Assembly (NCBI GenBank): GCA_029168955.1 | Contig: JAPDOI010000181.1 | Span: forward strand, 703,501 to 767,500 | Length of the DNA stretch: 64,000 nt | Direction of reading: 5' to 3' | From: Aplectana chamaeleonis | Taxonomy: Eukaryota > Nematoda > Chromadorea > Rhabditida > Cosmocercidae | Part shown: piece after piece, positions 1 through 64,000 of the stretch | Position numbering within the stretch: position 1 is the first letter of the stretch | Layout of the letters: the number at the start of each line of letters is the position of its first letter | Notes under the pieces: model-generated | What the model was told of the DNA's origin: nothing | The model's database searches: none | Seen by the model: only the letters and a program-made list of their open reading frames with translations | Made by a program: the position numbers and the translations under genes

Positions 1-355
1 ACCGATTAAGTAAGTAACACGGAGTTGACTCTTCAGTACTACTGAAAAATTTTCTTATCCATTTTTTCATCCGAATTATCCGGTGGATCCGATTTTATCC
101 GGTCGGATATCCGATATCCGATCCGGTCAAAAATTCTCGTTTCGGATAGGATCCGTTATCCGAAATTCTCGTTCGGGCCAGTATCCGTTTTATCCGATGA
201 GTCGGTTTTGCGAAATCGGGAATATCCGAAAATCCGATCCGACGCGATTTTGGCCATCGGATGGAATGTATAGAGTCCACGAGAGGGTGTGCGCGCCATG
301 CGCTCTAGGGCTCCGCCCACATCGGGGTGTCTCCTTTCCCTATCCCAGAGTGCAG
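1..355. repeat. ATCCG/CGGAT-rich subterminal repeat block
   Basis: The stretch from about 70 to 260 is built from short variants of ATCCGATATCCG and CGGATA in both orientations, a pattern typical of hAT transposon subterminal regions. No terminal inverted repeat is visible in the window, so the element is probably cut by the window edge or by the hAT end that starts near 360. Open frames here are by-products of the repeat. Confidence 0.45.
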
Positions 356-359
356 CGAT

Positions 360-649
360 CGTTCGAACATTTAAAAGGTAAGAAAAAGGCATTCAAAAGG
401 TAAGAAAAAGGGTTGAAAAAGAGTAACAAACAGAAGGATAAAGAAGGACATCGCGCCAAAGCATGCCATAACACTAGCGAACCCGTGAAATACCAGTAAC
501 AAGTAGGCCGACTATGCAAGAAACAGCCAATTTTTTTCGGTAAAAAATTCGGTAAATTTCGAGAAAAACTCGGCAAAACGGTAAATCAAAATTTACCGAA
601 AAACACCGGTAATTCCGGACAATCGGTAAACGGAAAATGCACACCCCTG
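360..649 (-). mobile_element. Truncated end of a CAGGGGTGTGC-type hAT element
   Basis: The sequence ends in GCACACCCCTG at 639-649 with GGTAAA/TTTACC subterminal repeats. Its inner part is the reverse complement, with divergence, of the left end of the complete hAT element at 62126-62991. The opposite end and the target duplication are missing. Confidence 0.7.
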
Positions 650-973
650 GTTCAGTGTATCTTCGTTTGAGTGAAACCGCACCCACTGCTAGTGAATTGA
701 CAACGTTCAGACAGGGAATGGTAGAACTTTGCTGAAATCAAAAATGTATGATTTTGCCAATTTTAGATCGTGTTTAATCGTTCATAGTTCGTTTTCTCTT
801 CTTAGCGTCTGTCTTATACGGCGTACCCAGATAAGTAAATAAATTACGTCTATCGTCGACTCTATTCACTCGTCATACTGTTGCATGCTGCATTTTTCGC
901 TTCAAAATAAAATACCAACAAAATGGGATTGATACACTTGTCTGCCTCAAACGAACAGTCCCTAGCTGTGCTA

Positions 974-979
974 TTTATT
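974..979 (-). promoter_or_regulatory. Polyadenylation signal AATAAA of the M13 gene
   Basis: The canonical hexamer lies 8 nt downstream of the stop codon at 988-990, so the 3' UTR is very short, as is common in nematodes. Confidence 0.75.
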
Positions 980-987
980 CATAAACT

Positions 988-1167
988 TCACATCTTAGAG
1001 GCCAGAGGTTCGGTCTGCTTATCTCTGTACCAGACATCACATCTTGCATCGCTTTGAGGGAACATAGCTTCGCCGACTCTGCATCCAAAATCTCTACCAA
1101 ACGCACGGATGTCCTGCACCACCTGATTGGTTCTACATAAGTTTGGTGTTTGAGGGTTCATCAGGAG
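988..1167 (-). CDS. M13 gene, exon 22: C-terminus and stop
   Basis: The exon encodes LLMNPQTPNLCRTNQVVQDI, a middle part with AFGRDFGC and GEAMFP, then CDVW followed by a 13-residue extension and TGA. Neprilysins usually end at C-x-V-W. The histidine that stabilises the transition state in active members ('h.p..yRv') aligns with Q by my reading, whereas the arginine is kept. The acceptor is GTTTCAG. Confidence 0.92.
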   Translation of the reverse strand, partial: LLMNPQTPNLCRTNQVVQDIRAFGRDFGCRVGEAMFPQSDARCDVWYRDKQTEPLASKM

Positions 1168-4100
1168 CTGAAACTAGGGTTAAATGTTCATTCAAGTGCA
1201 TTTTAGATACAGGAAATGCAAAAAAAATAAACAATCACCTGCTTCGAGATCTCCTTGCTATCGATATTCGTGCACAATGAATTGCCGTAAGCGATCCAAA
1301 ACAGCTGATTTGGGATGAACTGCTCCAAACCGGGAAGTCTGAAACAGTTGGAGCCAAATAACTTCTCGCTTTGCACTATGTCGATATCATCTACCTTTTC
1401 TCGATCGCATTGTTTTCCCTCAGATACTTCTGGTATGCCAAATAAGCTGCTTGTTGTCCTGAAGGTAACGTGGAGTTTATACACTTTGAGCTCGTTGTAG
1501 TGATCTCCCTACTCTGTTTTCTTACAGAGGAATACTACATAACGATTGGATGTCGAGTTTCAGACTCTTTCCAAGTAGCTGGCTAAGCCTTCTTTTTAGC
1601 CGTCTTTATGAGAGAAGCCCAGTTTTTACCTCCCAGATCTGCCATGTTTCCTCTCAGCGTTGTGGTGCCATCCGCACATCGCACATTACCCTCGTTTAAT
1701 GGACAACATTGAGTGCTGAATGATGAGGTTATCCAATAATAAGCAAATAACTACTCAGACAGTAGCAGGCCCGGAGCGCAACCGATCCCGCCCCTCCTCG
1801 CCCACTGCGACCGAAACGCAGAGCAGTTGATATGCAAACTTGCGGTGCGTTTCGGTTGTGATTGCAACGTGCAGTGCGTCCAGGTTGCTCTCCGAGCCAC
1901 ATGCGTTGACTGAGGCGCGCATTTCGAAATCGGATGAATCAATTGAAACGAGGAATAGTATCTGGGCTCCCTGCGATTTTTGAGCCGGATTCTGACTGTC
2001 TCTCTTGTAGGGCTTGTAATTGATTTCCTCTGCTCCATTTGCGCTCAATATTCGACCATCCTAGAATTCACTATATTCTTCATATTTGTGCAATATTTAG
2101 ACTGTATTCAAAAAATAAACGTTAACATGACTTTCCGAACGCAGTTTGAAAATATTCATGGAGGGAATATTTCGGATTTATTTAATCATTTCGAAAAAAA
2201 ATTTAGAAAAACGAATCGCTCGGATATTTAAATTCATTTCAATCTATATTTAAACTTATATTCAAATTTTAATGTTTGGAATAAATATGTGCCATGCATA
2301 CTTTCCATTGCTAGCTTTGAATCGTTCAACGAGATCATTAGAAGGACTCCGAGAAAGGGCGGTTGTTAGGAATACCTAATAATTTCAGGGAAATATACCT
2401 AATAGTTGGAGAAAATCAGGTGAAATCAGAAGATTGATTGGTGAAGTTGTCAGGGAAGTTGTGACGGAATCGAAATTTTAACCAGGTGAAAGTGTATTAA
2501 GCTGAAAGGTATTTCATAATCAGCACTAGCTCAGAAAAGGGACAATAAAGGGTCACATAAATCCAAGGAAATTCAGTAGGGTGGGGGAATTCGGTGAATG
2601 TGTGGAAATCGTTGGATTCTTCCTTGAAAAAATCGATTAGCTTGAATGGGTGCGATAATCGATCAGCGAAGCGTCCGAACCACGTCTATGTATCTATCGA
2701 TTTTCGCAACTGCGTTGCTAAAATCGGTTTATAGAAAGCGCCCAGGGCGCAACCATGTACGCTCAGGGTGCTGCGTGAATCAATCTCGCCAGTAGCACCC
2801 GGAGCGCAACGCATGCGGCCTGGATCGCAACATATGTGGCCCGTAAATTGAAAAATTTGTCACCCTGAGCGCAACATGGACGCGGCTCCGGGTGCATTCG
2901 GGGTGGGCTCAGGGCTTGCTATCGTCTGAGTAATAACTGGATGCCGTTATTTACACGAATTTTGGCAGTTGTGAGGCTGAATCGTTGGAGCCAAACAGTC
3001 TGGTGACAGAATCGGCGTGGCAAGTAGAAACAAAATGGAATGTGATGTGCCGTCATGCTCTTATAGCGTCGGAAACGGACGAGGCCAGCCGCGGTAGCCA
3101 TTTAACCCATTCAGTCCACGCCTAATTTTGGGTGACTGCACGTTCGGGACGCGCGCTATATTGCGTTACCGTATATCGTGTCCTACCGGCGGGATACGGG
3201 AGCTCGAATGGCACGCCACCAAAAATAGATTTTTTCATGTTCGTAGTCAAGCTATGTATCAATGAAATAAACTTTATACCAGGATTTCCACTCATGGAAC
3301 TCGTTCTAACCTGAGAAGCAACTTCCTGAAGTCACGGCAGTATCAAGGAGAAATATCATTTTGCCACCACTGCTCCAAAGAAATTCTCTTAAAAGAAGCA
3401 TACACGCTCGCAAACATAGTTGAGATAACGACTTTATTCAGCTCAGAGGGTTGATACTGAAACGCCTACGTCGTTGGAAGCAGTGATGTGCGTAATAGAA
3501 ATTTTGTAATTCGTTAGTCGTTAGTCGTTCAACCGGCCAAAACCCTCGTTAGTCGTTAGTCGTTAGTCGTAAAAATCTAGGCTCTGAAAAGGAGCACAGT
3601 TGAGGCAAAGAGCCCTTATGAATAGAAAAAAAGGAAGCATGAAGAGATGTACGTTTTCCAAAACATTCATGGTCATTAAAGACACAAATCGTTCCTTGTT
3701 AGAGAACCTACTTCAAATGGCAAACCTACGTATACATAACTTATTATATGCACGAAAGCCTAATACCCGAGAGTGTGTGTTTATCGATTTTTGTCATTTT
3801 TCGGTAAGAAAAGGAACAATATGGGTAACCGAGGAAATTTTGAACTTTTGCTTTTCTTCCAGCGCAAAATTTGTCATTCTGCGTTATATGATGTTATTTG
3901 AGATCTACCTCGTGGTGACAACACGGAGAATCGCACCGACTTTGCACTACTTGTTCTTTGCTCAGCGTCGCGAGCCGAACCGTTGCTCGGTTTAGAGGTT
4001 GTTTCCATAATGGGGAAAGGTCGGGAGAAATTAGCAGCCAGGTTAAAATTTTACCTCTGAGAGGTCTCAGCACCACTTTATGGAAACCCTATATCTCGAA

Positions 4101-7100
4101 TTTATGACTGAAAGTCGAAGGACGGCACCCTTAACAATCCAATGATCGGAGACAGTTCCCGTCGTTGGGCAGTTGTGGCTTGCAGGCACCGCTCCACATC
4201 ATCCCCTCTGAAAGTGTCCTCTGTGGAAACTTCCGCTGGAGCCGGTCAGTGCCGGAACCGGTTCAGTGAGCCTACCATAGAGTAGCGAGACCGACCCGAA
4301 GTCGCATAAACGCTACGCCTAACCTTGCGTAAAGTTCGATTGGGGGTTTTGATGAGGGGGTTCTAGAACTGCGAAGCAGTGTCAGTAGAAATAATAAGTA
4401 CTGAAGGCTATGGTTATTTTGTACCATTCACCTAGACCACCAACACGGCGATATGTATTAATCCTGGTGTAAGGCTCGGGTTGGGGCGCGATTTGAATGA
4501 CTGTTGGCTTTCTAACGAATTTTGGGATTGCTTACTAAAATATTTTTATTTTCGTTAGTCGTTAAATTCGTTAGTCGTTAGTCGTAATTAAGCACAACAC
4601 TGGTTGGAAGCGTCAAAAACGAGCTAAAGCGACCGTTTTCAAGCAATAAAGTTGTATGAGAAGGCGGATTTCACATGCAAAGTGTGCGGGGTTCCGCACC
4701 TCGCTGCTCATAATTGCTCTAAAAAGGTCATTTTGGCTCGTTTTCAAAGCTTCAAACGGCATCAACGTTTAGCACCAGGGCCATGTGAGTGGAGTTAAAT
4801 CTTTGATCCAATCATATTTGCGCTCGTGTGCATTTGCGAGCGCGTCCTCCGTTTTCAACCGAATTTCAGGAAACAACCCGTTGTCACTTCATTTCCATCC
4901 AATTTTTCGGGGGTTTCTCGTCAAATCTCATTACTGGCTACTCCAAGCCTTCGATTCAGACCATGAAACCGATAGCATTTTTAAGCGTGTATGCTGCCTT
5001 TAAAGGAGTTTCTTTGAATGCGATTTGGAGACCTGCTATCTGTTTATTTATTCATTAGGTACGCTACGTAAGGCAAGCGCATTAAACACCGAATGAGGAT
5101 TATCCGCTGAAACCATGAACCGGATTTAGCAGAATACAATACTGATCCTCAACTTCGCCCTAGAAGCATAACAACTTCTTCCCTGCAACGCGTTTGAAAC
5201 TCCACAGAGCAGAAGGTATCGGCACAGACGTAATATCGAAGTTAAGAGAGACGAAGCTTGACCCGTCCCTACAAGTGAAAGAGCAGGCTCAAATATATGA
5301 ACTCATAATGCGCTCGAAAAAATTATTTTTGAAACGGTTTTTTGTAATGAGCCCCAGCCATTTTCCCAAAAATCTGAACATTATGCAAAAGTGGAGCTGC
5401 CGACGAACCATGACTTCCATAGTCAAGTCTAGGATAGGTGAATACATAGAACTTGAGAAAACACGAAAATTCTCTCTTGTGACAGAGAAATCTGTTTTTC
5501 GAAAGGGTGTGTCCCACCGGTGGGACACGTGGTCGTGAATGGGTTTAACAGGATTAGGATGATGGGTTACTGAGGACACGATAAACTGCTGGGCATAAGC
5601 CTTAACTAAGCGAAACGCCCGTTTATCACTTGATTCTGTACTGGCACAAATTCATGTTGTAAAAAACCACATCGCGATTTTGTTTCATCACATTGCGCCT
5701 TTGCGAAAGGTTGTCAAAAAGTACGCAAATTAATAGTCGGCAGAAAGAAACTCAGCTGGGGCTTTGATAAGTGAAGGTGAAAGTAAGAACCTGTATTGGG
5801 TGACCACGCACTGAGCCATGTTCATTAATCCTTCCGTCGCCTCGTCGTCCATCCAGTTGCACTGATTCCAAGAGCAACCAATCAGTTCTCCTCCATCATC
5901 GAATTGGAAGCCTGTTAATTGTGAATCGATTTAAAATGAGAGGCACACCAGCAATATTCAGCTGAAACAAAAATCACCCTCATCATCAACTGCACGAGAC
6001 AATTGTTGACCAATCACACCACCATATCCAGCGAAATTAAAAGCTTTTGGGTAGTCGGCACTGAAAACGAGAAGAATCACCTTCATTGGTCTTGACACCA
6101 CTCAAAGGCACAGGACACCCTAAAAATTAATTCTTAGGTGTTATGCTCATCCTGGAGAGAGTCGCACGCTGATCACAGTGGTATCTCTGAAATCGTCCAA
6201 GACCCCCTTTGAACAGAGTTATGGCTCTTCAAAGATGAGTAGATTCTGAGGATGAAAAATTGGTGGACGAGTTGTCTCAGACCTGTATTTCTCTTCATTC
6301 GCAATTGTTGCGTGAGAAAACGCCAGAATAAGGAGACAGTCCGGTAGTGGGCTGAAGAACGACGACTCATTGGAATTCATCAGGCCATCGAGCCGCTATC
6401 GACTCCGAAAATCTGTTAGGGGGTCGAGTCTGTGGTGGTCGCTTATATCTCGCCTATTCGGAGGGAATTAGATCTGGCATTTGGAGCGTTTTATACAGGA
6501 GGGGTCTTCTACAAAATTACACGAAAATCTCAAAATTCATATCTGAGGGTGTACTTTGCCTTTAAGAGTATCTTTAATGTTTATACCTGTAGTATGGCGG
6601 GTTCCAGAGAGCAGCTGGTAACGTTATAGAATTTCTCTCAGGTTGGTACCATGCATCCACAAGTGCTGGAGATTGAAGAAACTGTTTCCTGAACTACCTC
6701 TAGTCATCAATCGAGTATCAAAATGTCCAGGCGTGGAAGTAAGAATCCTAACCTATCCGCTTTTTCATTGAAGACAGGGAACGCTTCGCGATTTCCAAAA
6801 CCTTTTTTCAGTGTTTTCAATATATAATAAAAGTTTCCTCCTTGCTTCAAAATGGACGCGTAGTCTTTCTGGAAATCTGATTAGAAGGTTGATCTAACAT
6901 TGGCACACAGAGATTTACGCGCTTTGTGGTAGTTGTCAACAGCTGTCCAGTTCTTGAAGTCTCCAAACATCTCAATAGGCCAGCCAATGTTTTTCTGCAT
7001 ACGTTCTGCTGTAAACATCAAATTACTACTTGTTCCCGAATACTCATAAGTTTCAGAATTGTAGTCACAAGGCCGCAAAAGGCAAAAATAAAGAAACGCT

Positions 7101-10100
7101 ACACTTCGGGAGGATACAATGTCTTTGTCACCAACCTTCAACTTCAAAAGATAAAATCGAGTAAATTTTTCGTAATATCCTGACCTTTGAGCAAAGCTTT
7201 CCTGTACGTTCTATCGTTCAACCAGGCTAATGTTTGTATCATCTCCTAAAAAACGTGAAATTTAGCGAATAATGATGAGTGGTGTTTTTTTGTTGGACAT
7301 ACCGAAAAACTTTTGATTACAAGATCAGTCTCCTTCTTAATATCATTGTAAAGGGCGTCTCGGTTTTGAAGAGATTTGACATACACGTAACCTGAACCAC
7401 AAATTATCAGCGATTTGAAATTCTGCCTAGTATGTGAACTGTCTCAGACAGCCGGGGGGTTCGGTCCGGCCACGATAGGCTTTTGATTTGACTACAAAGC
7501 GGTGTGGACGACGATACTGCCGCGTAATTTCCGTGCGTCTCGAAGTAAGAGGCATGTGCCACAACACATAGCCGTTCCATCGGCCACGACACGCCTTCGA
7601 TTCAACTACGACTAGTTTGGGCGACGAATGAGCCAAATGCCCATGATCGAACACGTTGATCGATCGCTCCACAATTGATCGGGCGCTTAGGCCATTGTTA
7701 TACTCTGCCACAGCACTGTCGCGGTTGCAGACCAGAGCGACGTCGCAGTCGCTGAGGACCAATTGTGCTACGCAATACATCACGCCAACTTACGTCTGAA
7801 ACGCGCTTTAGCCCGCGCAACTGCAGACGAATCGATAACCCGGAATCAACACCAAATCAGTTTAGTTTCAGCTCTATAAAGAGACAGGCTTTAAGATTTA
7901 TACATTTAGGATGAGGTGAAGGAGAGAAAAAAAAGAAGGAACTACAAAAAAAAAGAAGATAAATAGAGGAAAACCGCCCTGAACCAATCACTCCGTCGCC
8001 GTCGCGGGCATCGGGCGCAGTGCGCCACACTGCGACCCATGCCCGCGACAGCGACCGATTGCGGCACGTTTTTAACATTTGAATGCATAACACCCATCTG
8101 TGACCCTGAGACGCGACCAGCGCATGCAACGTGTTCCTGCGACAGCTTTTTTCACGGTGGGAGTGTGAGTCCCGAGACGATTCGTAACCGCTCAGCGAAC
8201 CTGTCGCGGTCGCAGACGGGAGGTATAACAATGGCCTTATCAGCCGCACAACACGTATATAAGGGGCGCGATTTCATAGAAAGCACAGTCGGCTTTTCGG
8301 GGCCGCTCCTGAAAGGAGACTACGAGTCACTTTCCGGACGATTTTCGACAGCTGAGGGGTCTCCCCTCGGTCCTCAGCGCGGCAAGCTCCTCCGCTGTCG
8401 TCCGTGGCGAGGGTGATGGTTCTGTCGCGGACTGCTGTAAGAGTGATCCCCGGCTGCGGGCCGCGACTTGGACTGTACCCTTGTTGGGGGAGACCCGCTT
8501 CTATCACAAGGGATGGGATCCCGTCCCCAGCAGCACGTGCTTCAATTATAGGACGACGTGCTGCTACGTGGGAATTTCGGGTGCGACACGGGTTTGTCTC
8601 TCTGCGCCACGTACTCCTAAAGAACAGGCCACGTGCTTTAGCGTGGGAAATAATGGGGTGAAACAAAAATGTTGCCTCGCTACGCCACGTGCTTCTATAA
8701 TAGGACGATTTGCTGCCGCGTTGGAAACGGAGGTGCGGCAAGGGTTTTGTCTCTCTGCGCCACGTAGTCCTATAGAACAGGCCACGTGCTCCACGAAACC
8801 GGACGTGCTGCTGCGGAAAGTCCTTTCAACTCGACTAGGTATCTGATTAGAAAACCTATCGCGGCCGAATTGTACTTCCCCAGTATCTGAGGTGGAAAGT
8901 CTCAAATGAGCTTTTGATTTCGATTATCGGCAGCAGCGAAGAGGAGGACCTCGGCAAAAAACAACTGGTGGAAATGATGTTTCGACGAAAAAGGAAACGC
9001 TCACCGCTTGTGTTCCTAAGTCTTGAGCCTGCGCTAGAGCTGCAGCAGAGCTTATGCACCAGGGATGTGCGTTAAGAGAAGTTATTTTTTTCGTTAAGCG
9101 TTAATCGTTAATTTTAGAAAAAACCCGTTAATGCGTTAACACGTTAATTTTGCATTTCGTAAAAATATAAAAAGAAAAACATTACCACGTCTAAGATCAA
9201 TCAAATTATCAGATATCCCATATCAATCAGTGCCATACTATGCTCGGCGCGGAATAGGTCCCCTCACGTGGTACTGAGCTCCGGAGGGTCGAAGGGCTCC
9301 GGAGATATCCGTAGACAATCGTGTATGTGAGTGGAAACCGCCCGGAGCAGTTTTTCACATATAATTCAGTTAATTCAACTACACATTGCGGTTTGACTGG
9401 AATGCTGTTTGAACTGAGTTGAGAGTGACGGTGTTCAATTAGGAAGTTCAGGGTAAAGTCATAGTGAAGGTGTTCCCAGATGATGGGCAAGACATATGAA
9501 TCCTCAACGTGAAGTGTGTAAAGCAGTTTGCCTATCAAATGCTGAATGATTTCTGCGAAAGATTTCCATGAGTTAGTAGAGTTTATATTTGAGTTGAGCG
9601 TAGTAGATTTATCCTGTACAGAAACTTTCCTCGTTTGAGAGTGAGGCATAACACCGCTACAATATATGAGCTAACACCTCTCTCATTGGTGGTCCCACTG
9701 GAACTCAGCAATTCTGAGAAGTAGGAGTCACGGGAGTGGTAAATCAGAGCCAGGGTGGTCGATTTACTCTATGCTGTGTTTCAGCGTCTCAAATGAACGT
9801 CGAAGACCGCTAGGCTGATAGAGGAAGACGACAAAAAACATCCAAGTTAACGAATCTATGTAAACTAGGGTTTTAAACTGCAGTAACTCAAGTTCTAAAT
9901 GAGGTACCTGAGAAAAAATCTAGCTTCAGAAAACTACACTCTGTACCCTACTGTTTGAAGCCTACCGCACCTCTGGAGTGTGCCCTTCGCAAAAATCTTC
10001 CTGTTGTGGTTTCTGCGTCAACATTCGCGTGTTCTAAGTACTTACTTCGTTAGGTGTGGGCCCACAGTGCATTTCAGAGAAGAACCCACAACAAATAATT

Positions 10101-13100
10101 GCTCTTCAAACGCACTCTCCAGGAGTGCGGAAGGTTGCGAACGGTAGATTATAAAGCCTAGTTTCTCGAAGCTCGTTTCTCTGTTTTTCTGCCTATCTTT
10201 ATAACGGTCCCATGCTGATTCCAATGATTTCTCTAGAATTTTACAATACCTTCTGGTAACGGAGTTATGATCCCTCAAAAATCGAGCTAAGGAAACATGG
10301 TGGACGAGTTGTCCGAGGCTTGTAACTTCCGTCTCTTGCAGCCGATGTATGCTAGCTGACCTGAGTCAAGAGAGAAGTCGAGAATGAAAGGAAGAACGGG
10401 GCTTTTGATCGGAAACCATCGCTCATCTCGAGTTTTCATTTGTTCGCGTCGCAGGGCGGGCATTGCGCTTTTGGGATTTGCCTTGCGCGCAAAGTGGCAA
10501 CTTCGGGCTCTTTTGGGGCTCTCCCTGGCTCGTTTTCATGCGTTCTTTGGTCTTCAACGTTACAGTGTGTCCATACGCTACCCATTCTCACAATTAGTGG
10601 AAACTGAAACACATTTTATATCGTGAACACTGCCTTTAAGCCAACTCATTTACTGCTCAACTCATAACCTTTTGAAAGCCTTTTCTTTCGAAGACTTGTC
10701 CGTTTTTCTTTCTTCGACGTTTACGAGTTCAGTGTAGCGCCCTTCAGCGTCGATCTCAGACGGTGAAATTTCGTATGCAGGGTAAATCAACCATGCCTGA
10801 CTCAAATACCGTATTTCCTCTATTAGAAGTACACCCTCTATGTGAAGTACACCCCTATTAGTAATAAACTTCTAACTAAGATGAGGAATAAAAATTCAGA
10901 CTCTGAAACAGTATAACGGCTTAGAAAAGGACGGGTATATCAATGAGTGTGCACGCGATGACTCACCCGAAATTGACTAGCTGAATTCTCATGGTTGTTG
11001 ATGGCGAAATCATAGTTTTGTTATTGAAAATTTCATGATGAAATATTAGAAGTACACCAGAAAAAGAAGCCTGAGAATTAGAAGTACATGCAATTTTAGA
11101 AGGGAAATTACGGCATCTTACTTTCGCGACTCCTAGTTTTCGAAATTCTCGATTTCCGGCGCGAGAAGCGGTTGGTCGAAGATCAATGTGCTTGAAACTC
11201 TTGGCAGCACAACCGCTCCCGCCCAAAAGGTGGCGAGCGTTTTGCATAAGAATTCATGCATATTGATCTTCTGCCGACCCCTTCTCATTGATAGGTAGAT
11301 GTGCAAAATCTGATGGACTGCACTATACATACACTTTTGAACTTTCAGCCCCTCCCTACATAAATGCGATGGGCGCTGTTCCGTGCTCTCGTCCTCGCAA
11401 ACAACCGCATTGTTTTCTTCTTTTTCATTAGCACTGGCTCCATCATTTTAGTACGACAAGAGTAATTTTACTGTTAACAAACATCAGAGGCAAACCTGCT
11501 GGATAAACACTGTTTGAACAGATCAGCACTAGGTGAGGAGGGGAGGGGTGGACTACGGTCAAACATCGTGGAGTGGGGGTCTTAGCAGAACTGGCTGACC
11601 AGCACTTCGTGCAGTACCCTGAACCATAATTCCACAGCAATTAACGAACTATAGATTAACGTGATTTCAAGACTTTTTCGTTAAGCATTAATCTTTAATT
11701 CTCAGGAAAAAACCGCGCTAACCCATTAATGCGTTGACACTTTAACGTTCTAACGCACAGCCCTGATATTATGTACCCTCAAACCCGCGATGAATGAGCC
11801 GGGCGGTGCTGAGTTGAAGCGGGCGGCGCGGCTTGTATCACCCGTCACTGACTTTCAGGTGATTTTGCTAGCCCGCTGCCAATATTTCTGACATTTTCGA
11901 CTTTTTCATCTTGAAATTCTCAGCAATACGGCATTATGCTGGTGAAGTCACTTGAATAACTGTTGTGAGGGCAATCTGATACACAATGAGTGGCCGCGCT
12001 GCGCCCGCTTCAACTCAGCGCCGCCCGGCTAAGTCTAGCTCAAGATCAAACGTTTTCAGCAGTAGTTTCTTGAGAAAGAGAGTTTTCTTGTTTGAGATGT
12101 TATACTTTATTGGGCTAACGTTCCGGCGCTTCTGCCTTCGACGGAGCCTGGAATGCGAGAGCCACATAAGGATTTAGCCGACCAAGCATAAGTATTTCAC
12201 AGCAAAAAAAAAGAAATTTTCCAGAAGCGTGGAGGAGAAACAACGTCTTAAGCTTTTCAGCAGCACTAACCTTTAGAGAACAGACCAAAAAAATTCAACT
12301 AAGACGTATGTAAAGTCCATGTGTACAAGAATATACATCAGGCACGGAGAATGAAATAATTGCCGTTTTATAATTATATTAAACCCAATCTTCTGACAGA
12401 CACCCTCAGTTGAACTCAGATGTCGATGATCACATCAGACCGCCCACCTTGTTAGCTTTCAAAAGGCCGATCATGCCCATAAACAGATCAAGAATCATGA
12501 AAATCAGCGAAGGGGGCTACTTCTTAGGTGATCGCCACATATAAAATTCTTTAATTTTTGGGTTTCTGGAGTTAATCCAAAACGCCTCCAAAATTCTGCG
12601 AGCAACGATGTCAGATTACTGAGCAGGGATCGTGAGACCTAACAAATTAGCTGTATTCATGCACACGAGCCCGGTGGGTGTCCCCTCAAAGGAGTGGATA
12701 TCTTGAAATTCCTAGGGCCACCCAATCGCTCTTTAATCCTTACACCCTTACACAAAGAGACCTGCTGGCTTCTTTCACATACTCCTACCTGCACATCTGA
12801 TGGGTTATCATGTAGACTATCCCCGTGCTTATACAATCGTCACCCTTTCCATATAGACAAATTACGCAAGATGCCGTAGTGCACGCACGGTCATACATAT
12901 AAGCGTTTCCTTACCAGTTGTCCCTTGAGGTTCTGGAGAGTTGGGACAACCGTTTTTGAAGGGAGTTGGGTTGTGGATTGGTATATATTTAATTTTCGAT
13001 CCATCGGCTGTACTACGAGTTGCATAAGATATGAATTCCCGTTAACATAGAAAAATTATTATTCTAATATGATAGCACTACACTGCCAGTGGAAAAGCTC

Positions 13101-16100
13101 GTTCCCATTTAAGCAATTTGTTTGCGACATACTCGTGTTTTTTTAAGGTGACCAGCACGAGAAATCTGAGGTGAGATCAGGATAAGACAGCTTGCAAAGA
13201 GCCGGCTAAACAGTCATTGAATGAAAACTTCTGAAAATGCATGTAGAGTGATAGTTTTAGTCTGACGAATGGACGGGGCTGCGACGGTAGGCATGTGGAT
13301 TGAATCCACACCGCGGGTGAGACTAAGGAGCAGTTTGACTGGCACACGCGACGCGCGAGACGGAAAAACGTTGAGCGCATCCGTCGTCTTTGGGGCGAAT
13401 GGGGGCTGACGATATTGATTCCGATGCCGACCCTTCGTCTGACACAACAACAACATGAACAAAATGCAAAAAATGGTAAAGGGGAATGGCTAAAATGTAA
13501 CAACAACTACTTTTTCGATGGCCCTCGGTTGACGCGCCCCAAGAACGACGCGCGCGCAGCGTTTTTCCGTTGCGCATGTCGCGTGTGCCAGCCGAACTCC
13601 TCTTTAGCCACACCCGCGGTGTGGATTCGATACACATGCCACGACGGTAGATCACTCCGCGCGAATCGAAATCCCTTTCTCCAGTGAGGCCGCCAACCCC
13701 GCACGGCCAGCAGACTGGTCCATGCGTTAGACTAAATCGAAAACGGAAACCATACAGGACATGTGCTCAATCAGTCAAAGTGCCTTCGGCCAGCGATACA
13801 ACAGTACCCACCTGGACCATAGGGCATATAAGTCATCGTTTCGAAAATGCATGGAATAGCACTATTTTTACTACCAAACCTTCTCCTTGAACGTTCTTGA
13901 CCAATTCTGAATATGGAAAATTATGTTCCTTCTTTAATTTATGATCATAACTCGAGTAGGTAGCCACGACGTTGTTTGGTGGGAAAATTTGCACGCGGGG
14001 AAACTAAAAGAGATGGCTATTGATCGACTGATTCCGCACACGATTGTTGAGTGCGGCATTCGGTATAGGGGCTCTCTACACACCGAGGGAGGAGTTGTCT
14101 CGCCTTTTTCGGCTCTAATTCCACGCGGGACCACTTCGTTTTCGGTGAGCAGCGTAACGTGTCGGACTGCGAAACAGGGACAACTCCTCCTTCGATGTGT
14201 ACTGGCTATAAAACTGCGAAATTCACATGGTTCCTACGCGTGCTGGCGCGGAGCGGAGGTTAGAGACAGTGAGAGAGCGGAGGGCAGACGGAGGCTGAGG
14301 TATCGCGCGCGCCGCTCGCGCCTCGAGTGATGTGAATTACGACGTTTTGTAGAGGGTAGAGAGCTCCCACCCCGAGGCTTCCTAATGGAATAATGCAGGC
14401 GTTATATGCTTTGTAGACTTATAAACTACAGAAACTCCTACGAAGCATACGCCTCTAGTATCAGAGTTGCTGGTGGTATTCGGTACGCATGCAAGACTAC
14501 CTTAGGCACACTGATGTTCTTCACTGCTCGGATTTTATACTCACCTCGCAACTCCACGTCCTCGTCTTCGAGCATAGTTAACATAATCTACATTCATAAC
14601 TTCCGCTTGGAACTCATTATTTAGTAAATCTGCTTCTTCCTGAATGGTCACTGTCGTTATATTGAAACACTAAAAAGTCCGCCTTGATCTTCAGGGCAGA
14701 CTCACAAAAAGCATTTGCGTGATCATGTAGTGTACCAGAGTATCGATATCAACCCGACCACTGGCGAACATTGCATCCAGCCAAGAGAAGTATGACGGCT
14801 GCGACAGTATAACCTTAATTTAATTTATCTTTTCAAGTCTTGCTGCAGCCCCTTTTGCCTGTCAGATACATCATATGCGCTGATATGTTTTTGATATGTT
14901 TGTACTCAGTCGAAGAACTGGGCGTGGCTTAGGTCATTCACAAAGTTTCGAAATCTCGAAATTTTGCCTCAAAATCTAATGAATAGCAGAGCACTGAAGC
15001 TTTCTCCCAGCAAGTCAGAATAGAATCTCCTGCAACACATCTACAACTCGAGAAAAAGGTTAGTGTGTGAACTTTCAAAGCACATATGGCCTATCTCCCT
15101 CTTTTTGAGCCGGTCGGGGTAAGGCTTATCGGACTCATCATGTTAGAACCTCATTACGATTGCTACAGTGGCTGGCAAAAGTATTGGAACACCACATTCC
15201 GTGTGTTTCAACCTTTCCGGTACATTCTTCTGCAACGTGAACAATAATCTTCTGATCCTTATACTTAAAGGCAGTGTTCACGATAGAAAAATCTCAAGTT
15301 TTTTTTTTACAGAAACGTGAGCTTTGGGACCTACCGAAGAAAACAGTGAAAAGAGAATCTCGAAAAACTTTCGGGAAGTGTATGAAGATCGTGTGGGCCA
15401 GTGAACCCATTGGGCCACCCCGCCTCCCAAACTAATTCATTCTGAAGAAGCTTGAATACGTAAACAGCCGGACAGCAAAGAAAATGGCTTTGATAAGTAG
15501 CAGTGGATAAGGTGGATCATGTTATCACATAGAAACGCTTCATTCTTTCACAACGGTCAATCCTTACAATCTCAAAAATATGACGTCACACAAGAGGTCC
15601 TGCTTGGGCGGTACAAAGGGCTTTTTCGTCACTTTCTGCAGTTCTCACTGACGCTACTGCCACAGTAAGCTCTTAACCTGTCATAATCAGCAAAAAACTG
15701 AACATCAATGATTTATCGTGAACACTGGCTTTAAAGCAGTTATGTCCCGGTGTGTGTATATATGTATGTGTGTATGTGTGTCCTGCGATTCTCTGAAATG
15801 GATGATCAGAACTGTTATAAAATGATACCAACGTTCAGGTGGGTAGGACATATATCGATTACCGAAAATTTACCCTGGATCATATGCTGCGCGCCTCGGG
15901 GCGCTCGTGTTTGTCCGTGGGGCGCACTCTTGGCTGTGGGTCATGGTAACCTCATTGAATCATTTAGCCCTAGAAGGGCTACGCTGTAATCAAAGCGACA
16001 GGTCTCCAGTAGTAATGTACGAAACACCGTACAGAATCGATAGGGTTTGGCAGCGTGCAGGACGTCATAGAAAATGCGCAGGACCCCAGTGGGAGTGTGC

Positions 16101-19100
16101 AGGACACCGTAGAAAGTGTACTGGACCCCAGTGGAAGTGCACAGGACACCATAGAAAGTGTGCAGGACCTCAGTGGGAGTGGGCAGAACGCCGTAGAAAG
16201 TGCGCTGGACCCCTGCAGAAACGCAAAGGACACCGTATATAGTGTAAGTGGGAGCGCGCTGGAAGTGTGAAGGACCTAAGTGGGAGTGTGCAGAAAAACG
16301 AAGAAGGTGGGCAGGACCTTACAAGGGAGTGTGCAGGAAGTCACAGAATATGTGCAGGATGTCATAGAAAGTGTGCAGAACCTTCGCTGTGCGTAGGACG
16401 TGGATGCAAAGTTGCAGGGTCTGGGGTGGAGTGTGCAGTACGCACTCAAATGAAGTAGTCGTGTGTGTAGGGGAGCATTCGACACGTTCAGAGAAATGGG
16501 GGGAATTTCAGAGACATTTTCTCAGCAGTCTAGGCAAGACACCTTTGCTTCAGCTCCTCCCCTACCTATTTATCACTTACCTAAACCGTTCACTTGTTTC
16601 TATTCAATAAACTACAGGATTCGCTCATAAATACGCGGAGATTCTGAGGTTTCCATTAGCGTTTATAAGCACATCTCCCCTACATATTTCATTTATTGGG
16701 AAAAGTAGCATGGAGTAGGTCGATTAAGGTATTCCCATTTATACAACTACAGTGCGGTTGTTCTTATCATGACAGCGATTAATATGCAAGAACGACCACT
16801 TGAGGACCTTGGAAATCGGATTTTAGGCCCCCGTCATAGTCGGTGGATCCCACCGGGTCGATACGCATCAAATTCGTGGAAGACGGGTGCAAAAAATTCA
16901 ACCCACTGAGTCCGACTGCGACCGTCTGTGCCTACCGCAATCCCCCCGGTCGATACTGATATTTCTCATGCGTACAAGGGCGGGGCCAATGCACCGACTG
17001 AGTCCTACTGAGTCCCACTGAGTCCCACCGAAAACATCCTCACCCCACCCGGTCGATATAGGTGTTTTTCACGTGATTTGGGTGCATTTTTTTCGGCCGA
17101 CTGCGACCTGCCGAGTCCCGCCGCATCTCGACTCTCGTCGTCTGCGCTCTGCCCCACCCGCTGCTGATACGGAAATCAGATTCAGACATGTTGAAAACAA
17201 GAAAAATCAGCCACCAAACACGATCCGATTCACAGCTGAAGTGATAATCGTCACTATCAATTGCGTGTTTCGCAGAGGAGTTGGTTGGCGCTGGAGGCAA
17301 CCGGACTCAGTGGGACTCAGCAGGTTTTCCACCCCGGACTCATTCGGACTCAGTCGGACTCAGCAGGTTTTTCGACGAAGTCTGACCGGGGCCTTAGAGC
17401 AGAAGTATTAACTAACGAGGAATTCGGGCTGTTGCAGCTTTAGAATGCTCATAAGGATGCAACAGATTGTCACAGAACGACCCCAACGGTTCAAGCCAGC
17501 GATAGCCGGCAATCTACAACTGGATTGTTACGTTTTACGGGCTTGCGTATGGGGCTAAACCCGATATGCAGCAGCTTCTTTGCTCAGTAAAGGCTGTTTG
17601 AACTCTCTAGCAGATTACGGAGCAGTCCATCGGGTAACAAAAGTTAAAATCCGTGTTGATAGATTAACGTGCCGTGAGAAGTTGGCGCACAGAAAAGACC
17701 TCCTGAGCGAAAGCTTCGCTTGATCTTGCTAGTCTAAGATATTTTGACCAGCTTGACTCTGAGAGTGTAACGCATTTTCGATGTTGATTTCAGTTCAATA
17801 TGGTTTACAGGAGGTTCATTTATGCAGACTTGCAAGCAATAAGCTGAGAAGCATGTATTTTCTAGGAGCGGCTTCTAACACTGCCCAAAGTTTCAGCACT
17901 GAATACCCTTGCTTGTTGCTTGTTTTTGTTTTTTTAATGAAGCTTGTTTTTGTGCGTTTTTCCTGCAAATTTTCACTTGTTTCATTGACTTCTAATTTGT
18001 AATTAACAGACCTACATTTTCATGAAGAGAGCTCAAAAATTGTTTCTGTCGCGAACCTTGCTATTAAAGGCAGTGTTAACGATAGAAAATGTGTTTCAGT
18101 TTCCACTCGTAGTGGGTAGTGGACGGGCACTCTGAAATGTTCACGTTGAAAGAACGCTTGAAAACGAGCCAGGAAGAGCCCCAAAAGAGCCCGAAGTTGC
18201 CACTTGAGCGCGAGGCAAACCCCAAAAGCGCAATGCCCGCCCTCCGACGTGAACAAATGAAAACTCGAGATCGTGAAATGAGCGAGGACTGAAGTGATCC
18301 TCTGTTTCCGAGCCAAACTTAATCTGTTCCCTCAATCTGCGAGGGTGGAGACAGCGAGAAAGTGTGGGGAGAAGGAGACGCAGCGTACGTGGGGCAGACG
18401 CACGCGATGATCAGAAATGAACTTCACTAGGAAACAGAGGATAGAAGACTCGGACAACTCGTCCACTATGCTTCCCCAGCTCAATTTTTGAGTGACTATA
18501 ACTCTGTTCCCAGAAGGTCGTGTACGATTCCAGAGACATCAGTGGGATCAGCATGGGGCCGTTTTCCAGATAGGCGGAAAAACAGAAAAAACAATTTTTT
18601 TGTGAGCACTGCCTTTGAAGTAGAGCGATAAGCAGAGTTTGAAGCCCTATTCAGCCTTAAAAACTCACGTGTCAAAGTATTGTTGTATTCGAGATATACG
18701 CGGAGGACTGAACTGTGTGGAAGTAGGTGTTCCGATACTTTTACCCGTTACTGTATATTTTGTCATCACCGTTCGCTCCGCTGCTTGCTACGCCCAGGCC
18801 CATCCGAGCGAGGTTGGCTTCATGTGTGCTTTTGAAGCTTCCTTTTTTGTAAAACGAATCTTTTAAGCATTTTCGATGGCTCAACAGGCCTAAGCACAGG
18901 TTGGTTGAAAAGTATTGAAAGCAAAAGCTAAAGAATGTTAACTTTTAAATGAAATCAGATTTTTTTTATTTAGAACAATCTCACCGACTTCAATACACTT
19001 CTTACAATGATCCTGCAATAATTTTATACCATTTCTGTAATGATTTTCTGGAAGCTCTGCAAAATACTGTTCCACGACTGAAATAGCTTCTGTGGCGACG

Positions 19101-22100
19101 TCTTTAAACTCACTTTAATCCATTCACGACCACGTGTCCCACCGGTGGGACACGCATTGACTACCAGTTCGGACCGCGTGTCCCACCGGTGGGACACCTT
19201 TTTTAAAAATGGATTACTCGCCCCCCCCCACAAGAAACTACTTTCGAACCTACATATGATCATTGCATTGACCCACACAAGACTTGAATAAAAACCTCGT
19301 GGTTCACCAGTTGGTGAAATGCAACAACATATGAAGAATTTTCTAGAATCAGGCGGGCTGAAGTAAAGGAAGAAAGGGCTGTAAAGTAACTTTTGAAGCA
19401 CCTTATGATTTCTTTTCCCTTCTATTGCTAACTTTTAGGTTGTTTAGTAGAAACCTATCGTGTGCAACTCGTTTACTTTTCTGGAAGCGTTCCAGCTCGA
19501 TTGACCCCTTTTTGATTTTGGGTAGATGTTCCTCGATAACGAAAGCTTCTCGGAACCTCAAACTCTGACACTGTTCGATTACCGTTGCTAGCTACAATAT
19601 AGACGCATAAAAAGGTGAAGCATTTACCCGTGGTACGCTAAGCAACCCAGCGTGTCCCAGCGGGGAGACACGCTATACAGTGACACAATACTGCAAGCGG
19701 TCCAAACGTGCAGTCACTTAAAATTACTCGTGGTCGTGAATGGGTTGAAGGCATCGTTCGCGCTGTAAACCACAATCCATTTTTTGGCTCAATTTCATCA
19801 ATTAGCTCAATAGACCACACCGGTAAACATTGGCGCGTCAAAAACGTAGCGTTATGAGGTTGGAAGGGGTTAAAAATAAGGATCCGCCACAAGTTCTCAC
19901 CAGCCATCTAGCACAGGGAACAGAAGCGCCATGTCAGGCGCGAGAGATACTGTATTGCAAACTCTTTTCGGAAAATCTTATCATCCAAAGTTGCACAGCG
20001 AAAGCTTCCTATTTTTAGGTGATTTTGGTAGAAGAAAGGCAAAAGGAATCCTTTCACCTAGATAGTTTAAAGCGTAGAACCACTTCAGACGTTTAGAAAA
20101 AAACTTCGGAAGTATTGCACTGGACTCACCGAATTCGACAGAGGGGGCGAAAAATCGTTTTTTAAATAGTTTTTGAACGCATTTATTTTGCGGAAGCTGG
20201 GGTTTTTTGGGGTTTCTTTGCTATTGTCGCTTACCTCTAGAGCATGCCTACCCAAAAACATGGAAAAATAAGACACCGATCATTACGCGTGCGATGCTTT
20301 TAAGTAGGGAGCTGATGCTTCTTGCAGCTGCGCCCCTTGCAGCTTCTTCTGCGAGTATACTGGCTCGCAACGGCTTATTGAGCCTTAGCACACGCTGGTG
20401 CAACAGTAGGTAGAATGGGGACAGGAACTTCTATACACCGAGGAATGATTTGTCCTGCCTTTTGCTGCTCTAATTCCACTCGGGACCACTTCGCTCGCGC
20501 TGAGTGGAGTGACGATTCAAACTGAAAAAAACGGGACAACTCCTCACTCAGTGTGTAGACAGCCTCTGACCCGGTAGAATGCTGTACAATATGGGCGTGG
20601 CCTCTTACTATATTGGCGAGAGCACGCGCGGTATCAATCGAGTGCTTACATTGAGTATAGTCGGCAATATGATTCATTAAAATTAGCCATCGTCAGAGCA
20701 CTTTTGTGAGCACGTGCATGTTAACGAAAGCGGCTTTAACTTTCCAAATAGCTTGTTCATACGTAATTCTTTATGTAAAATATGGAGTACTCGTTCGTCT
20801 GAGATGAATATGGTATTAGCGATTTGACGCTTAGTCACACTTGGACCTTCATTAACAATATTATGTACTTGCTCAATGATTTCTGGTGTTGTTGTAGTTT
20901 TTGGTCGCTCACTATGTGGTTCATCTTCAACGCTTCTACAACCGCGTTTGAACTCTACAACCCATCGATGCCCAGTTTTGTTTCGGAAGGTTAAACCTTC
21001 TAAAACAAAGAATTCTATCACTGCACGATACTCAATTTTTTTCCATTGTTAAAAATACACCGACACGTCGAATTAATATGGCTTGTAAACAATGAACGAA
21101 TAAACATATCGAAATAAAATGTTTAGCATGTTCATATAAAAAATGAAATGTCAAAATGGCGTATGATTTTTAAATCCTCTACTGCTTAATAGGTGTCGCT
21201 TTCAGAACTTTTCTACCGGCATGTACACAAAGCCAAGAACGATTTGCATGCGATTCCCCGCTTGTATTTGGCTCGAACATAAAGAGGTAACAACTCCTAC
21301 CCGGTACACACTATAGCTCCATGATTTTGGGAGAAAGTTATCGAAATACGACTTCCATTTAATCGACGGATAGTCCTTCTCGAGCTGTTGTATCGTATAG
21401 AAGTTATGCTGCTGTCCGTAATTTCTCAAGTGAATCAGTACGATCAAATGATGATAAGTGATTGCAAGTGATTGTTTAGGAACGATAAACAAACCTCATT
21501 TCACTATCTGGCCATGATGCGATGGCAATGTCACGTTCGAGGTTGACAACTTTTGTAGCAGCCTTCAAGTAATGGTCCACGAATCGGTAGCATATTCGAA
21601 CTTCTGCATAATAGCGTGAACAATGACGCAAAACTATACCTCACGGGTCGAAGAGTACAGAAAGTACGGGCGTCTCTCCAGAATATACTCGGCGAAATTC
21701 ATAAGACTAAATTCGATAGTCTGCCGCCGTTGCTTCAAATTTATACGAAACTGAGGAAGAATGTAGTTTTCTCTAGCCATCGAAAGAGAGGGCTGAAAAT
21801 GGGTCTTACAAGGTTTCAATGCTTTTGGAACATCTTCGTTGAAAGTCTGTTATATTACGATTTGGGTTGATGCATAATCATGGAACGTTTACATTAATGC
21901 GTTTTTCTTTAGTGAAAGTTGGCGTTTCGTCCTCAATATCAACATAAAAAAATCTTTAAAATTTAGAAAAACTTCGACTCGAAAATCACACTCATATTCG
22001 CCTTATTATGCTCTACCACTACGAGAAAGGATGGACCGCAGCTCAGTCATTTTGCGAACTCAACGATTTTTTTGGCAAAGGAATGATTACTGATATCCCT

Positions 22101-25100
22101 AACAGAAATGGCAAGCGGCAATTCATCATCAACAGCGACCTCTACCTGGCTCAGCTTGATCGCCTTAACGCTGCGATCGAGGCGAAAAGACCGCGCAAAA
22201 AACCACATCGTGTTCCATCACGGTCACGCCCATTCGCATGTTGATCGCCGTGTGATCAAATCCATCGCCAATAAGGGATGGGATCTGCTCCCACACTGAT
22301 AGAAGACTATCATGTCAATCGCTCTTTGAAAAATTGGCAAACAAGCAAAGTCCACGACGACTTGGATGAATTGGTGTCTGATGCCAAAGTCTGGATTGCC
22401 TCCAAAAATCGCGACTACTTCGCACGTGGAATCGACCGACTGCCAAGCAAATGGGAAGCAGCTCTTGGAGTGGATGACGACTGTGCTCTCGAATGATCAT
22501 TTAAACATGCTTTGATTAAGTATTATTACTGTTTTTGTTGAATAAAACTATTAAAAAACGTTCATAATTATGCATCAACCCAATAATTCGTTTTACTCTG
22601 TTAACCTGTGGCTGGAAGGCCTAACACGGCATTCGGCTTGTTTTGCGCTTTATCAGAGTGAGAGCATTGTTCTTCGATTCTCTCATTCTATGAGGGGCAT
22701 TCAAAGACAGGGTCCGGGCAGGATTTTATCTTGGAGGTTTTCCGCTAAAGCGGAGCGCAGGCAGCGGATTATTCCAAAAGATATCGTAACCTTGTCCCCG
22801 AAAGCTTTTTCACCTGTGTGGATTTCGAGATAATTTTTGAATCACCTGGGAGATGTAGAGTACATTATCGTGGTTGTTTTTGGTGTCGACAGAAACCCAT
22901 GATTCCATGAACGTGCCAAGTGCAAGCTCCAGCTCCATACGGCCCATGACAGCAAAGACATCAAGATCGGATTTGAGAGAGATGTTCATGAAGGGTATTC
23001 CCCCGAACCTGTCAAAGCGAGAGCTTGGCGTTGATCTTAATTAAACATAAATTCGAAAATTTGAATGGCTGACACAATAGTTGCTCAGAACATAATTTTT
23101 TTGTTCAAATTCTGCGCTCAGAACTAGAGACTGCGAAATGTTTTTTGAGTTTCATTACCTCTACGAAATGAGGTTTCCAAAAGTTCGAATTACACCAGCC
23201 GCCTTTATAGCGGTTTCTTGCCCGTTTCGGGCAGAACGTGAAGGTCTGACGAAGGCTCTAGAAGCCGGAAGCTTACCGAAAGGATGTTTCAAACATACGA
23301 AAACCTTAATTTCAAAAGAATTTTCATACGTTCGAAATTCAGTGAGCATTTTGCAGCCTCTTGTTTTGCGTAGTTACTGTGAACGGAAACTGGGTTCGGG
23401 GATAGCATTACCCTGCTATATTTTTTGCTTAGCGAAAGCCTGTTACTGTGCTTATCTGGGCCAAATTCCGGTCCGCAATTGCGTCTCGACACGCCTTGCG
23501 GCCGCACGCTCCCGAGTCAGAAGAGCTTCCAGCGCCGCAGCCGCCGATCTGCTGACTCTAGGTGGGTTTTGGGAAGTGGAAACTAAGAAAAATTAGAAAA
23601 AATTGTGTAAAAAAGCCACGTCGAGTCGGCTTTGGCGCTGGAAACCCGACTGACTCGAGCGCGTGCGGCCGCAAAGCGTATCGAGACGCAATTGCGGACC
23701 GGAATTTGACCCAGATAAGCACAGTACATCACTTCAACCGAAAGCAAAGTTGTCAAAGGGGTCGAAACCCTCTTCTCAGAAAGACTGTGAAGCCACCTGT
23801 ATTCCGATACACTTCTCAGGGATCATATGTCAAGAAAATGTACGCACTTGAATGAACTACCACCAATTATCCACTACTTACAGGTCAACTCCACATGGCC
23901 TTTCAGTCCGCGAAGTGCACGCTGGTTGCGAAAGCGTGCTGCGGCGCGGTTCCGGGTACCCTCAAACAAAGATTTCGGATAACCCGTACGATGGGATCAC
24001 CGGGCACCGAAGGCAAAAACTGCCCGGGTTTCCCACATCCCTGTCTGAGGATACTCGCAACCGCGCCACAGTACGCTTTCGCAGTCAGCGTGCACTTCGC
24101 GGACTGAACGGCAATGCGGAGTTGAACTCTACAAGGCTATGCTAGAGCAAGGTGATTGGCTCTGGCGGCTTGTACAAGAACGATTCACAGGAAGAGTTGG
24201 ACTCTGTTTGAATGGCTGAATCAGAGGCCCAGCCTTCAGTGTTGGACAAGATGCAGTCGGTTCGAGCTTTGTCGTACAACATAGAATTAAATCATTGTTG
24301 GCTATCAAAACGATTTTTGAGCTCTCTTAACGAGAATATTGTTTTGGTCATCACAAAAGTAAAAGTAAGTGAAAAACCCGGAAATTTGCCGGAAAACGTT
24401 TAAAAACAAGGTATAACGGCTAATTGCAGGTCTCGACCGGCCCCCTAGAGATTTTCGTTGAAGCCACAGTATACCCTCGGACATGATTTTTGTGATTTTC
24501 ATCTGACTGTGTAGTAGATCCCTCCTATGTAACACGCGCCAAGTGCGAGATCTCGATTTCTCCAAATAAGCGAGATATAAGCGACCACAGGCCCGACCCC
24601 TTTCGCTCACCACCACTGCCCAGACCCCCCCCCCAGATTTTTGCTTTTTATAGCGGCTAGATAGATGGGTGAATTCTCCACAAGTCTTCGTTCTTCAGTC
24701 AATTGCTGGACAGTCTCCTTATCCTGGCTTGCTCTCTCCGCAACGGTTGCGAATGAGGAGAAATACAAGCCTGAGACAACTCGTCCACCAATATTTCACC
24801 CTTAAATTATAGGCATCTTTAATGAGCCATAACTCTGTTCATAGGGGGTCTTGGACGATTTCAGAGATACAACTGTGATCAGAGTGTGACCCTCTCTAAG
24901 ATCAGTACAAAAGCTTAAAATAATTCCCTGGGTGTTCTGTGCCTCTAATGCTTGTTTATCGCCTTATGTTTTGCTGATAAACTAGTCAGTAGTCTCAAAA
25001 GCTCAGAAATTACTTAGAAGCAAAGTAAAGATTGACGGATCAGGCATTCCTGCAATAACTTGTCCCTCAGCGTTTTTTTCTATAAGGCTTCACTTATTTT

Positions 25101-28100
25101 CACATTTGGTATGACCAGATCTTCTCATGAGGATAGCACAGCAACCGTTTTTATCGCGAACCCTGCCCTTAACCATGGAAGTTGTTTTCCATGCTACTAC
25201 ATAGTTCATTCATCAATAATAATGTTTCTAACGTCTTACCACTCCTTGATATCCTTCAGCATTTCGCCGCCGTAGTGTGGTTTGTAAGTCTTTTGATCTA
25301 CGCATGTGTCTACAATCTGAAATTTCAGCAAGGTGACTTTTAGGTCGTTGTACAGTACACACATCGCTGTGCAGCCTCATACGGTATTGGAACAGAAAGC
25401 CCTCTGTGGATTCTAAATATGTTTAAAGGCAGCAGACACGCTCAAGAAAGGTATCGATTTTATGTCCTAATTCGAAGGTTTGAAGCTAGTAGTAGGTGAA
25501 ACTAACGAAAAACGAATGAAAACTGCATGCAAATACAGGAATAATGGCTGGTTTTTTATAGGGTGAAATAGGAGTTATTCCCGAGCGGTTGAAATAGCTA
25601 ATATTAACGATAAAACAGTTGGGATAGCGAATCCGATAATTTTTTACAGCCTATACTAGAACGCTCACCTAGTTGGAATCTTCAAAAACCGGCCAAAGTG
25701 AGCGTATTCGTATTTTGAGGGGGCGGAGTTGAAAGCTCATGGGCGTGGCTGACGAAAATTTTCGACTCGATTGTAGTAGTTTTCACTCGATTTTGACGCT
25801 TCCATCGGCGTGAGCGTTCTACTAGGGGCCATACGACCCAAGGAGCTTAGTTATCTCAACAACTATTTCGAGCGTATCTGCTGCCTTTAAATGTATCCGT
25901 CAACTTCTAGCTGGGTTTCACAGTTAGCAGATTGTCGAAAACGCTGGTAAGCGTGGGGGTGGTTGATGAAGAGACGACAACCTTTACCATATTTCGGTCA
26001 CTGAGTGCAAAGACTACTTGCAAGAGTATGTTTGACAGATAGACGTATCAATTCGAACCCTAAAAGGAGCGCTTTGAAGGCATCGTCCACGAAAAAATCA
26101 TTGTTAGTTTTCTGGGAAAATGTGACCTTCTGGCACAGACCTAAAGTTCGTGGAGCTTCACGAGTCAGTTCTGCCTACCAAACCAGAAAAAGACTTTCGA
26201 AAATTGGCGCCCTCCGGATTCAAACGGCGGAGGAGACCAAATGACGTGGGCGCTCGTCCTGGGGTGCGTTCCAAGAACATTCCCACGGCAAAACGCGTCC
26301 ATGGAAACGTAGTCACGGCCACGTTGGAGCAAATTTTATTTATAATTCGCATCCATGGAAAGAAAATTTGTCCATGGTGAGGTTGCTTTTCCTCCCACAG
26401 CGTCGTGGCAAGGTTCTTGGAACGCAGCCCTGAATGTTGCGATCTCAGGCCGTTGAGGGTAGTACGTCAGGGTTGCATTCCGGCACAAAGGGATTAGCAG
26501 CACCCCTTGCTGTAGCTACTTCTAACAGTAGGGGCTCCTGCCAGCTAGAAGGAGCTCCTGCAGCTTGTGCTGAGATACAACCCCTTTGTTTATCATGGCA
26601 GGTGTGAGATCGGCAGGAGGGGTTGAACCCCAGAATGCGTAGGCAGCCCCTTCTCCTAGTGTCTGCTAACACTCTAATCCATTGGCAGGTCTGATACGAT
26701 TGAACATTGCAGCACCCTCTTGTTTGATAGCGGCGGGTATATAAGGCAGCCAGTCTCGCTGAGGCGGCAGTTGACCGTCTGAGGCCGGTCCAAGAAGGTG
26801 ACCTTGTATCGCTTTCCAGACGTTAATTTTGAGCACTGAGTGGGTCGTTCCCATAGCCCATCGCGAGGGTAGCCTCCTTGTTTTAGACCGTGGCAAAAAT
26901 GATGTCCTTGTAGCGGACCATGGTGAGGTTCTGCACCTTGCTTCTGGCCGTGACAATAATCATACCCAACACCGTCAAAGTGGGTACTAGTTCAAATTAT
27001 CTCTTCGTTTGCGGAACAGGCTGTCGATAGCGATGGGTTGAACACTAGCATACGTTGGCAGCATATGCTGACGTTAGCAGCAGCTCCTGCTAACAAATAG
27101 GGTATGTATTGAGTGTTTGTCCCAGAATTGAACCCCTATTGTGCCGACGCACTATACCCCAACTGTCCGAGATTAGCACTACGGTCAATGCGTCGATGAC
27201 ACGCAATAAACCCTCATCGCGCACTGGAAAACAAACCCCGACCACGCGAATCGGCGCAGTCGTGCCTCATCATTAAGAGCTCGCATATCTATAGTTTGGA
27301 GGATTTGGGGCGACTCTGCTGAATGAACTTTTAGCGCCTAGCGAGGCGACCACATTCATGCGAGAAAATTGAAACCAAAAACTATTGTGGACGGTGCATC
27401 TGAAAGAACTTCAAGACCTAGCTGAGAGTTGGTACGAACATACAAAGCTAATCCTTAACGAATTCGCAGCGATTCATCGCACCACCGTGGTATTCTGCTA
27501 ACATTCTGCTGAAAAGCCGTAAGAGAACCTCCTGTGGGCTACACGCTTTCCCTTACCGTTTTTGTGATCCTCTCCGTTAGTGACCACTTCTCGTCTTCCT
27601 TGACGTCGACTTTGTCCAACGCTTCTGCGATTTGTTCGAGGACGGCCAACTGAGCATTAGAGTGAGGCGACTCACTAGAAGGATTGCTATTGATGAACTG
27701 AAATCACATCTATCAGTTATAAATACTTCATCGATTTTTTAACATCTTAACGTCTCTAGGTCTATCTATAATCCATTTACAGCAGCTTTTCCGCCATTAC
27801 CGTTTCAGGGAACCCCGGTACCCTCGATTTCCGGCGAAGACTCGAATACCGTCTTCATCGTGAATACTGCCTCTGATGGCAAACTCCGGGCATAAATTTG
27901 GTTTCCGAGACTCCTAAATCGAACCCTAGTTTGTCACAAGGAACGAACAAAAACCTTAGGAAAAGCGGCGTCCAGTGAGCTGTTTCATTACACACGCATG
28001 CTCCAGTTCAAGTGTCGCCGTGTACAGAGAAGTGTCACCGTCGTCTGCGTTTTTAGCCACCGTCTATGCTTCCTACACGGCGCGCCGTGTAAATCACTTC

Positions 28101-31100
28101 ATGTTGACCGGCTTAGACGCAACAATAAATGCGTGGGACCCCAACAGGCTACGGCGCGAGGTGTGATACAACTCAACATTGGTCCGATCCCCCACCCAAG
28201 TCAAGCGCTTTGCTCAGCCCCTCCCCCCCCTGGGATAAATGATGGTGACGACCGGGGAGGGAGGTCCTCATTTCGTAATTTTTTTTATTTTATAGTGAAC
28301 GAATTTTCAATTCAAGACTACATCAAGACCTAATAATGCAATAAATAGATGTTTCCACGAAAGCAGACAAAAACAACTCTCCTACGACAATGGCACCAAA
28401 TGTTTGTTCAATGGCTGAACGTTCATTAGTGCCCTGAGGGCACATAGGTGCGGTTTCGGGAATGAAAACCACATTAAGTAAATTAAGGTTCAGAAGTGAA
28501 AACGCACCCTAAATTTCATGGATACAGCTTCAATCCGAAAAGCGCTACCTATGGTAGGCGGAGCCTGTTTTCATGCCCAGAGGGCAAACAGGGGCGGTTT
28601 CAAGCATGAAAACCACATTTGGTAATTTAATTTCCGGAATTGAAAGCGCACCCAAAGTTTTGTGGACGCAGCTTTAAGCCGAGCAGCGCTACATAGGTTG
28701 GGGTCCATGAAAAAATAGCTGTGAAATATTTACGAGTATCTAACGAAATTAGAATTAGGGATGTGTATACAAGTCTGTTGGTACCTGCTCGTTGGTGCCC
28801 CTGCTTCTACTAATCCAGCAGACCTTTGAGTGTACAAAGGGAACGTTCGAGCGATATAGCGTGCAAAACTATACCGCGAAAGTATTCCATACATTGCATA
28901 AAGGTGTCGCCGTCCGGCACACTAAGGCCTCTGGTCCATAACACCTTAGGATCCGTATCTAAGGAGTTCATGGAGTCTTTGGCCACAAGCCACAGTTTCA
29001 CCACCCTGAACTGTCGATCGCTGTCGAGTGATATCCAACAATCTGCGCTGTCCAATCTTCTGAGCTACTTCCATGCACCGTTTGCTGCTTTGCAGGGAAC
29101 TCGCCTTAAAGATAGACCCGTCATCAACGTCAGAGAGTACGTCATCTACTGTGGTGACGCTGATGATAGGAGAGTGGGAGGCTGTGCGATAGCTGTAAGG
29201 AAGGACTACAATGGTATGATCGAGGGATTCGGCTCAACGTCGTGTAGGAATGCATTTGTGCGACTGCGGGATCACAGAGGATTCAATCTGTGGATAGTGA
29301 GTGCTCATGCGCCCACTGAAACCGCCGAGGACAATTCGAAGGATGCGTTTTATGAGGAACTCAATACGTTGCTGGCCAGGATACCTTGTCAAAATGCTGT
29401 TGTCGTGGGGATTGACGCAATCGCGAAGATGGGACTTGATCAGGAATCCGAAGTACTCTGTAAATGGTTCTACCCAGTGGAGCAAACATCGGACAATGGC
29501 TACCTCCTTGTCGACTTTTGTGAACGCAGTGGTCTGACTATTGCATCGACATTAAAGAGGAATCATCGCTGCCATCAGCTTGCGTGGCAGGGACCAACTA
29601 AGCTATCTCCAGAAGAGCAGCGGAAGCGGAAGATGACAACTTTGAAACTACAACTCGACTATGTTCTGACGAGGAATATTCCAGTTTCGGCCTGCGGATG
29701 TGATCCTAACATCACCAGGACGCTCCCTTGTCGGCCTGGAGTACGCCGACGACATCGTGTTATTACCTGAAAAAAACGCAAAACTTTAAAGGATTGTGAA
29801 CCTTGTTTCGAAGTATGCCGCAGCCTATGAACTTCGTCTTCGTCCCGACAAATGCACGCAGATGTGGGTCTCTCAGAGGCCTTCAACGGGAGTTTGTGTG
29901 GACGGACAACGTATCGGACTGGTGTACGATTTCTGTTATTTGGGCTGTTTGCTGAAGAACGATGGTAGTTATGCAGCGGATATTCGACAACGATGTGCAG
30001 AAGCTACGTCTGCATTTAATCCTCTAACCAAGTGTTTGTGGTCTACCACCATCGCGAAGGAAGTCAAGTTGCGCGTCTACCTATCCGCTATTCGCCCTAT
30101 CATGATGTACGGATCGGAGACGTGGGCAGCACCGAAGATGCAGATGGAAAGGTTGGATTGAACGGAGAGGAAGCTTTTTAGGCGTTTACTTGAATATTTC
30201 TGGCCGCGTGTATGCCATAGCGAAGACCTTTACAAGGAAATCGACGCAGTACATCATTGCTTGACACGAGGGAGGTGCCAGCATCTCCTAACGCCATCTC
30301 AAGCAGCAATGAAAAGTCGACTTCGACTGCTCGGGCATATACTAAGAAGAACGCCGGATCGTCTCCTACAACACGCTTTAAGAATGCTTCCAAATCCTGT
30401 CTGCACTCAGCATCGAAAGACAGTTCAGGCGCGATGTTTCGTTTTGCAGGAAATGGACTAGTGACAGCTGGATGGAATGTATTCAAATTGTGGCTGAAGA
30501 CCGTGGAAAATGGACACGGCTGACTAGAAGGACGGCACATCTCGGTGAAGATGCGGAATGACCGCGTCAGGCGAAAGCCGACCAATTAAGTCAAAAGTAA
30601 GTCAAAGAATTAGATAGTTTCGCGTTGCTACTACGTGTGGAATACCTAGTCACGGACCCATGTAATCAATTTCATTCTTTTAACCGGTTGAAAACGGTCT
30701 TTGAAAACCCATTTTCAGGTGTGATACAATCGATTGTATCACACCTAAAAATGGGTCTTCAAAGACCATTTTTAACCGGGTAAAAGAATGAAATTGAATA
30801 AATGGGTCCGTGACTAGGTTTCCCGCACGTTGTAGCAGCGCGAAACTTCCTAATTAAAAATTCGATGTATACTTGTAAATATTTCACAACAATCGATTTT
30901 TCCATGGAGCCCACACTATGTAGCGCTGTTCGGCTTGAAGCTGCGTTCATGAAAATTTGGGTGCGTTTTCACATCCGGATAGCCAAAAACTAGATGTGGT
31001 TTTGATGCCTGAAAGGGCACCTATGTGCCCTCAGGGCATGAAAACAGGCTCCGCCCACCCTATGTAGCGCTGTTCGGATACAAGCTGCATCCATGAAACC

Positions 31101-34100
31101 TTGGGAGCGTTTTCAAATCCGGAGAGCCAATTACTAAATGTGGTTTTGATGCCCGCAACCGCTCCTATGTGCCCTGAGGGCGTAAAAATCGAAAGACGAT
31201 TTCATTAAGGAAATTGTAAGAGATATCACGGTGAACAACGCTCTTTTGTGACAGTCAGCTGTCCATCGCTTTACAGCTTTGCGAAATTTTTATATTTAGC
31301 GGGATCGAACCTGTGAACTCTAAATCGCCTAAGAATGCATCTCAGATTACGAAATTCCAGAATATCTGTGTCATTTCGTTGATAGGATAGTCCGCTTGTA
31401 ATGACCTCGATGACATCGAATACTCAACACCGCTGCTGCTGACATATCCAGGAGCGCTCATTTTACCTTTCCAAGACTCCTCCTCCATGTTAGGCCCCCG
31501 TCATAGTCGGTGGATCTACTGAGTCCCACCGGGTCGATACGCATCGAATTCGTGGAAGACGGGTGCAAAAAAATCAACCCACTGAGTCCGACTGCGACCG
31601 TCTGAGGCCCACCGCGATCCCCCCGGTCGATACTGATATTTCTCATGCGTACAAGGGCGGGGCCAATGCACCGACTGAGTCCGACTGAGTCCCACTGAGT
31701 CCCACCGAAATCATGCGCACCCCAGCCGATCGATATAGGTGTTTTTCACGTGATTTGGGTGCATTTTTTTCGGCCGACTGCGACCTGCCGAGTCCCGCCG
31801 CATCTCGACTCTCGCCGTCTGCGCTCTGCCCCACGTACTGCTGGTACGGAAATCAGATTCAGACATGTTGAAGACAAGAAGAATCAGCCATCAAACACGT
31901 TCCGATTCACAGCTGAAGTGATAATCGTCACTATCAATTGCGTGTTTTGCAGAGGAGTTGGTTGGCGCTGGGGGCAACCGGACTCAGTGAACTCTGCAAG
32001 TTTTTCCACCCTGGACTCATTCGGACTCAGTCGGACTCAGCAGGTTTTTCGACGAAGTCTGACCGGGGCCTTAGAGTCATTAACGATGACCGTGCTGCCG
32101 TCGTCTATTGTCTTGCATGCTTTATCACCGGTGAATTGTAAGCTCTTCTTGTGTGTTCCTGCCTAATTTTTACATCCCCATTTCATATCTTGCCTCATTT
32201 GTATTTTCGCTAATGTTTCTTACTATTCAGTTTCTTTTTTGATCTTCTGTCTCATTTTGCTCTCTCAGTATAATCTCCAGTTTTGATTTGAACTCTTATT
32301 GTGATCTCATTTCGCCGTCATTTTTTATGCTAACGGTATGGTTCTCAACCCCACCCCCCCTCCGGCTTAAAGACACAGTCCAACCTCAAAATCGATTTTT
32401 TGTTTTCTTGCCTATCTTGGAGGAAATTTCACGCTGATCGCAACGGTGTCTCCAGAATAGCTCAGAAGTCACTACGAACGGAGTTACGGCTCCTCAAAGA
32501 TTTTGATTTTGAATGGCTAGAAGTTCTCGAACGAGTTGTCTCGAGCCTGTATTTTCTCGTTATTCGCAGCCATCGTTCTGTAACAGGCAACATTATAAAT
32601 CCAGGCCAAAAACAAGTCGAAGAACATAGGTTTTGATTAAAATCATTCGCGCGTCTCTTCCCTATTGAGGTCGGAACCTGGCGGTGGGCGTCACCCATTT
32701 TTTCTTTCAATGGGGCGTGGCCGACTTTTTCCTAGCTTTTTCTCGCCTATTTGAGCGAATTAAGAGTTCGCGTTTGGCAGGGTTGCTATAGACGGCGACC
32801 GGACCATAATATCAAAAATTACCTCTGAGGTTGGACTGAGTCTTTAAAGGCAGCATACACGCTCGCAAAAGTTGTTCAGATAACTACATTAGTGGGGTCG
32901 TTCCGGCCCTAGAAGAACCCTCACGAAGTTGGAAGAGTTGAAAGCGAGTTACAATGACCGCATTTGAGCCGTATTGGGTCACAAAATCATCTTTTCTCCG
33001 CCCATCGACACGGGCCCCGCCCCTCAATACAAATGTTCAAAGATCGATTACGGTCATTTTGGCTCATTTTTTACGCTTCTGACGTCGTAAGCTTTCCAGA
33101 AAGGGCCGTACAAGTACATTACCTTCGGTATCCCAACAAATGTGTAGCTAGCTCCGCTATTTCAGCCAATGCCGTACAACTCTTTCACTTCTGGGCCAAT
33201 ATAGAACGAACCGTTATATCTTCATTTCACTTGATTTTTTCCGGTTTTTTCGTTATCCCTGAATATTAATAGCTTCAGACCTTCGATTCATTCCATAAAA
33301 TTGATATCATTTTTGAGCGTGTATGCTGCCTTTAATAGAAGTCCATCTTGTTCCTTGGTTGACCGAAGGTCCGACCCTCCATCCCACTGGATGTCGATGG
33401 ATCCGACCCCCCTCTGTGATACATCACACCTCACGCCGAACCCTGAACCCCAAATCCAACCGAAAGGAGGAGGGTATGAATATAACACGGAATTCCAGCT
33501 TTACGTGAGCCTTGCCTTCTCATTTTGGGTCGAAACTCTGCTCCATTGGTGCTCCGCCGTATTCTAGTGATCCTCGATCCCTGAGGACCTGATCAGGTAT
33601 GGTATTGTTAGGTCCGTGGCTTGCCTCCTCAAGAAAAAACATTCAAATCTCACTCGCCGCTGGCGAGGACTGTCGCGTGCGCCGGTACGCTAATTGATTA
33701 AAGTCGAGAGAAGAGCGCAGCTGATAAGCTAGCCATACCGCCAGCCAACGGTGAGATTCGAATGTTTTTTTTTTCTTGAGAAAGTAAGCTACGGTTCTAA
33801 CAGCACATGACCTACTCTTCTCTTATTCATTAGGCTGGGAATTGAGAGGCGGAGTTTCTGCAGAGAGATCATCGCAACGGCGTTTGACCGTGTATTTTCT
33901 CGATTTCATCCTCTGCTTACGAGAGAAATTTATTTCCGTACATCGCGAGAGTCCGCGCGTACGCTGCGTCTCCTTCTCCCCACACATTCTCGTTGTCTAT
34001 ACCCTCGCTCTGCACAAGCGCCCGAGGGAACAGTGTAAATTTGGCTTGGAATCAGTAGATAGCAGGCTCTTTCAGGCGCCTAGGAGAACGGAACCGTCGA

Positions 34101-37100
34101 TACGTCTGCCGGATAAAGCTTCTTACCACCTCATACAAGCCTCAGTCAACGTCCTCAATATTGCTCTGATGCTGAGTTGTACGTGGCAGTTTTGATATAG
34201 TTAGGTTCTCGCCGTGTTGACCTGACCTAGTGACCTCCAATCTTAGTTTTTCTCGAGCACCACTCGTCCCTTTTCAAACTTCTTGACTGCATACAGCAAT
34301 CAATATGAGAAGTCTGTCATTGTGTTAAATTACCTCTGGGACGAGAAAGAAAAAGGTTGGGATATGGGGAACATATACTTGAGAAAAGAAAAACGATTGA
34401 GAAGAACACTTTACATATTGAGAGCCCTACATACGAAAGATGCAAACGTTTTGTTATTTCTTGAAAGACTCATTTTTCAGAGCGGTACAACTCAGAAAAA
34501 TGAAACATATTACATGTATGTTTACACAAGGCGCTGAGTTGATCGCAAAACGCTTGGCTCCGGGCGAGATTGAACCAGCATATTCCTTTTCCGAGGGAGC
34601 GCCTTATCGCACTGCACCACCGAAGCCCCAGCGCCGCTCTCACTCAACTGCTCGGTAAATCTTCACCGAAGCAATCATCCTTCCACCCGCATAACGGGAT
34701 GAAACAGGAATACCGTCAGAGACTATCTAATATTACATATTACATGTAGTTTAAAAGGCCTGCATTAATATACATGTAATATAAATTGGCCAATGTATAT
34801 TACTTGCAAATTATCTCAACCGGTGTATGTTGCATGTAATATATCGGTCCCTCGCTCGCAGGCTAAATGTCGATCGTAATATGTTTTTGGTGGTGAAAAC
34901 ATAATACTTGTAACATAAGCGACAATTACAATATACTTGTTGTCCATCTCCGACAATATTACATGTGGAATATCTCTACTCAAGTAAATTACATGTAGTA
35001 TAAGTGTAACATAATTCAAATATCCCCATCAACTGAGGGCCCATGCTGAACACCTTCTGCAAGCCTGCACAGCATACGGGCCGCCTCTTACCTTAGCGGT
35101 GAGCGCAGGCCCATTGGATTGACATTGGACCGGATGGTCACTCGCCCTGGCCGAGTCGTTGATTCCTCGCTTCTCATGATCCGTTTTAATCGTGGGAAGG
35201 ATCGGAGGGAACGAAATGCAACATTTCTAAGCAAGCTTAGGCCACCTGCTTCTTATATGAAGCTGTGGGATCCAACCTTGCAGTCATGAAGCAGCGAGCT
35301 TTAAGCTCCTGGGATGTCCAAGAGAGCTCAAAGCTTGCTGATTCGTACCTGAAGCAGTAGCCTGGAATTTGCGGCTCCAACCCTCTAAAAAATTGAAAAC
35401 ATGTTACATGTAATATAAAGTGTAAGACAGTAGTCATACACCAGCGGGACGCTGCGGAAACAGCAAGACAACTACCACTTATGTGCGTCCTAAGTATGGT
35501 AAGGAACGCCAGAAGGATGAGTTGTCTCAGGAAAACGCACAGGAAGCCCGCACCAAGCAGTTATACACGCCGCGGCATTGTCCTTGCGGGACCTACCCGT
35601 TCGGAATTTCGCCAATTTCCATCAGCTGATTATTTTTCAGATCTAAACTTGTTAAAATACCACCAAAGCGAAATAACGAGAACTGATATGGCAGCAGCAA
35701 TAGATTTCTAGTGACCTTCTGCTATAAACAAGTGTTAGAAGCGTGAAATATGGATAAAATGCAGTTGAAACGCCCGGGAATTTTAGGTCCGCAATATTGC
35801 GTCAAAGGCGTCTAAGACGCAACATTGCAGACGGATCCCTGATCCACGCGGGAAGCGGCGGCAATGTCATCGCGGAACATTTTCATTCCGCTGGTGTATA
35901 ACTACGGCCTAAGATACTTGGGGCATTCAAGTATATAACCTTTATATCGCATGTAGCCTACACTTATATTACACGTACCATACACTTATATGACACGTAA
36001 CATACACTTACTTGGCACGTAAGATACACTTATATTCCATGTAACTTGAGAAGAGCTGCAAGTTTAAGCTCGTTCTTTTAAGGGTTGGAACTGCAATTTC
36101 CAGGCTACTGCTTCAGGTACAAATCAGCAAGCTCTGAGCTCTCTTGGACATCCCAGGAGCTCAAGGCTAGCTGCTTCATAACTGAAGCAGCTAGCTTGGA
36201 TCCCACAGCTTCATACAAGAGGCAGTGGGCTTAAGCTTGTTTAAAAAATATTGCATGTCGCTGCCTCCAACACTCTCCACGATTAATACAGACAATGAGG
36301 AGCGAGAGATCAACGAGTCGGCCAGGGCGAGAGACCACCCGTTCGAATGTCAATCCAGGGGACCTGCGCTCAAAACCAAGGTATGAGGCGGACCGTGTGC
36401 TGTGCAGGTTTGCAGAAGGTGTTTAGCATGAGCTCTCAGTCGCTGGATATATTTGAATTGTGTAACACTTATACTACATGTAATTTATTTGAGTAGAGAT
36501 ATTCCTCATGTAATATTGTCGGAGATGGATTACAAGTATATTGTAATTGTCGCTTATGTTGCAAGTACTATGCTTTCACCATCAAAAACATATAACGGGC
36601 GAAGTTTGGCCTGCGAGCGAGAAACCGACATGTAACAAATTAGAAACAAACAATTAGCATGTAACATACATTGGCCAATTTACAATACATGTATATTAAT
36701 TCAGGCCATTTATATTGCACGTTATATGTTTTCATTTTTCTGAGTTAAAGAATCGTGATTCAACTTGCAGCTCTAATTAAGTTACATCGATATACAATAT
36801 TTTTGAAGCGAGCTTAAGTCCACTGCTTCATGTATGAAGCTGTGTGTTGCAAGCTTGCTGCTTCGGTCATGAAGCAGCGAGCTTTAAGCTTCTGCGATGT
36901 CCACGAGAGCTTAAAGCTTGCCGACTCGCACCTGAAGCAGTAGCCTGGAACTTGCAGCTCCAACCCTTAAAGCATCGAGCTTGAACTTGCAGCTCTAATT
37001 AAGTTACATGAAATATAAGTGTATGTTACATGTAATATAAGTGTAGGTTACATACGATATAAAGGTAATAATCTTGAATGTCTCAAGTATCTTACACTTT

Positions 37101-40100
37101 ATATTACATGTAGCATGTTTTCATTTTTGTGGAAACCGTTTTCAGTCCACATAAGAAAAGAGGCATTTTTTTCCAAATGTGATCAGAACAACTTAACTCC
37201 AAAGTTGATGCTCGCATGTCTTCTAGTTAGCTATGAAAGTATCTCTGATGGAATAAAAACAAATAATCTGTCTGCTCTCGAATCTCTAGAATGGAGAAGG
37301 AAAACAAGTGATCTTCTGGTGGCTATTAGAATTACCGGACAAGCAAAACTAGAGCCTTTCAACTTGTTTACAATCCTTAATTTCCTAACAAGCGGAGTTG
37401 CCTACAGGGTATCGACCACAACAGCCAAAACTCAGATTAGATCATCGTTTTTCTGCATTCTAAAGTGCTCCATTTTCAATAATGTATGGCCAAATGAACC
37501 ATATAGGGCCACGTGCAGTACTTTCCAACGATTCTCTCTTGTGGCTACATGAAACCTCTCTCATATGAGTCCGGGCGGAGCAAGTAGCAGAGCGGTCGGT
37601 CATGTTAAAATACAACAGCGATGAGGAGATTTGACAGGATAAGCCCGATAACCCTTACCTCGACCGGCTCTAAATCTGCGAGAAAGGCTACATGTACATG
37701 TCCAGCGATGAATAATCTAATAGATAAGATGTAATCAAGCTTGTAAATCCTATGGTACCTCTAGGGTGCTTTGTGTCCCCATTCCGTGCCCTCCAGAATT
37801 GTGGGTAAGCATGATATTAATGGAGTTCTGTCTAGCGCAACGTTTGTTGCTGGTCTTAGGAAGAATGAGGCCGAACGCGTAAATGAACGGATGGAGCTGA
37901 TTATTCTGATTCCAGTGAACGCTTGACATTCTAAATGCTCGCGTTTACTGCCCCTCGAATTTCAGGTCTGGTAAAAAGCTGGTGAATCTATTTTTTTGCT
38001 CACTATATGCTTTGATTCAATACATAGGACTCTCAACAATGATAGTTATTGTTCGGCTCACTCACGTAACCGCACCATTTTTCTTATCTGCACAGAGACA
38101 AAAAAATTATTGTCTGCCCATCGTGACCTTTTATGCACTCCGTATCACTGACGTCAAATCCGGCAATCGGATGAATGCACACTGCGGAAACCCACGCTGC
38201 TTCGAAAAACGCTTAAAGGAGCCCTTGAATAAGTATGTCATTTTCGGCACGTCTATAATATGACCTTGTAAGATACGCGGCGTTCAAACCGCCGGGCTTT
38301 TCCCGTCTCCTCCCGCGTCCAAAAAGTAATAGAGATCATTTCTGTTAAGGTGTGTCCGAATGAGACTGGCCGACCATGCGGCCGTCGTACGTGACAGGCC
38401 GCTCTCGGACGAGCATGCGAAACGACAGCGAGCCCTCTCCGGCAGCCATTCACTAGGAGCGGGGTAATCAATCAACTCCGCAGCCGAGAGTGCAACCGTC
38501 CGAACACTCGTCCGAGAGAGGCTCACTCAGAAAAATGAAAACATATTTTATGTAATATAAAGACCTGAATCCATATACATGTAATATAAATTGGCCAATG
38601 CAAATTACTTGCGAATTATCTCGACCGATGTATGTTACATGCGATATATCGGACCCTCGATCCCAGGCCAAATGTCGCACGTAGTATGTTTTTGATGGTG
38701 AAAACATATACTTGTAACATAAGAGACGATTACAGTATACTTGTAATACATCTCCGTCAATGGAAGTTACATGTGAATTATCTCTACTCAAGTAAATTAC
38801 AAGTAGTATAAGTGTAACATAATTCAAATATCTCCAGCAACTGAGAGCTCATGCTGAATACCTTCTGCAAACCTGCACAGCATACGGGCCGCCTCATACC
38901 TTACAGTTAGTGGAGATCGTATGCCCATAGCATTGAGGCTCCGTCCATACATGGCGAGAGCGTGCGATTACAAGAAATCGATGGTCATTGTGGGCACACG
39001 ATTCGCTAACCGCTCACAGGAGCTCCTTCTCGCGCGCCCTCGCCCACTCGCTCTCGCGCGCTTGCGCCAGCACCACGAAGCAAGCAGGAAGTTTCAAGCA
39101 TACTGCTCCATCACTAAAGCAGGTGACATTGGACCTGTAGGAAACTACATAATTCCACCACGGAAGTCGAAAACCGTGGGAAATCATCAGCCGTTGCGCC
39201 GACTCGAGCGATTGAAAACGTTTTCAATCGAATCAACACGAGGTGGGTGGGGGTGTTTGCCTATGTTAATGTGCGGGCAGCGTTGAGGAGCGTCGAGAGG
39301 CGCACAACAGCGGGAGCGCCCGCTCTCGCGACGTATGGACGCTGCCTGACATTCGACGGGGTGGGCACTCGCCCTGGCCAAGTCGCTGATCTCTCGCTCC
39401 TCACGTTTCGTTTTATTCGTGAGAAGGATTAGAGGGAAAGACATGCATTATTTTTGAAGCAAGACTAAGCCCACCGCTTCTTGTATGAAGCTGTGGGATT
39501 CAAGCTTGCTGCTTCAGTTATGAAGCAGCGAGCTTTAAGCTCCTGGGATGTCCAAGAGAGCTTAAAGCTTGCTGATTCGTACCTGAAGCAAAAGTCTGGA
39601 ACTTGCAGCTCTAACCCTTTGAGCATCGAGCTTCAACTTGCAGCTCCAATTAAGTTACATCTTTGAGGTGAGGCACGAATGCGTGCAGTGAATTAATGAA
39701 GTTCATATAGTTAGCCTCGAATAATTGCTGCTCGGTACTCGGATGAAGACACAAACTTACGTTATTACATGAGAATTTATAGAAGTCCTCACATGGATCA
39801 ACTTTTTGGTCAAGAGATTCAAGGAGGTGAGATGCAGCAGCCTGTAAAAAGGTTTATGGAAAATATCGTATAGGTTTGCAAACAAAAAGATGTCCCCGTT
39901 TTGTACGAGAAATACACTTTTGTTGCATTCATGGGTTGACTTTTCAAAACTCGTTTTTCAGCGGGTCGCGAGTTTTTGATGAGAAGCATTTGTAAGATAG
40001 CCACCCAGGTCACCGTTTTTCCGATCCTCATAAGTGAATAGGCTCGATTCTTTCGTTTTTATCTTCTAGTCGTCGCCAATGTGGAGTCAATGGTTTCCAA

Positions 40101-43100
40101 ATTCAAGAGAGCCCAGTTCTAGTTCAATGCACAACTGGAGAATTCGGTCATGCTTCCCGAAGTGATTTAGTCGTATGAAATCTATACTACAGAACGATTA
40201 TTTTCGAAAGGTGTATTCGGGTTCATTGTTACTAGATACGTGTTACAAGGACTGATATCTGTCATCGTCCGGGGAAAGGTTGCAAACATATCTCTTCTCT
40301 GGGTTGAAGGCAGCTTTTAGGAATGGTAATTTTGTCGACATTTCGTTATCGATTGTTCCGAGTATTTGCTCGCCATCAAGAATATCCAGGGCTCTCTAGT
40401 GTTTCTCGCAGGAAGCGTTAGTATGGGTGACAATGGCGAAGTCACTACTTGAAGGAAGTTTGTCAAACTTTTCATTGAAGCAAAAACTGGTGACTAATCG
40501 AAATGAGAATTTCGCATAAGCGTGTTGATTCGGACTCACTAAGCTGATAAGGTCTGAACTGATCAGTGCATGCTACCTCACAACAATCTCCGCCTAGAAA
40601 GGACATAAAAACATTGACGAGTGACGCTGTCTCTTAATTTCAAGCGAAAATCTGCCATATATTAGGAAGAGCGCGATAACTGCCCAGAAAATGACGGTTC
40701 GGAGTGGTATCCGGTTGCATGCACTTTCAATTGTTGTTGTTGTTGTTGGGCAGACAAGAGTGGCTGATCGGCAATGCGATATCGCTGCTGACCTAGGGAA
40801 AAAAGGGGCAAAATGGGCAAAGTAGGTAACCTGAGCGCCTTTTGCCTATAACTTGCATTATAGAGCTCCAATCTGAAATTTGAGAGGCCACCTCCATCAT
40901 CTTGACCTATTGGTTCAATCACAATAGGAAACTCCGCCGAACTCCATGAGGATACTCGTTTTTGGGCTGTTGTTTCGCGCTAACGTGGAATCCCACGCGC
41001 GGTGGTTTCTTTGCGCTAATCACCGTGCGAGAATCCGCACGGTAATGCATGATGAAACAACATAGCTAAGAAACGGATTACCTCGTGAAGTTTTTCGAAC
41101 TTCCTCAATACGACTGGAACCGATTGGTCTGAAGAGGATGGTTTCGTCAAAATTTAGATTGAAGCTCGTTAAAGCAAGTTATATGCAAGAGACGCTTTTG
41201 TTACCAACTTTGCCCATTTCGCCCCTTTTTCAAAATGTTAGCAGCGGTATTGTACCTTTCACACCCAAGAAGGGTAATCCTGCCAGAATCGGCAAAAAGA
41301 CACCATCCAGAACGTTGCCTGCATTGACCATGAGTCATGGTGGATCTCCTCAACTGCAGAAATGTACCTTCAGAGTGAGTCAGGAATGGCATTGGAAGGC
41401 TGGCTAACTGTTCGTTGTATTAGATGAAACGCCTCATATGTACTAGGTGCGACAAAAGTTCTTGGAAACGTGAAAAACGCTTCGTAGAAAAAGCTGATTT
41501 CAACACATGAACCGATCCTCTTATCCAAATATTATTTGATCCTTATCTAAATTGGGAAAAAATGCATGAAAAAATCATATGTAAAAAGCGTCCTTTGCCT
41601 CGAATGCAGGATCTCTTCTGAAAAGATTCCACGGTGGTAAGCGGGTGGTTCACGAGAATATTTTGACATTCTTACTTCAAATATGTAAACAGAAGGATTC
41701 CAAGAGCAGCTACCCCCCCTAAGGGGTGAAGTCCGAGATATGGATCACAAGCCACTTCAGTGTTGCATATGCTTTATGGGCTGGCGAGGACTCCTGCTGA
41801 TAATTCCAGCTATGATTGCCGATGTACGAACTTGTTCAACGGAGCGCTTATTCTAGCAACACTTCTCCCAGACGTTTTTATTGTCGACTTCGTCGCCATT
41901 TTTCATGCGCGAATGAAAGGCATTTCCACCTCATCAGTGATCGCCTCAGAAACCATCGACGATTGTGATGCCGTCTTTTGAGCAATGCCATCATACTTGT
42001 TGGCTTTTTTCAATTTTTTTTGTTCAATCGCAGAATCGTTTCGCTGCTTTAGGAGTTTATCTAGAGTGAACAAACGAGAAAGGCGGTACCTTGGCACAAT
42101 GTCCCATAAAAGTTCTTCACAATAACTTCGACTCTGACCATCCCGATCGTCTTCAATTTCTAGCTAGGGAAGCATGATTTCGCTATTTCTTAGAGGCTAT
42201 TATGCAGCTTATCTACCACCACTCTGTTCATGGGATGATTGGAGTTTACCACTTAAAGGCAGCGTTCACGTTGATCATCCTTGGTGACTTTTCACAGTGA
42301 AATGATAGTCCGGAAGGATCCTGGGCTGCCAGTGTCAAAAGAATGGTAGAAAACGAGCCAGGAGTGGCAAAATTGCCGCTGCAAACAAGCGCTTTGGAGT
42401 TCCAGAACCACCCCAAGCCTAATCCCCCCCCCCTCGATGTGAGCAAACGAACACTCAGATTACAGGAATGATCAAGTAAACGAAGTGCTGATAAGTGAGC
42501 TGATCGCTTGATTCCACTGATAGGCTTCATCTTTTCTAGCGGTCAATTCTTCCACGCTCAAAAATCAACGTAAACAAGGGAGGACCTATTTTGGCTCAAA
42601 AGCGCGATTTCGCAAGAGACAGTAACGCATTTAGCATCAAGGCACATGGCAATAAGAAGGGAGGGGCATTCCGACCAGTAAGGAGAAAGCGTTGAAACAC
42701 TTTTCGGTTGCCTCATCACCAATCTGCAAAACTTGTTTTTCTAGAAACCGGCAAACTTAGAAGCTTCCAAACTTAGACCCACCTACGCCAAACGACTACT
42801 GGCTGGAGCTACAGAATGTCTGGTCTTGTGTATATTTCCTGATAAAGAAGGGTCCAAGAACTTTTGCCGCAACCTGTATATCGCTTGATTTTTTGTTTTT
42901 GCTCGTTCAGGAAACAGTTTCTTCTGCGTCGTTTAATTTCTTGTCACTAAGTCGTACTCCTTCCGAGATCAACCGGACGGGAGCCATGGCTGCGATAAAA
43001 GGAGGACGGAAGTCGTGGTCGCATTGAAGACAGTGGGCACGATGAGTTTTGTTAATGCGTTTAAGACTGTAACGCTATACTGGCAGATCATGGATCGGAT

Positions 43101-44219
43101 GGTGTCGAAGAAAGAATTTGGTAAAAACAGGAGCGAAGTGAACACCATGGAAAGCAGACCCGCTCAAAAAAAACCAATCCACTTTTCTCATGATAAGTTG
43201 TCTAGGACGTGGACGATTTCAATAGCAAATTGCCAAAGACAGGCGCTCCGCCCAATTTGATCAATATCAGGAACAATCATGGCCACTTTCAGTGGCGGCT
43301 GGAAGAATGGTCCATTCCTACCTCTTCCTTGTTTTGTTTTTCATTCACTTCACTTAGTTCTTTAGGGTTGCTCTTGAGAAATTTCTTCACTGTCTTTTTG
43401 TCGATTCATTGATACAAGGTCGATTTCAATGCTTTGAGGAAGGCCCAAAACCTGAAACAGGAGCGCGCTTCACCGAGTCCTCACAAAACAGCTCGCCCAG
43501 CCCTAAAATTTCGAACAGCGTAGAGAGTCGCAATTATAGCCATTTCCAAAAGTTTTCCCCAACTAAGACCCTCGGTTGCTGTCCGGGCGAATACGTCACT
43601 GATGAGGGAGGTACATTAGCTTTGCTAGGCGATTTCTGTGAGACAGTATGTTTTATAATTATCAGTAGCCAATAACGATAGAGACCAAACACGCCCATTG
43701 GAGTTTTTAAATTTCAATTTGTGGGCGGTCCCCAACTTTCTACTACAATTTTTGAGTTTCTCCGGATAGAAGTCTTCCGCAGGTTATCTGCTTCAGAGTG
43801 ATGAAAAGGTGCTTTAATATTGAACACGTGTGGCTATTAGATATCGTTTCATGCGAGTCTATCCAGTGCTGTTTCCCAGCTGTTTTATGATTTAACTTTC
43901 GAAGGTCTTACCTTTGCTTGCTCAGAATGGTCAGGCGGAGCGTAGCTGGGGCAATATGCCGTGCTGTTTACACGAATGGCTTCCAAGAAATCAAATGTCG
44001 AGCGCTTCAGCTTTAAAGCGACGAGCCTGTTCTCTTCAAGCATCCACGTCTTCAGAACCATAGGTCTTGATTCTTCTTCTTTCAGCCCATTGACGTTCAG
44101 CAAACGTGAAACCTCATGCTTCTCCGTGTGTCCACGGTCGTCAGCGTAGATCTTTTTATAGAGGAGTGAAGTGAACACCAGAGAAGCTATTGACACCGCG
44201 ATCACGAGGCATGCCAGAA
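988..44219 (-). CDS. Neprilysin-like M13 peptidase homologue (predicted pseudoenzyme), 22 visible exons
   Basis: This is a split gene on the minus strand. The exons, in transcript order, are 44219-43912, 39841-39761, 27697-27557, 25316-25240, 23008-22846, 21792-21645, 21603-21495, 21424-21301, 14798-14706, 14639-14545, 13861-13812, 7391-7303, 7245-7185, 7008-6919, 6876-6753, 6688-6587, 6060-5978, 5911-5791, 1715-1630, 1458-1395, 1338-1239 and 1167-988. All have AG/GT borders, and all 21 junction phases agree, giving about 828 residues without a stop. M13 landmarks appear in order: membrane anchor, DPCEDFYKF, YISQPSLSMARENY, PSYFSWLD, GYVYVK, VDAWYQPERN, DYPKAFNF, MADLGGQQAAY, LPGLEQ and a terminal CDVW. 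Known M13 enzymes are type II membrane zinc endopeptidases that trim extracellular peptides. Here the zinc site reads QQLSR and RGNMAD, so peptidase activity is not expected; peptide binding or a scaffold role is inference. The first coding exon is missing from the model. Confidence 0.92.
1239..1338 (-). CDS. M13 gene, exon 21: LPGLEQ segment
   Basis: The exon encodes LPGLEQFIPNQLFWIAYGNS and then LCTNIDSKEISKQ. It matches 'LPGL..t..QlFf..faq.wC....'. The acceptor is TGTTTCAG and the donor CAG/GTGATT. Confidence 0.93.
1395..1458 (-). CDS. M13 gene, exon 20: QQAAYLAYQKY segment
   Basis: This 64-bp exon encodes QQAAYLAYQKYLRENNAIEK. It follows GG in frame and matches 'GG...Ay.Ay+.w......e.+'. 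It is flanked by CTTCAG and GTAGAT. Confidence 0.92.
1630..1715 (-). CDS. M13 gene, exon 19: degenerate GENxAD motif
   Basis: The exon reads TQCCPLNEGNVRCADGTTLR and then GNMADLG. The family's 'tLgEniaDlGG' supplies the third zinc ligand (Glu) and an Asp. Here the Glu position is Gly, while the Asp is retained. The acceptor is CATTCAG and the donor GAG/GTAAAA. Confidence 0.93.
1752..2932. mobile_element. TIR element with 5-bp target duplication
   Basis: The ends TACTCAGAC and GTCTGAGTA form inverted repeats, imperfect to about 25 bp, and are flanked by ATAAC at 1747-1751 and 2933-2937. GAGCGCAAC motifs recur near both ends. The interior is AT-rich and I see no transposase, so it is non-autonomous. 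The superfamily is not resolved. It lies in the intron between exons 18 and 19 of the M13 gene. Confidence 0.65.
3389..5003. mobile_element. TTAA MITE family A (GGCAGCATACACGCTCG), split by a hAT insertion
   Basis: The left end TTAAAAGAAGCATACACGCTC and right end GAGCGTGTATGCTGCCTTTAA (20-base cores) are inverted repeats that terminate in TTAA. Without the nested element at 3481-4602 it would be about 490 bp, like the other copies at 25423, 32844 and 47172. No coding capacity is visible. Confidence 0.85.
3481..4602. mobile_element. Non-autonomous hAT element nested in a TTAA MITE
   Basis: The termini CAGTGATGTGC and GCACAACACTG are inverted repeats with one mismatch. The 8-bp duplication GTTGGAAG is perfect (3473-3480 and 4603-4610). 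Subterminal TTAGTCG repeats occur at both ends, as in hAT elements. The 131-codon open frame at 3600-3995 resembles no transposase I recognise. TIR, 8-bp duplication and subterminal repeats together make the hAT call firm. Confidence 0.9.
5004..5790. repeat. Intronic repeat with palindromic end
   Basis: Positions 5300-5545 belong to a dispersed repeat related to 58655-58860 (shared 'ggagctgccgac..accatgactt' block) and end in the perfect palindrome GTGTCCCACCGGTGGGACAC at 5509-5528. From 5546 to 5790 I see only intron. A frame reading VINGRF near 5610 is not needed by the M13 model. Confidence 0.55.
5791..5911 (-). CDS. M13 gene, exon 18: MAQCVVTQY segment
   Basis: The exon reads GFQFDDGGELIGCSWNQCNW, then MDDEATEGLMNMAQCVVTQY. 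It matches 'G..fD..G.l..WW.......f...aqCvv.qY'. The WW of active members reads CS-W here. The acceptor is TTAACAG and the donor CAG/GTTCTT. Confidence 0.94.
5978..6060 (-). CDS. M13 gene, exon 17: degenerate HExxH zinc motif
   Basis: The exon encodes ADYPKAFNFAGYGGVIGQQL and then SRAVDDE. The family consensus is 'P.a.nfG.iG.viGHE.tH.fDd.G'. The three catalytic positions read Q, Q and R (approximate residues 636-640 of the visible protein), so both zinc-ligand histidines and the catalytic glutamate are lost, while the flanking GG-VIG and DD are kept. The acceptor is GTTTTCAG. Confidence 0.95.
6105..6376. mobile_element. Dispersed MITE-like repeat, family C
   Basis: The repeat starts with AGGCACAGGACACCC and contains the block GTGGACGAGTTGTC. 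An inverted copy lies at about 24690-24955, and related internal sequence occurs in the elements at 10155, 18064 and 32367. It occupies most of the intron between exons 16 and 17. Confidence 0.6.
6587..6688 (-). CDS. M13 gene, exon 16: VDAWYQPERN (NAYY-equivalent)
   Basis: The exon encodes KQFLQSPALVDAWYQPERNS and then ITLPAALWNPPYY. It is the M13 'vNAyY.p..N.i.fPA.ilqpPff' block. The substrate-backbone-binding asparagine of NAYY/NAFY is aspartate here (VDAWY), and 'ilq' reads 'lwn'. The 64-nt intron to exon 15 is the shortest unambiguous one. Confidence 0.94.
6753..6876 (-). CDS. M13 gene, exon 15
   Basis: The exon encodes HFQKDYASILKQGGNFYYIL and then KTLKKGFGNREAFPVFNEKAD. It corresponds to the family's 'yf.nvl.l.rf...+.f..l..pvdr' region. 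The acceptor TAATCAG was preferred over a nearer TTTCCAG because only it keeps the frame from exon 14. Confidence 0.87.
6919..7008 (-). CDS. M13 gene, exon 14: AERMQKNIGWP segment
   Basis: The exon starts inside a longer open frame at acceptor TTTACAG and reads AERMQKNIGWPIEMFGDFKN and then WTAVDNYHKA. This is the M13 'A..m...iGyP' motif followed by the variable loop. The donor is GTAAAT. Confidence 0.93.
7185..7245 (-). CDS. M13 gene, exon 13: EMIQTLAWLNDRTYRKALLK
   Basis: This 61-bp exon matches the family pattern 'l..l.WmD..T+.kAl.K' closely. The acceptor is TTTTTTAG. The donor is the less usual GTCAGG. Confidence 0.93.
7303..7391 (-). CDS. M13 gene, exon 12: GYVYVK segment
   Basis: The exon encodes YVYVKSLQNRDALYNDIKKE and then TDLVIKSFS. 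It is the M13 'YV...F......a..mv..i...f' helix. The acceptor is GGTTCAG and the donor TCG/GTATGT. Confidence 0.92.
7471..7690. repeat. Diverged tandem duplication, period about 108 bp
   Basis: The blocks starting CGGCCACGATAGGC (7471) and CGGCCACGACACGC (7579) are diverged direct copies. The 118-codon minus-strand frame across them follows from GC-rich repeat sequence and shows no M13 similarity. Confidence 0.45.
8534..8800. repeat. Tandem repeat, period about 153 bp, with GCCACGT motifs
   Basis: The blocks beginning ACGTGCTTCAATTATAGGAC (8534) and ACGTGCTTCTATAATAGGAC (8687) are direct copies. Inside each, TTTGTCTCTCTGCGCCACGT recurs. The repeat opens frames on both strands that look like genes but are not. 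Confidence 0.7.
9060..11768. mobile_element. Probable hAT element with GTTAA subterminal repeats
   Basis: The left end CAGGGATGTGCGTTAA and right end CGCACAGCCCTG are near-identical inverted repeats, with CGTTAA repeats inside both. The flanks TTATGCAC (9052-9059) and TTATGTAC (11769-11776) differ at one base, but the right copy is offset by three bases (ATA), so the duplication is imperfect. The 140-codon minus-strand frame at 9227-9649 has no recognisable domain. Confidence 0.6.
10155..10639. mobile_element. TTAA MITE family B copy, left end decayed
   Basis: The right end reads CGTGAACACTGCCTTTAA at 10622-10639. The interior shares the GTGGCAACTTCGGGCTC block with the inverted copy at 18064-18618, where it is on the opposite strand. 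The left boundary is approximate because the TTAA there is degraded. Confidence 0.6.
11797..12030. mobile_element. GC-rich foldback element, 234 bp
   Basis: Long inverted arms begin AGCCGGGCGG(T/C)GCTGAG and extend about 45-50 bp into each side. The interior is AT-rich and non-coding. The target duplication is unclear. Confidence 0.65.
12031..13289. other. Intron sequence without recognised features
   Basis: This AT-rich intron sequence lies between exons 11 and 12 of the M13 gene. No exon with M13 similarity, RNA gene or terminal repeat was seen. Confidence 0.4.
13290..13640. repeat. Foldback with about 120-bp GC-rich arms
   Basis: The left arm (GGCATGTGGATTGAATCCAC and onward) and right arm (ending ATACACATGCC) are imperfect inverted copies that share GAATCCACACCGCGGGTG. 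The open frames on both strands here are mutual reflections of the arms. Confidence 0.6.
13812..13861 (-). CDS. M13 gene, exon 11: 50-bp micro-exon
   Basis: The exon encodes AIPCIFETMTYMPYGP between a weak acceptor AAAATAG and donor GTGGGT. It supplies the conserved cysteine and the 'T..mpyg.gY' turn that must precede GYVYVK of exon 12. Its phases (two bases in, one base out) fit both neighbours exactly, which supports so short an exon. Confidence 0.82.
14071..14210. mobile_element. Small foldback repeat, family E (copy 1)
   Basis: The inverted ends CACACCGAGGGAGGAGTTGT and ACAACTCCTCCTTCGATGTG enclose about 90 bp. Copies also lie at 20425-20567 and 44690-44831. Confidence 0.65.
14545..14639 (-). 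CDS. M13 gene, exon 10
   Basis: The exon encodes EEADLLNNEFQAEVMNVDYV and then NYARRRGRGVA plus a split AG. The acceptor is CATTCAG and the donor GAG/GTGAGT. The F-x-x-x-basic pattern matches the M13 segment before the R-x-x-C motif. The long RRRGRG run is unusual for the family. Confidence 0.82.
14706..14798 (-). CDS. M13 gene, exon 9: PSYFSWLD segment
   Basis: This 31-codon phase-0 exon reads PSYFSWLDAMFASGRVDIDT and then LVHYMITQMLF. It corresponds to the family pattern P-x-Y-F-x-x-L-D followed by 'tLxNYlxWr'. The usual NY-W is replaced by HYMITQ. The donor is GTGAGT. Confidence 0.88.
15265..15734. mobile_element. TTAA MITE family B copy
   Basis: The ends TTAAAGGCAGTGTTCACGAT and ATCGTGAACACTGGCTTTAA are inverted and bounded by TTAA. 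The length is 470 bp and no coding sequence is visible. Confidence 0.82.
16040..16400. repeat. Minisatellite, 42-bp unit made of two 21-bp halves
   Basis: Alternating halves of the type CCCCAGTGGGAGTGTGCAGGA and CACCGTAGAAAGTGTGCAGGA (20-base cores) repeat with decay towards the 3' side. Because 21 is a multiple of three, several frames stay open on both strands; the plus frame from 16055 reads repeats such as QDTVESVLDPSGSA. I treat the frames as by-products, since no start context or splice signal supports them. Confidence 0.8.
16826..17393. mobile_element. Harbinger-like MITE, copy 1
   Basis: The ends GGCCCCCGTCATAGTCGG and CTGACCGGGGCC are inverted, and TTA flanks both (16823-16825 and 17394-17396). 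The interior holds repeated GACTCAGTCGGACTCAGCAG and its inverse. A 3-bp TTA duplication with GGCC-starting TIRs is typical of PIF/Harbinger. A second copy lies at 31493-32070. Confidence 0.85.
18064..18618. mobile_element. TTAA MITE family B copy, 555 bp
   Basis: The left end TTAAAGGCAGTGTTAACGAT pairs with GAGCACTGCCTTTGA at the right, where the terminal TTAA is mutated. It shares the CCCGAAGTTGCCAC block with the copy at 10155-10639 in opposite orientation. Confidence 0.75.
18897..19111 (-). pseudogene. Mariner transposase C-terminal fragment
   Basis: The minus-strand frame ending at TAA 18938-18940 encodes VVEQYFAELPENHYRNGIKL, LQDHCKKCIEVGEIV and a short lysine-rich tail. This is the mariner C-terminus 'yF..lp...y..Gi..L...w.kCi...g.yv'. 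CAGGTTGGTTG at 18897 resembles a mariner TIR end. The rest of the transposase is lost at the junction with the palindromic repeat that begins near 19112. Confidence 0.75.
19112..19200. repeat. Two identical 20-bp perfect palindromes
   Basis: GTGTCCCACCGGTGGGACAC occurs at 19134-19153 and again at 19178-19197, with the same palindrome at 5509-5528. A diverged version (GTGTCCCAGCGGGGAGACAC) lies near 19652. Each sits next to the block CATTCACGACCACG. Confidence 0.75.
20425..20567. mobile_element. Small foldback repeat, family E (copy 2)
   Basis: The sequence is related to the element at 14071-14210 and has inverted ends TATACACCGAGG and ACTCAGTGTGTAGA. The 100-codon minus-strand frame overlapping it is not supported as a gene. 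Confidence 0.6.
20683..21045 (-). pseudogene. Mariner transposase N-terminal (HTH) fragment, frameshifted
   Basis: The minus strand encodes a mariner N-terminus: FFVLEGLTF, then WVVEFKRG, PHSERPKTTTTPEIIEQVHN, and DERVLHILHKELRMNKL. The likely start ATG at about 21045 is out of frame with this by one base in a run of seven A. The segment between the two helix-turn-helix motifs is missing after FRNKTG. The frame decays after FGKLKPL, so DDE catalytic parts are absent. Confidence 0.82.
21301..21424 (-). CDS. M13 gene, exon 8: 'eL....P.i.W..yf' segment
   Basis: The exon reads NYGQQHNFYTIQQLEKDYPS, then IKWKSYFDNFLPKSWSYSVYR. This is an unmistakable version of the M13 motif in which a leucine-glutamate helix is followed by P-x-I-x-W and an aromatic-rich FLP turn. 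The donor is CGG/GTAGGA. The acceptor CACTTGAG is weaker than the others, but it is the only one that keeps the frame. Confidence 0.9.
21495..21603 (-). CDS. M13 gene, exon 7: helical segment
   Basis: The exon encodes VRICYRFVDHYLKAATKVVN and then LERDIAIASWPDSEM. This corresponds to the M13 helices that end with a conserved 'E..iA' pattern. The acceptor is TATGCAG and the donor GAG/GTTTGT. Both split codons join correctly (CAA on the left, AGA on the right). Confidence 0.88.
21645..21792 (-). CDS. M13 gene, exon 6: 'QPGLGLPSRDYY'-equivalent segment
   Basis: The exon opens PSLSMARENYILPQF directly after the terminal Q of exon 5, matching the family pattern Q-P-x-L-x-x-x-R-x-Y-Y. I chose donor GTGAGG (after ACC C) over GTATAG three bases downstream because only the first keeps the phase of exon 7. 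Confidence 0.9.
21862..22583 (+). mobile_element. Deleted mariner element with both TIRs
   Basis: TTGGGTTGATGCATAA at 21862 and its inverse TTATGCATCAACCCAA ending at 22583 form TIRs of about 27 bp. The right flank is TA and the left AT. It lies wholly within the intron between M13 exons 5 and 6. The remnant transposase is annotated separately. Confidence 0.85.
21975..22496 (+). pseudogene. Mariner transposase remnant (Mos-like) with lost catalytic Asp
   Basis: The N-terminal part reads RLIMLYHYEKGWTAAQSF. The middle is deleted. The C-terminal half continues LYLAQLDRLNAAIEAKRP, then in another frame VFHHGHAHSHV and DYHVNRSLKNW. HHDNA, which holds the second catalytic Asp, reads HHGHA, and the PPYSPDLAP segment is interrupted by a stop, so the element cannot encode an active transposase. 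Confidence 0.82.
22846..23008 (-). CDS. M13 gene, exon 5: N-domain core
   Basis: This 163-bp exon reads FGGIPFMNISLKSDLDVFAV, continues to WVSVDTKNNHDNVLYISQ, and ends at donor CAG/GTGATT. The sequence corresponds to the M13 stretch in which a 'GG.P' turn is followed by 'F...VSVD.KN...ILYI.Q'. The match is strong and gap-free. Confidence 0.92.
23444..23726. mobile_element. 283-bp TIR MITE, TACTGTGCTTATCTGG family, copy 1
   Basis: Near-perfect inverted arms of about 45 bp start TACTGTGCTTATCTGG and contain GGTCCGCAATTGCGTCTCGA. TA ends both sides, as in Tc1/mariner-type MITEs. A second copy of nearly equal length lies at 45764-46045. Confidence 0.85.
23882..24130. mobile_element. Foldback element, about 249 bp
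   Basis: The arms share TTCAGTCCGCGAAGTGCACG and GCGAAAGCGT and extend about 90 bp on each side. No coding sequence is visible, and the open frames mirror each other. Confidence 0.7.
24690..24955. mobile_element. Dispersed MITE-like repeat, family C, inverted copy
   Basis: The sequence is the reverse complement of the family at 6105-6376: it contains GACAACTCGTCCACCA and ends GGGTGTTCTGTGCCT. It lies in the intron between exons 4 and 5. Confidence 0.6.
25240..25316 (-). CDS. M13 gene, exon 4: conserved cysteine segment
   Basis: The exon encodes IVDTCVDQKTYKPHYGGEML and then KDIKEW, with acceptor AATTTCAG and donor GTAAGA. The C-x-D followed by a glycine-rich turn corresponds to the M13 'fYxsCmd' region. 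It leaves two bases (TG) that are completed by the G of exon 5 to give tryptophan. Confidence 0.88.
25423..25890. mobile_element. TTAA MITE family A copy, 468 bp
   Basis: The ends TTAAAGGCAGCAGACACGCT and CGAGCGTATCTGCTGCCTTTAA (20-base core) are inverted and TTAA-bounded. It lies in the intron between exons 3 and 4. Confidence 0.85.
25891..27556. other. Intron remainder with GC-rich, low-complexity segments
   Basis: The stretch 26450-27110 is rich in variants of AGCAGCACC, GCTCCTGC and CTGCTAAC, in both orientations, and looks like a decayed repeat. The short frames at 26005-26380 have no recognised domain. No exon is supported before 27557. Confidence 0.35.
27557..27697 (-). CDS. M13 gene, exon 3: N-domain helices
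   Basis: This 47-codon phase-0 exon has acceptor ATTTCAG and donor ACG/GTAAGG. It reads FINSNPSSESPHSNAQLAVL and then an acidic helical stretch containing EKWSLTERITKT. Position and pattern match the M13 segment that follows the CG-W motif. It joins to exon 4, which supplies the next conserved cysteine. Confidence 0.88.
28826..30573 (+). pseudogene. RTE-type LINE: endonuclease fused to reverse-transcriptase tail by internal deletion
   Basis: The 314-codon frame 28826-29770 encodes an apurinic-type endonuclease domain: FAALQGTRLKDRP, GGCAIAVRKDYN, VSAHAPTETAEDN, VVGIDAIAKMG and KLQLDYVLTRNIP. The catalytic LQETR reads LQGTR, and the usual DAN reads DAI. Directly after NIP the sequence jumps, in another frame, to a reverse-transcriptase tail with YADD at 29742-29753, so several hundred codons of the palm are deleted. 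The tail continues through LRLRPDKC, FCYLGCLLKNDGSY, RPIMMYGSETW and LRLLGHILRRTPDRL, with stops at 29787 and 30159 and a frameshift near 30462. It is antisense to the host gene, inside the intron between exons 2 and 3. Confidence 0.9.
30617..30846. repeat. Spacerless palindrome, two 115-bp arms
   Basis: The arms meet at an ATCGAT centre at 30729-30734 within GATACAATCGATTGTATC. They mirror each other outward through ACCCATTTT, TTAACCGG and GGGTCCGTGACTAGG to GTTTCGCG and CGCGAAAC, with small indels. The structure would extrude as a cruciform or be transcribed as a long hairpin. Confidence 0.88.
31493..32070. mobile_element. Harbinger-like MITE, copy 2
   Basis: The family and TIRs are those of the element at 16826-17393, with TTA at 31490-31492 and 32071-32073. 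It differs mainly by an extra CTACTGAGTC unit at the left and by point changes. The open frame at 31750-32166 runs through the repeat and is not a gene. Confidence 0.87.
32367..32847. mobile_element. TTAA MITE, ACACAGTCCAACCTC family
   Basis: TTAAAGACACAGTCCAACCT at the left is inverted as GAGGTTGGACTGAGTCTTTAA (20-base core) at the right. Its last TTAA (32844-32847) is also the first TTAA of the next element. Internal sequence resembles family C (CGAACGAGTTGTCTCG). Confidence 0.85.
32844..33335. mobile_element. TTAA MITE family A copy, 492 bp
   Basis: TTAAAGGCAGCATACACGCT and GAGCGTGTATGCTGCCTTTAA (20-base core) form the ends. It abuts the preceding element and shares its TTAA, which suggests insertion into the terminal TTAA of the other element. 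Confidence 0.87.
33606..33802. mobile_element. Foldback element, 197 bp
   Basis: TGTTAGGTCCGTGGCTTGC at the left mirrors GCTACGGTTCTAACA at the right, with a shared A-rich tract followed by CATTC(A/G)AATCTCAC. The interior is GC-rich. Confidence 0.65.
33803..34555. other. Intron sequence, repeat fragment, no gene supported
   Basis: The 117-codon frame at 33842-34195 overlaps a dispersed fragment (TACGCTGCGTCTCCTTCTCC) that also occurs inverted near 18370, so it is probably repeat-derived. Nothing else is recognised. Confidence 0.35.
34556..34627 (-). tRNA. tRNA-like sequence, degenerate (pseudo-tRNA or tRNA-derived repeat)
   Basis: The segment is 72 nt long with a seven-pair acceptor stem (GGCTTCG with CGGAGCC, one GU). 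It has an A-box-like TGGTGCAGTGCG and a B-box-like GGTTCAATC at the expected places. The anticodon stem does not pair well and no anticodon can be assigned with confidence, so a functional tRNA is unlikely. Confidence 0.35.
34745..36740. repeat. Large inverted repeat of the ACATGTAATATAA family
   Basis: The arm at about 34745-35430 recurs in reverse complement at about 36010-36740. Shared landmarks include the TACATGTAATATAA islands, TGCACAGCATACGGGCCGCC, and the block with GAAGCAGCGAGCTTTAAGCT and GGGATGTCCAAGAGAGCT. The 580-bp spacer is itself partly symmetrical (ATACACCAGCGG and CCGCTGGTGTAT). No protein is encoded. Confidence 0.8.
36800..37110. repeat. Partial direct copy of the ACATGTAATATAA family
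   Basis: The copy repeats the GCTTCATGTATGAAGC, GAAGCAGCGAGCTTTAAGCT and GAAGCAGTAGCCTGGAAC blocks in the orientation of the left arm at 34745 and ends in GTTACATGTAATATAAGTGT. Confidence 0.75.
37111..38529. other. Intron sequence; one long unassigned open frame
   Basis: The frame 37019-37552 (177 codons, plus strand) starts in the repeat and runs into unique sequence with no domain I recognise and no clear splice context. It is antisense to the M13 gene. The stretch 38260-38530 is GC-rich with no assigned feature. Confidence 0.3.
38530..39665. repeat. Fourth copy of the ACATGTAATATAA family, interrupted by a MITE
   Basis: The copy lies in the same orientation as the left arm at 34745-35430. 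It follows that arm from the ATATAAATTGGCCAATG start through the GAAGCAGCGAGC block, except for the 410-bp insertion at 38937-39346. It ends about 95 bp from exon 2 of the M13 gene. Confidence 0.78.
38937..39346. mobile_element. Harbinger-like MITE with 3-bp TGA duplication and an empty-site reference
   Basis: The ends GGCTCCGTCCATACATGGCG and CGCGACGTATGGACGCTGCC are inverted with few mismatches. TGA flanks both sides (38934-38936 and 39347-39349). The related copy near 35115 reads through this point as GGATTGACATTGG, which gives an unoccupied target for comparison. Confidence 0.83.
39761..39841 (-). CDS. M13 gene, exon 2: DPC-DFY motif
   Basis: This 27-codon exon has acceptor TTTTTACAG and donor GTAAGT. 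It encodes the M13 N-terminal signature as LLESLDQKVDPCEDFYKFSC. Family members normally continue CGGW; here the sequence continues as CNN and then F from the next exon, so the usual glycine and tryptophan are replaced. Confidence 0.93.
41901..42166 (-). CDS. Unassigned open frame with polyadenylation signal
   Basis: The minus strand is open for about 85 codons from an AG at about 42167. It begins LEIEDDRDGQSRSYC, then LLWDIVPRYRLSRLFTLDKL, and ends EVEMPFIRA at TGA. AATAAA follows about 20 nt later. The composition looks coding, but no family is recognised. It lies inside the mariner-type TIR element, so it may be cargo or a terminal exon of that element. Alternatively, it may be chance. Confidence 0.35.
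42253..42615. mobile_element. TTAA MITE (GGCAGCGTTCACG family), right end lost
   Basis: It starts TTAAAGGCAGCGTTCACGTT and shares TTCACAGTGAAATGATAG, GAACGAGCC-like and GTAAACAAG blocks with 46373-46827 and 49646-50011. The right terminal repeat is missing. Confidence 0.65.
42876..43911. other. Intron sequence with small unassigned frames
   Basis: The plus-strand frames at 43015-43260 and 43409-43675 show no recognised domain. The second ends near a possible donor GTATGT, but I see no partner exon. Nothing else is identified. Confidence 0.3.
43912..44219 (-). CDS. M13 gene, visible exon 1: membrane anchor and stalk
   Basis: The exon lies between an acceptor CTTTTCAG and a donor AAG/GTAAGA. 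It starts with two bases of a split codon, so an upstream exon must supply the start. It encodes the hydrophobic run LACLVIAVSIASLVFTSLLY, a basic stop-transfer KK, and a charged stalk ending in YCPSYAPPDHSEQAK. This is the expected layout of a type II neprilysin ahead of its first conserved cysteine. It ends in phase 0 and joins the DPCEDFY exon in frame. Confidence 0.85.
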
Positions 44220-44689
44220 CTGAAAAGGAGTCTTTAATGATTCCTAGAGGCAGTGGTTAACGACGGTCGTACACCGCGTTCTGGGAGGTCAAATGTTGGT
44301 GTAAGCACCACCGTTTTGTTGTCAGTCACAGCGGCCTCCTATCTCTTCGCGGGATCCCACGCACTCCTATCACCTACACCTTCATCGCTAGAAACTTAAC
44401 AGCATACTTGGCTTTCCAAATGATCAACCTGGGGAGCTATTTCAACTTTGCACGCACGAGCGGCTTTGAAACACGACTTTTCAAAAAAAAATGGGCGTGC
44501 TGGTTACGAATTTAACGTTTGTCTCTCTGCTCTCGGAACTTTCTGTAGTTCGCAGCAAATGGTTAGGACGGTGCGAAACCGACCTGAAGTATTGGAAAAT
44601 GGGAAAACGGACAAACGTTAGTTCTGTAAAGCCCTAATAAGCATTATGGAGAAGTTTCGGCTGAATCCGAGGCTTAAAACTACAAAGTG

Positions 44690-44831
44690 GGATACACACC
44701 GCACCGAGGAAGTGGTTGCCTCGCCTTTTGCGGCTCTAATTCCTCTCGGAACCACTTTGCCTGAATTGGGTAGCGTGACGTATCCAACTGAAAAGAGAAC
44801 GGGACAAGTCCTCCCTTTTGTCTAGAAAGCC
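44690..44831. mobile_element. Small foldback repeat, family E (copy 3)
   Basis: It begins ATACACACCGAGGAAGTGGT and mirrors the copies at 14071 and 20425 through the CGGGACAAGTCCTCCC end. Confidence 0.6.
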
Positions 44832-44854
44832 CCAATCCCTCACAAAGTTGTGTG

Positions 44855-44983
44855 TTGTAATCGACGAAAATTCCATCAAAAATTTGAAAAAGAGAATCAG
44901 ACTCGTGACCAGCACTATCTCCTCCCGCAATTGACAAAATGGGCGAAGTGTCGCCAATTCCTGATACATTTGTCAACGGATAG
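44855..44983 (-). CDS. Candidate upstream exon of the M13 gene (unproven)
   Basis: After acceptor GTCTTCAG the minus strand reads CYPLTNVSGIGDTSPILSIA and then GGDSA. A donor GTCACG leaves one base that would fit the start phase of exon 1. The composition looks coding but no start codon is included, and the donor is weak. An alternative donor exon is at 45265-45430. Confidence 0.25.
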
Positions 44984-45264
44984 CAAACTGAAGACGACAA
45001 GAATTCTATTGAAAATCGTGAAATAACACCATTCCATTGTTTGATACCACAAATATACCCCGTAGCGAAGCTTCGGCGAAGTCTTGAGCATTAAACAACG
45101 GTAGGCTTTCATGCGCCCCCCCCCCCTCTCTCAAGTTACCACCCACCCTCCACTCGGACCTTAGCGAAATCTGAAATAAATTTGACCGAAGGCAAACAGA
45201 AATTTGAACTTTGACCTACCACATATATCTCAAATAGCTGGCGCTGCTAATTTGAGAATCATCT

Positions 45265-45430
45265 AGTTAAGATCAGATTTATAATAAGCATCGTTCTTTG
45301 CCCTCTTAGCGAAGTTTGGGACAATTTCTTTCCGACCACAGAAGCTCGAAAATTCGAATTGTGTCATTCCGGAGGTGCTGGTAAAACCACCAGGAACGTT
45401 CAAGATGCTTGGAAAAGCCGCTGTGACTGT
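45265..45430 (-). CDS. Candidate first coding exon of the M13 gene (unproven)
   Basis: After acceptor TATTTACAG the frame reads AAFPSILNVPGGFTSTSGMT, then QFEFSSFCGRKEIV. An internal ATG (the MTQFEFSSFC start) with a weak donor GTCGGA after TGT G would splice to exon 1 in phase, giving a start directly before the membrane anchor. The signal is suggestive only. Confidence 0.3.
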
Positions 45431-45763
45431 AAATAGGTTACATTTTAAAAAACCTATTCGATGTAAAAAGGGTCCCGCATCTAAAACTTCAAAAATATCG
45501 AATGTTATATGAAGTGGGTGCGCAGTGTGGACACGCGGCCTTTTGAGTGCCAAAACATTGATTTTTCGTGTTTTCGTTCCTCTGTGGGACTTCCCTTGGA
45601 ACGACTTTTCAGGCTTTTCAAATGTGAATTATGCCTATACAATGACAGGCGGCGATAAGCTGATGTTTGTATCAGTGTTATTCTTCTTACAGTGCAGACC
45701 CCTCGACTCCGGAGGGATAGCACGCTTGGTTGGCTTTCACCGGGGATCAAACAATCGACTGTG

Positions 45764-46045
45764 TACTGCGCTTCTCTGGGCCGAGTTCCGGTCCGCAATT
45801 GCGTCTCGACACGCTCTGCGGCCGCACGCCACCGACTCGGAAGAGTTTCCAGCGCCGCAGCCGCCGACCTGTTGACTCCAGGTGGGTTTCGCCAACTAGA
45901 ATCTACAAGAAATTGGAGAAAACTGTTTAAAAAAGCCACATCGAGTCGGCTATGGCGCTGAAAACCCGACCGAATTGGGCGCGTGCGTCCGCAATTGTGT
46001 CGAGACGCAATTGCGGACCTGAATTTGGCTCAGAGTAGCACAGTA
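45764..46045. mobile_element. 282-bp TIR MITE, TACTGTGCTTATCTGG family, copy 2
   Basis: It is homologous to 23444-23726 along its full length, with inverted ends around GGTCCGCAATTGCGTCTCGA. The open frames at 45505-45961 on both strands come from its symmetry. Confidence 0.85.
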
Positions 46046-46372
46046 CTGCAGCAGTTTCGCCTCTTGTTTATGATCTACAAGCGCAGGCTACCATAACAAT
46101 ACAAAACAATTGAAAACGGTGAATGCAATCTTTTTAAATGGGAATTCCGAGTTACATAATGTCTCCCACGCTCCGGAAAGCCTAGCAGTTTATAGAGAGA
46201 AATCTAGACGAGGAAGTGATGCGAAAAAATGATGGAAGCTGGAAAAGTTGTGGGGTACAACGCAAGCGTGGTAAGTTTTACCAGCGTTCGTATTCTTGCA
46301 GACTGGCGTAAGCTTGGAAACATCAAGGATAGCAGCCATGTTGCTTAAGTTGGAGCAGAGGGGTTGGGACCT

Positions 46373-46827
46373 TTAAAAGCAGCGTTCACGATAGATTTCA
46401 CTTCTGATATCTCCATGGCTTACGGAAGGTCGGGTGCCCTATATAGCAAGATCTGCTTAAAAAGGACACGAATAACGCGTTTTTAAGCAAAAATAGACCC
46501 TCTCTTGTTCACGTTGTCTTTTGAGCGCGGAGGAATTGACCGCTGGAAGGATGATACCTATCAGTGCAACGAAGCGATCAGCTCACTTATCAGCACTTCC
46601 TTTACTTGACCATTTCTGTAATCTGAGTCTTCATTTGTTCATTCCAAGGGGGCGGATCTGGGGCACCAGGCGTGTAAGGGGCACCAAAACGCATGTTTGT
46701 AGAAGTTAGTTCGCCGCTCCTGGCTTATTTCTACCATTCTTTCGGCACTGGGAGCCTAGGATCCTTCTCGCCTATCATTTCATTGTGTAAAGTCAACGAG
46801 GATGATCATCGTGTACGCTGCCTTTTA
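46373..46827. mobile_element. TTAA MITE (GGCAGCGTTCACG family), both ends
   Basis: The left end TTAAAAGCAGCGTTCACGAT is mirrored by ATCATCGTGTACGCTGCC at the right, where the terminal TTAA is mutated. It is inverted relative to the copies at 42253 and 49646. Confidence 0.75.
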
Positions 46828-47171
46828 TGACCACAGTACAAAGGAAGGAGGTAGTAAGTAACAAATCGTGCCCTCCGGACAACACGGGCTGATAGCTTGG
46901 GGCAGTTGGGGCAGTGCTTAGACGCAATCGCTTCGACGATCCCTTCGCTCTTTTAGGATAACCATCGACGTTCCGATGCCTCTCAGGTATTCTATTCCTG
47001 TCGACAGGTAAATGTACCCACGCGTTTGCTTAGTTGATTTTCGTTTTGAAGTCGAGTACTAAGGTGTCACAAGGGTTGAAGTCGCGGTGTTACAGCCGAC
47101 ATAGGTCACAGTGTCGGCGATGGTGTTCTGTTGTCTGTGCGCAATACATTCGGGCGAACTCATTGCGCGTA
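46828..47171. other. No recognised feature
   Basis: I see no gene, terminal repeat or RNA in this stretch. The short frames near 47034-47256 overlap the MITE border. Confidence 0.3.
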
Positions 47172-47640
47172 TTAAAGGCAGCATATACGCTCGTAAACGT
47201 TGTTGGGTTAACAATGTGAATCGAACCGTATGGCTTACAACATAATGCCTACGCATTTTGAAGCGTCAAAAACGACCCAGAATGCCGGTACAGGAGTAGC
47301 AAGTTTGACCCCGCCCGTATTCTCAAGCCCCCTGTATTTGCGTTTTTTCTCCAACGCTGGGTTGCTGGGTCATCTTCGCCGTCAGTGACGAGTGGGGTTC
47401 ATTTGTTAGGCAATCCACCGACAGTACTGAAGATGAAGATGACCCAGCAACCTTGCGTTGCAGGAAAACGGCAAATACAGGAGGCGTGAAAATACGGGCG
47501 GGGTCAAACTTGCTACTCCTGTAACGGCATTGTGGGTCGTTTTTGGCGCTTCAAAATGCGTAGGTGTTGTAATCTGGGCCATACCATTCTATTATCGTAG
47601 TTATCTCAATCACGTTTACGAGCGTGTATGCAGCCTTTAA
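47172..47640. mobile_element. TTAA MITE family A, extended foldback, 469 bp
   Basis: The ends TTAAAGGCAGCATATACGCT and CGAGCGTGTATGCAGCCTTTAA (20-base core) are inverted. Symmetry extends deep inside (TTTTGAAGCGTCAAAAACGA and CGTTTTTGGCGCTTCAAAA; GTTGCTGGGTCATCTTC and GAAGATGACCCAGCAAC), so nearly the whole element could fold. Mariner sequence begins within about 45 bp of its right end. Confidence 0.88.
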
Positions 47641-47681
47641 GGGACCTGCAGTGTTGAGCGACAGGCGAGTGGTAGCCTTGA

Positions 47682-48020
47682 CGCGGCGGCGAATACGTTA
47701 ACAGAAAAGGTCCAATCCTTCTTCACGATAATGCCAGACCTCACGTCTCCCAAAGGACGCTCCAGAAGTTGAATAACCTCGGCTATGAAACTCTGCCTCA
47801 TCAAATGTACTCACCAGGCCCGCCACCAACGGATTACCACATTTTCAAGCAACTTCACGATTTCATCAAGGGCAGGGTGTTCAAAAGTCAGACCAATGCT
47901 GAAAGTGCCTTAAACGACTTCATTTTTTCCAGAAGTTTGGATTTCTACCGCAAGGGAACTTATGATCTTGTAAATCGTTTTCAGAAATGTATCGAATCTA
48001 ATGGCGCTCATTTTGTTTAA
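47682..48020 (+). pseudogene. Mariner transposase C-terminal half with DD34D residues
   Basis: The frame open from 47682 to the stop at 48020 encodes GPILLHDNARPHV, GYETLPH, then PPPTDYHIFKQL and QKCIESNGAHFV. The second catalytic Asp (HDN) and third (TDYH) are separated by 34 residues, as in mariner. The N-terminal half is missing, and upstream sequence is cut by the MITE that ends at 47640. AATAAA follows the stop. Confidence 0.87.
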
Positions 48021-49645
48021 TAAAGTTTCGTTTGAACTGAGTTACGGACGTTTGAAATTACGCGTCAAAAACAATTAATTTGTGAGCAATCTTATACAGT
48101 GCGGGAAGAACACTGAAGAAGAAGGGTAGCTGAAAGGCATCTTACAGCGTGTGGCCGAGTTGGACTAGAACCCTTAATGGAGATTAAAAACCTCTGATCT
48201 CTCCGACCCCCCCCCCCCTACGTTATTATTGCAGTGCAGCGGCATGTGCTCCTGGAACACGTAATGCAACTCACCTTTACTTGCCTGGGATCTCGTCCAG
48301 GAAAGTTTTTGCAAAGTCATATTGATGCATCAGACGCTGAAAATTTGAAATAAAAATTTCCCAGCTAGAACTTAATCGACCTCCATTTCGGCGTGAAACT
48401 CCCCTCAAAAGTTGCAGATAGTACCGTATTTAGTATTGAGTATTTCTGGGACGAGGATTAGACGTGTTCGGACCCCGTGTCACCAACCATCACGACTTTG
48501 CTCGCACTGCGTGTCGGTTGCCCGCGACTGCGGCCCGAAACTTTAGTTGGATATGAACTGCACTGTTGACTAGTAGGGCTAGGACTATAAATTACCTCGT
48601 GAATATTTACCTACAACTCAAATTGCAGGCAGAGCCAAGAAGGCGCACATTTTACATAAAAGTAGATGAAAGAAATGAGAATTTTATTAGCTCACCAATT
48701 GTGAAAACAACGAGTGGTTTCGCCATTTGGAGATTACCAAGAACGTCTCGTTATCACTGAACATACAGGTGCGACATTTTCATAGAGCAATAAAATACGA
48801 AGGCTGTAATCACATGTGCTATGACATGAGTTTTTCGACATTATGGCATTGCAGTGCAAATGTAGGTGCCGCAACGTTAGCGATAGTTTTTGCTTCCATT
48901 CATTCCTGAGCAAATCAAGGAAAGGTTTCAGAAGTTTTGTGTGGCGGATTTTGATGGCACTGTTTACGCTAAGCTCCGTTTCAAATTTCCTACAGAAATC
49001 AGTTGCTATGCGTTTTAGAAGCGGAATAGCGCCAAAAGAAGGTAGCGGGGGGACGCCTTCTCACTGTCAAAAACGGCTTAGAAAATTATTCGCAGCGGGT
49101 ATGTTGCGCCCTTCCGAGTCCCTGCTGTTGCAACAACACGGGCATCTTTCCAGTGTTCGACGCGGGGTGTGGAGCTCCGCAGGGATGGGGGGGGGGCAAA
49201 GCGAAGTTCACATCTGCGGAAACGGATTGTATTGTTGGTATCTCTTGGGCATCTTTAGTGAAAATGCGCAGTACCCGACTCAAGCTACTGGATCGGAGAA
49301 GTATTAAGCCCAAGTTGATCGTTTTTGTACTTCTTGTACCGTCCAAAATGAGCAGTACTCTGTCTGAAATCCGGAAACGGACCACATACTCCAGTTGAGC
49401 GTCAAAAACAACCCCCTGTCAAAAAAAATTGGACGGAATCATATTTCCCGTGCTTTTTACAGACTGATAGCGTCTTCCACTTGTACGGATTCCCGGTTGA
49501 GCGTTTACATACCTATTTCAATAAGCGGATTTCAAAAGCGTTCGAGAACAATGTTCCAGATTTAACTTAAACCCTCCCGGAAGAGTTATTTGGGGGCGCT
49601 CATCAAGAATCTGAGGTTGAATTGCCAATTTCCGGAGTTTTCGAT
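48021..49645. other. Intergenic stretch with one possible plus-strand exon
   Basis: At 48629-48760, after AAATTGCAG, the plus strand reads AEPRRRTFYIKVDERNENFI, SSPIVKTTSGFAIWRL and a stop. It looks coding but belongs to no family I recognise. The overlapping frames at 48843-49398 (both strands) have no recognised domain. Nothing else is identified. Confidence 0.3.
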
Positions 49646-50011
49646 TTAAAGGCAGCTTTCACAATGATCATCCTCGTTGACGTTCCACAGTGAAATGATA
49701 GTTGAGATAGCTTCTAGGCCCCCAGTGTCGAAGGAACGGTAGAAAGCGAGCCAGGAGCGGCAAAGTAACGGCTGCAAAAAAGCGTTTTGGTGCCCCAGAC
49801 ACGCCTGGTGCTCAGATCCGCCCCTCGGAATGAACAAATGAAGACTCAGATTACAGGAAGGATCGAGTCAAAGAAGTGCTGGTAAATTAGCTGATCGTTC
49901 ATTGCACTGATAGCCATCATCCTTCTAGCGGTCAAGTCCTCCACGTTCAAAAATTAACGTAAACAAGAGAGGGCCTATTTCTTGCTCAGAAACGCTTCTT
50001 TCGTGTCGTTT
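49646..50011. mobile_element. TTAA MITE (GGCAGCGTTCACG family), right end replaced
   Basis: It starts TTAAAGGCAGCTTTCACAAT and runs parallel to 42253 for about 350 bp. It stops where the next TTAA element begins at 50012. Confidence 0.65.
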
Positions 50012-50283
50012 TTAAGGCAGTGTTCACGATGATTTTCGTCCCCGTGTTTTTTTTCCTAAAAACAATGCGTTGGCCTCCAAATGTTACCAATATTACGAAG
50101 AAACGGCGAGAAACGCATTAAAACGTCGTATTTCAGTGACATTATTCTCTGGTCTGAACTAGTTGTCCGGTTGGAAGAACATGTTCATGGTGGTTGTCAC
50201 CGGATGAAAATTGCGTTAATCGAAAATAGAAGAATATTTTTTTGCAAAGCAGGACCAGCTAGGACCCCATGGAAAGAACGGTT

Positions 50284-50359
<76 letters not shown>

Positions 50360-50566
50360 TATTGCGTGGGACGGGGCCACAAAAGATTTCATGGTCACAA
50401 CAAACACTTCCCGTGATACTTGAGAGGCGGGGTGATACTTACGGATTTCGTGTACTTCTGGTGCGTTTTTCTCAATTTCGACGTCACTTTAATTCTGCCT
50501 GGGAGCCACTTAATCAATATAGCGCATAATCTCATAAGTGAAGATTATCGTGAACACTGCCTTTAA
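50012..50566. mobile_element. TTAA MITE family B copy containing a GA microsatellite
   Basis: TTAAGGCAGTGTTCACGATG and ATCGTGAACACTGCCTTTAA are inverted ends bounded by TTAA, 555 bp apart. The long GA tract at 50288-50357 is internal and produces the alternating Arg-Glu and Ser-Leu frames on the two strands. Confidence 0.8.
50288..50357. repeat. GA microsatellite, about 35 units
   Basis: The tract is uninterrupted GA for about 70 bp. Confidence 0.95.
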
Positions 50567-51167
50567 GCATCCCTTGCTGTTCAGATCATCTCAACGGATA
50601 GAAATTTTTGAGGGCAAGACCCGACTTCCGAGATTTTTGGATTTCTACGATAGATCTGGCTCGAAGTCATTCTCTTACATCCATTTGAAGTGCTTGAAAC
50701 GAATCCGAAGCCCGTTCGTCGAATTTGGACAGATTAGGGTGGATTACGTGGGTATACTGTAGTTTGTTTGAAGTTGTCGCGACCATTCGCGACTTGTTAG
50801 GCCAATGGTATAGTTCTGCGACACCCCGTGTCGCGTCGCTCTGCACAGCGACAGCGACCGCCTCCCGCCCTTCAAATCGTCGCTGTCGCAGTGCGCTGCA
50901 CAGCGACAGTGGAAACGACAGCCATCGGCACATTTGCAGTATGTCAGCCCTCTGCGACACCTCGCTGCGACGAGCATGCGACAACTGTTCCTACGACGGC
51001 CAGTGCCGTTGCTCCGATCCTGGTCCCGCCAAGATCTGTGCTAAATGCCCTGACCGTCGCTCATGACAGAGACAATGCATAATATTGGCCTTAAGAATCT
51101 TCATGTCGCCGCCTTCTTGACTACTGCCCATACAGCATACCGTTATCTCAAAATTTTGGACCACATA
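50567..51167. other. GC-rich CGACAGCG-repeat stretch, no gene supported
   Basis: Positions 50775-51060 are full of variants of GCGACAGCGAC and GTCGC in both orientations, resembling the stretch around 7990-8200. The frames at 50667-51082 come from these repeats. Confidence 0.4.
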
Positions 51168-51351
51168 CCAGGTTGTTCAATAAGTTTTGTCGTTGAATAG
51201 GAAAAACACAATTTCATGGTTTAAAATACACTTCGAGAAATTCCAGTTTTTGATTTGCGTTACTGCAATCGGTTCCTTAGTGAATTGTACACATCATCTA
51301 CATTAACGAAATACATACATAGTACTTACATATATTTCTTCGAACAACCTG
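51168..51351. mobile_element. Mariner-derived MITE, 184 bp
   Basis: CAGGTTGTTCAATAAG at the left and CTTCGAACAACCTG at the right are inverted, with TA before the left end. The ends resemble mariner termini of the type seen at 18897. No coding sequence is visible. Confidence 0.6.
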
Positions 51352-51703
51352 ACAAAAAAAAACTCCTTGACAATTGATTGATTAGGGATTTTCACGGGCA
51401 TCCGTGTTGTGAACTAACACAACACATTATAAATGTAACGTCTCAGCCTCAAACCCACTGCTAGCCATGGCTAGCCGCAGCACCGAAGTACAGTTACGCG
51501 TAGCCCCATCGTAGCCCAGCGGTAACGAAACCAGGTTCGCTGTGAATGCCGGTTTCCAGCGCTAGCCCTGCCGTAACCCTGGTTTTCCGCTCATGAATCC
51601 CAGCCCAGAGTTGAAATGTCTCCAATCAAACTGTTAGAAAGTTCGAATATAATCAGATTACTCCAATATTCAACAAGAGATAGTCAAAAACCTAATGGTG
51701 GAG

Positions 51704-52128
51704 TACTATAAGAGTTTTGGCCGCGAAATAGCCCACCAAGCTCCGCAGCGGCTCCTGGTGAGCTATTTCCCCGTTTTTCACCGAACGGACAAGAAGTAGC
51801 CGAGAAATAGTCGAGATATAACCGAGAAATATTCAGAAGTAAACAAAATTTACCAAGATGCACCGGCTCGCCGAGCCACCATCTGAGGCCGCAAGCGGTT
51901 GGGCGGGGCCTCTAGAGGCTGAACGAGGTCCAAGTACCTCAAACTTAGGTAATTGAACCGACGGAGGTGCTGACATCTGAATCTTGCCTTTGGGATGCGC
52001 CGTATATCTACCTGGAGAACATTATTTCTCGGCTATTTCGCGGCGAGCATTATTTGGCGGCTATTTCGCGGCTATTACGCGGCAGGCAGGCATTTCGCGG
52101 CTATTTCTCGACCAAAACTCTCAGAGTA
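51704..52128. mobile_element. TIR element with GAAATAGCC/GGCTATTTC subterminal repeats
   Basis: TACTATAAGAGTTTTGG and CCAAAACTCTCAGAGTA are inverted ends. Many copies of GGCTATTTCGCGG or its complement lie inside both ends. The frames at 51967-52262 encode only this repeat. Confidence 0.65.
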
Positions 52129-52365
52129 TCTCGCTCAGCATCGAACTTGTGGGCAGATGCAATAGATACTGTTCTCCATCTGATGGGGTAAGTCCGAAAC
52201 AGATTCGAGCGATGTTCCAGAAACGGCTACCGTACGCTGCTAGAGCATTATGTAATACTTAATTGCCATGATTTTAGGTCAATCGCTGCAGCTTTGAGCC
52301 AGTTCTCATTCAACATTCACTTTATATTTTTGAGGTCCAAAGTTGAAACGTCTCCAAACAAACAG

Positions 52366-52402
52366 GGTGCTATCCTAGCGGTGTCCCCGCTAGGATAGCA
52401 CC
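52366..52402. repeat. Perfect 16-bp hairpin
   Basis: GGTGCTATCCTAGCGG is followed after a five-base loop by its exact inverse. No T-tract follows, so this is not a bacterial-style terminator. It may be the centre of a small foldback. Confidence 0.75.
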
Positions 52403-52759
52403 ACTGTGCCTGGATGCACTTGGCGCCGCCCACTTTACCTTGCCGCACTAAATTTGAGCATCACCCAGGGTTCCCCTTCCCTGCCAAAATCTAGATCGCA
52501 GCACGGGAAAATGAGCGTGGCCAGGTGCTACACAACAGTGCCCCCCCAGCACCCCAAACTGATTGGAAATTCGGATATTGTTGGTAGATATTTTGGGAAA
52601 TCCAGACGCTTTGATCGTATCGTTTAACAACTAATCATAGACAGTGATAAATGTTGGTTTGAATACTCTCATGATATAATGTGATATGTTTTTCTCGTGG
52701 AAGTACATTGACATAGCCTTGATCTATGTAATACTATACAAAAAAGGTCAAGAAAGTTG

Positions 52760-52992
52760 GTAGTGCCGCGAACGGGGGTTCGATTATGCGTACTCGGTCC
52801 GTACTTCTTATTCGAATACTCGCGATTTTGGCCGGATGTTCGAATTATTCGTTTTCGAATCATTCGAATAACTCGACTTTTCGGAAAAGTCAATTCCTCG
52901 AATAATTCGTTTATTCGAGTATTCGGAGAAGTCAATTTTTCGAATAAATCGTTTATTCGGATATTCGAAAATTTTTATTCGTTTGATATACT
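52760..52992. repeat. TTCGAATA/ATTCG subterminal-type repeat cluster
   Basis: Densely packed variants of TTCGAATA and CGAATAATTCG occur in both orientations, as in the ends of the element at 54331-57149. No paired terminus is found nearby, so this is probably a solitary end. Confidence 0.5.
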
Positions 52993-53165
52993 CTAGTGAA
53001 CACCCCGGCTGATGAACGCGCTGAGATCAAATCAATCAATGCCACCGGTGAAGAATAGCGACACTAATGATCTCCTACTTATTCTCTCTAACAAGTTCTA
53101 ACTGCAATAAAGTCTTTTCAGTTGTAAAGGAATTAGGTATGTGAGCTTTTCCTAACTGCCTTTTA

Positions 53166-53888
53166 CTCTGAGAGAATCCCCCGCGATCGTTCACGGATAG
53201 AATCCGCTTGGTGTCTGGTAGGGGCCGAGAGGATACTAGCATGGGGCTATCGCGGAACGATTGCGAGATTCTGCCAGTCTCAAACCGAAAGCGTACCGCG
53301 TTCGTTTATCGATGCTCCCACGTTGCTATACAGCGGAGCCGCGAGGAATCGAGCCTGGGCCTATCACGGAACGATCGGGAGATTCTACCAGCTTCAACCT
53401 GAGGGCAAATCGTGTCTATTATTTGATGTATTCGGGTTGTTACATCGCGGAACCGCGATGAACTGAGCCCGGAACCACCGCGGGACGGTCACGAGATCCT
53501 GCCAGCCTCAACCCCTGATCGTACCACATTCATGCCCTCTCGATGTTTCACCCGAGCGAGTGTTGCCTATAAGATCAGCACGAAGCTATAAGGTTTTGCC
53601 CTCTCCGCATTTCGCGCTGTTTTACAAATCTGCACAACATGAGAACGCGGGACCGGGGGGAGACGATCACGGTACCATCGCGGATCGCGAGTGCACCACG
53701 GTACTAGTGCGGTAAACATCTCAACGATCGCGGTACCATCACGGTACGAGAACGAGAATGCCAACGGATGAGTCAATTGGGTAACTATCGCAGAACGAAC
53801 GCGGATCGCGGGACTAGGGGGAGACGAACACGGTTCTATCGCGGATCACGGGAGCATCACGGTACTAGCGCGAAAGATTCTCTCAGAG
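53166..53888. mobile_element. TIR element built of CGCGG-rich tandem repeats
   Basis: CTCTGAGAGAATC and GATTCTCTCAGAG form the ends. Inside lie three or four direct units of about 114-117 bp (landmarks at 53197, 53311, 53425, 53542) and then an array of TCGCGG, CACGGTAC and GATCGCGG motifs. No transposase is visible. The open frames are repeat by-products. Confidence 0.68.
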
Positions 53889-54330
53889 GTATCGGAATCT
53901 CGTGATCAACAATTATATTCCGCCATAGCCGACCCATCTGCTGGTGACTACGCCCGGCTGGAAATTTCGGGCAAAGGTTTCAAAATTGAATTCGGCCGAT
54001 AATGGCTACCATACGGAGTTGTAAGACTCAAATAGCGCAATCGCTCAAAACTCTGAGAAGCAGTTGATAAAATAGATTATCAATTGTTACTTGTAATCGA
54101 TTTGTCGCCACATCTTTCGCCTAATGAGCCCCTCAAAGTAACTGTCGAAAGAAAAGCTAGGATTGCAGAATCGAAGGCAAACATTGAGGGGCTGTCAGGC
54201 TCTCAGCAGCTAAAGGGCTTGCCAGCTGCGTCTACTTCTTGTATTTCGCAACGAAATACTCTTTGTCTCTTGCAATCACTCCTACCGCAGTTGTCCAGAT
54301 ATGAAAATAATAATACCTCAACGGCTACGT

Positions 54331-57149
54331 TGCGCAATAGAGTGAGGATCGAATATTCGAGTTCGAATGAATATTCGAATTTCTCGAACGAATTTTTATT
54401 CGAACATTTGAATATTCGAAAAGTGTGAATATTCGAACATTATTCGAATTCGACTATTCGCAAAAGGTGAAAATTCGAACATTATTCGAATTCGACTATT
54501 CGCAAAAGGTTATTATTCGAATATTATTAGAATTAGACTATACGGAAAAGGTGCATATTCGAATATCATTCAAATTCGACTATTCGGAAAAGGTGAATTT
54601 CCGAACGTTATTCGAATTTGAATACCCGAGCTGATTTAACAAATAATATGAAAATCAGCCCTGATGTATGAAGGAATCGACATACCTTTCACGACTGAAA
54701 TCATTTTCTTCACTGCTCCATTGTTCCATTTTACCCAACGCAAGTGCTAAATTTTTCCCCCACACCGTCTGATGAGGCTACTAGGGCGGTTCTAACAGGG
54801 GGAGCCACATGGCAATCAAACTTGGCCACGCCCATTTTTTCATGCCGCCGCGCAATGATAACACCAACCATAGCTTCGCAAGGGGGAGCCATGTACTCCA
54901 CCAACCTTCACCCCTGGGCAGGTTAAGTGGGGAACCTTCACCATTGGGAGAACCGGTGACAACCACTGAAACGCCCCGAAAAAGAATGAAAGGGAAATCA
55001 TTTTCAAGATTGAGTGGGTGTCACTGCCGACTTTTCGTCCATAACTTTTTTGTGCTCAGAGATAGACCATTGGTGAAAGTTTTTTTTCGGTATTGACATA
55101 CAATTCTGCATTGAAAAACTCCCCTTCTTCCAGCCGATTTTAGTTTATAAAGTGCTTTTTTTCGTCTGATATTATCGGTTTTTCGTCCATAACTTTTTTG
55201 CGCTTGGAGATAGACCATTGGTGAAAGTTTTTTTTTCGGTATTCACAGACAATTCTGCATTGAAAAACGCTTCCAGTTTGGAAAAGTATTTTCTCGATCC
55301 TTCAGCCTAATTCATTTTACGGAGCACCGGTTTTTCGCCTATAACTCTTCAACCTTTGAAGATATGGGTTTGGTGAAGGCTGTTTTTGAAATCTACGTAA
55401 AATTCTGCGTCGAATGACGTATCGAGTTCCTAACCTTGCTTGCCCCATAAGCCAGCCAGGTCGGTGGAGCCGAGCCCCGTTGTTGGTTACAGCACAGCTC
55501 TGCGTCTCTCATTTAAACCATAGAGACAAGAGCACCCTATGGAGATAACTATGAAAATAGGCTTCACCGACCTGGCTGACTTACGGGGCAAGCAAAGTTA
55601 GGAACCCGTTATACCATTCGACGCCGAATTTTACAGAGATTTCAGAAAAAAATCTTCACCAAAACCCTATCTTCAACGGTTAAAGAGTTGTAGGCGAAAA
55701 ACCGGTGTTCCGTAAAATGAGTTAGGCTAGAAAATATTTTTCCAAACTGGAAACGCTATTCGATGCAGAACTTTATGGGATTCTGAAAACAACCTCTACC
55801 AAAAGTCTATCTCCAAGCACGAAAAAGTTATGGACGAAAAACTGATTGCTTTTGGTGAAAGAAACGTTACTTCATAAATTGAAATCGGCTGAGAGACTGG
55901 AAACGTATTTTTCTCAAATTTAAAACATTATTTGACGCGAAATTTCATGAAGATTTCGGAAGCAGCTCTGTTGAAAGATCCATCAAAAAGGGTAAAAATG
56001 GTACGAGCGAAGAACAGGTAGTTTTTCCAAAATCGTTTGAAGAAATTTTCCGACAAATTTTGACTCCAAGACAGCTCAAAGGTAATTTTTCTTGACCTAC
56101 GCAGATCATTTCAATAAAAATAGTGAATTTCTGAAGGATTTCAAAATTAATGTTCAAAAATAAAAATACATTGAATGCAAGAAAAAGAGGATTAAGACGG
56201 CCAGTGCACCGAGCACCAACTGGGGCCACCAGCGATTGAGCAGGGCCTTCAGCGTCCAGGCGGAGCCAAGTACCGCGAAATTGGGCAACTGCACAGACGG
56301 CATTGCCTTCATCCGAGTCTTGGCTCAGAACCGCGTCGTATGCCGCCCTTGGAAACTAGCGTCTTGAGCGTCTAGCATCTTTTTGGGAGCACGCTTTGCC
56401 CGTGATGGGAACGCTCTCGTGTCAGGAGCGCAAGCACTCGCCTATTGCGTGTTTCCGGGAAAGTGGGAAGATCGGAGTGAGCGTCGAGCTCCTTTTTATC
56501 GGAGAAGGTTCAGGGGTAGGTTCTCTAGACAAAATTTCAGTCATATCGGAGACTTTAACGATATAATTCTTCTATACTTACCGTGATCTTTCGAAGCACC
56601 AAAATTGGACCTCTTATTCATGTTCACCACCTCGAATAAGCTCCTTAGGCTTACTTAGAGCGGAAAAGTTGATTATGTAGCATTCTTTGCATTGTAGCCC
56701 GTACAGGTTTAGAGATGAGTCGTGCCTCATTAATTTCATTTGTAGGTGGAAATAAAGCTTTAGAAGAAGAATTCAACTTGTTATTGCCGCTCACTTCGTA
56801 GTTGCGCGATATTGCTATGGATGCTTAAATTATTCGTCATTCGAATATTCGAATTTCGAATATTCGTCCGTTCGAAATAAAAAATGAACGATTTTATTCG
56901 AAATTCGTTCGATCGGAATGAAAAATGAACGAATTTATTCGGAATTCGTTCGTTCGAAATAAAAAATGAACGAATTTATTCGAAATACGTTCGTTCGAAA
57001 TAAAAAATGAACGAATTTATTCTAAATTCGTTCGTTCGAAATAAAAAATGAACGAATTTATTCGAAATTCGTTCGAATTAAAAAATGAACTAATTTATTC
57101 GAAACTCGTTCGTTCGGTCTCTTTTTAAAAAGTCCTCACTCTATTGCGC
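54331..57149. mobile_element. 2.8-kb TIR element with TTCGAATA-type subterminal arrays
   Basis: GCGCAATAGAGTGAGGA at 54331 is exactly inverted at 57133-57149. Just inside each end are arrays of short repeats: AATATTCGAA variants at 54350-54630 and ATTCGTTCGTTCGAAATAAA variants at 56830-57120. The middle is filled by the foldback at 55030-55990 and unassigned sequence. Subterminal arrays of this sort are common in hAT elements, but no 8-bp duplication was found. Confidence 0.6.
55030..55990. repeat. Large foldback with about 420-bp arms
   Basis: The left arm (55030-55455) contains two direct copies of TTTTCGTCCATAACTTTTTT and ends with CAGCCAGGTCGGTG. The right arm (55555-55990) mirrors it from CACCGACCTGGCTG outward to AAAAGTTATGGACGAAAAAC. 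The loop is about 100 bp. Confidence 0.8.
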
Positions 57150-57183
57150 ATTGTACTAGAAAAGTTCCCAGATCGCACGAAAC

Positions 57184-57839
57184 ATGAAGTCGCAAAAAAG
57201 AACACGCCTCGGTAAATATTTGGGATTGAGAACGACTGCTTGTAGGACTAGACGGAAGAGTATAGAGGAGTTTGAGGCCATTGAGACCTATTACCAAACG
57301 CCTAAACCCGTTAGTCGTGCAGAATATCCTGTGAATGCTGCTCATGTGTCGCCTTCTCGAATTCCACAAAAGCACGATCCGTCGATAATCACCCATCATT
57401 TCGATGCACGCGAAACGTTCCCGCTCGCGATCGCCGACGCATAGTAAGACTATACAATCTTTGCTGGAGATGTTTTCAGGAAGGACATTCTAGTAGAACT
57501 TGTGCATTCCCCTCCTGTGTCAAACGTGGATTCGACCACAACATCAAGCTTTGCGATAGGAGAGATAATTCACATTTTCCGGTAAGCAAGGCTCACCTGA
57601 GAGTCGAGATCGCGACCAAGATCGCGGTCGCTCGCCACATACGTCGCCACATGCTTATGGCTGGTCGCGGAGATCGCCTTTTAGACTCATCGCGAGGAAC
57701 TAATAGGATGTCCAGAAGCCCGTCTAGAGATAGTCGCGGCGACGAATCGTTTTGCAATCGCTCCGCTTATTCTGTAGCTCCGCGAACTGAAGTTACCTTT
57801 CATCAAAGCCCCAATCAGTCGTCAGAAAATCGATCATAG
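57184..57839 (+). pseudogene. Retroelement Gag fragment with zinc knuckle (BEL/Pao-like)
   Basis: The frame open from 57315 to 57839 holds a CCHC knuckle CWRCFQEGHSSRTC at 57462 onward, followed by CVKRGFDHNIKLC, a second knuckle in which one cysteine is arginine. A serine/arginine-rich tail follows. The preceding 57184-57444 stretch, in another frame, probably continues the same Gag, so one frameshift separates them. Weak protease-like sequence (VCSEVGFFID) near 58025 ends where the element at 58189 begins. Confidence 0.6.
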
Positions 57840-58188
57840 CTCAACAATATCAGCGAGAGGAGCTTAAATATCAATATAAAAGTAGATAACAAAATTTCGA
57901 CTAGTTTATACAATGAAACGGACGACTTCGATTTCCTCGTTAAGAAATTTCCGCAGTCAGATTACGCAGTTTCTGTTATCATCAAGGCTTCAACAATATA
58001 CACGGAGACCTTGAGGATAGCCAATGTCTGCTCTGAGGTGGGATTTTTTATTGATTAATTAGAAGACTCGAAAAATTCACTTTTGCATAATGGGTACTCT
58101 TCTAAATTCATTACTGTGAGCATAGTCAAATGTATCTATCGCAACAAAAAGTTTCATACAAATTTCTCCTGCCAGATGATCACAATAA

Positions 58189-59201
58189 GGGGGGAACCTT
58201 ACTTACATCGCGCCACGAAAATCGCGCGCGATGTGATTTGCTCTGCGATGTACATCGCGCCAACACATCGCATCGCGCTAAAGAGAAACCATAGTTCGAC
58301 GCCGTTTCGCGTCCTCATCCAAACATCATAAAAATATGAAAGAGCAGGGTTTTGAAAGTTTTCAAGCTTATTTTCGCAGTCGTTTCGATTTCGCAAAGTT
58401 TCTGCGCATAAAAGGGAAAAATGAATGAGACGTTTAAGTCTTCTGTTGAATAATATGTAAATAAAACGTTTAAATTGAAGAAACACGATGTTTCAGGGTC
58501 ATGGTAGGTTTAATCATGGTCGTGGCACGTTTCCAGATAAACAGAACGTGATTTGAATTGAAGTTTCCTCCTGAGTGAGCTGAGAAACGGCAGTGAAAGG
58601 AAGAATGATTAATAACGTGCTCGAAAAAATGTTCCGCAACATTTTTTTTCGATTGAAACCTCAGCTATTTTCACAAAAATTTGAGCATAGTGCTATAGCG
58701 GAGCTGCCGACGGACCACGACTTCCGCAGTCGAGTTTAGGATAGGGTAATACATTGAACACGGGAAGCTTCGAAATTCGTCCATCTGGCAGAGATTTCGA
58801 TTTTTTACAAGCGTGCGGTTCGAAGTGGCAGGCGATGCGTGCGAGTGAATGGTTTAACCGAGCTCAAGGAGACACAGAATGAAAAGGGAATAAAAGAAAG
58901 AAGAGGGAAAGATTGAAACAAGAGGAGGAAACCACGAAATTTCAAAAAGCTCCGCGATGTCCCCACATCGCAGTGCAGGGCGCTGCGATGTGATGGAATC
59001 GCGAACGCGCGCTAAACAGCAGGCATCGCGCAAAAAACCATGGTTTAGACGCGATGTGAGCGCGATGCCGTCGCGCGTAGCAGCTGCCACGCAAACGCCG
59101 CGTGCGACTGCTGACCTCACCGCGACTCCTCGATTCCTTTGTCGCGCCCGGCGACCAGTGCTACATCACCCTTCTGACATCGCTCCAAGTAAGGTTCCCC
59201 C
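58189..59201. mobile_element. Harbinger-like element with TAA duplication and ACATCGCG repeats
   Basis: GGGGGGAACCTTACTT and AAGTAAGGTTCCCCC are inverted ends and TAA flanks both (58186-58188 and 59202-59204). ACATCGCGC and its complement are repeated inside both ends. The 58655-58860 segment is a nested dispersed repeat related to 5300-5545. No transposase is visible. Confidence 0.72.
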
Positions 59202-59208
59202 TAAGATT

Positions 59209-59538
59209 ATCGTCAATCACTGGACGAGAGATCGCGGCGCCGCTGCTTGGCGGGAAAACTTGCGCGATCAATAGCCACTCTTCCTCCGTTTTCCCGCGCG
59301 CAATTTTTCCCGCCAAGCAGCGTCGCGGCGATCCCTCATCCGGTGATGGACGATAGGAAAGTTCTTGCCGCTATTTTATGATCGTTGGAGATATCGTCAG
59401 TCACTGGATGAGGGATCACCGCAACGCTGCTTGGCGGGAAAATTGCGCGATCAATAGCCACTTTCCCTTCGTTTTCCCGCGCGCAATTTTTTCCCGCCGA
59501 GCAGCGTCGCGGTGATCCCTCATCCAGTGCTGGACGAT
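59209..59538. repeat. Two tandem GC-rich foldbacks with TTCCCGCC motifs
   Basis: Two units of about 146 bp (59209-59354 and 59393-59538) are each palindromic, running from ATCGTCA inward to GCTTGGCGGGAAAA and out again through TTTTCCCGCC to GGACGAT. A spacer of about 38 bp separates them. Confidence 0.78.
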
Positions 59539-60399
59539 AGTTACACTCTAATCCTGATTCCGATTCCTCCTCCATACCACCATTTGTTTGACCACCGACA
59601 TGGTTCGACCTTATCGATCTCATTTTGGTTGAACTCTGGTTATTCCTCCCACCCACTCTTAGACTCCTTTTCCTTTTTTTCCACCATTTTTTTGCCTCTT
59701 TCTACGTAATATCCAATATAGCTCTTTACCAACATTTCTCGCTTAATTTTCTCTTCTCATTACTCTTTCTCATCGATAATTCTGTTCCTCACTGAGGAGC
59801 CGCGGCAGAATTGATCGATGAAGTTCGTCTACGGGAAGAGGCGAAATGGGCTTTATCAGCCTTTTTCCTCTACATCTATCTTTCCATCTTTCTTGAGTGG
59901 GATTAACAGAGGGGTTACACAAAAAAAAAAGGTTCTCCAAAGTTACCGTTCCGACTCCATGAGGGGGTTCTTTTGATTCGAAGTCTTCTCTTCGAATCCA
60001 AAACATGCAACAACTATGTTTTTGGTTTCAAATTGCTCATAACACTCGCCATCTTTAGGTTCCAAGTATGAGTGGGGTTACCAAAGGGGTCACACGAAAA
60101 ACAGCTCTCCAAAGTTACCGTTTTCGACGCCCTTCGATTCCTTCGATTTGTCGTGAGTGAATTAGTGGCTTCCAGAGAAAGCGAATCCAATCCAAACTTC
60201 ATCGGAAGCTCGAGCGGTGAGCCAAGCAACTCAATATGAGTATGCTTTCGAAAGGGTTTTTCTTGGTCTTTAATTGGTGCAAGCCTGCTATAACGAGGGT
60301 GTATGAAAGCCAGATAAGAGTCGTGATGGAGAGAGACAAACGCTCTTACCAGGTTGAATAAACTTGAACACAAGTTGTTAATTAATATTTCCTATGTTT
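59539..60399. other. No recognised gene
   Basis: The sequence is pyrimidine-rich from 59620 to 59780. A diverged direct duplication (CTCCAAAGTTACCGTT at 59936 and 60111, each after AGGGGT-ACAC) is visible. No gene or transposon end is recognised. Confidence 0.35.
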
Positions 60400-61120
60400 T
60401 TTAGCCAGGAAAGAAGCTCCATCTCGCCGCAGATGGAGCAGTAGAGGCTACTCTGCACTTATTGGTAAAGTAGTCGTTGTTGAAGCTAGAACAAAGCTAG
60501 TCCTGCGCACAGAAGTGCTCCACTCATCGCAAACGGGTGCAGACAGCTCACATTTCGCTTTGACCTGGTATCATGACGAGTATTTTTTCAGACGTAGTGA
60601 GCTCCCGTATGGAATTGGATGGAGTATGGCGTGCCCTGCGATGGATGGTTCAAAACGGCTTTGAAATAGGCTTCCTCACCACAGACCGAAGTCGCTCATA
60701 TGGCCCACTGCTCCGAGATCTAGAGGAAGGGAATGGAGCCATTAGCCATTACTACGATGGGTGACACATCGTGAAGTGGTTGGGCAACAATCTCTGAAAG
60801 GTTACTGAGCCTAGTGGAATTCGCATATATTGTGATGACATACTGTCTGCATTACAGGTTGCGAAACTGAAGGGATGCTATCCCATAAACCTGTGGATAG
60901 AAAAGGTCAAAACGCATATGTGGCATTCCATAGAATCGGGAACAGTAACGGGAGTGCCAGGTCCCCCCCCCCCGTTTTCAATCCTTGTCTAAGGCACGTT
61001 CGAGGCATCCACAAATGGAAAAAGGTTTGAACAGAAATTCAACATACCCTCTTCCCCCACTGTATGGACTCGTGGATCGTGGCCGAGTGTCCGAACAGCT
61101 ATTCGCCCAGAGGTTTGCTC
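60400..61120 (+). pseudogene. Decayed DDE-type transposase-like gene (TTDR...DGWH motifs)
   Basis: Frames in succession encode RGYSALIGKVVVVEARTKLV, then SSRMELDGVWRALRWMVQNG, GFLTTDRSRSYGPLLRDLEE, and HYYDG-stop-HIVKWLGNNL, where W of the DGWH motif is TGA at about 60762. LWIEKVKTHMWHSIESG and RGIHKWKK follow with further frame changes. The TTDR and D-x-WH motifs occur in a widespread animal family of DDE-transposase-derived proteins; I cannot name the superfamily. Several frameshifts make it a pseudogene unless introns are involved. Confidence 0.55.
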
Positions 61121-62117
61121 ATTCACAATGGGGGAGAGGCTCAATGAAATACTCATCACATCGTTGATTCTACATTACAGGATGAAAGCATCATGGGGCC
61201 ATTCAATAGGTGCTCCCACACGCCTCTTCCTGCTCGGAATGAAGACTCATTGGGCGCCCACGAAAAGGCGTACGCCACGTTCAGGGAGGTAGTTTTGAAA
61301 GGAAGTTTTCAAGAAGGCGTGGGGAAAGTACGGGGGCACGTCACGATGCGAAGCAAAAAATGCATGGGATAGGATATATTGTCGCAAGGAGATATTTTAG
61401 TAGGATTTTCATATAGACCCGAGCCATTGCCTTCTCATGCACCTTTTTCAGTCCGATTGCGACATATCCAATGTACACAATGATGGCTACGCTACACATC
61501 AATACGATTCGTCTGGCTGAGATAAGCGGGGAGAGAAGTGTTCTGAAGGAAACCCAAATACAGCGGAAGTACTTGGAACGCCAGTCCACTCTGCTATTGA
61601 AATCACCAGCGGAGCAGATATGGAGGCAATTCGTTCTGGAAGAAGCATTGAAAGAGCGGTTGCTGTCTCATGGAAGGAACGACCCTGAAGGCCCCCTCCC
61701 GTAAGACGTGCTCGACACTATAACCGCCGACGACGATTACGAAGTGGAGCTATGATGCCGTTTGTAGGGGAAAGTTTTCAATTTTGGTTGTACGTAGCTA
61801 GTAAAGAAGAAAATTGTGATCTACAAATGTTAGCCCTTGCTTTGAAATTTGACGATGGATATTTGGTTCCAGTTTCAGCTCGCAGGCTCACTTCTGTAGA
61901 TGGAACATGCCTAACATTAGTCGTGAACAGTCACTTGAAAAAAGTTCGCAACGCGGACAGGTTTCACTGAACTTTATTTCACATTCTAAACTTCACGCTG
62001 GCGCCACTCCTCTTCATTATCTTCCACACAATTCGCATCTAAGACCGCTTCCTCAAATCATGGCTATTACAGTATATATGGCATGGGAAAATGACCACTT
62101 TAGAATCACATTGAAAC
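61121..62117. other. Unassigned frames, no gene supported
   Basis: The minus frame 61341-61589 has a hydrophobic stretch (VLMCSVAIIVYIGYVAIGLK) and the plus frame 61471-61704 is charged. They overlap, and neither is recognised. The plus frame 61752-61970 is also unassigned. Confidence 0.25.
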
Positions 62118-62125
62118 ATGTATAC

Positions 62126-62991
62126 CAGGGGTGTGCATTTTCCGTTTACCGATTTACCGATTTTCCGGATTTACTAGTGTTTCTCGGTAAATTTTGATTT
62201 TCCGATTTACCGAGTTTTTCTCGAAATTTACCGAAATTTTTACCGAAAAAACTTCAGTGTTTTTGCCTGTGCGGCCTACTTCTTACTCGTATTTCACGGG
62301 TAAGCTACAGTTAAGGCATGCATTTGGCGCGACATTCTTCTTCATCCTTCTTTTTGTTACTCTTTTTTAACCCTTTGGCTTTTTTTTAAATGTTCAAACG
62401 ATCTCTTCACCTTTTGTGTCACGTGCTTTTTCTTATCGAAATACTACTCCAAGAAATACATAATTTATTCAAAAATGTCAACAGATTTGCTACGCAGCAG
62501 GGTCCTGAAGCAGATATTTCAATAACTGGAAAATTTATTTCCGAATCCCCCGACACAACTCTGCATCCACTGCCGTTCTGGAACGACTCCATTGTGAAAT
62601 CATCGTACCCGCAACTTTTCTCTTTGATCAATAAGTACTTTTGCGCGCCTCCTGGCACAGTTGAGGTGGAAAGGATGTTTTCCACAGCTGGACTGATTTT
62701 GAGTGACTGCAGAAAGGCCTTACCCACAGAAAATTTTGAAATGTTACTTTTTCTCAAAATTAACGTCCCGTTAATAAGGTTCAGCCATTGAGCTCAGTTT
62801 GATATGTAAAACTCACTCATATTTGCACTATAAATATTATCGGCCATTTGTGCTATCATATGGGATAGGCACCAAAAAGCAGAAGTCAGAATTTTCACCG
62901 AATTTTCCGTTTTTACAGTATTTACCGAAAAAAAAATCGGTAAAAAGTTTCGGTAAAAAATTTACCGAAAAGAATTTTCCGCACACCCCTG
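62126..62991 (+). mobile_element. Complete non-autonomous hAT element
   Basis: CAGGGGTGTGC and GCACACCCCTG are perfect inverted ends. The 8-bp duplication ATGTATAC is perfect (62118-62125 and 62992-62999). Subterminal TTTACCGA and TCGGTAAA repeats line both ends. At 866 bp it keeps only the transposase C-terminus, so it is an internal-deletion derivative. The end at 639-649 is a relative. Confidence 0.93.
62390..62791 (+). pseudogene. hAT transposase C-terminal dimerisation domain fragment
   Basis: The 133-codon frame ends with the hAT dimerisation signature: FWNDSIVKSSYPQLF, then KYFCAPPGTVEVERMFSTAG and RKALPTENFEMLLFLKIN. In intact hAT transposases of 600-700 residues this is the last 80 or so residues. 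The catalytic RNase H-like core is absent. Confidence 0.88.
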
Positions 62992-62999
62992 ATGTATAC

Positions 63000-64000
63000 A
63001 TCCCTTCGGTGGAGGGAAAAGCTGCCACTATGGCAGCACGTACGCAAGAGGGAAGTTCGAAGCGATTTTTCATTCCAAGTCGCCCGTAGGCCCACATCAC
63101 GAAGGCACGACAGGCATAATACCTATACACCCTGAACACAAGTTTCCACAATGTAATCTCATAAATCTGCCTTGCCTAATTCAACCCAAAACTTGTAACT
63201 TGCTAATTTCGGTCTTCGTGCGCGTCAGTCTTTCTGCCAGCTTGCCACCTGAAGCACTCAACTCAAACGGATAATACCTAAAACTTATCATGCAGCGAAA
63301 TTCGGCAACCAGGTGAAGTATCAAAACTGATTCACCACCGGGTCCAAGGCAACTTTTTCAAACTCGAGATGTTCCCCGATGCAGCGACCACTTTCGTTCA
63401 CCGTTTATCTAGACTTCTCTACCACCTCATTCGTGCGCAAGGCTTTGGTAGATTTACACAGGCCCCGCAAGAACCCCACTCTAAAGTGGATGTTCCATCT
63501 GACGGAAGTCTGCGGCCGAGAAGTAGGCATCGGCTTAAGACAAACCAGTTGGGTTATGGATAACGTTATTTTGAAAAGTAATTATTCACCTGGGATCATC
63601 AACAAGTCTTGGCTTCTTCTCCTGTTGCTCGTGAGCACCCTTTTGACTAATTCTGGGTCGGGGTTCTCCATGGGAACAGGACACGCCGCGCCTTCAAAGC
63701 TGTCTAACACGGGCCTTTCTAAAAATTTTAGTTTTGAACCTACTTTGAGATCTGTTTTGAGGAAGCGGCCGTAAAACGCATCACGCACTCATTAAGTAAA
63801 GCACATGGAAATTGGTTTATTAAATCCTCTACTAAGAAGACCGGAAAAGCAAGACACTTAATAGGAAAGAAACTCAAAGGAAACCGACACAAAATCAAGA
63901 AATGATCGCACCTCATTGCGACCTAAAACTGATAGCACGACGATGTATACAAAGCCGAGTTGCTGTGCACTCCGTTCCAAAAAAAGGATGAAACGCCTGC
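63000..64000. other. Window end, with a possible DDE transposase C-terminal scrap
   Basis: At 63379-63500 the plus strand reads TTSFVRKALVDLHRPRKNPT and LKWMF. The AL-ELHRPR-PTL-W-F pattern is found near the C-terminus of some IS4-like DDE transposases. The frame continues into unrelated sequence to 63774. Nothing else is recognised. Confidence 0.3.

What the first reader, a model, noticed from the sequence alone, without database searches (positions are those of the whole stretch)
5978..6060. Neprilysin-like protein with its HExxH zinc motif replaced by QQxxR in an intact gene
Seen: exon 17 reads GGVIGQQLSRAVDD where M13 peptidases have VIGHExTHxFDD. Both zinc-ligand histidines and the catalytic glutamate are gone. 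All 22 exons join in phase with no stop, and landmarks such as cysteines and glycine turns are kept. Known: HExxH is essential in M13. Inference: the gene is kept for a non-catalytic role, such as peptide capture, decoy or receptor-like binding, possibly at the worm surface.
Basis: partly seen in the sequence, partly recalled or inferred. Interest (0 to 1): 0.9.

Follow-up and report, generated by a model that had tools for sequence, protein, structure and literature searches.

The report
Catalytically dead worm-gut protease relative, kept
A roundworm gene related to gut digestive proteases has lost the residues needed to hold zinc and cut proteins, yet its sequence still looks preserved by selection, so the protein probably has a non-cutting job.

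Summary
Confirmed. On the minus strand, exon 5978-6060 reads GQQLSRAVDD where M13 peptidases read GHELVHGFDD. Six of eight catalytic-site residues are gone (N542D, H583Q, E584Q, H587R, E646G, H711Q) against 9 of 120 other near-invariant positions; 14 of 14 near-invariant cysteines are kept. Two paralogues in the same tandem array keep all eight. Branch dN/dS is 0.23 and 1 is rejected, as an average that includes time before the loss. The gene belongs to the strongylid clade of MEP1, part of the gut complex H-gal-GP. Independent zinc-site losses occur in Haemonchus (beside MEP1, in two species) and probably Ancylostoma. All three array genes have TGATAA, a gut-type motif, exactly 30 bases before the ATG. 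Best reading: a maintained, membrane-anchored gut pseudoprotease, perhaps a partner of active MEPs. Expression, orthologues and role are untested. M13 pseudoenzymes are known from flies, so this is a new member of a known kind.

The parts
48751..48756 (-). TGATAA exactly 30 bases before the ATG; same place in paralogues P1 and P2; resembles the ELT-2 gut GATA motif
   Evidence: motif meaning from a passage of PMC3916258
48696..48726 (-). first coding exon, MAKPLVVFTI, cytoplasmic tail
   Evidence: one of 4 candidates upstream; resembles MAKPLLTFTV (P1), MAKPQPLLIFTV (P2) and the starts of P0020, P0002, P0010
   Evidence: hydropathy scan; conserved in P1 and P2
39761..39841 (-). exon 2: start of the M13_N domain (VDPCEDFYKFSCNN)
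27557..27697 (-). exon 3, M13_N
25240..25316 (-). exon 4, M13_N
22846..23008 (-). exon 5, M13_N
21640..21792 (-). exon 6 (corrected donor)
21495..21562 (-). exon 7 (corrected acceptor)
21301..21424 (-). exon 8
14706..14798 (-). exon 9
14545..14639 (-). exon 10
13812..13906 (-). exon 11
7303..7391 (-). exon 12
7185..7245 (-). exon 13
6899..7008 (-). exon 14 (donor uncertain; adds 8 residues that P1 and P2 lack)
6753..6868 (-). exon 15
6587..6688 (-). exon 16: substrate-binding motif reads VDAWY instead of VNAWY
5978..6060 (-). exon 17: zinc motif reads QQLSR instead of HELVH
5791..5911 (-). exon 18
1630..1715 (-). exon 19: third zinc-ligand motif reads RGNMAD instead of GENIAD
1395..1458 (-). 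exon 20
1239..1338 (-). exon 21
988..1167 (-). exon 22 with stop codon: NPQTPNLCRTN (H711 position is Q, R717 kept) and the C-terminal CxVW

Best explanation
The window holds a complete M13 (neprilysin/MEP-type) gene model whose product should not be a zinc peptidase. All three zinc ligands, the general base and two further active-site residues are replaced, while the fold's landmarks are kept (shown). It arose by tandem duplication inside the strongylid MEP1 clade, then lost catalysis while the rest stayed under purifying selection (shown only as a branch average). It most likely works as a membrane-anchored pseudoprotease on the intestinal brush border (inferred from clade, signal anchor and the conserved TGATAA). 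There it would act without cutting, most likely as a structural or regulatory partner of active MEP subunits in an H-gal-GP-like digestion complex, or by holding peptides for them (inferred). My odds: maintained pseudoenzyme about 0.8; gut-expressed given that, about 0.7; partner-subunit role given both, about 0.5. The confidence below is for the maintained gut pseudoprotease; the partner role alone stands near 0.3.
For: Complete model: start, anchor, in-phase AG/GT junctions, stop. Both M13 domains full length. Against 68 homologues (64 with nematode names, 4 unnamed), 6 of 8 catalytic residues are lost and 9 of 120 other near-invariant ones, Fisher 2.3e-5; cysteines kept 14 of 14; P1 and P2 lost 0 of 8 each. 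Codon ML on 829 codons: omega 0.229 for this gene, 0.201 for P2, 0.174 for P1; omega=1 for this gene rejected (2dlnL 77.2), one common omega not rejected (2dlnL 1.3). A final neutral phase of about 5% of the branch fits best and would predict 4.9 stops; none is seen. Same-strand tandem array. This gene with P1+P2 at 100/100, next to MEP1 and its relatives at 99/98 (20 rows) or 92/90 (29 rows). O45131 is MEP1 in a table of PMC9495197. Separate zinc-site losses in P0020/P0063 and P0091; one clade rejected by AU test. TGATAA at -30 in 3 of 3 array genes while flanks match 16-23 of 54.
Against: No transcript or protein evidence was available. Omega averages times before and after the loss, and dS is near saturation (NG86 dS 2.0-2.2 for this gene's pairs). 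A neutral phase of 2% fits nearly as well and predicts only 2.1 stops; up to about 15% is within the usual limit. No orthologue with QQxxR is known. This gene evolves faster than its paralogues (0.62 from their common node against 0.37 and 0.41). The exon 14 donor has moved, and P1 lacks recognisable exons 7-11, so the array does suffer decay. In the Haemonchus pair the losses are not clearly concentrated at the catalytic site (3 of 8 against 12 of 120 and 14 of 111; Fisher 0.051 and 0.087). Nothing shows binding to MEPs. TGATAA lies so near the ATG that it may not be a gut enhancer at all.
Confidence: 0.55

Rival explanations
1. A pseudogene in early decay: catalysis was lost because nothing selects the gene any more, and stops have not yet appeared.
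For: Faster protein evolution than the paralogues (0.62 against 0.14+0.23 and 0.14+0.27 from the common node). Moved donor at exon 14. P1 lacks exons 7-11. No orthologue known. A 2% neutral phase predicts only 2.1 stops and fits about as well as none.
Against: Omega 0.229 and rejection of 1. Loss is concentrated at catalytic residues while 111 of 120 other near-invariant sites are kept; a brief neutral phase would not easily hit 6 of 8 chosen codons and so few others (inference). Splice sites and the TGATAA box are kept.
Confidence: 0.13
2. Peptide-binding decoy or receptor: the closed M13 cavity still takes in peptides and holds them without cutting, for example host peptides or neuropeptides.
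For: Landmarks of the fold are kept, including R717, which in neprilysin contacts the substrate (recalled).
Against: The substrate co-ordinating N542 (so named in PMC2259306 section 10) and H711 (role recalled) are also replaced, which argues against unchanged peptide binding. No ligand data.
Confidence: 0.2
3. Still an enzyme, using another metal or another chemistry.
For: The fold landmarks and D650 are kept.
Against: No histidine or glutamate is left at the three ligand positions or at the general base. PMC2259306 section 10 names these residues as the zinc ligands and the water-polarising base.
Confidence: 0.03
4. Artefact of assembly or gene model.
For: One unnamed assembly, no reads at hand; two junctions needed or need care.
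Against: The changed motifs lie in four separate exons, each open with AG and GT at its borders. The structure matches P2 exon by exon for all 22 exons.
Confidence: 0.03

Closest known systems
MEP1 (O45131) and the other MEP metalloendopeptidases of Haemonchus contortus H-gal-GP
   Same: Same clade as MEP1. Type II membrane layout, as stated for MEP1 and MEP3 in passages of PMC7173941 and PMC9495197. Both M13 domains.
   Different: MEP1 keeps HExxH and GENVAD, with S at the N542 position. This protein has lost all zinc ligands and the base.
H. contortus V3C99_012430 (P0020) and its H. placei counterpart (P0063)
   Same: Also M13 proteins of the MEP1 clade with a broken zinc site (VDAWY, RELVH, GQNIAD), 91.6% identical to each other over shared columns. 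I did not search papers for these names; no listing or passage I saw described them.
   Different: Sister to MEP1, not to this gene; held-together tree rejected (AU p 8.8e-61). Only 3 of 8 catalytic residues are lost.
Gone early (Goe) and other inactive neprilysin-like proteins of Drosophila
   Same: [quoted passage not shown] Inactive members in fly expansions (PMC2259306 section 9).
   Different: Other replacements (EAxxD) and a germ-cell role. Here it is a strongylid MEP-type tandem duplicate.
Rat Kell
   Same: A natural M13 member with E584 and E646 replaced (PMC2259306 section 10).
   Different: That text names only these two changes; a vertebrate protein.
Ancylostoma ceylanicum Y032_0001g218 (P0091)
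   Same: M13 protein with QELAK and RQNIAD in place of HExxH and GENIAD.
   Different: In another MEP subclade on a very long branch, so its place is unsure; all broken proteins as one clade are rejected.

Membership tests
M13 peptidase homologues (Pfam PF05649 + PF01431) | both domains, full length, above curated cut-off | tested here: met
   182.5 and 195.9 bits against cut-offs 32 and 24.5
M13 catalytically competent peptidases | HExxH (two zinc ligands and general base) | tested here: not met
   QQLSR; 67 of 67 references with that column filled have H, E and H
M13 catalytically competent peptidases | third zinc ligand in GENxAD | tested here: not met
   RGNMAD: G at the E646 place, D650 kept; 63 of 63 filled references have E
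M13 catalytically competent peptidases | substrate-binding N of VNA[FYW]Y, and H711/R717 | tested here: not met
   N to D, H711 to Q; R717 kept
M13 fold | conserved cysteines | tested here: met
   14 of 14 near-invariant cysteines kept
MEP1 clade of strongylid gut MEPs | placement in the tree with catalytic motifs left out | tested here: met
   W+P1+P2 100/100; joined to MEP1 and its relatives at 99/98 in the 20-row tree and 92/90 in the 29-row tree
MEP1 clade of strongylid gut MEPs | type II signal anchor near the N terminus | tested here: met
   hydrophobic stretch after a 10-residue tail, conserved in P1 and P2; hydropathy only
H-gal-GP-type complex subunit | present in the gut brush-border complex | not testable with these tools
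   no proteomics for this organism
M13 pseudoenzymes (Goe type) | catalytic residues replaced in an intact reading frame | tested here: met
M13 pseudoenzymes (Goe type) | gene kept by selection after the loss | tested here: inconclusive
   omega 0.229 and 1 rejected, but as a branch average that cannot be split into before and after the loss
M13 pseudoenzymes (Goe type) | expressed protein with a non-catalytic role | not testable with these tools
   no RNA, protein or phenotype data

The most novel reading that the evidence does not exclude
Strongylid worms have repeatedly turned duplicated gut MEP proteases into catalytically dead subunits (here, in Haemonchus beside MEP1, and in Ancylostoma). 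These are structural or regulatory parts of the blood-digesting membrane complexes, so such complexes contain non-enzymatic MEP places by design.
Probability: 0.25. Interest if true: 0.75.

Novelty: new member of a known kind. Interest (0 to 1): 0.55.

Why it matters
MEP proteases are among the main parts of H-gal-GP, an active ingredient of the Haemonchus vaccine Barbervax. Recombinant MEPs have failed to protect where the native complex does (passages of PMC7173941 and PMC9495197). If some MEP places in such complexes are filled by dead paralogues, then subunit composition, and perhaps the protective shape, differs from what models built from active MEP copies assume. Apparently separate losses in one group of worms also give a natural test of what an M13 fold is kept for once cutting is gone.

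Tried and rejected
An exon-like stretch at about 12.9-13.0 kb (DGSKIKYIPIHNP...) was considered and dropped: the solved relative 6row_A reads straight from the exon before it to the exon after it. My first exon 6/7 junction gave extra residues; P2 showed a junction without them. A shared origin of this gene and the Haemonchus broken MEP, suggested by the common VDAWY, was rejected by the tree and the AU test. Pfam scans of 27.6-42.6 kb found nothing, although exon 2 lies there. YN00 failed for both pairs that include this gene, so I used codon ML. A whole-genome search for TGATAA plus the first exon did not complete, so I cannot say how many other genes share the box. The DNA search scored only 40 of 6114 candidates, so it does not show that the locus is single-copy.

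Full report
WHAT IS THERE. The feature is on the minus strand. Exon 6060..5978 reads ADYPKAFNFAGYGGVIGQQLSRAVDDE. Comparison with a paralogue moved one junction (exon 6/7), leaving 836 codons without a stop. I looked for short ATG exons ending in the right phase before the signal-anchor exon and found 4 candidates upstream of this gene, 3 upstream of P1 and 1 upstream of P2. One of each resembles the others: MAKPLVVFTI, MAKPLLTFTV, MAKPQPLLIFTV. So the model has 23 coding exons over 47.7 kb (48726 to 988) and a product of 846 aa. Both M13 domains match end to end. The nearest solved structure is 6row_A, 'putative zinc metallopeptidase'; I recall that it is from Haemonchus, no call says so.

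HOW FAR THE ACTIVE SITE IS GONE. In human neprilysin numbering (H583, E584, H587, E646 and N542 as named in PMC2259306 section 10; D650, H711 and R717 recalled), the gene has D at N542, Q at H583, Q at E584, R at H587, G at E646 and Q at H711. D650 and R717 are kept. Against 68 homologues (70 search hits less the two broken Haemonchus ones; 64 with nematode names, 4 unnamed), 128 columns were at least 95% invariant among filled rows. The gene lost 6 of the 8 catalytic ones and 9 of the 120 others (Fisher 2.3e-5). Four of those nine (G649A, Q714L, G715R, I718M in the 836-residue numbering) lie inside the same motifs. All 14 near-invariant cysteines are kept. P1 lost 0 of 8 and 1 of 109; P2 lost 0 of 8 and 2 of 120; MEP1 lost 1 of 8 and 7 of 120.

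THE ARRAY. The window is C991:703501-767500 of a 1.04 Gb assembly. On the same strand lie P1 (771.3-809.8 kb) and P2 (839.3-862.4 kb), with VNAWYQ, HELVH, GENIAD and DPHAP intact. P2 has all 22 exons. P1 has exons 1-6 and 12-22; I found no exons 7-11 in the 21 kb between. Protein identity is 55.6% for W-P2 (817 codons), 56.8% for W-P1 (660) and 70.7% for P1-P2 (672) (W is the window gene). Elsewhere in the genome, of 20 loci looked at (17 distinct places), my pattern recognised the HExxH exon in 8 places, and those 8 read HExxH; the other places showed no such exon to my pattern. A DNA search with the 1801 bases around exons 12-18 listed one full match, the locus itself, and otherwise an interspersed repeat, but it scored only 40 of 6114 candidates.

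SELECTION. Pairwise NG86 dN/dS is 0.151 (W-P2), 0.161 (W-P1) and 0.151 (P1-P2). A three-gene codon model over 829 codons gives omega 0.229 for this gene, 0.201 for P2 and 0.174 for P1. Forcing 1 on this branch costs 2dlnL 77.2. One omega for all costs only 1.3. Values of about 0.18 to 0.30 fit within the usual limit; for exons 1-11 the value is 0.237 and for exons 12-22 0.198. If the branch ended in a neutral phase, the best fit among those tried is about 5% of its length, hardly better than zero (lnL -7146.54 against -7147.69), and about 15% is the upper limit. A 5% phase predicts 4.9 stop codons, a 2% phase 2.1; none is present. The weak points are plain: dS is near saturation, the value averages times before and after the loss, and no orthologue sharing the loss is known. 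A very short neutral phase could escape the stop count, but would not easily hit six of eight catalytic codons and so few others (inference, not computed).

RELATIVES AND TREE. Three protein searches gave 84, 18 and 148 hits (120 of the 148 listed). With the four catalytic motifs left out, this gene joins P1+P2 at 100/100, and the three stand beside MEP1 (O45131) and its relatives with support 99/98 (20 rows) and 92/90 (29 rows) (bootstrap/SH-aLRT). O45131 is listed as MEP1 in a table of PMC9495197 (passage). Among the 158 listed homologues, bacterial ones included, four lacked HExxH by pattern: P0020, P0063, P0091, and P0069, a partial protein without that region. P0020 (H. contortus V3C99_012430) and P0063 (H. 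placei) read VDAWY, RELVH, GQNIAD. They are sister to MEP1 and its H. placei counterpart, not to this gene; holding them with this gene is rejected at p 8.8e-61. The path between the two dead copies is about 0.10 and between the two MEP1 copies about 0.09, so in Haemonchus the dead gene evolves about as slowly as the live one. Against my reading, their losses are not clearly concentrated at the catalytic site (3 of 8 against 12 of 120 and 14 of 111; Fisher 0.051 and 0.087). P0091 (Ancylostoma ceylanicum Y032_0001g218) reads QELAK and RQNIAD, in another subclade on a long branch; all four together as one clade are also rejected. So three losses look independent, with the caution that P0091's place is unsure.

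WHERE IT MAY ACT. A hydrophobic anchor follows a 10-residue tail, the type II layout that passages of PMC7173941 and PMC9495197 give for MEP1 and MEP3. In all three array genes TGATAA stands exactly 30 bases before the ATG. In the last 60 bases the rest matches only 19 (W-P1), 23 (W-P2) and 16 (P1-P2) of 54, and 0 of 20000 shuffles gave a shared run of six. TGATAA is named as the ELT-2 intestinal site in a passage of PMC3916258. This is a hint of gut expression kept in this gene as in its neighbours, not proof.

MECHANISM. Shown: intact frame, dead catalytic site, kept fold landmarks, purifying selection as an average, tandem origin. Inferred: gut brush border, and a role as partner or scaffold of live MEPs. 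I prefer this to peptide capture because residues that hold the substrate (N542; H711, recalled) went with the zinc ligands, and because MEP folds have a structural job too: four MEP copies were docked as the base of the H-gal-GP model (PMC7173941 passages). A dead subunit could keep that job.

WHAT IS KNOWN. Inactive M13 proteins are known from flies: Goe (PMC11266112 passages) and the Drosophila expansions; thirty sequences with altered catalytic or structural positions, invertebrate except rat Kell, are reported in PMC2259306 (sections 9 and 10), which in those sections names no nematode case. PMC10418638 (H. contortus proteases) and PMC5039805 (A. ceylanicum gut) mention M13 once each, with no word of inactive members in the passages found. 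My other searches (listings) showed no description of dead MEPs in strongylids. The library lacks most subscription papers, so this is no proof of absence. I therefore file it as a new member of a known kind, in a place where it matters.

Noticed in passing
C991:780938-802531 (paralogue P1, outside the window): P1 keeps the catalytic motifs but has no recognisable exons 7-11 in a 21 kb gap; it may be broken, or the assembly may be.
   Followed up: partly
window 21862-22583: Element with 21-nt inverted ends (95% complementary) in the intron between exons 5 and 6.
   Followed up: partly
window about 20.8-21.0 kb, minus strand: HTH_32 match (1.9e-4, below the family's cut-off) and weak mariner/SETMAR matches (E 0.29-0.58): perhaps a degraded mariner-type piece in the intron between exons 8 and 9.
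   Followed up: no
window about 6104-6566: Repeat of about 460 bases in the intron between exons 16 and 17, with 39 further copies at 88-90% identity listed across the assembly (a lower bound).
   Followed up: no
Ancylostoma ceylanicum Y032_0001g218 (P0091): Another M13 protein with a broken zinc site (QELAK, RQNIAD) on a very long branch.
   Followed up: partly
P0010 (MEP1, O45131): MEP1, which keeps HExxH, has S in place of the substrate-binding N (VSAWY), so that position is change-prone in this clade.
   Followed up: no
C991:845371 region (P2 exon 10): P2 exon 10 appears to use a GC donor (AAG|GCAAGC) instead of GT.
   Followed up: no
window 6899: Exon 14 donor has moved relative to P1 and P2, adding 8 residues (ARKSLCAN) if the model is right.
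   Followed up: partly
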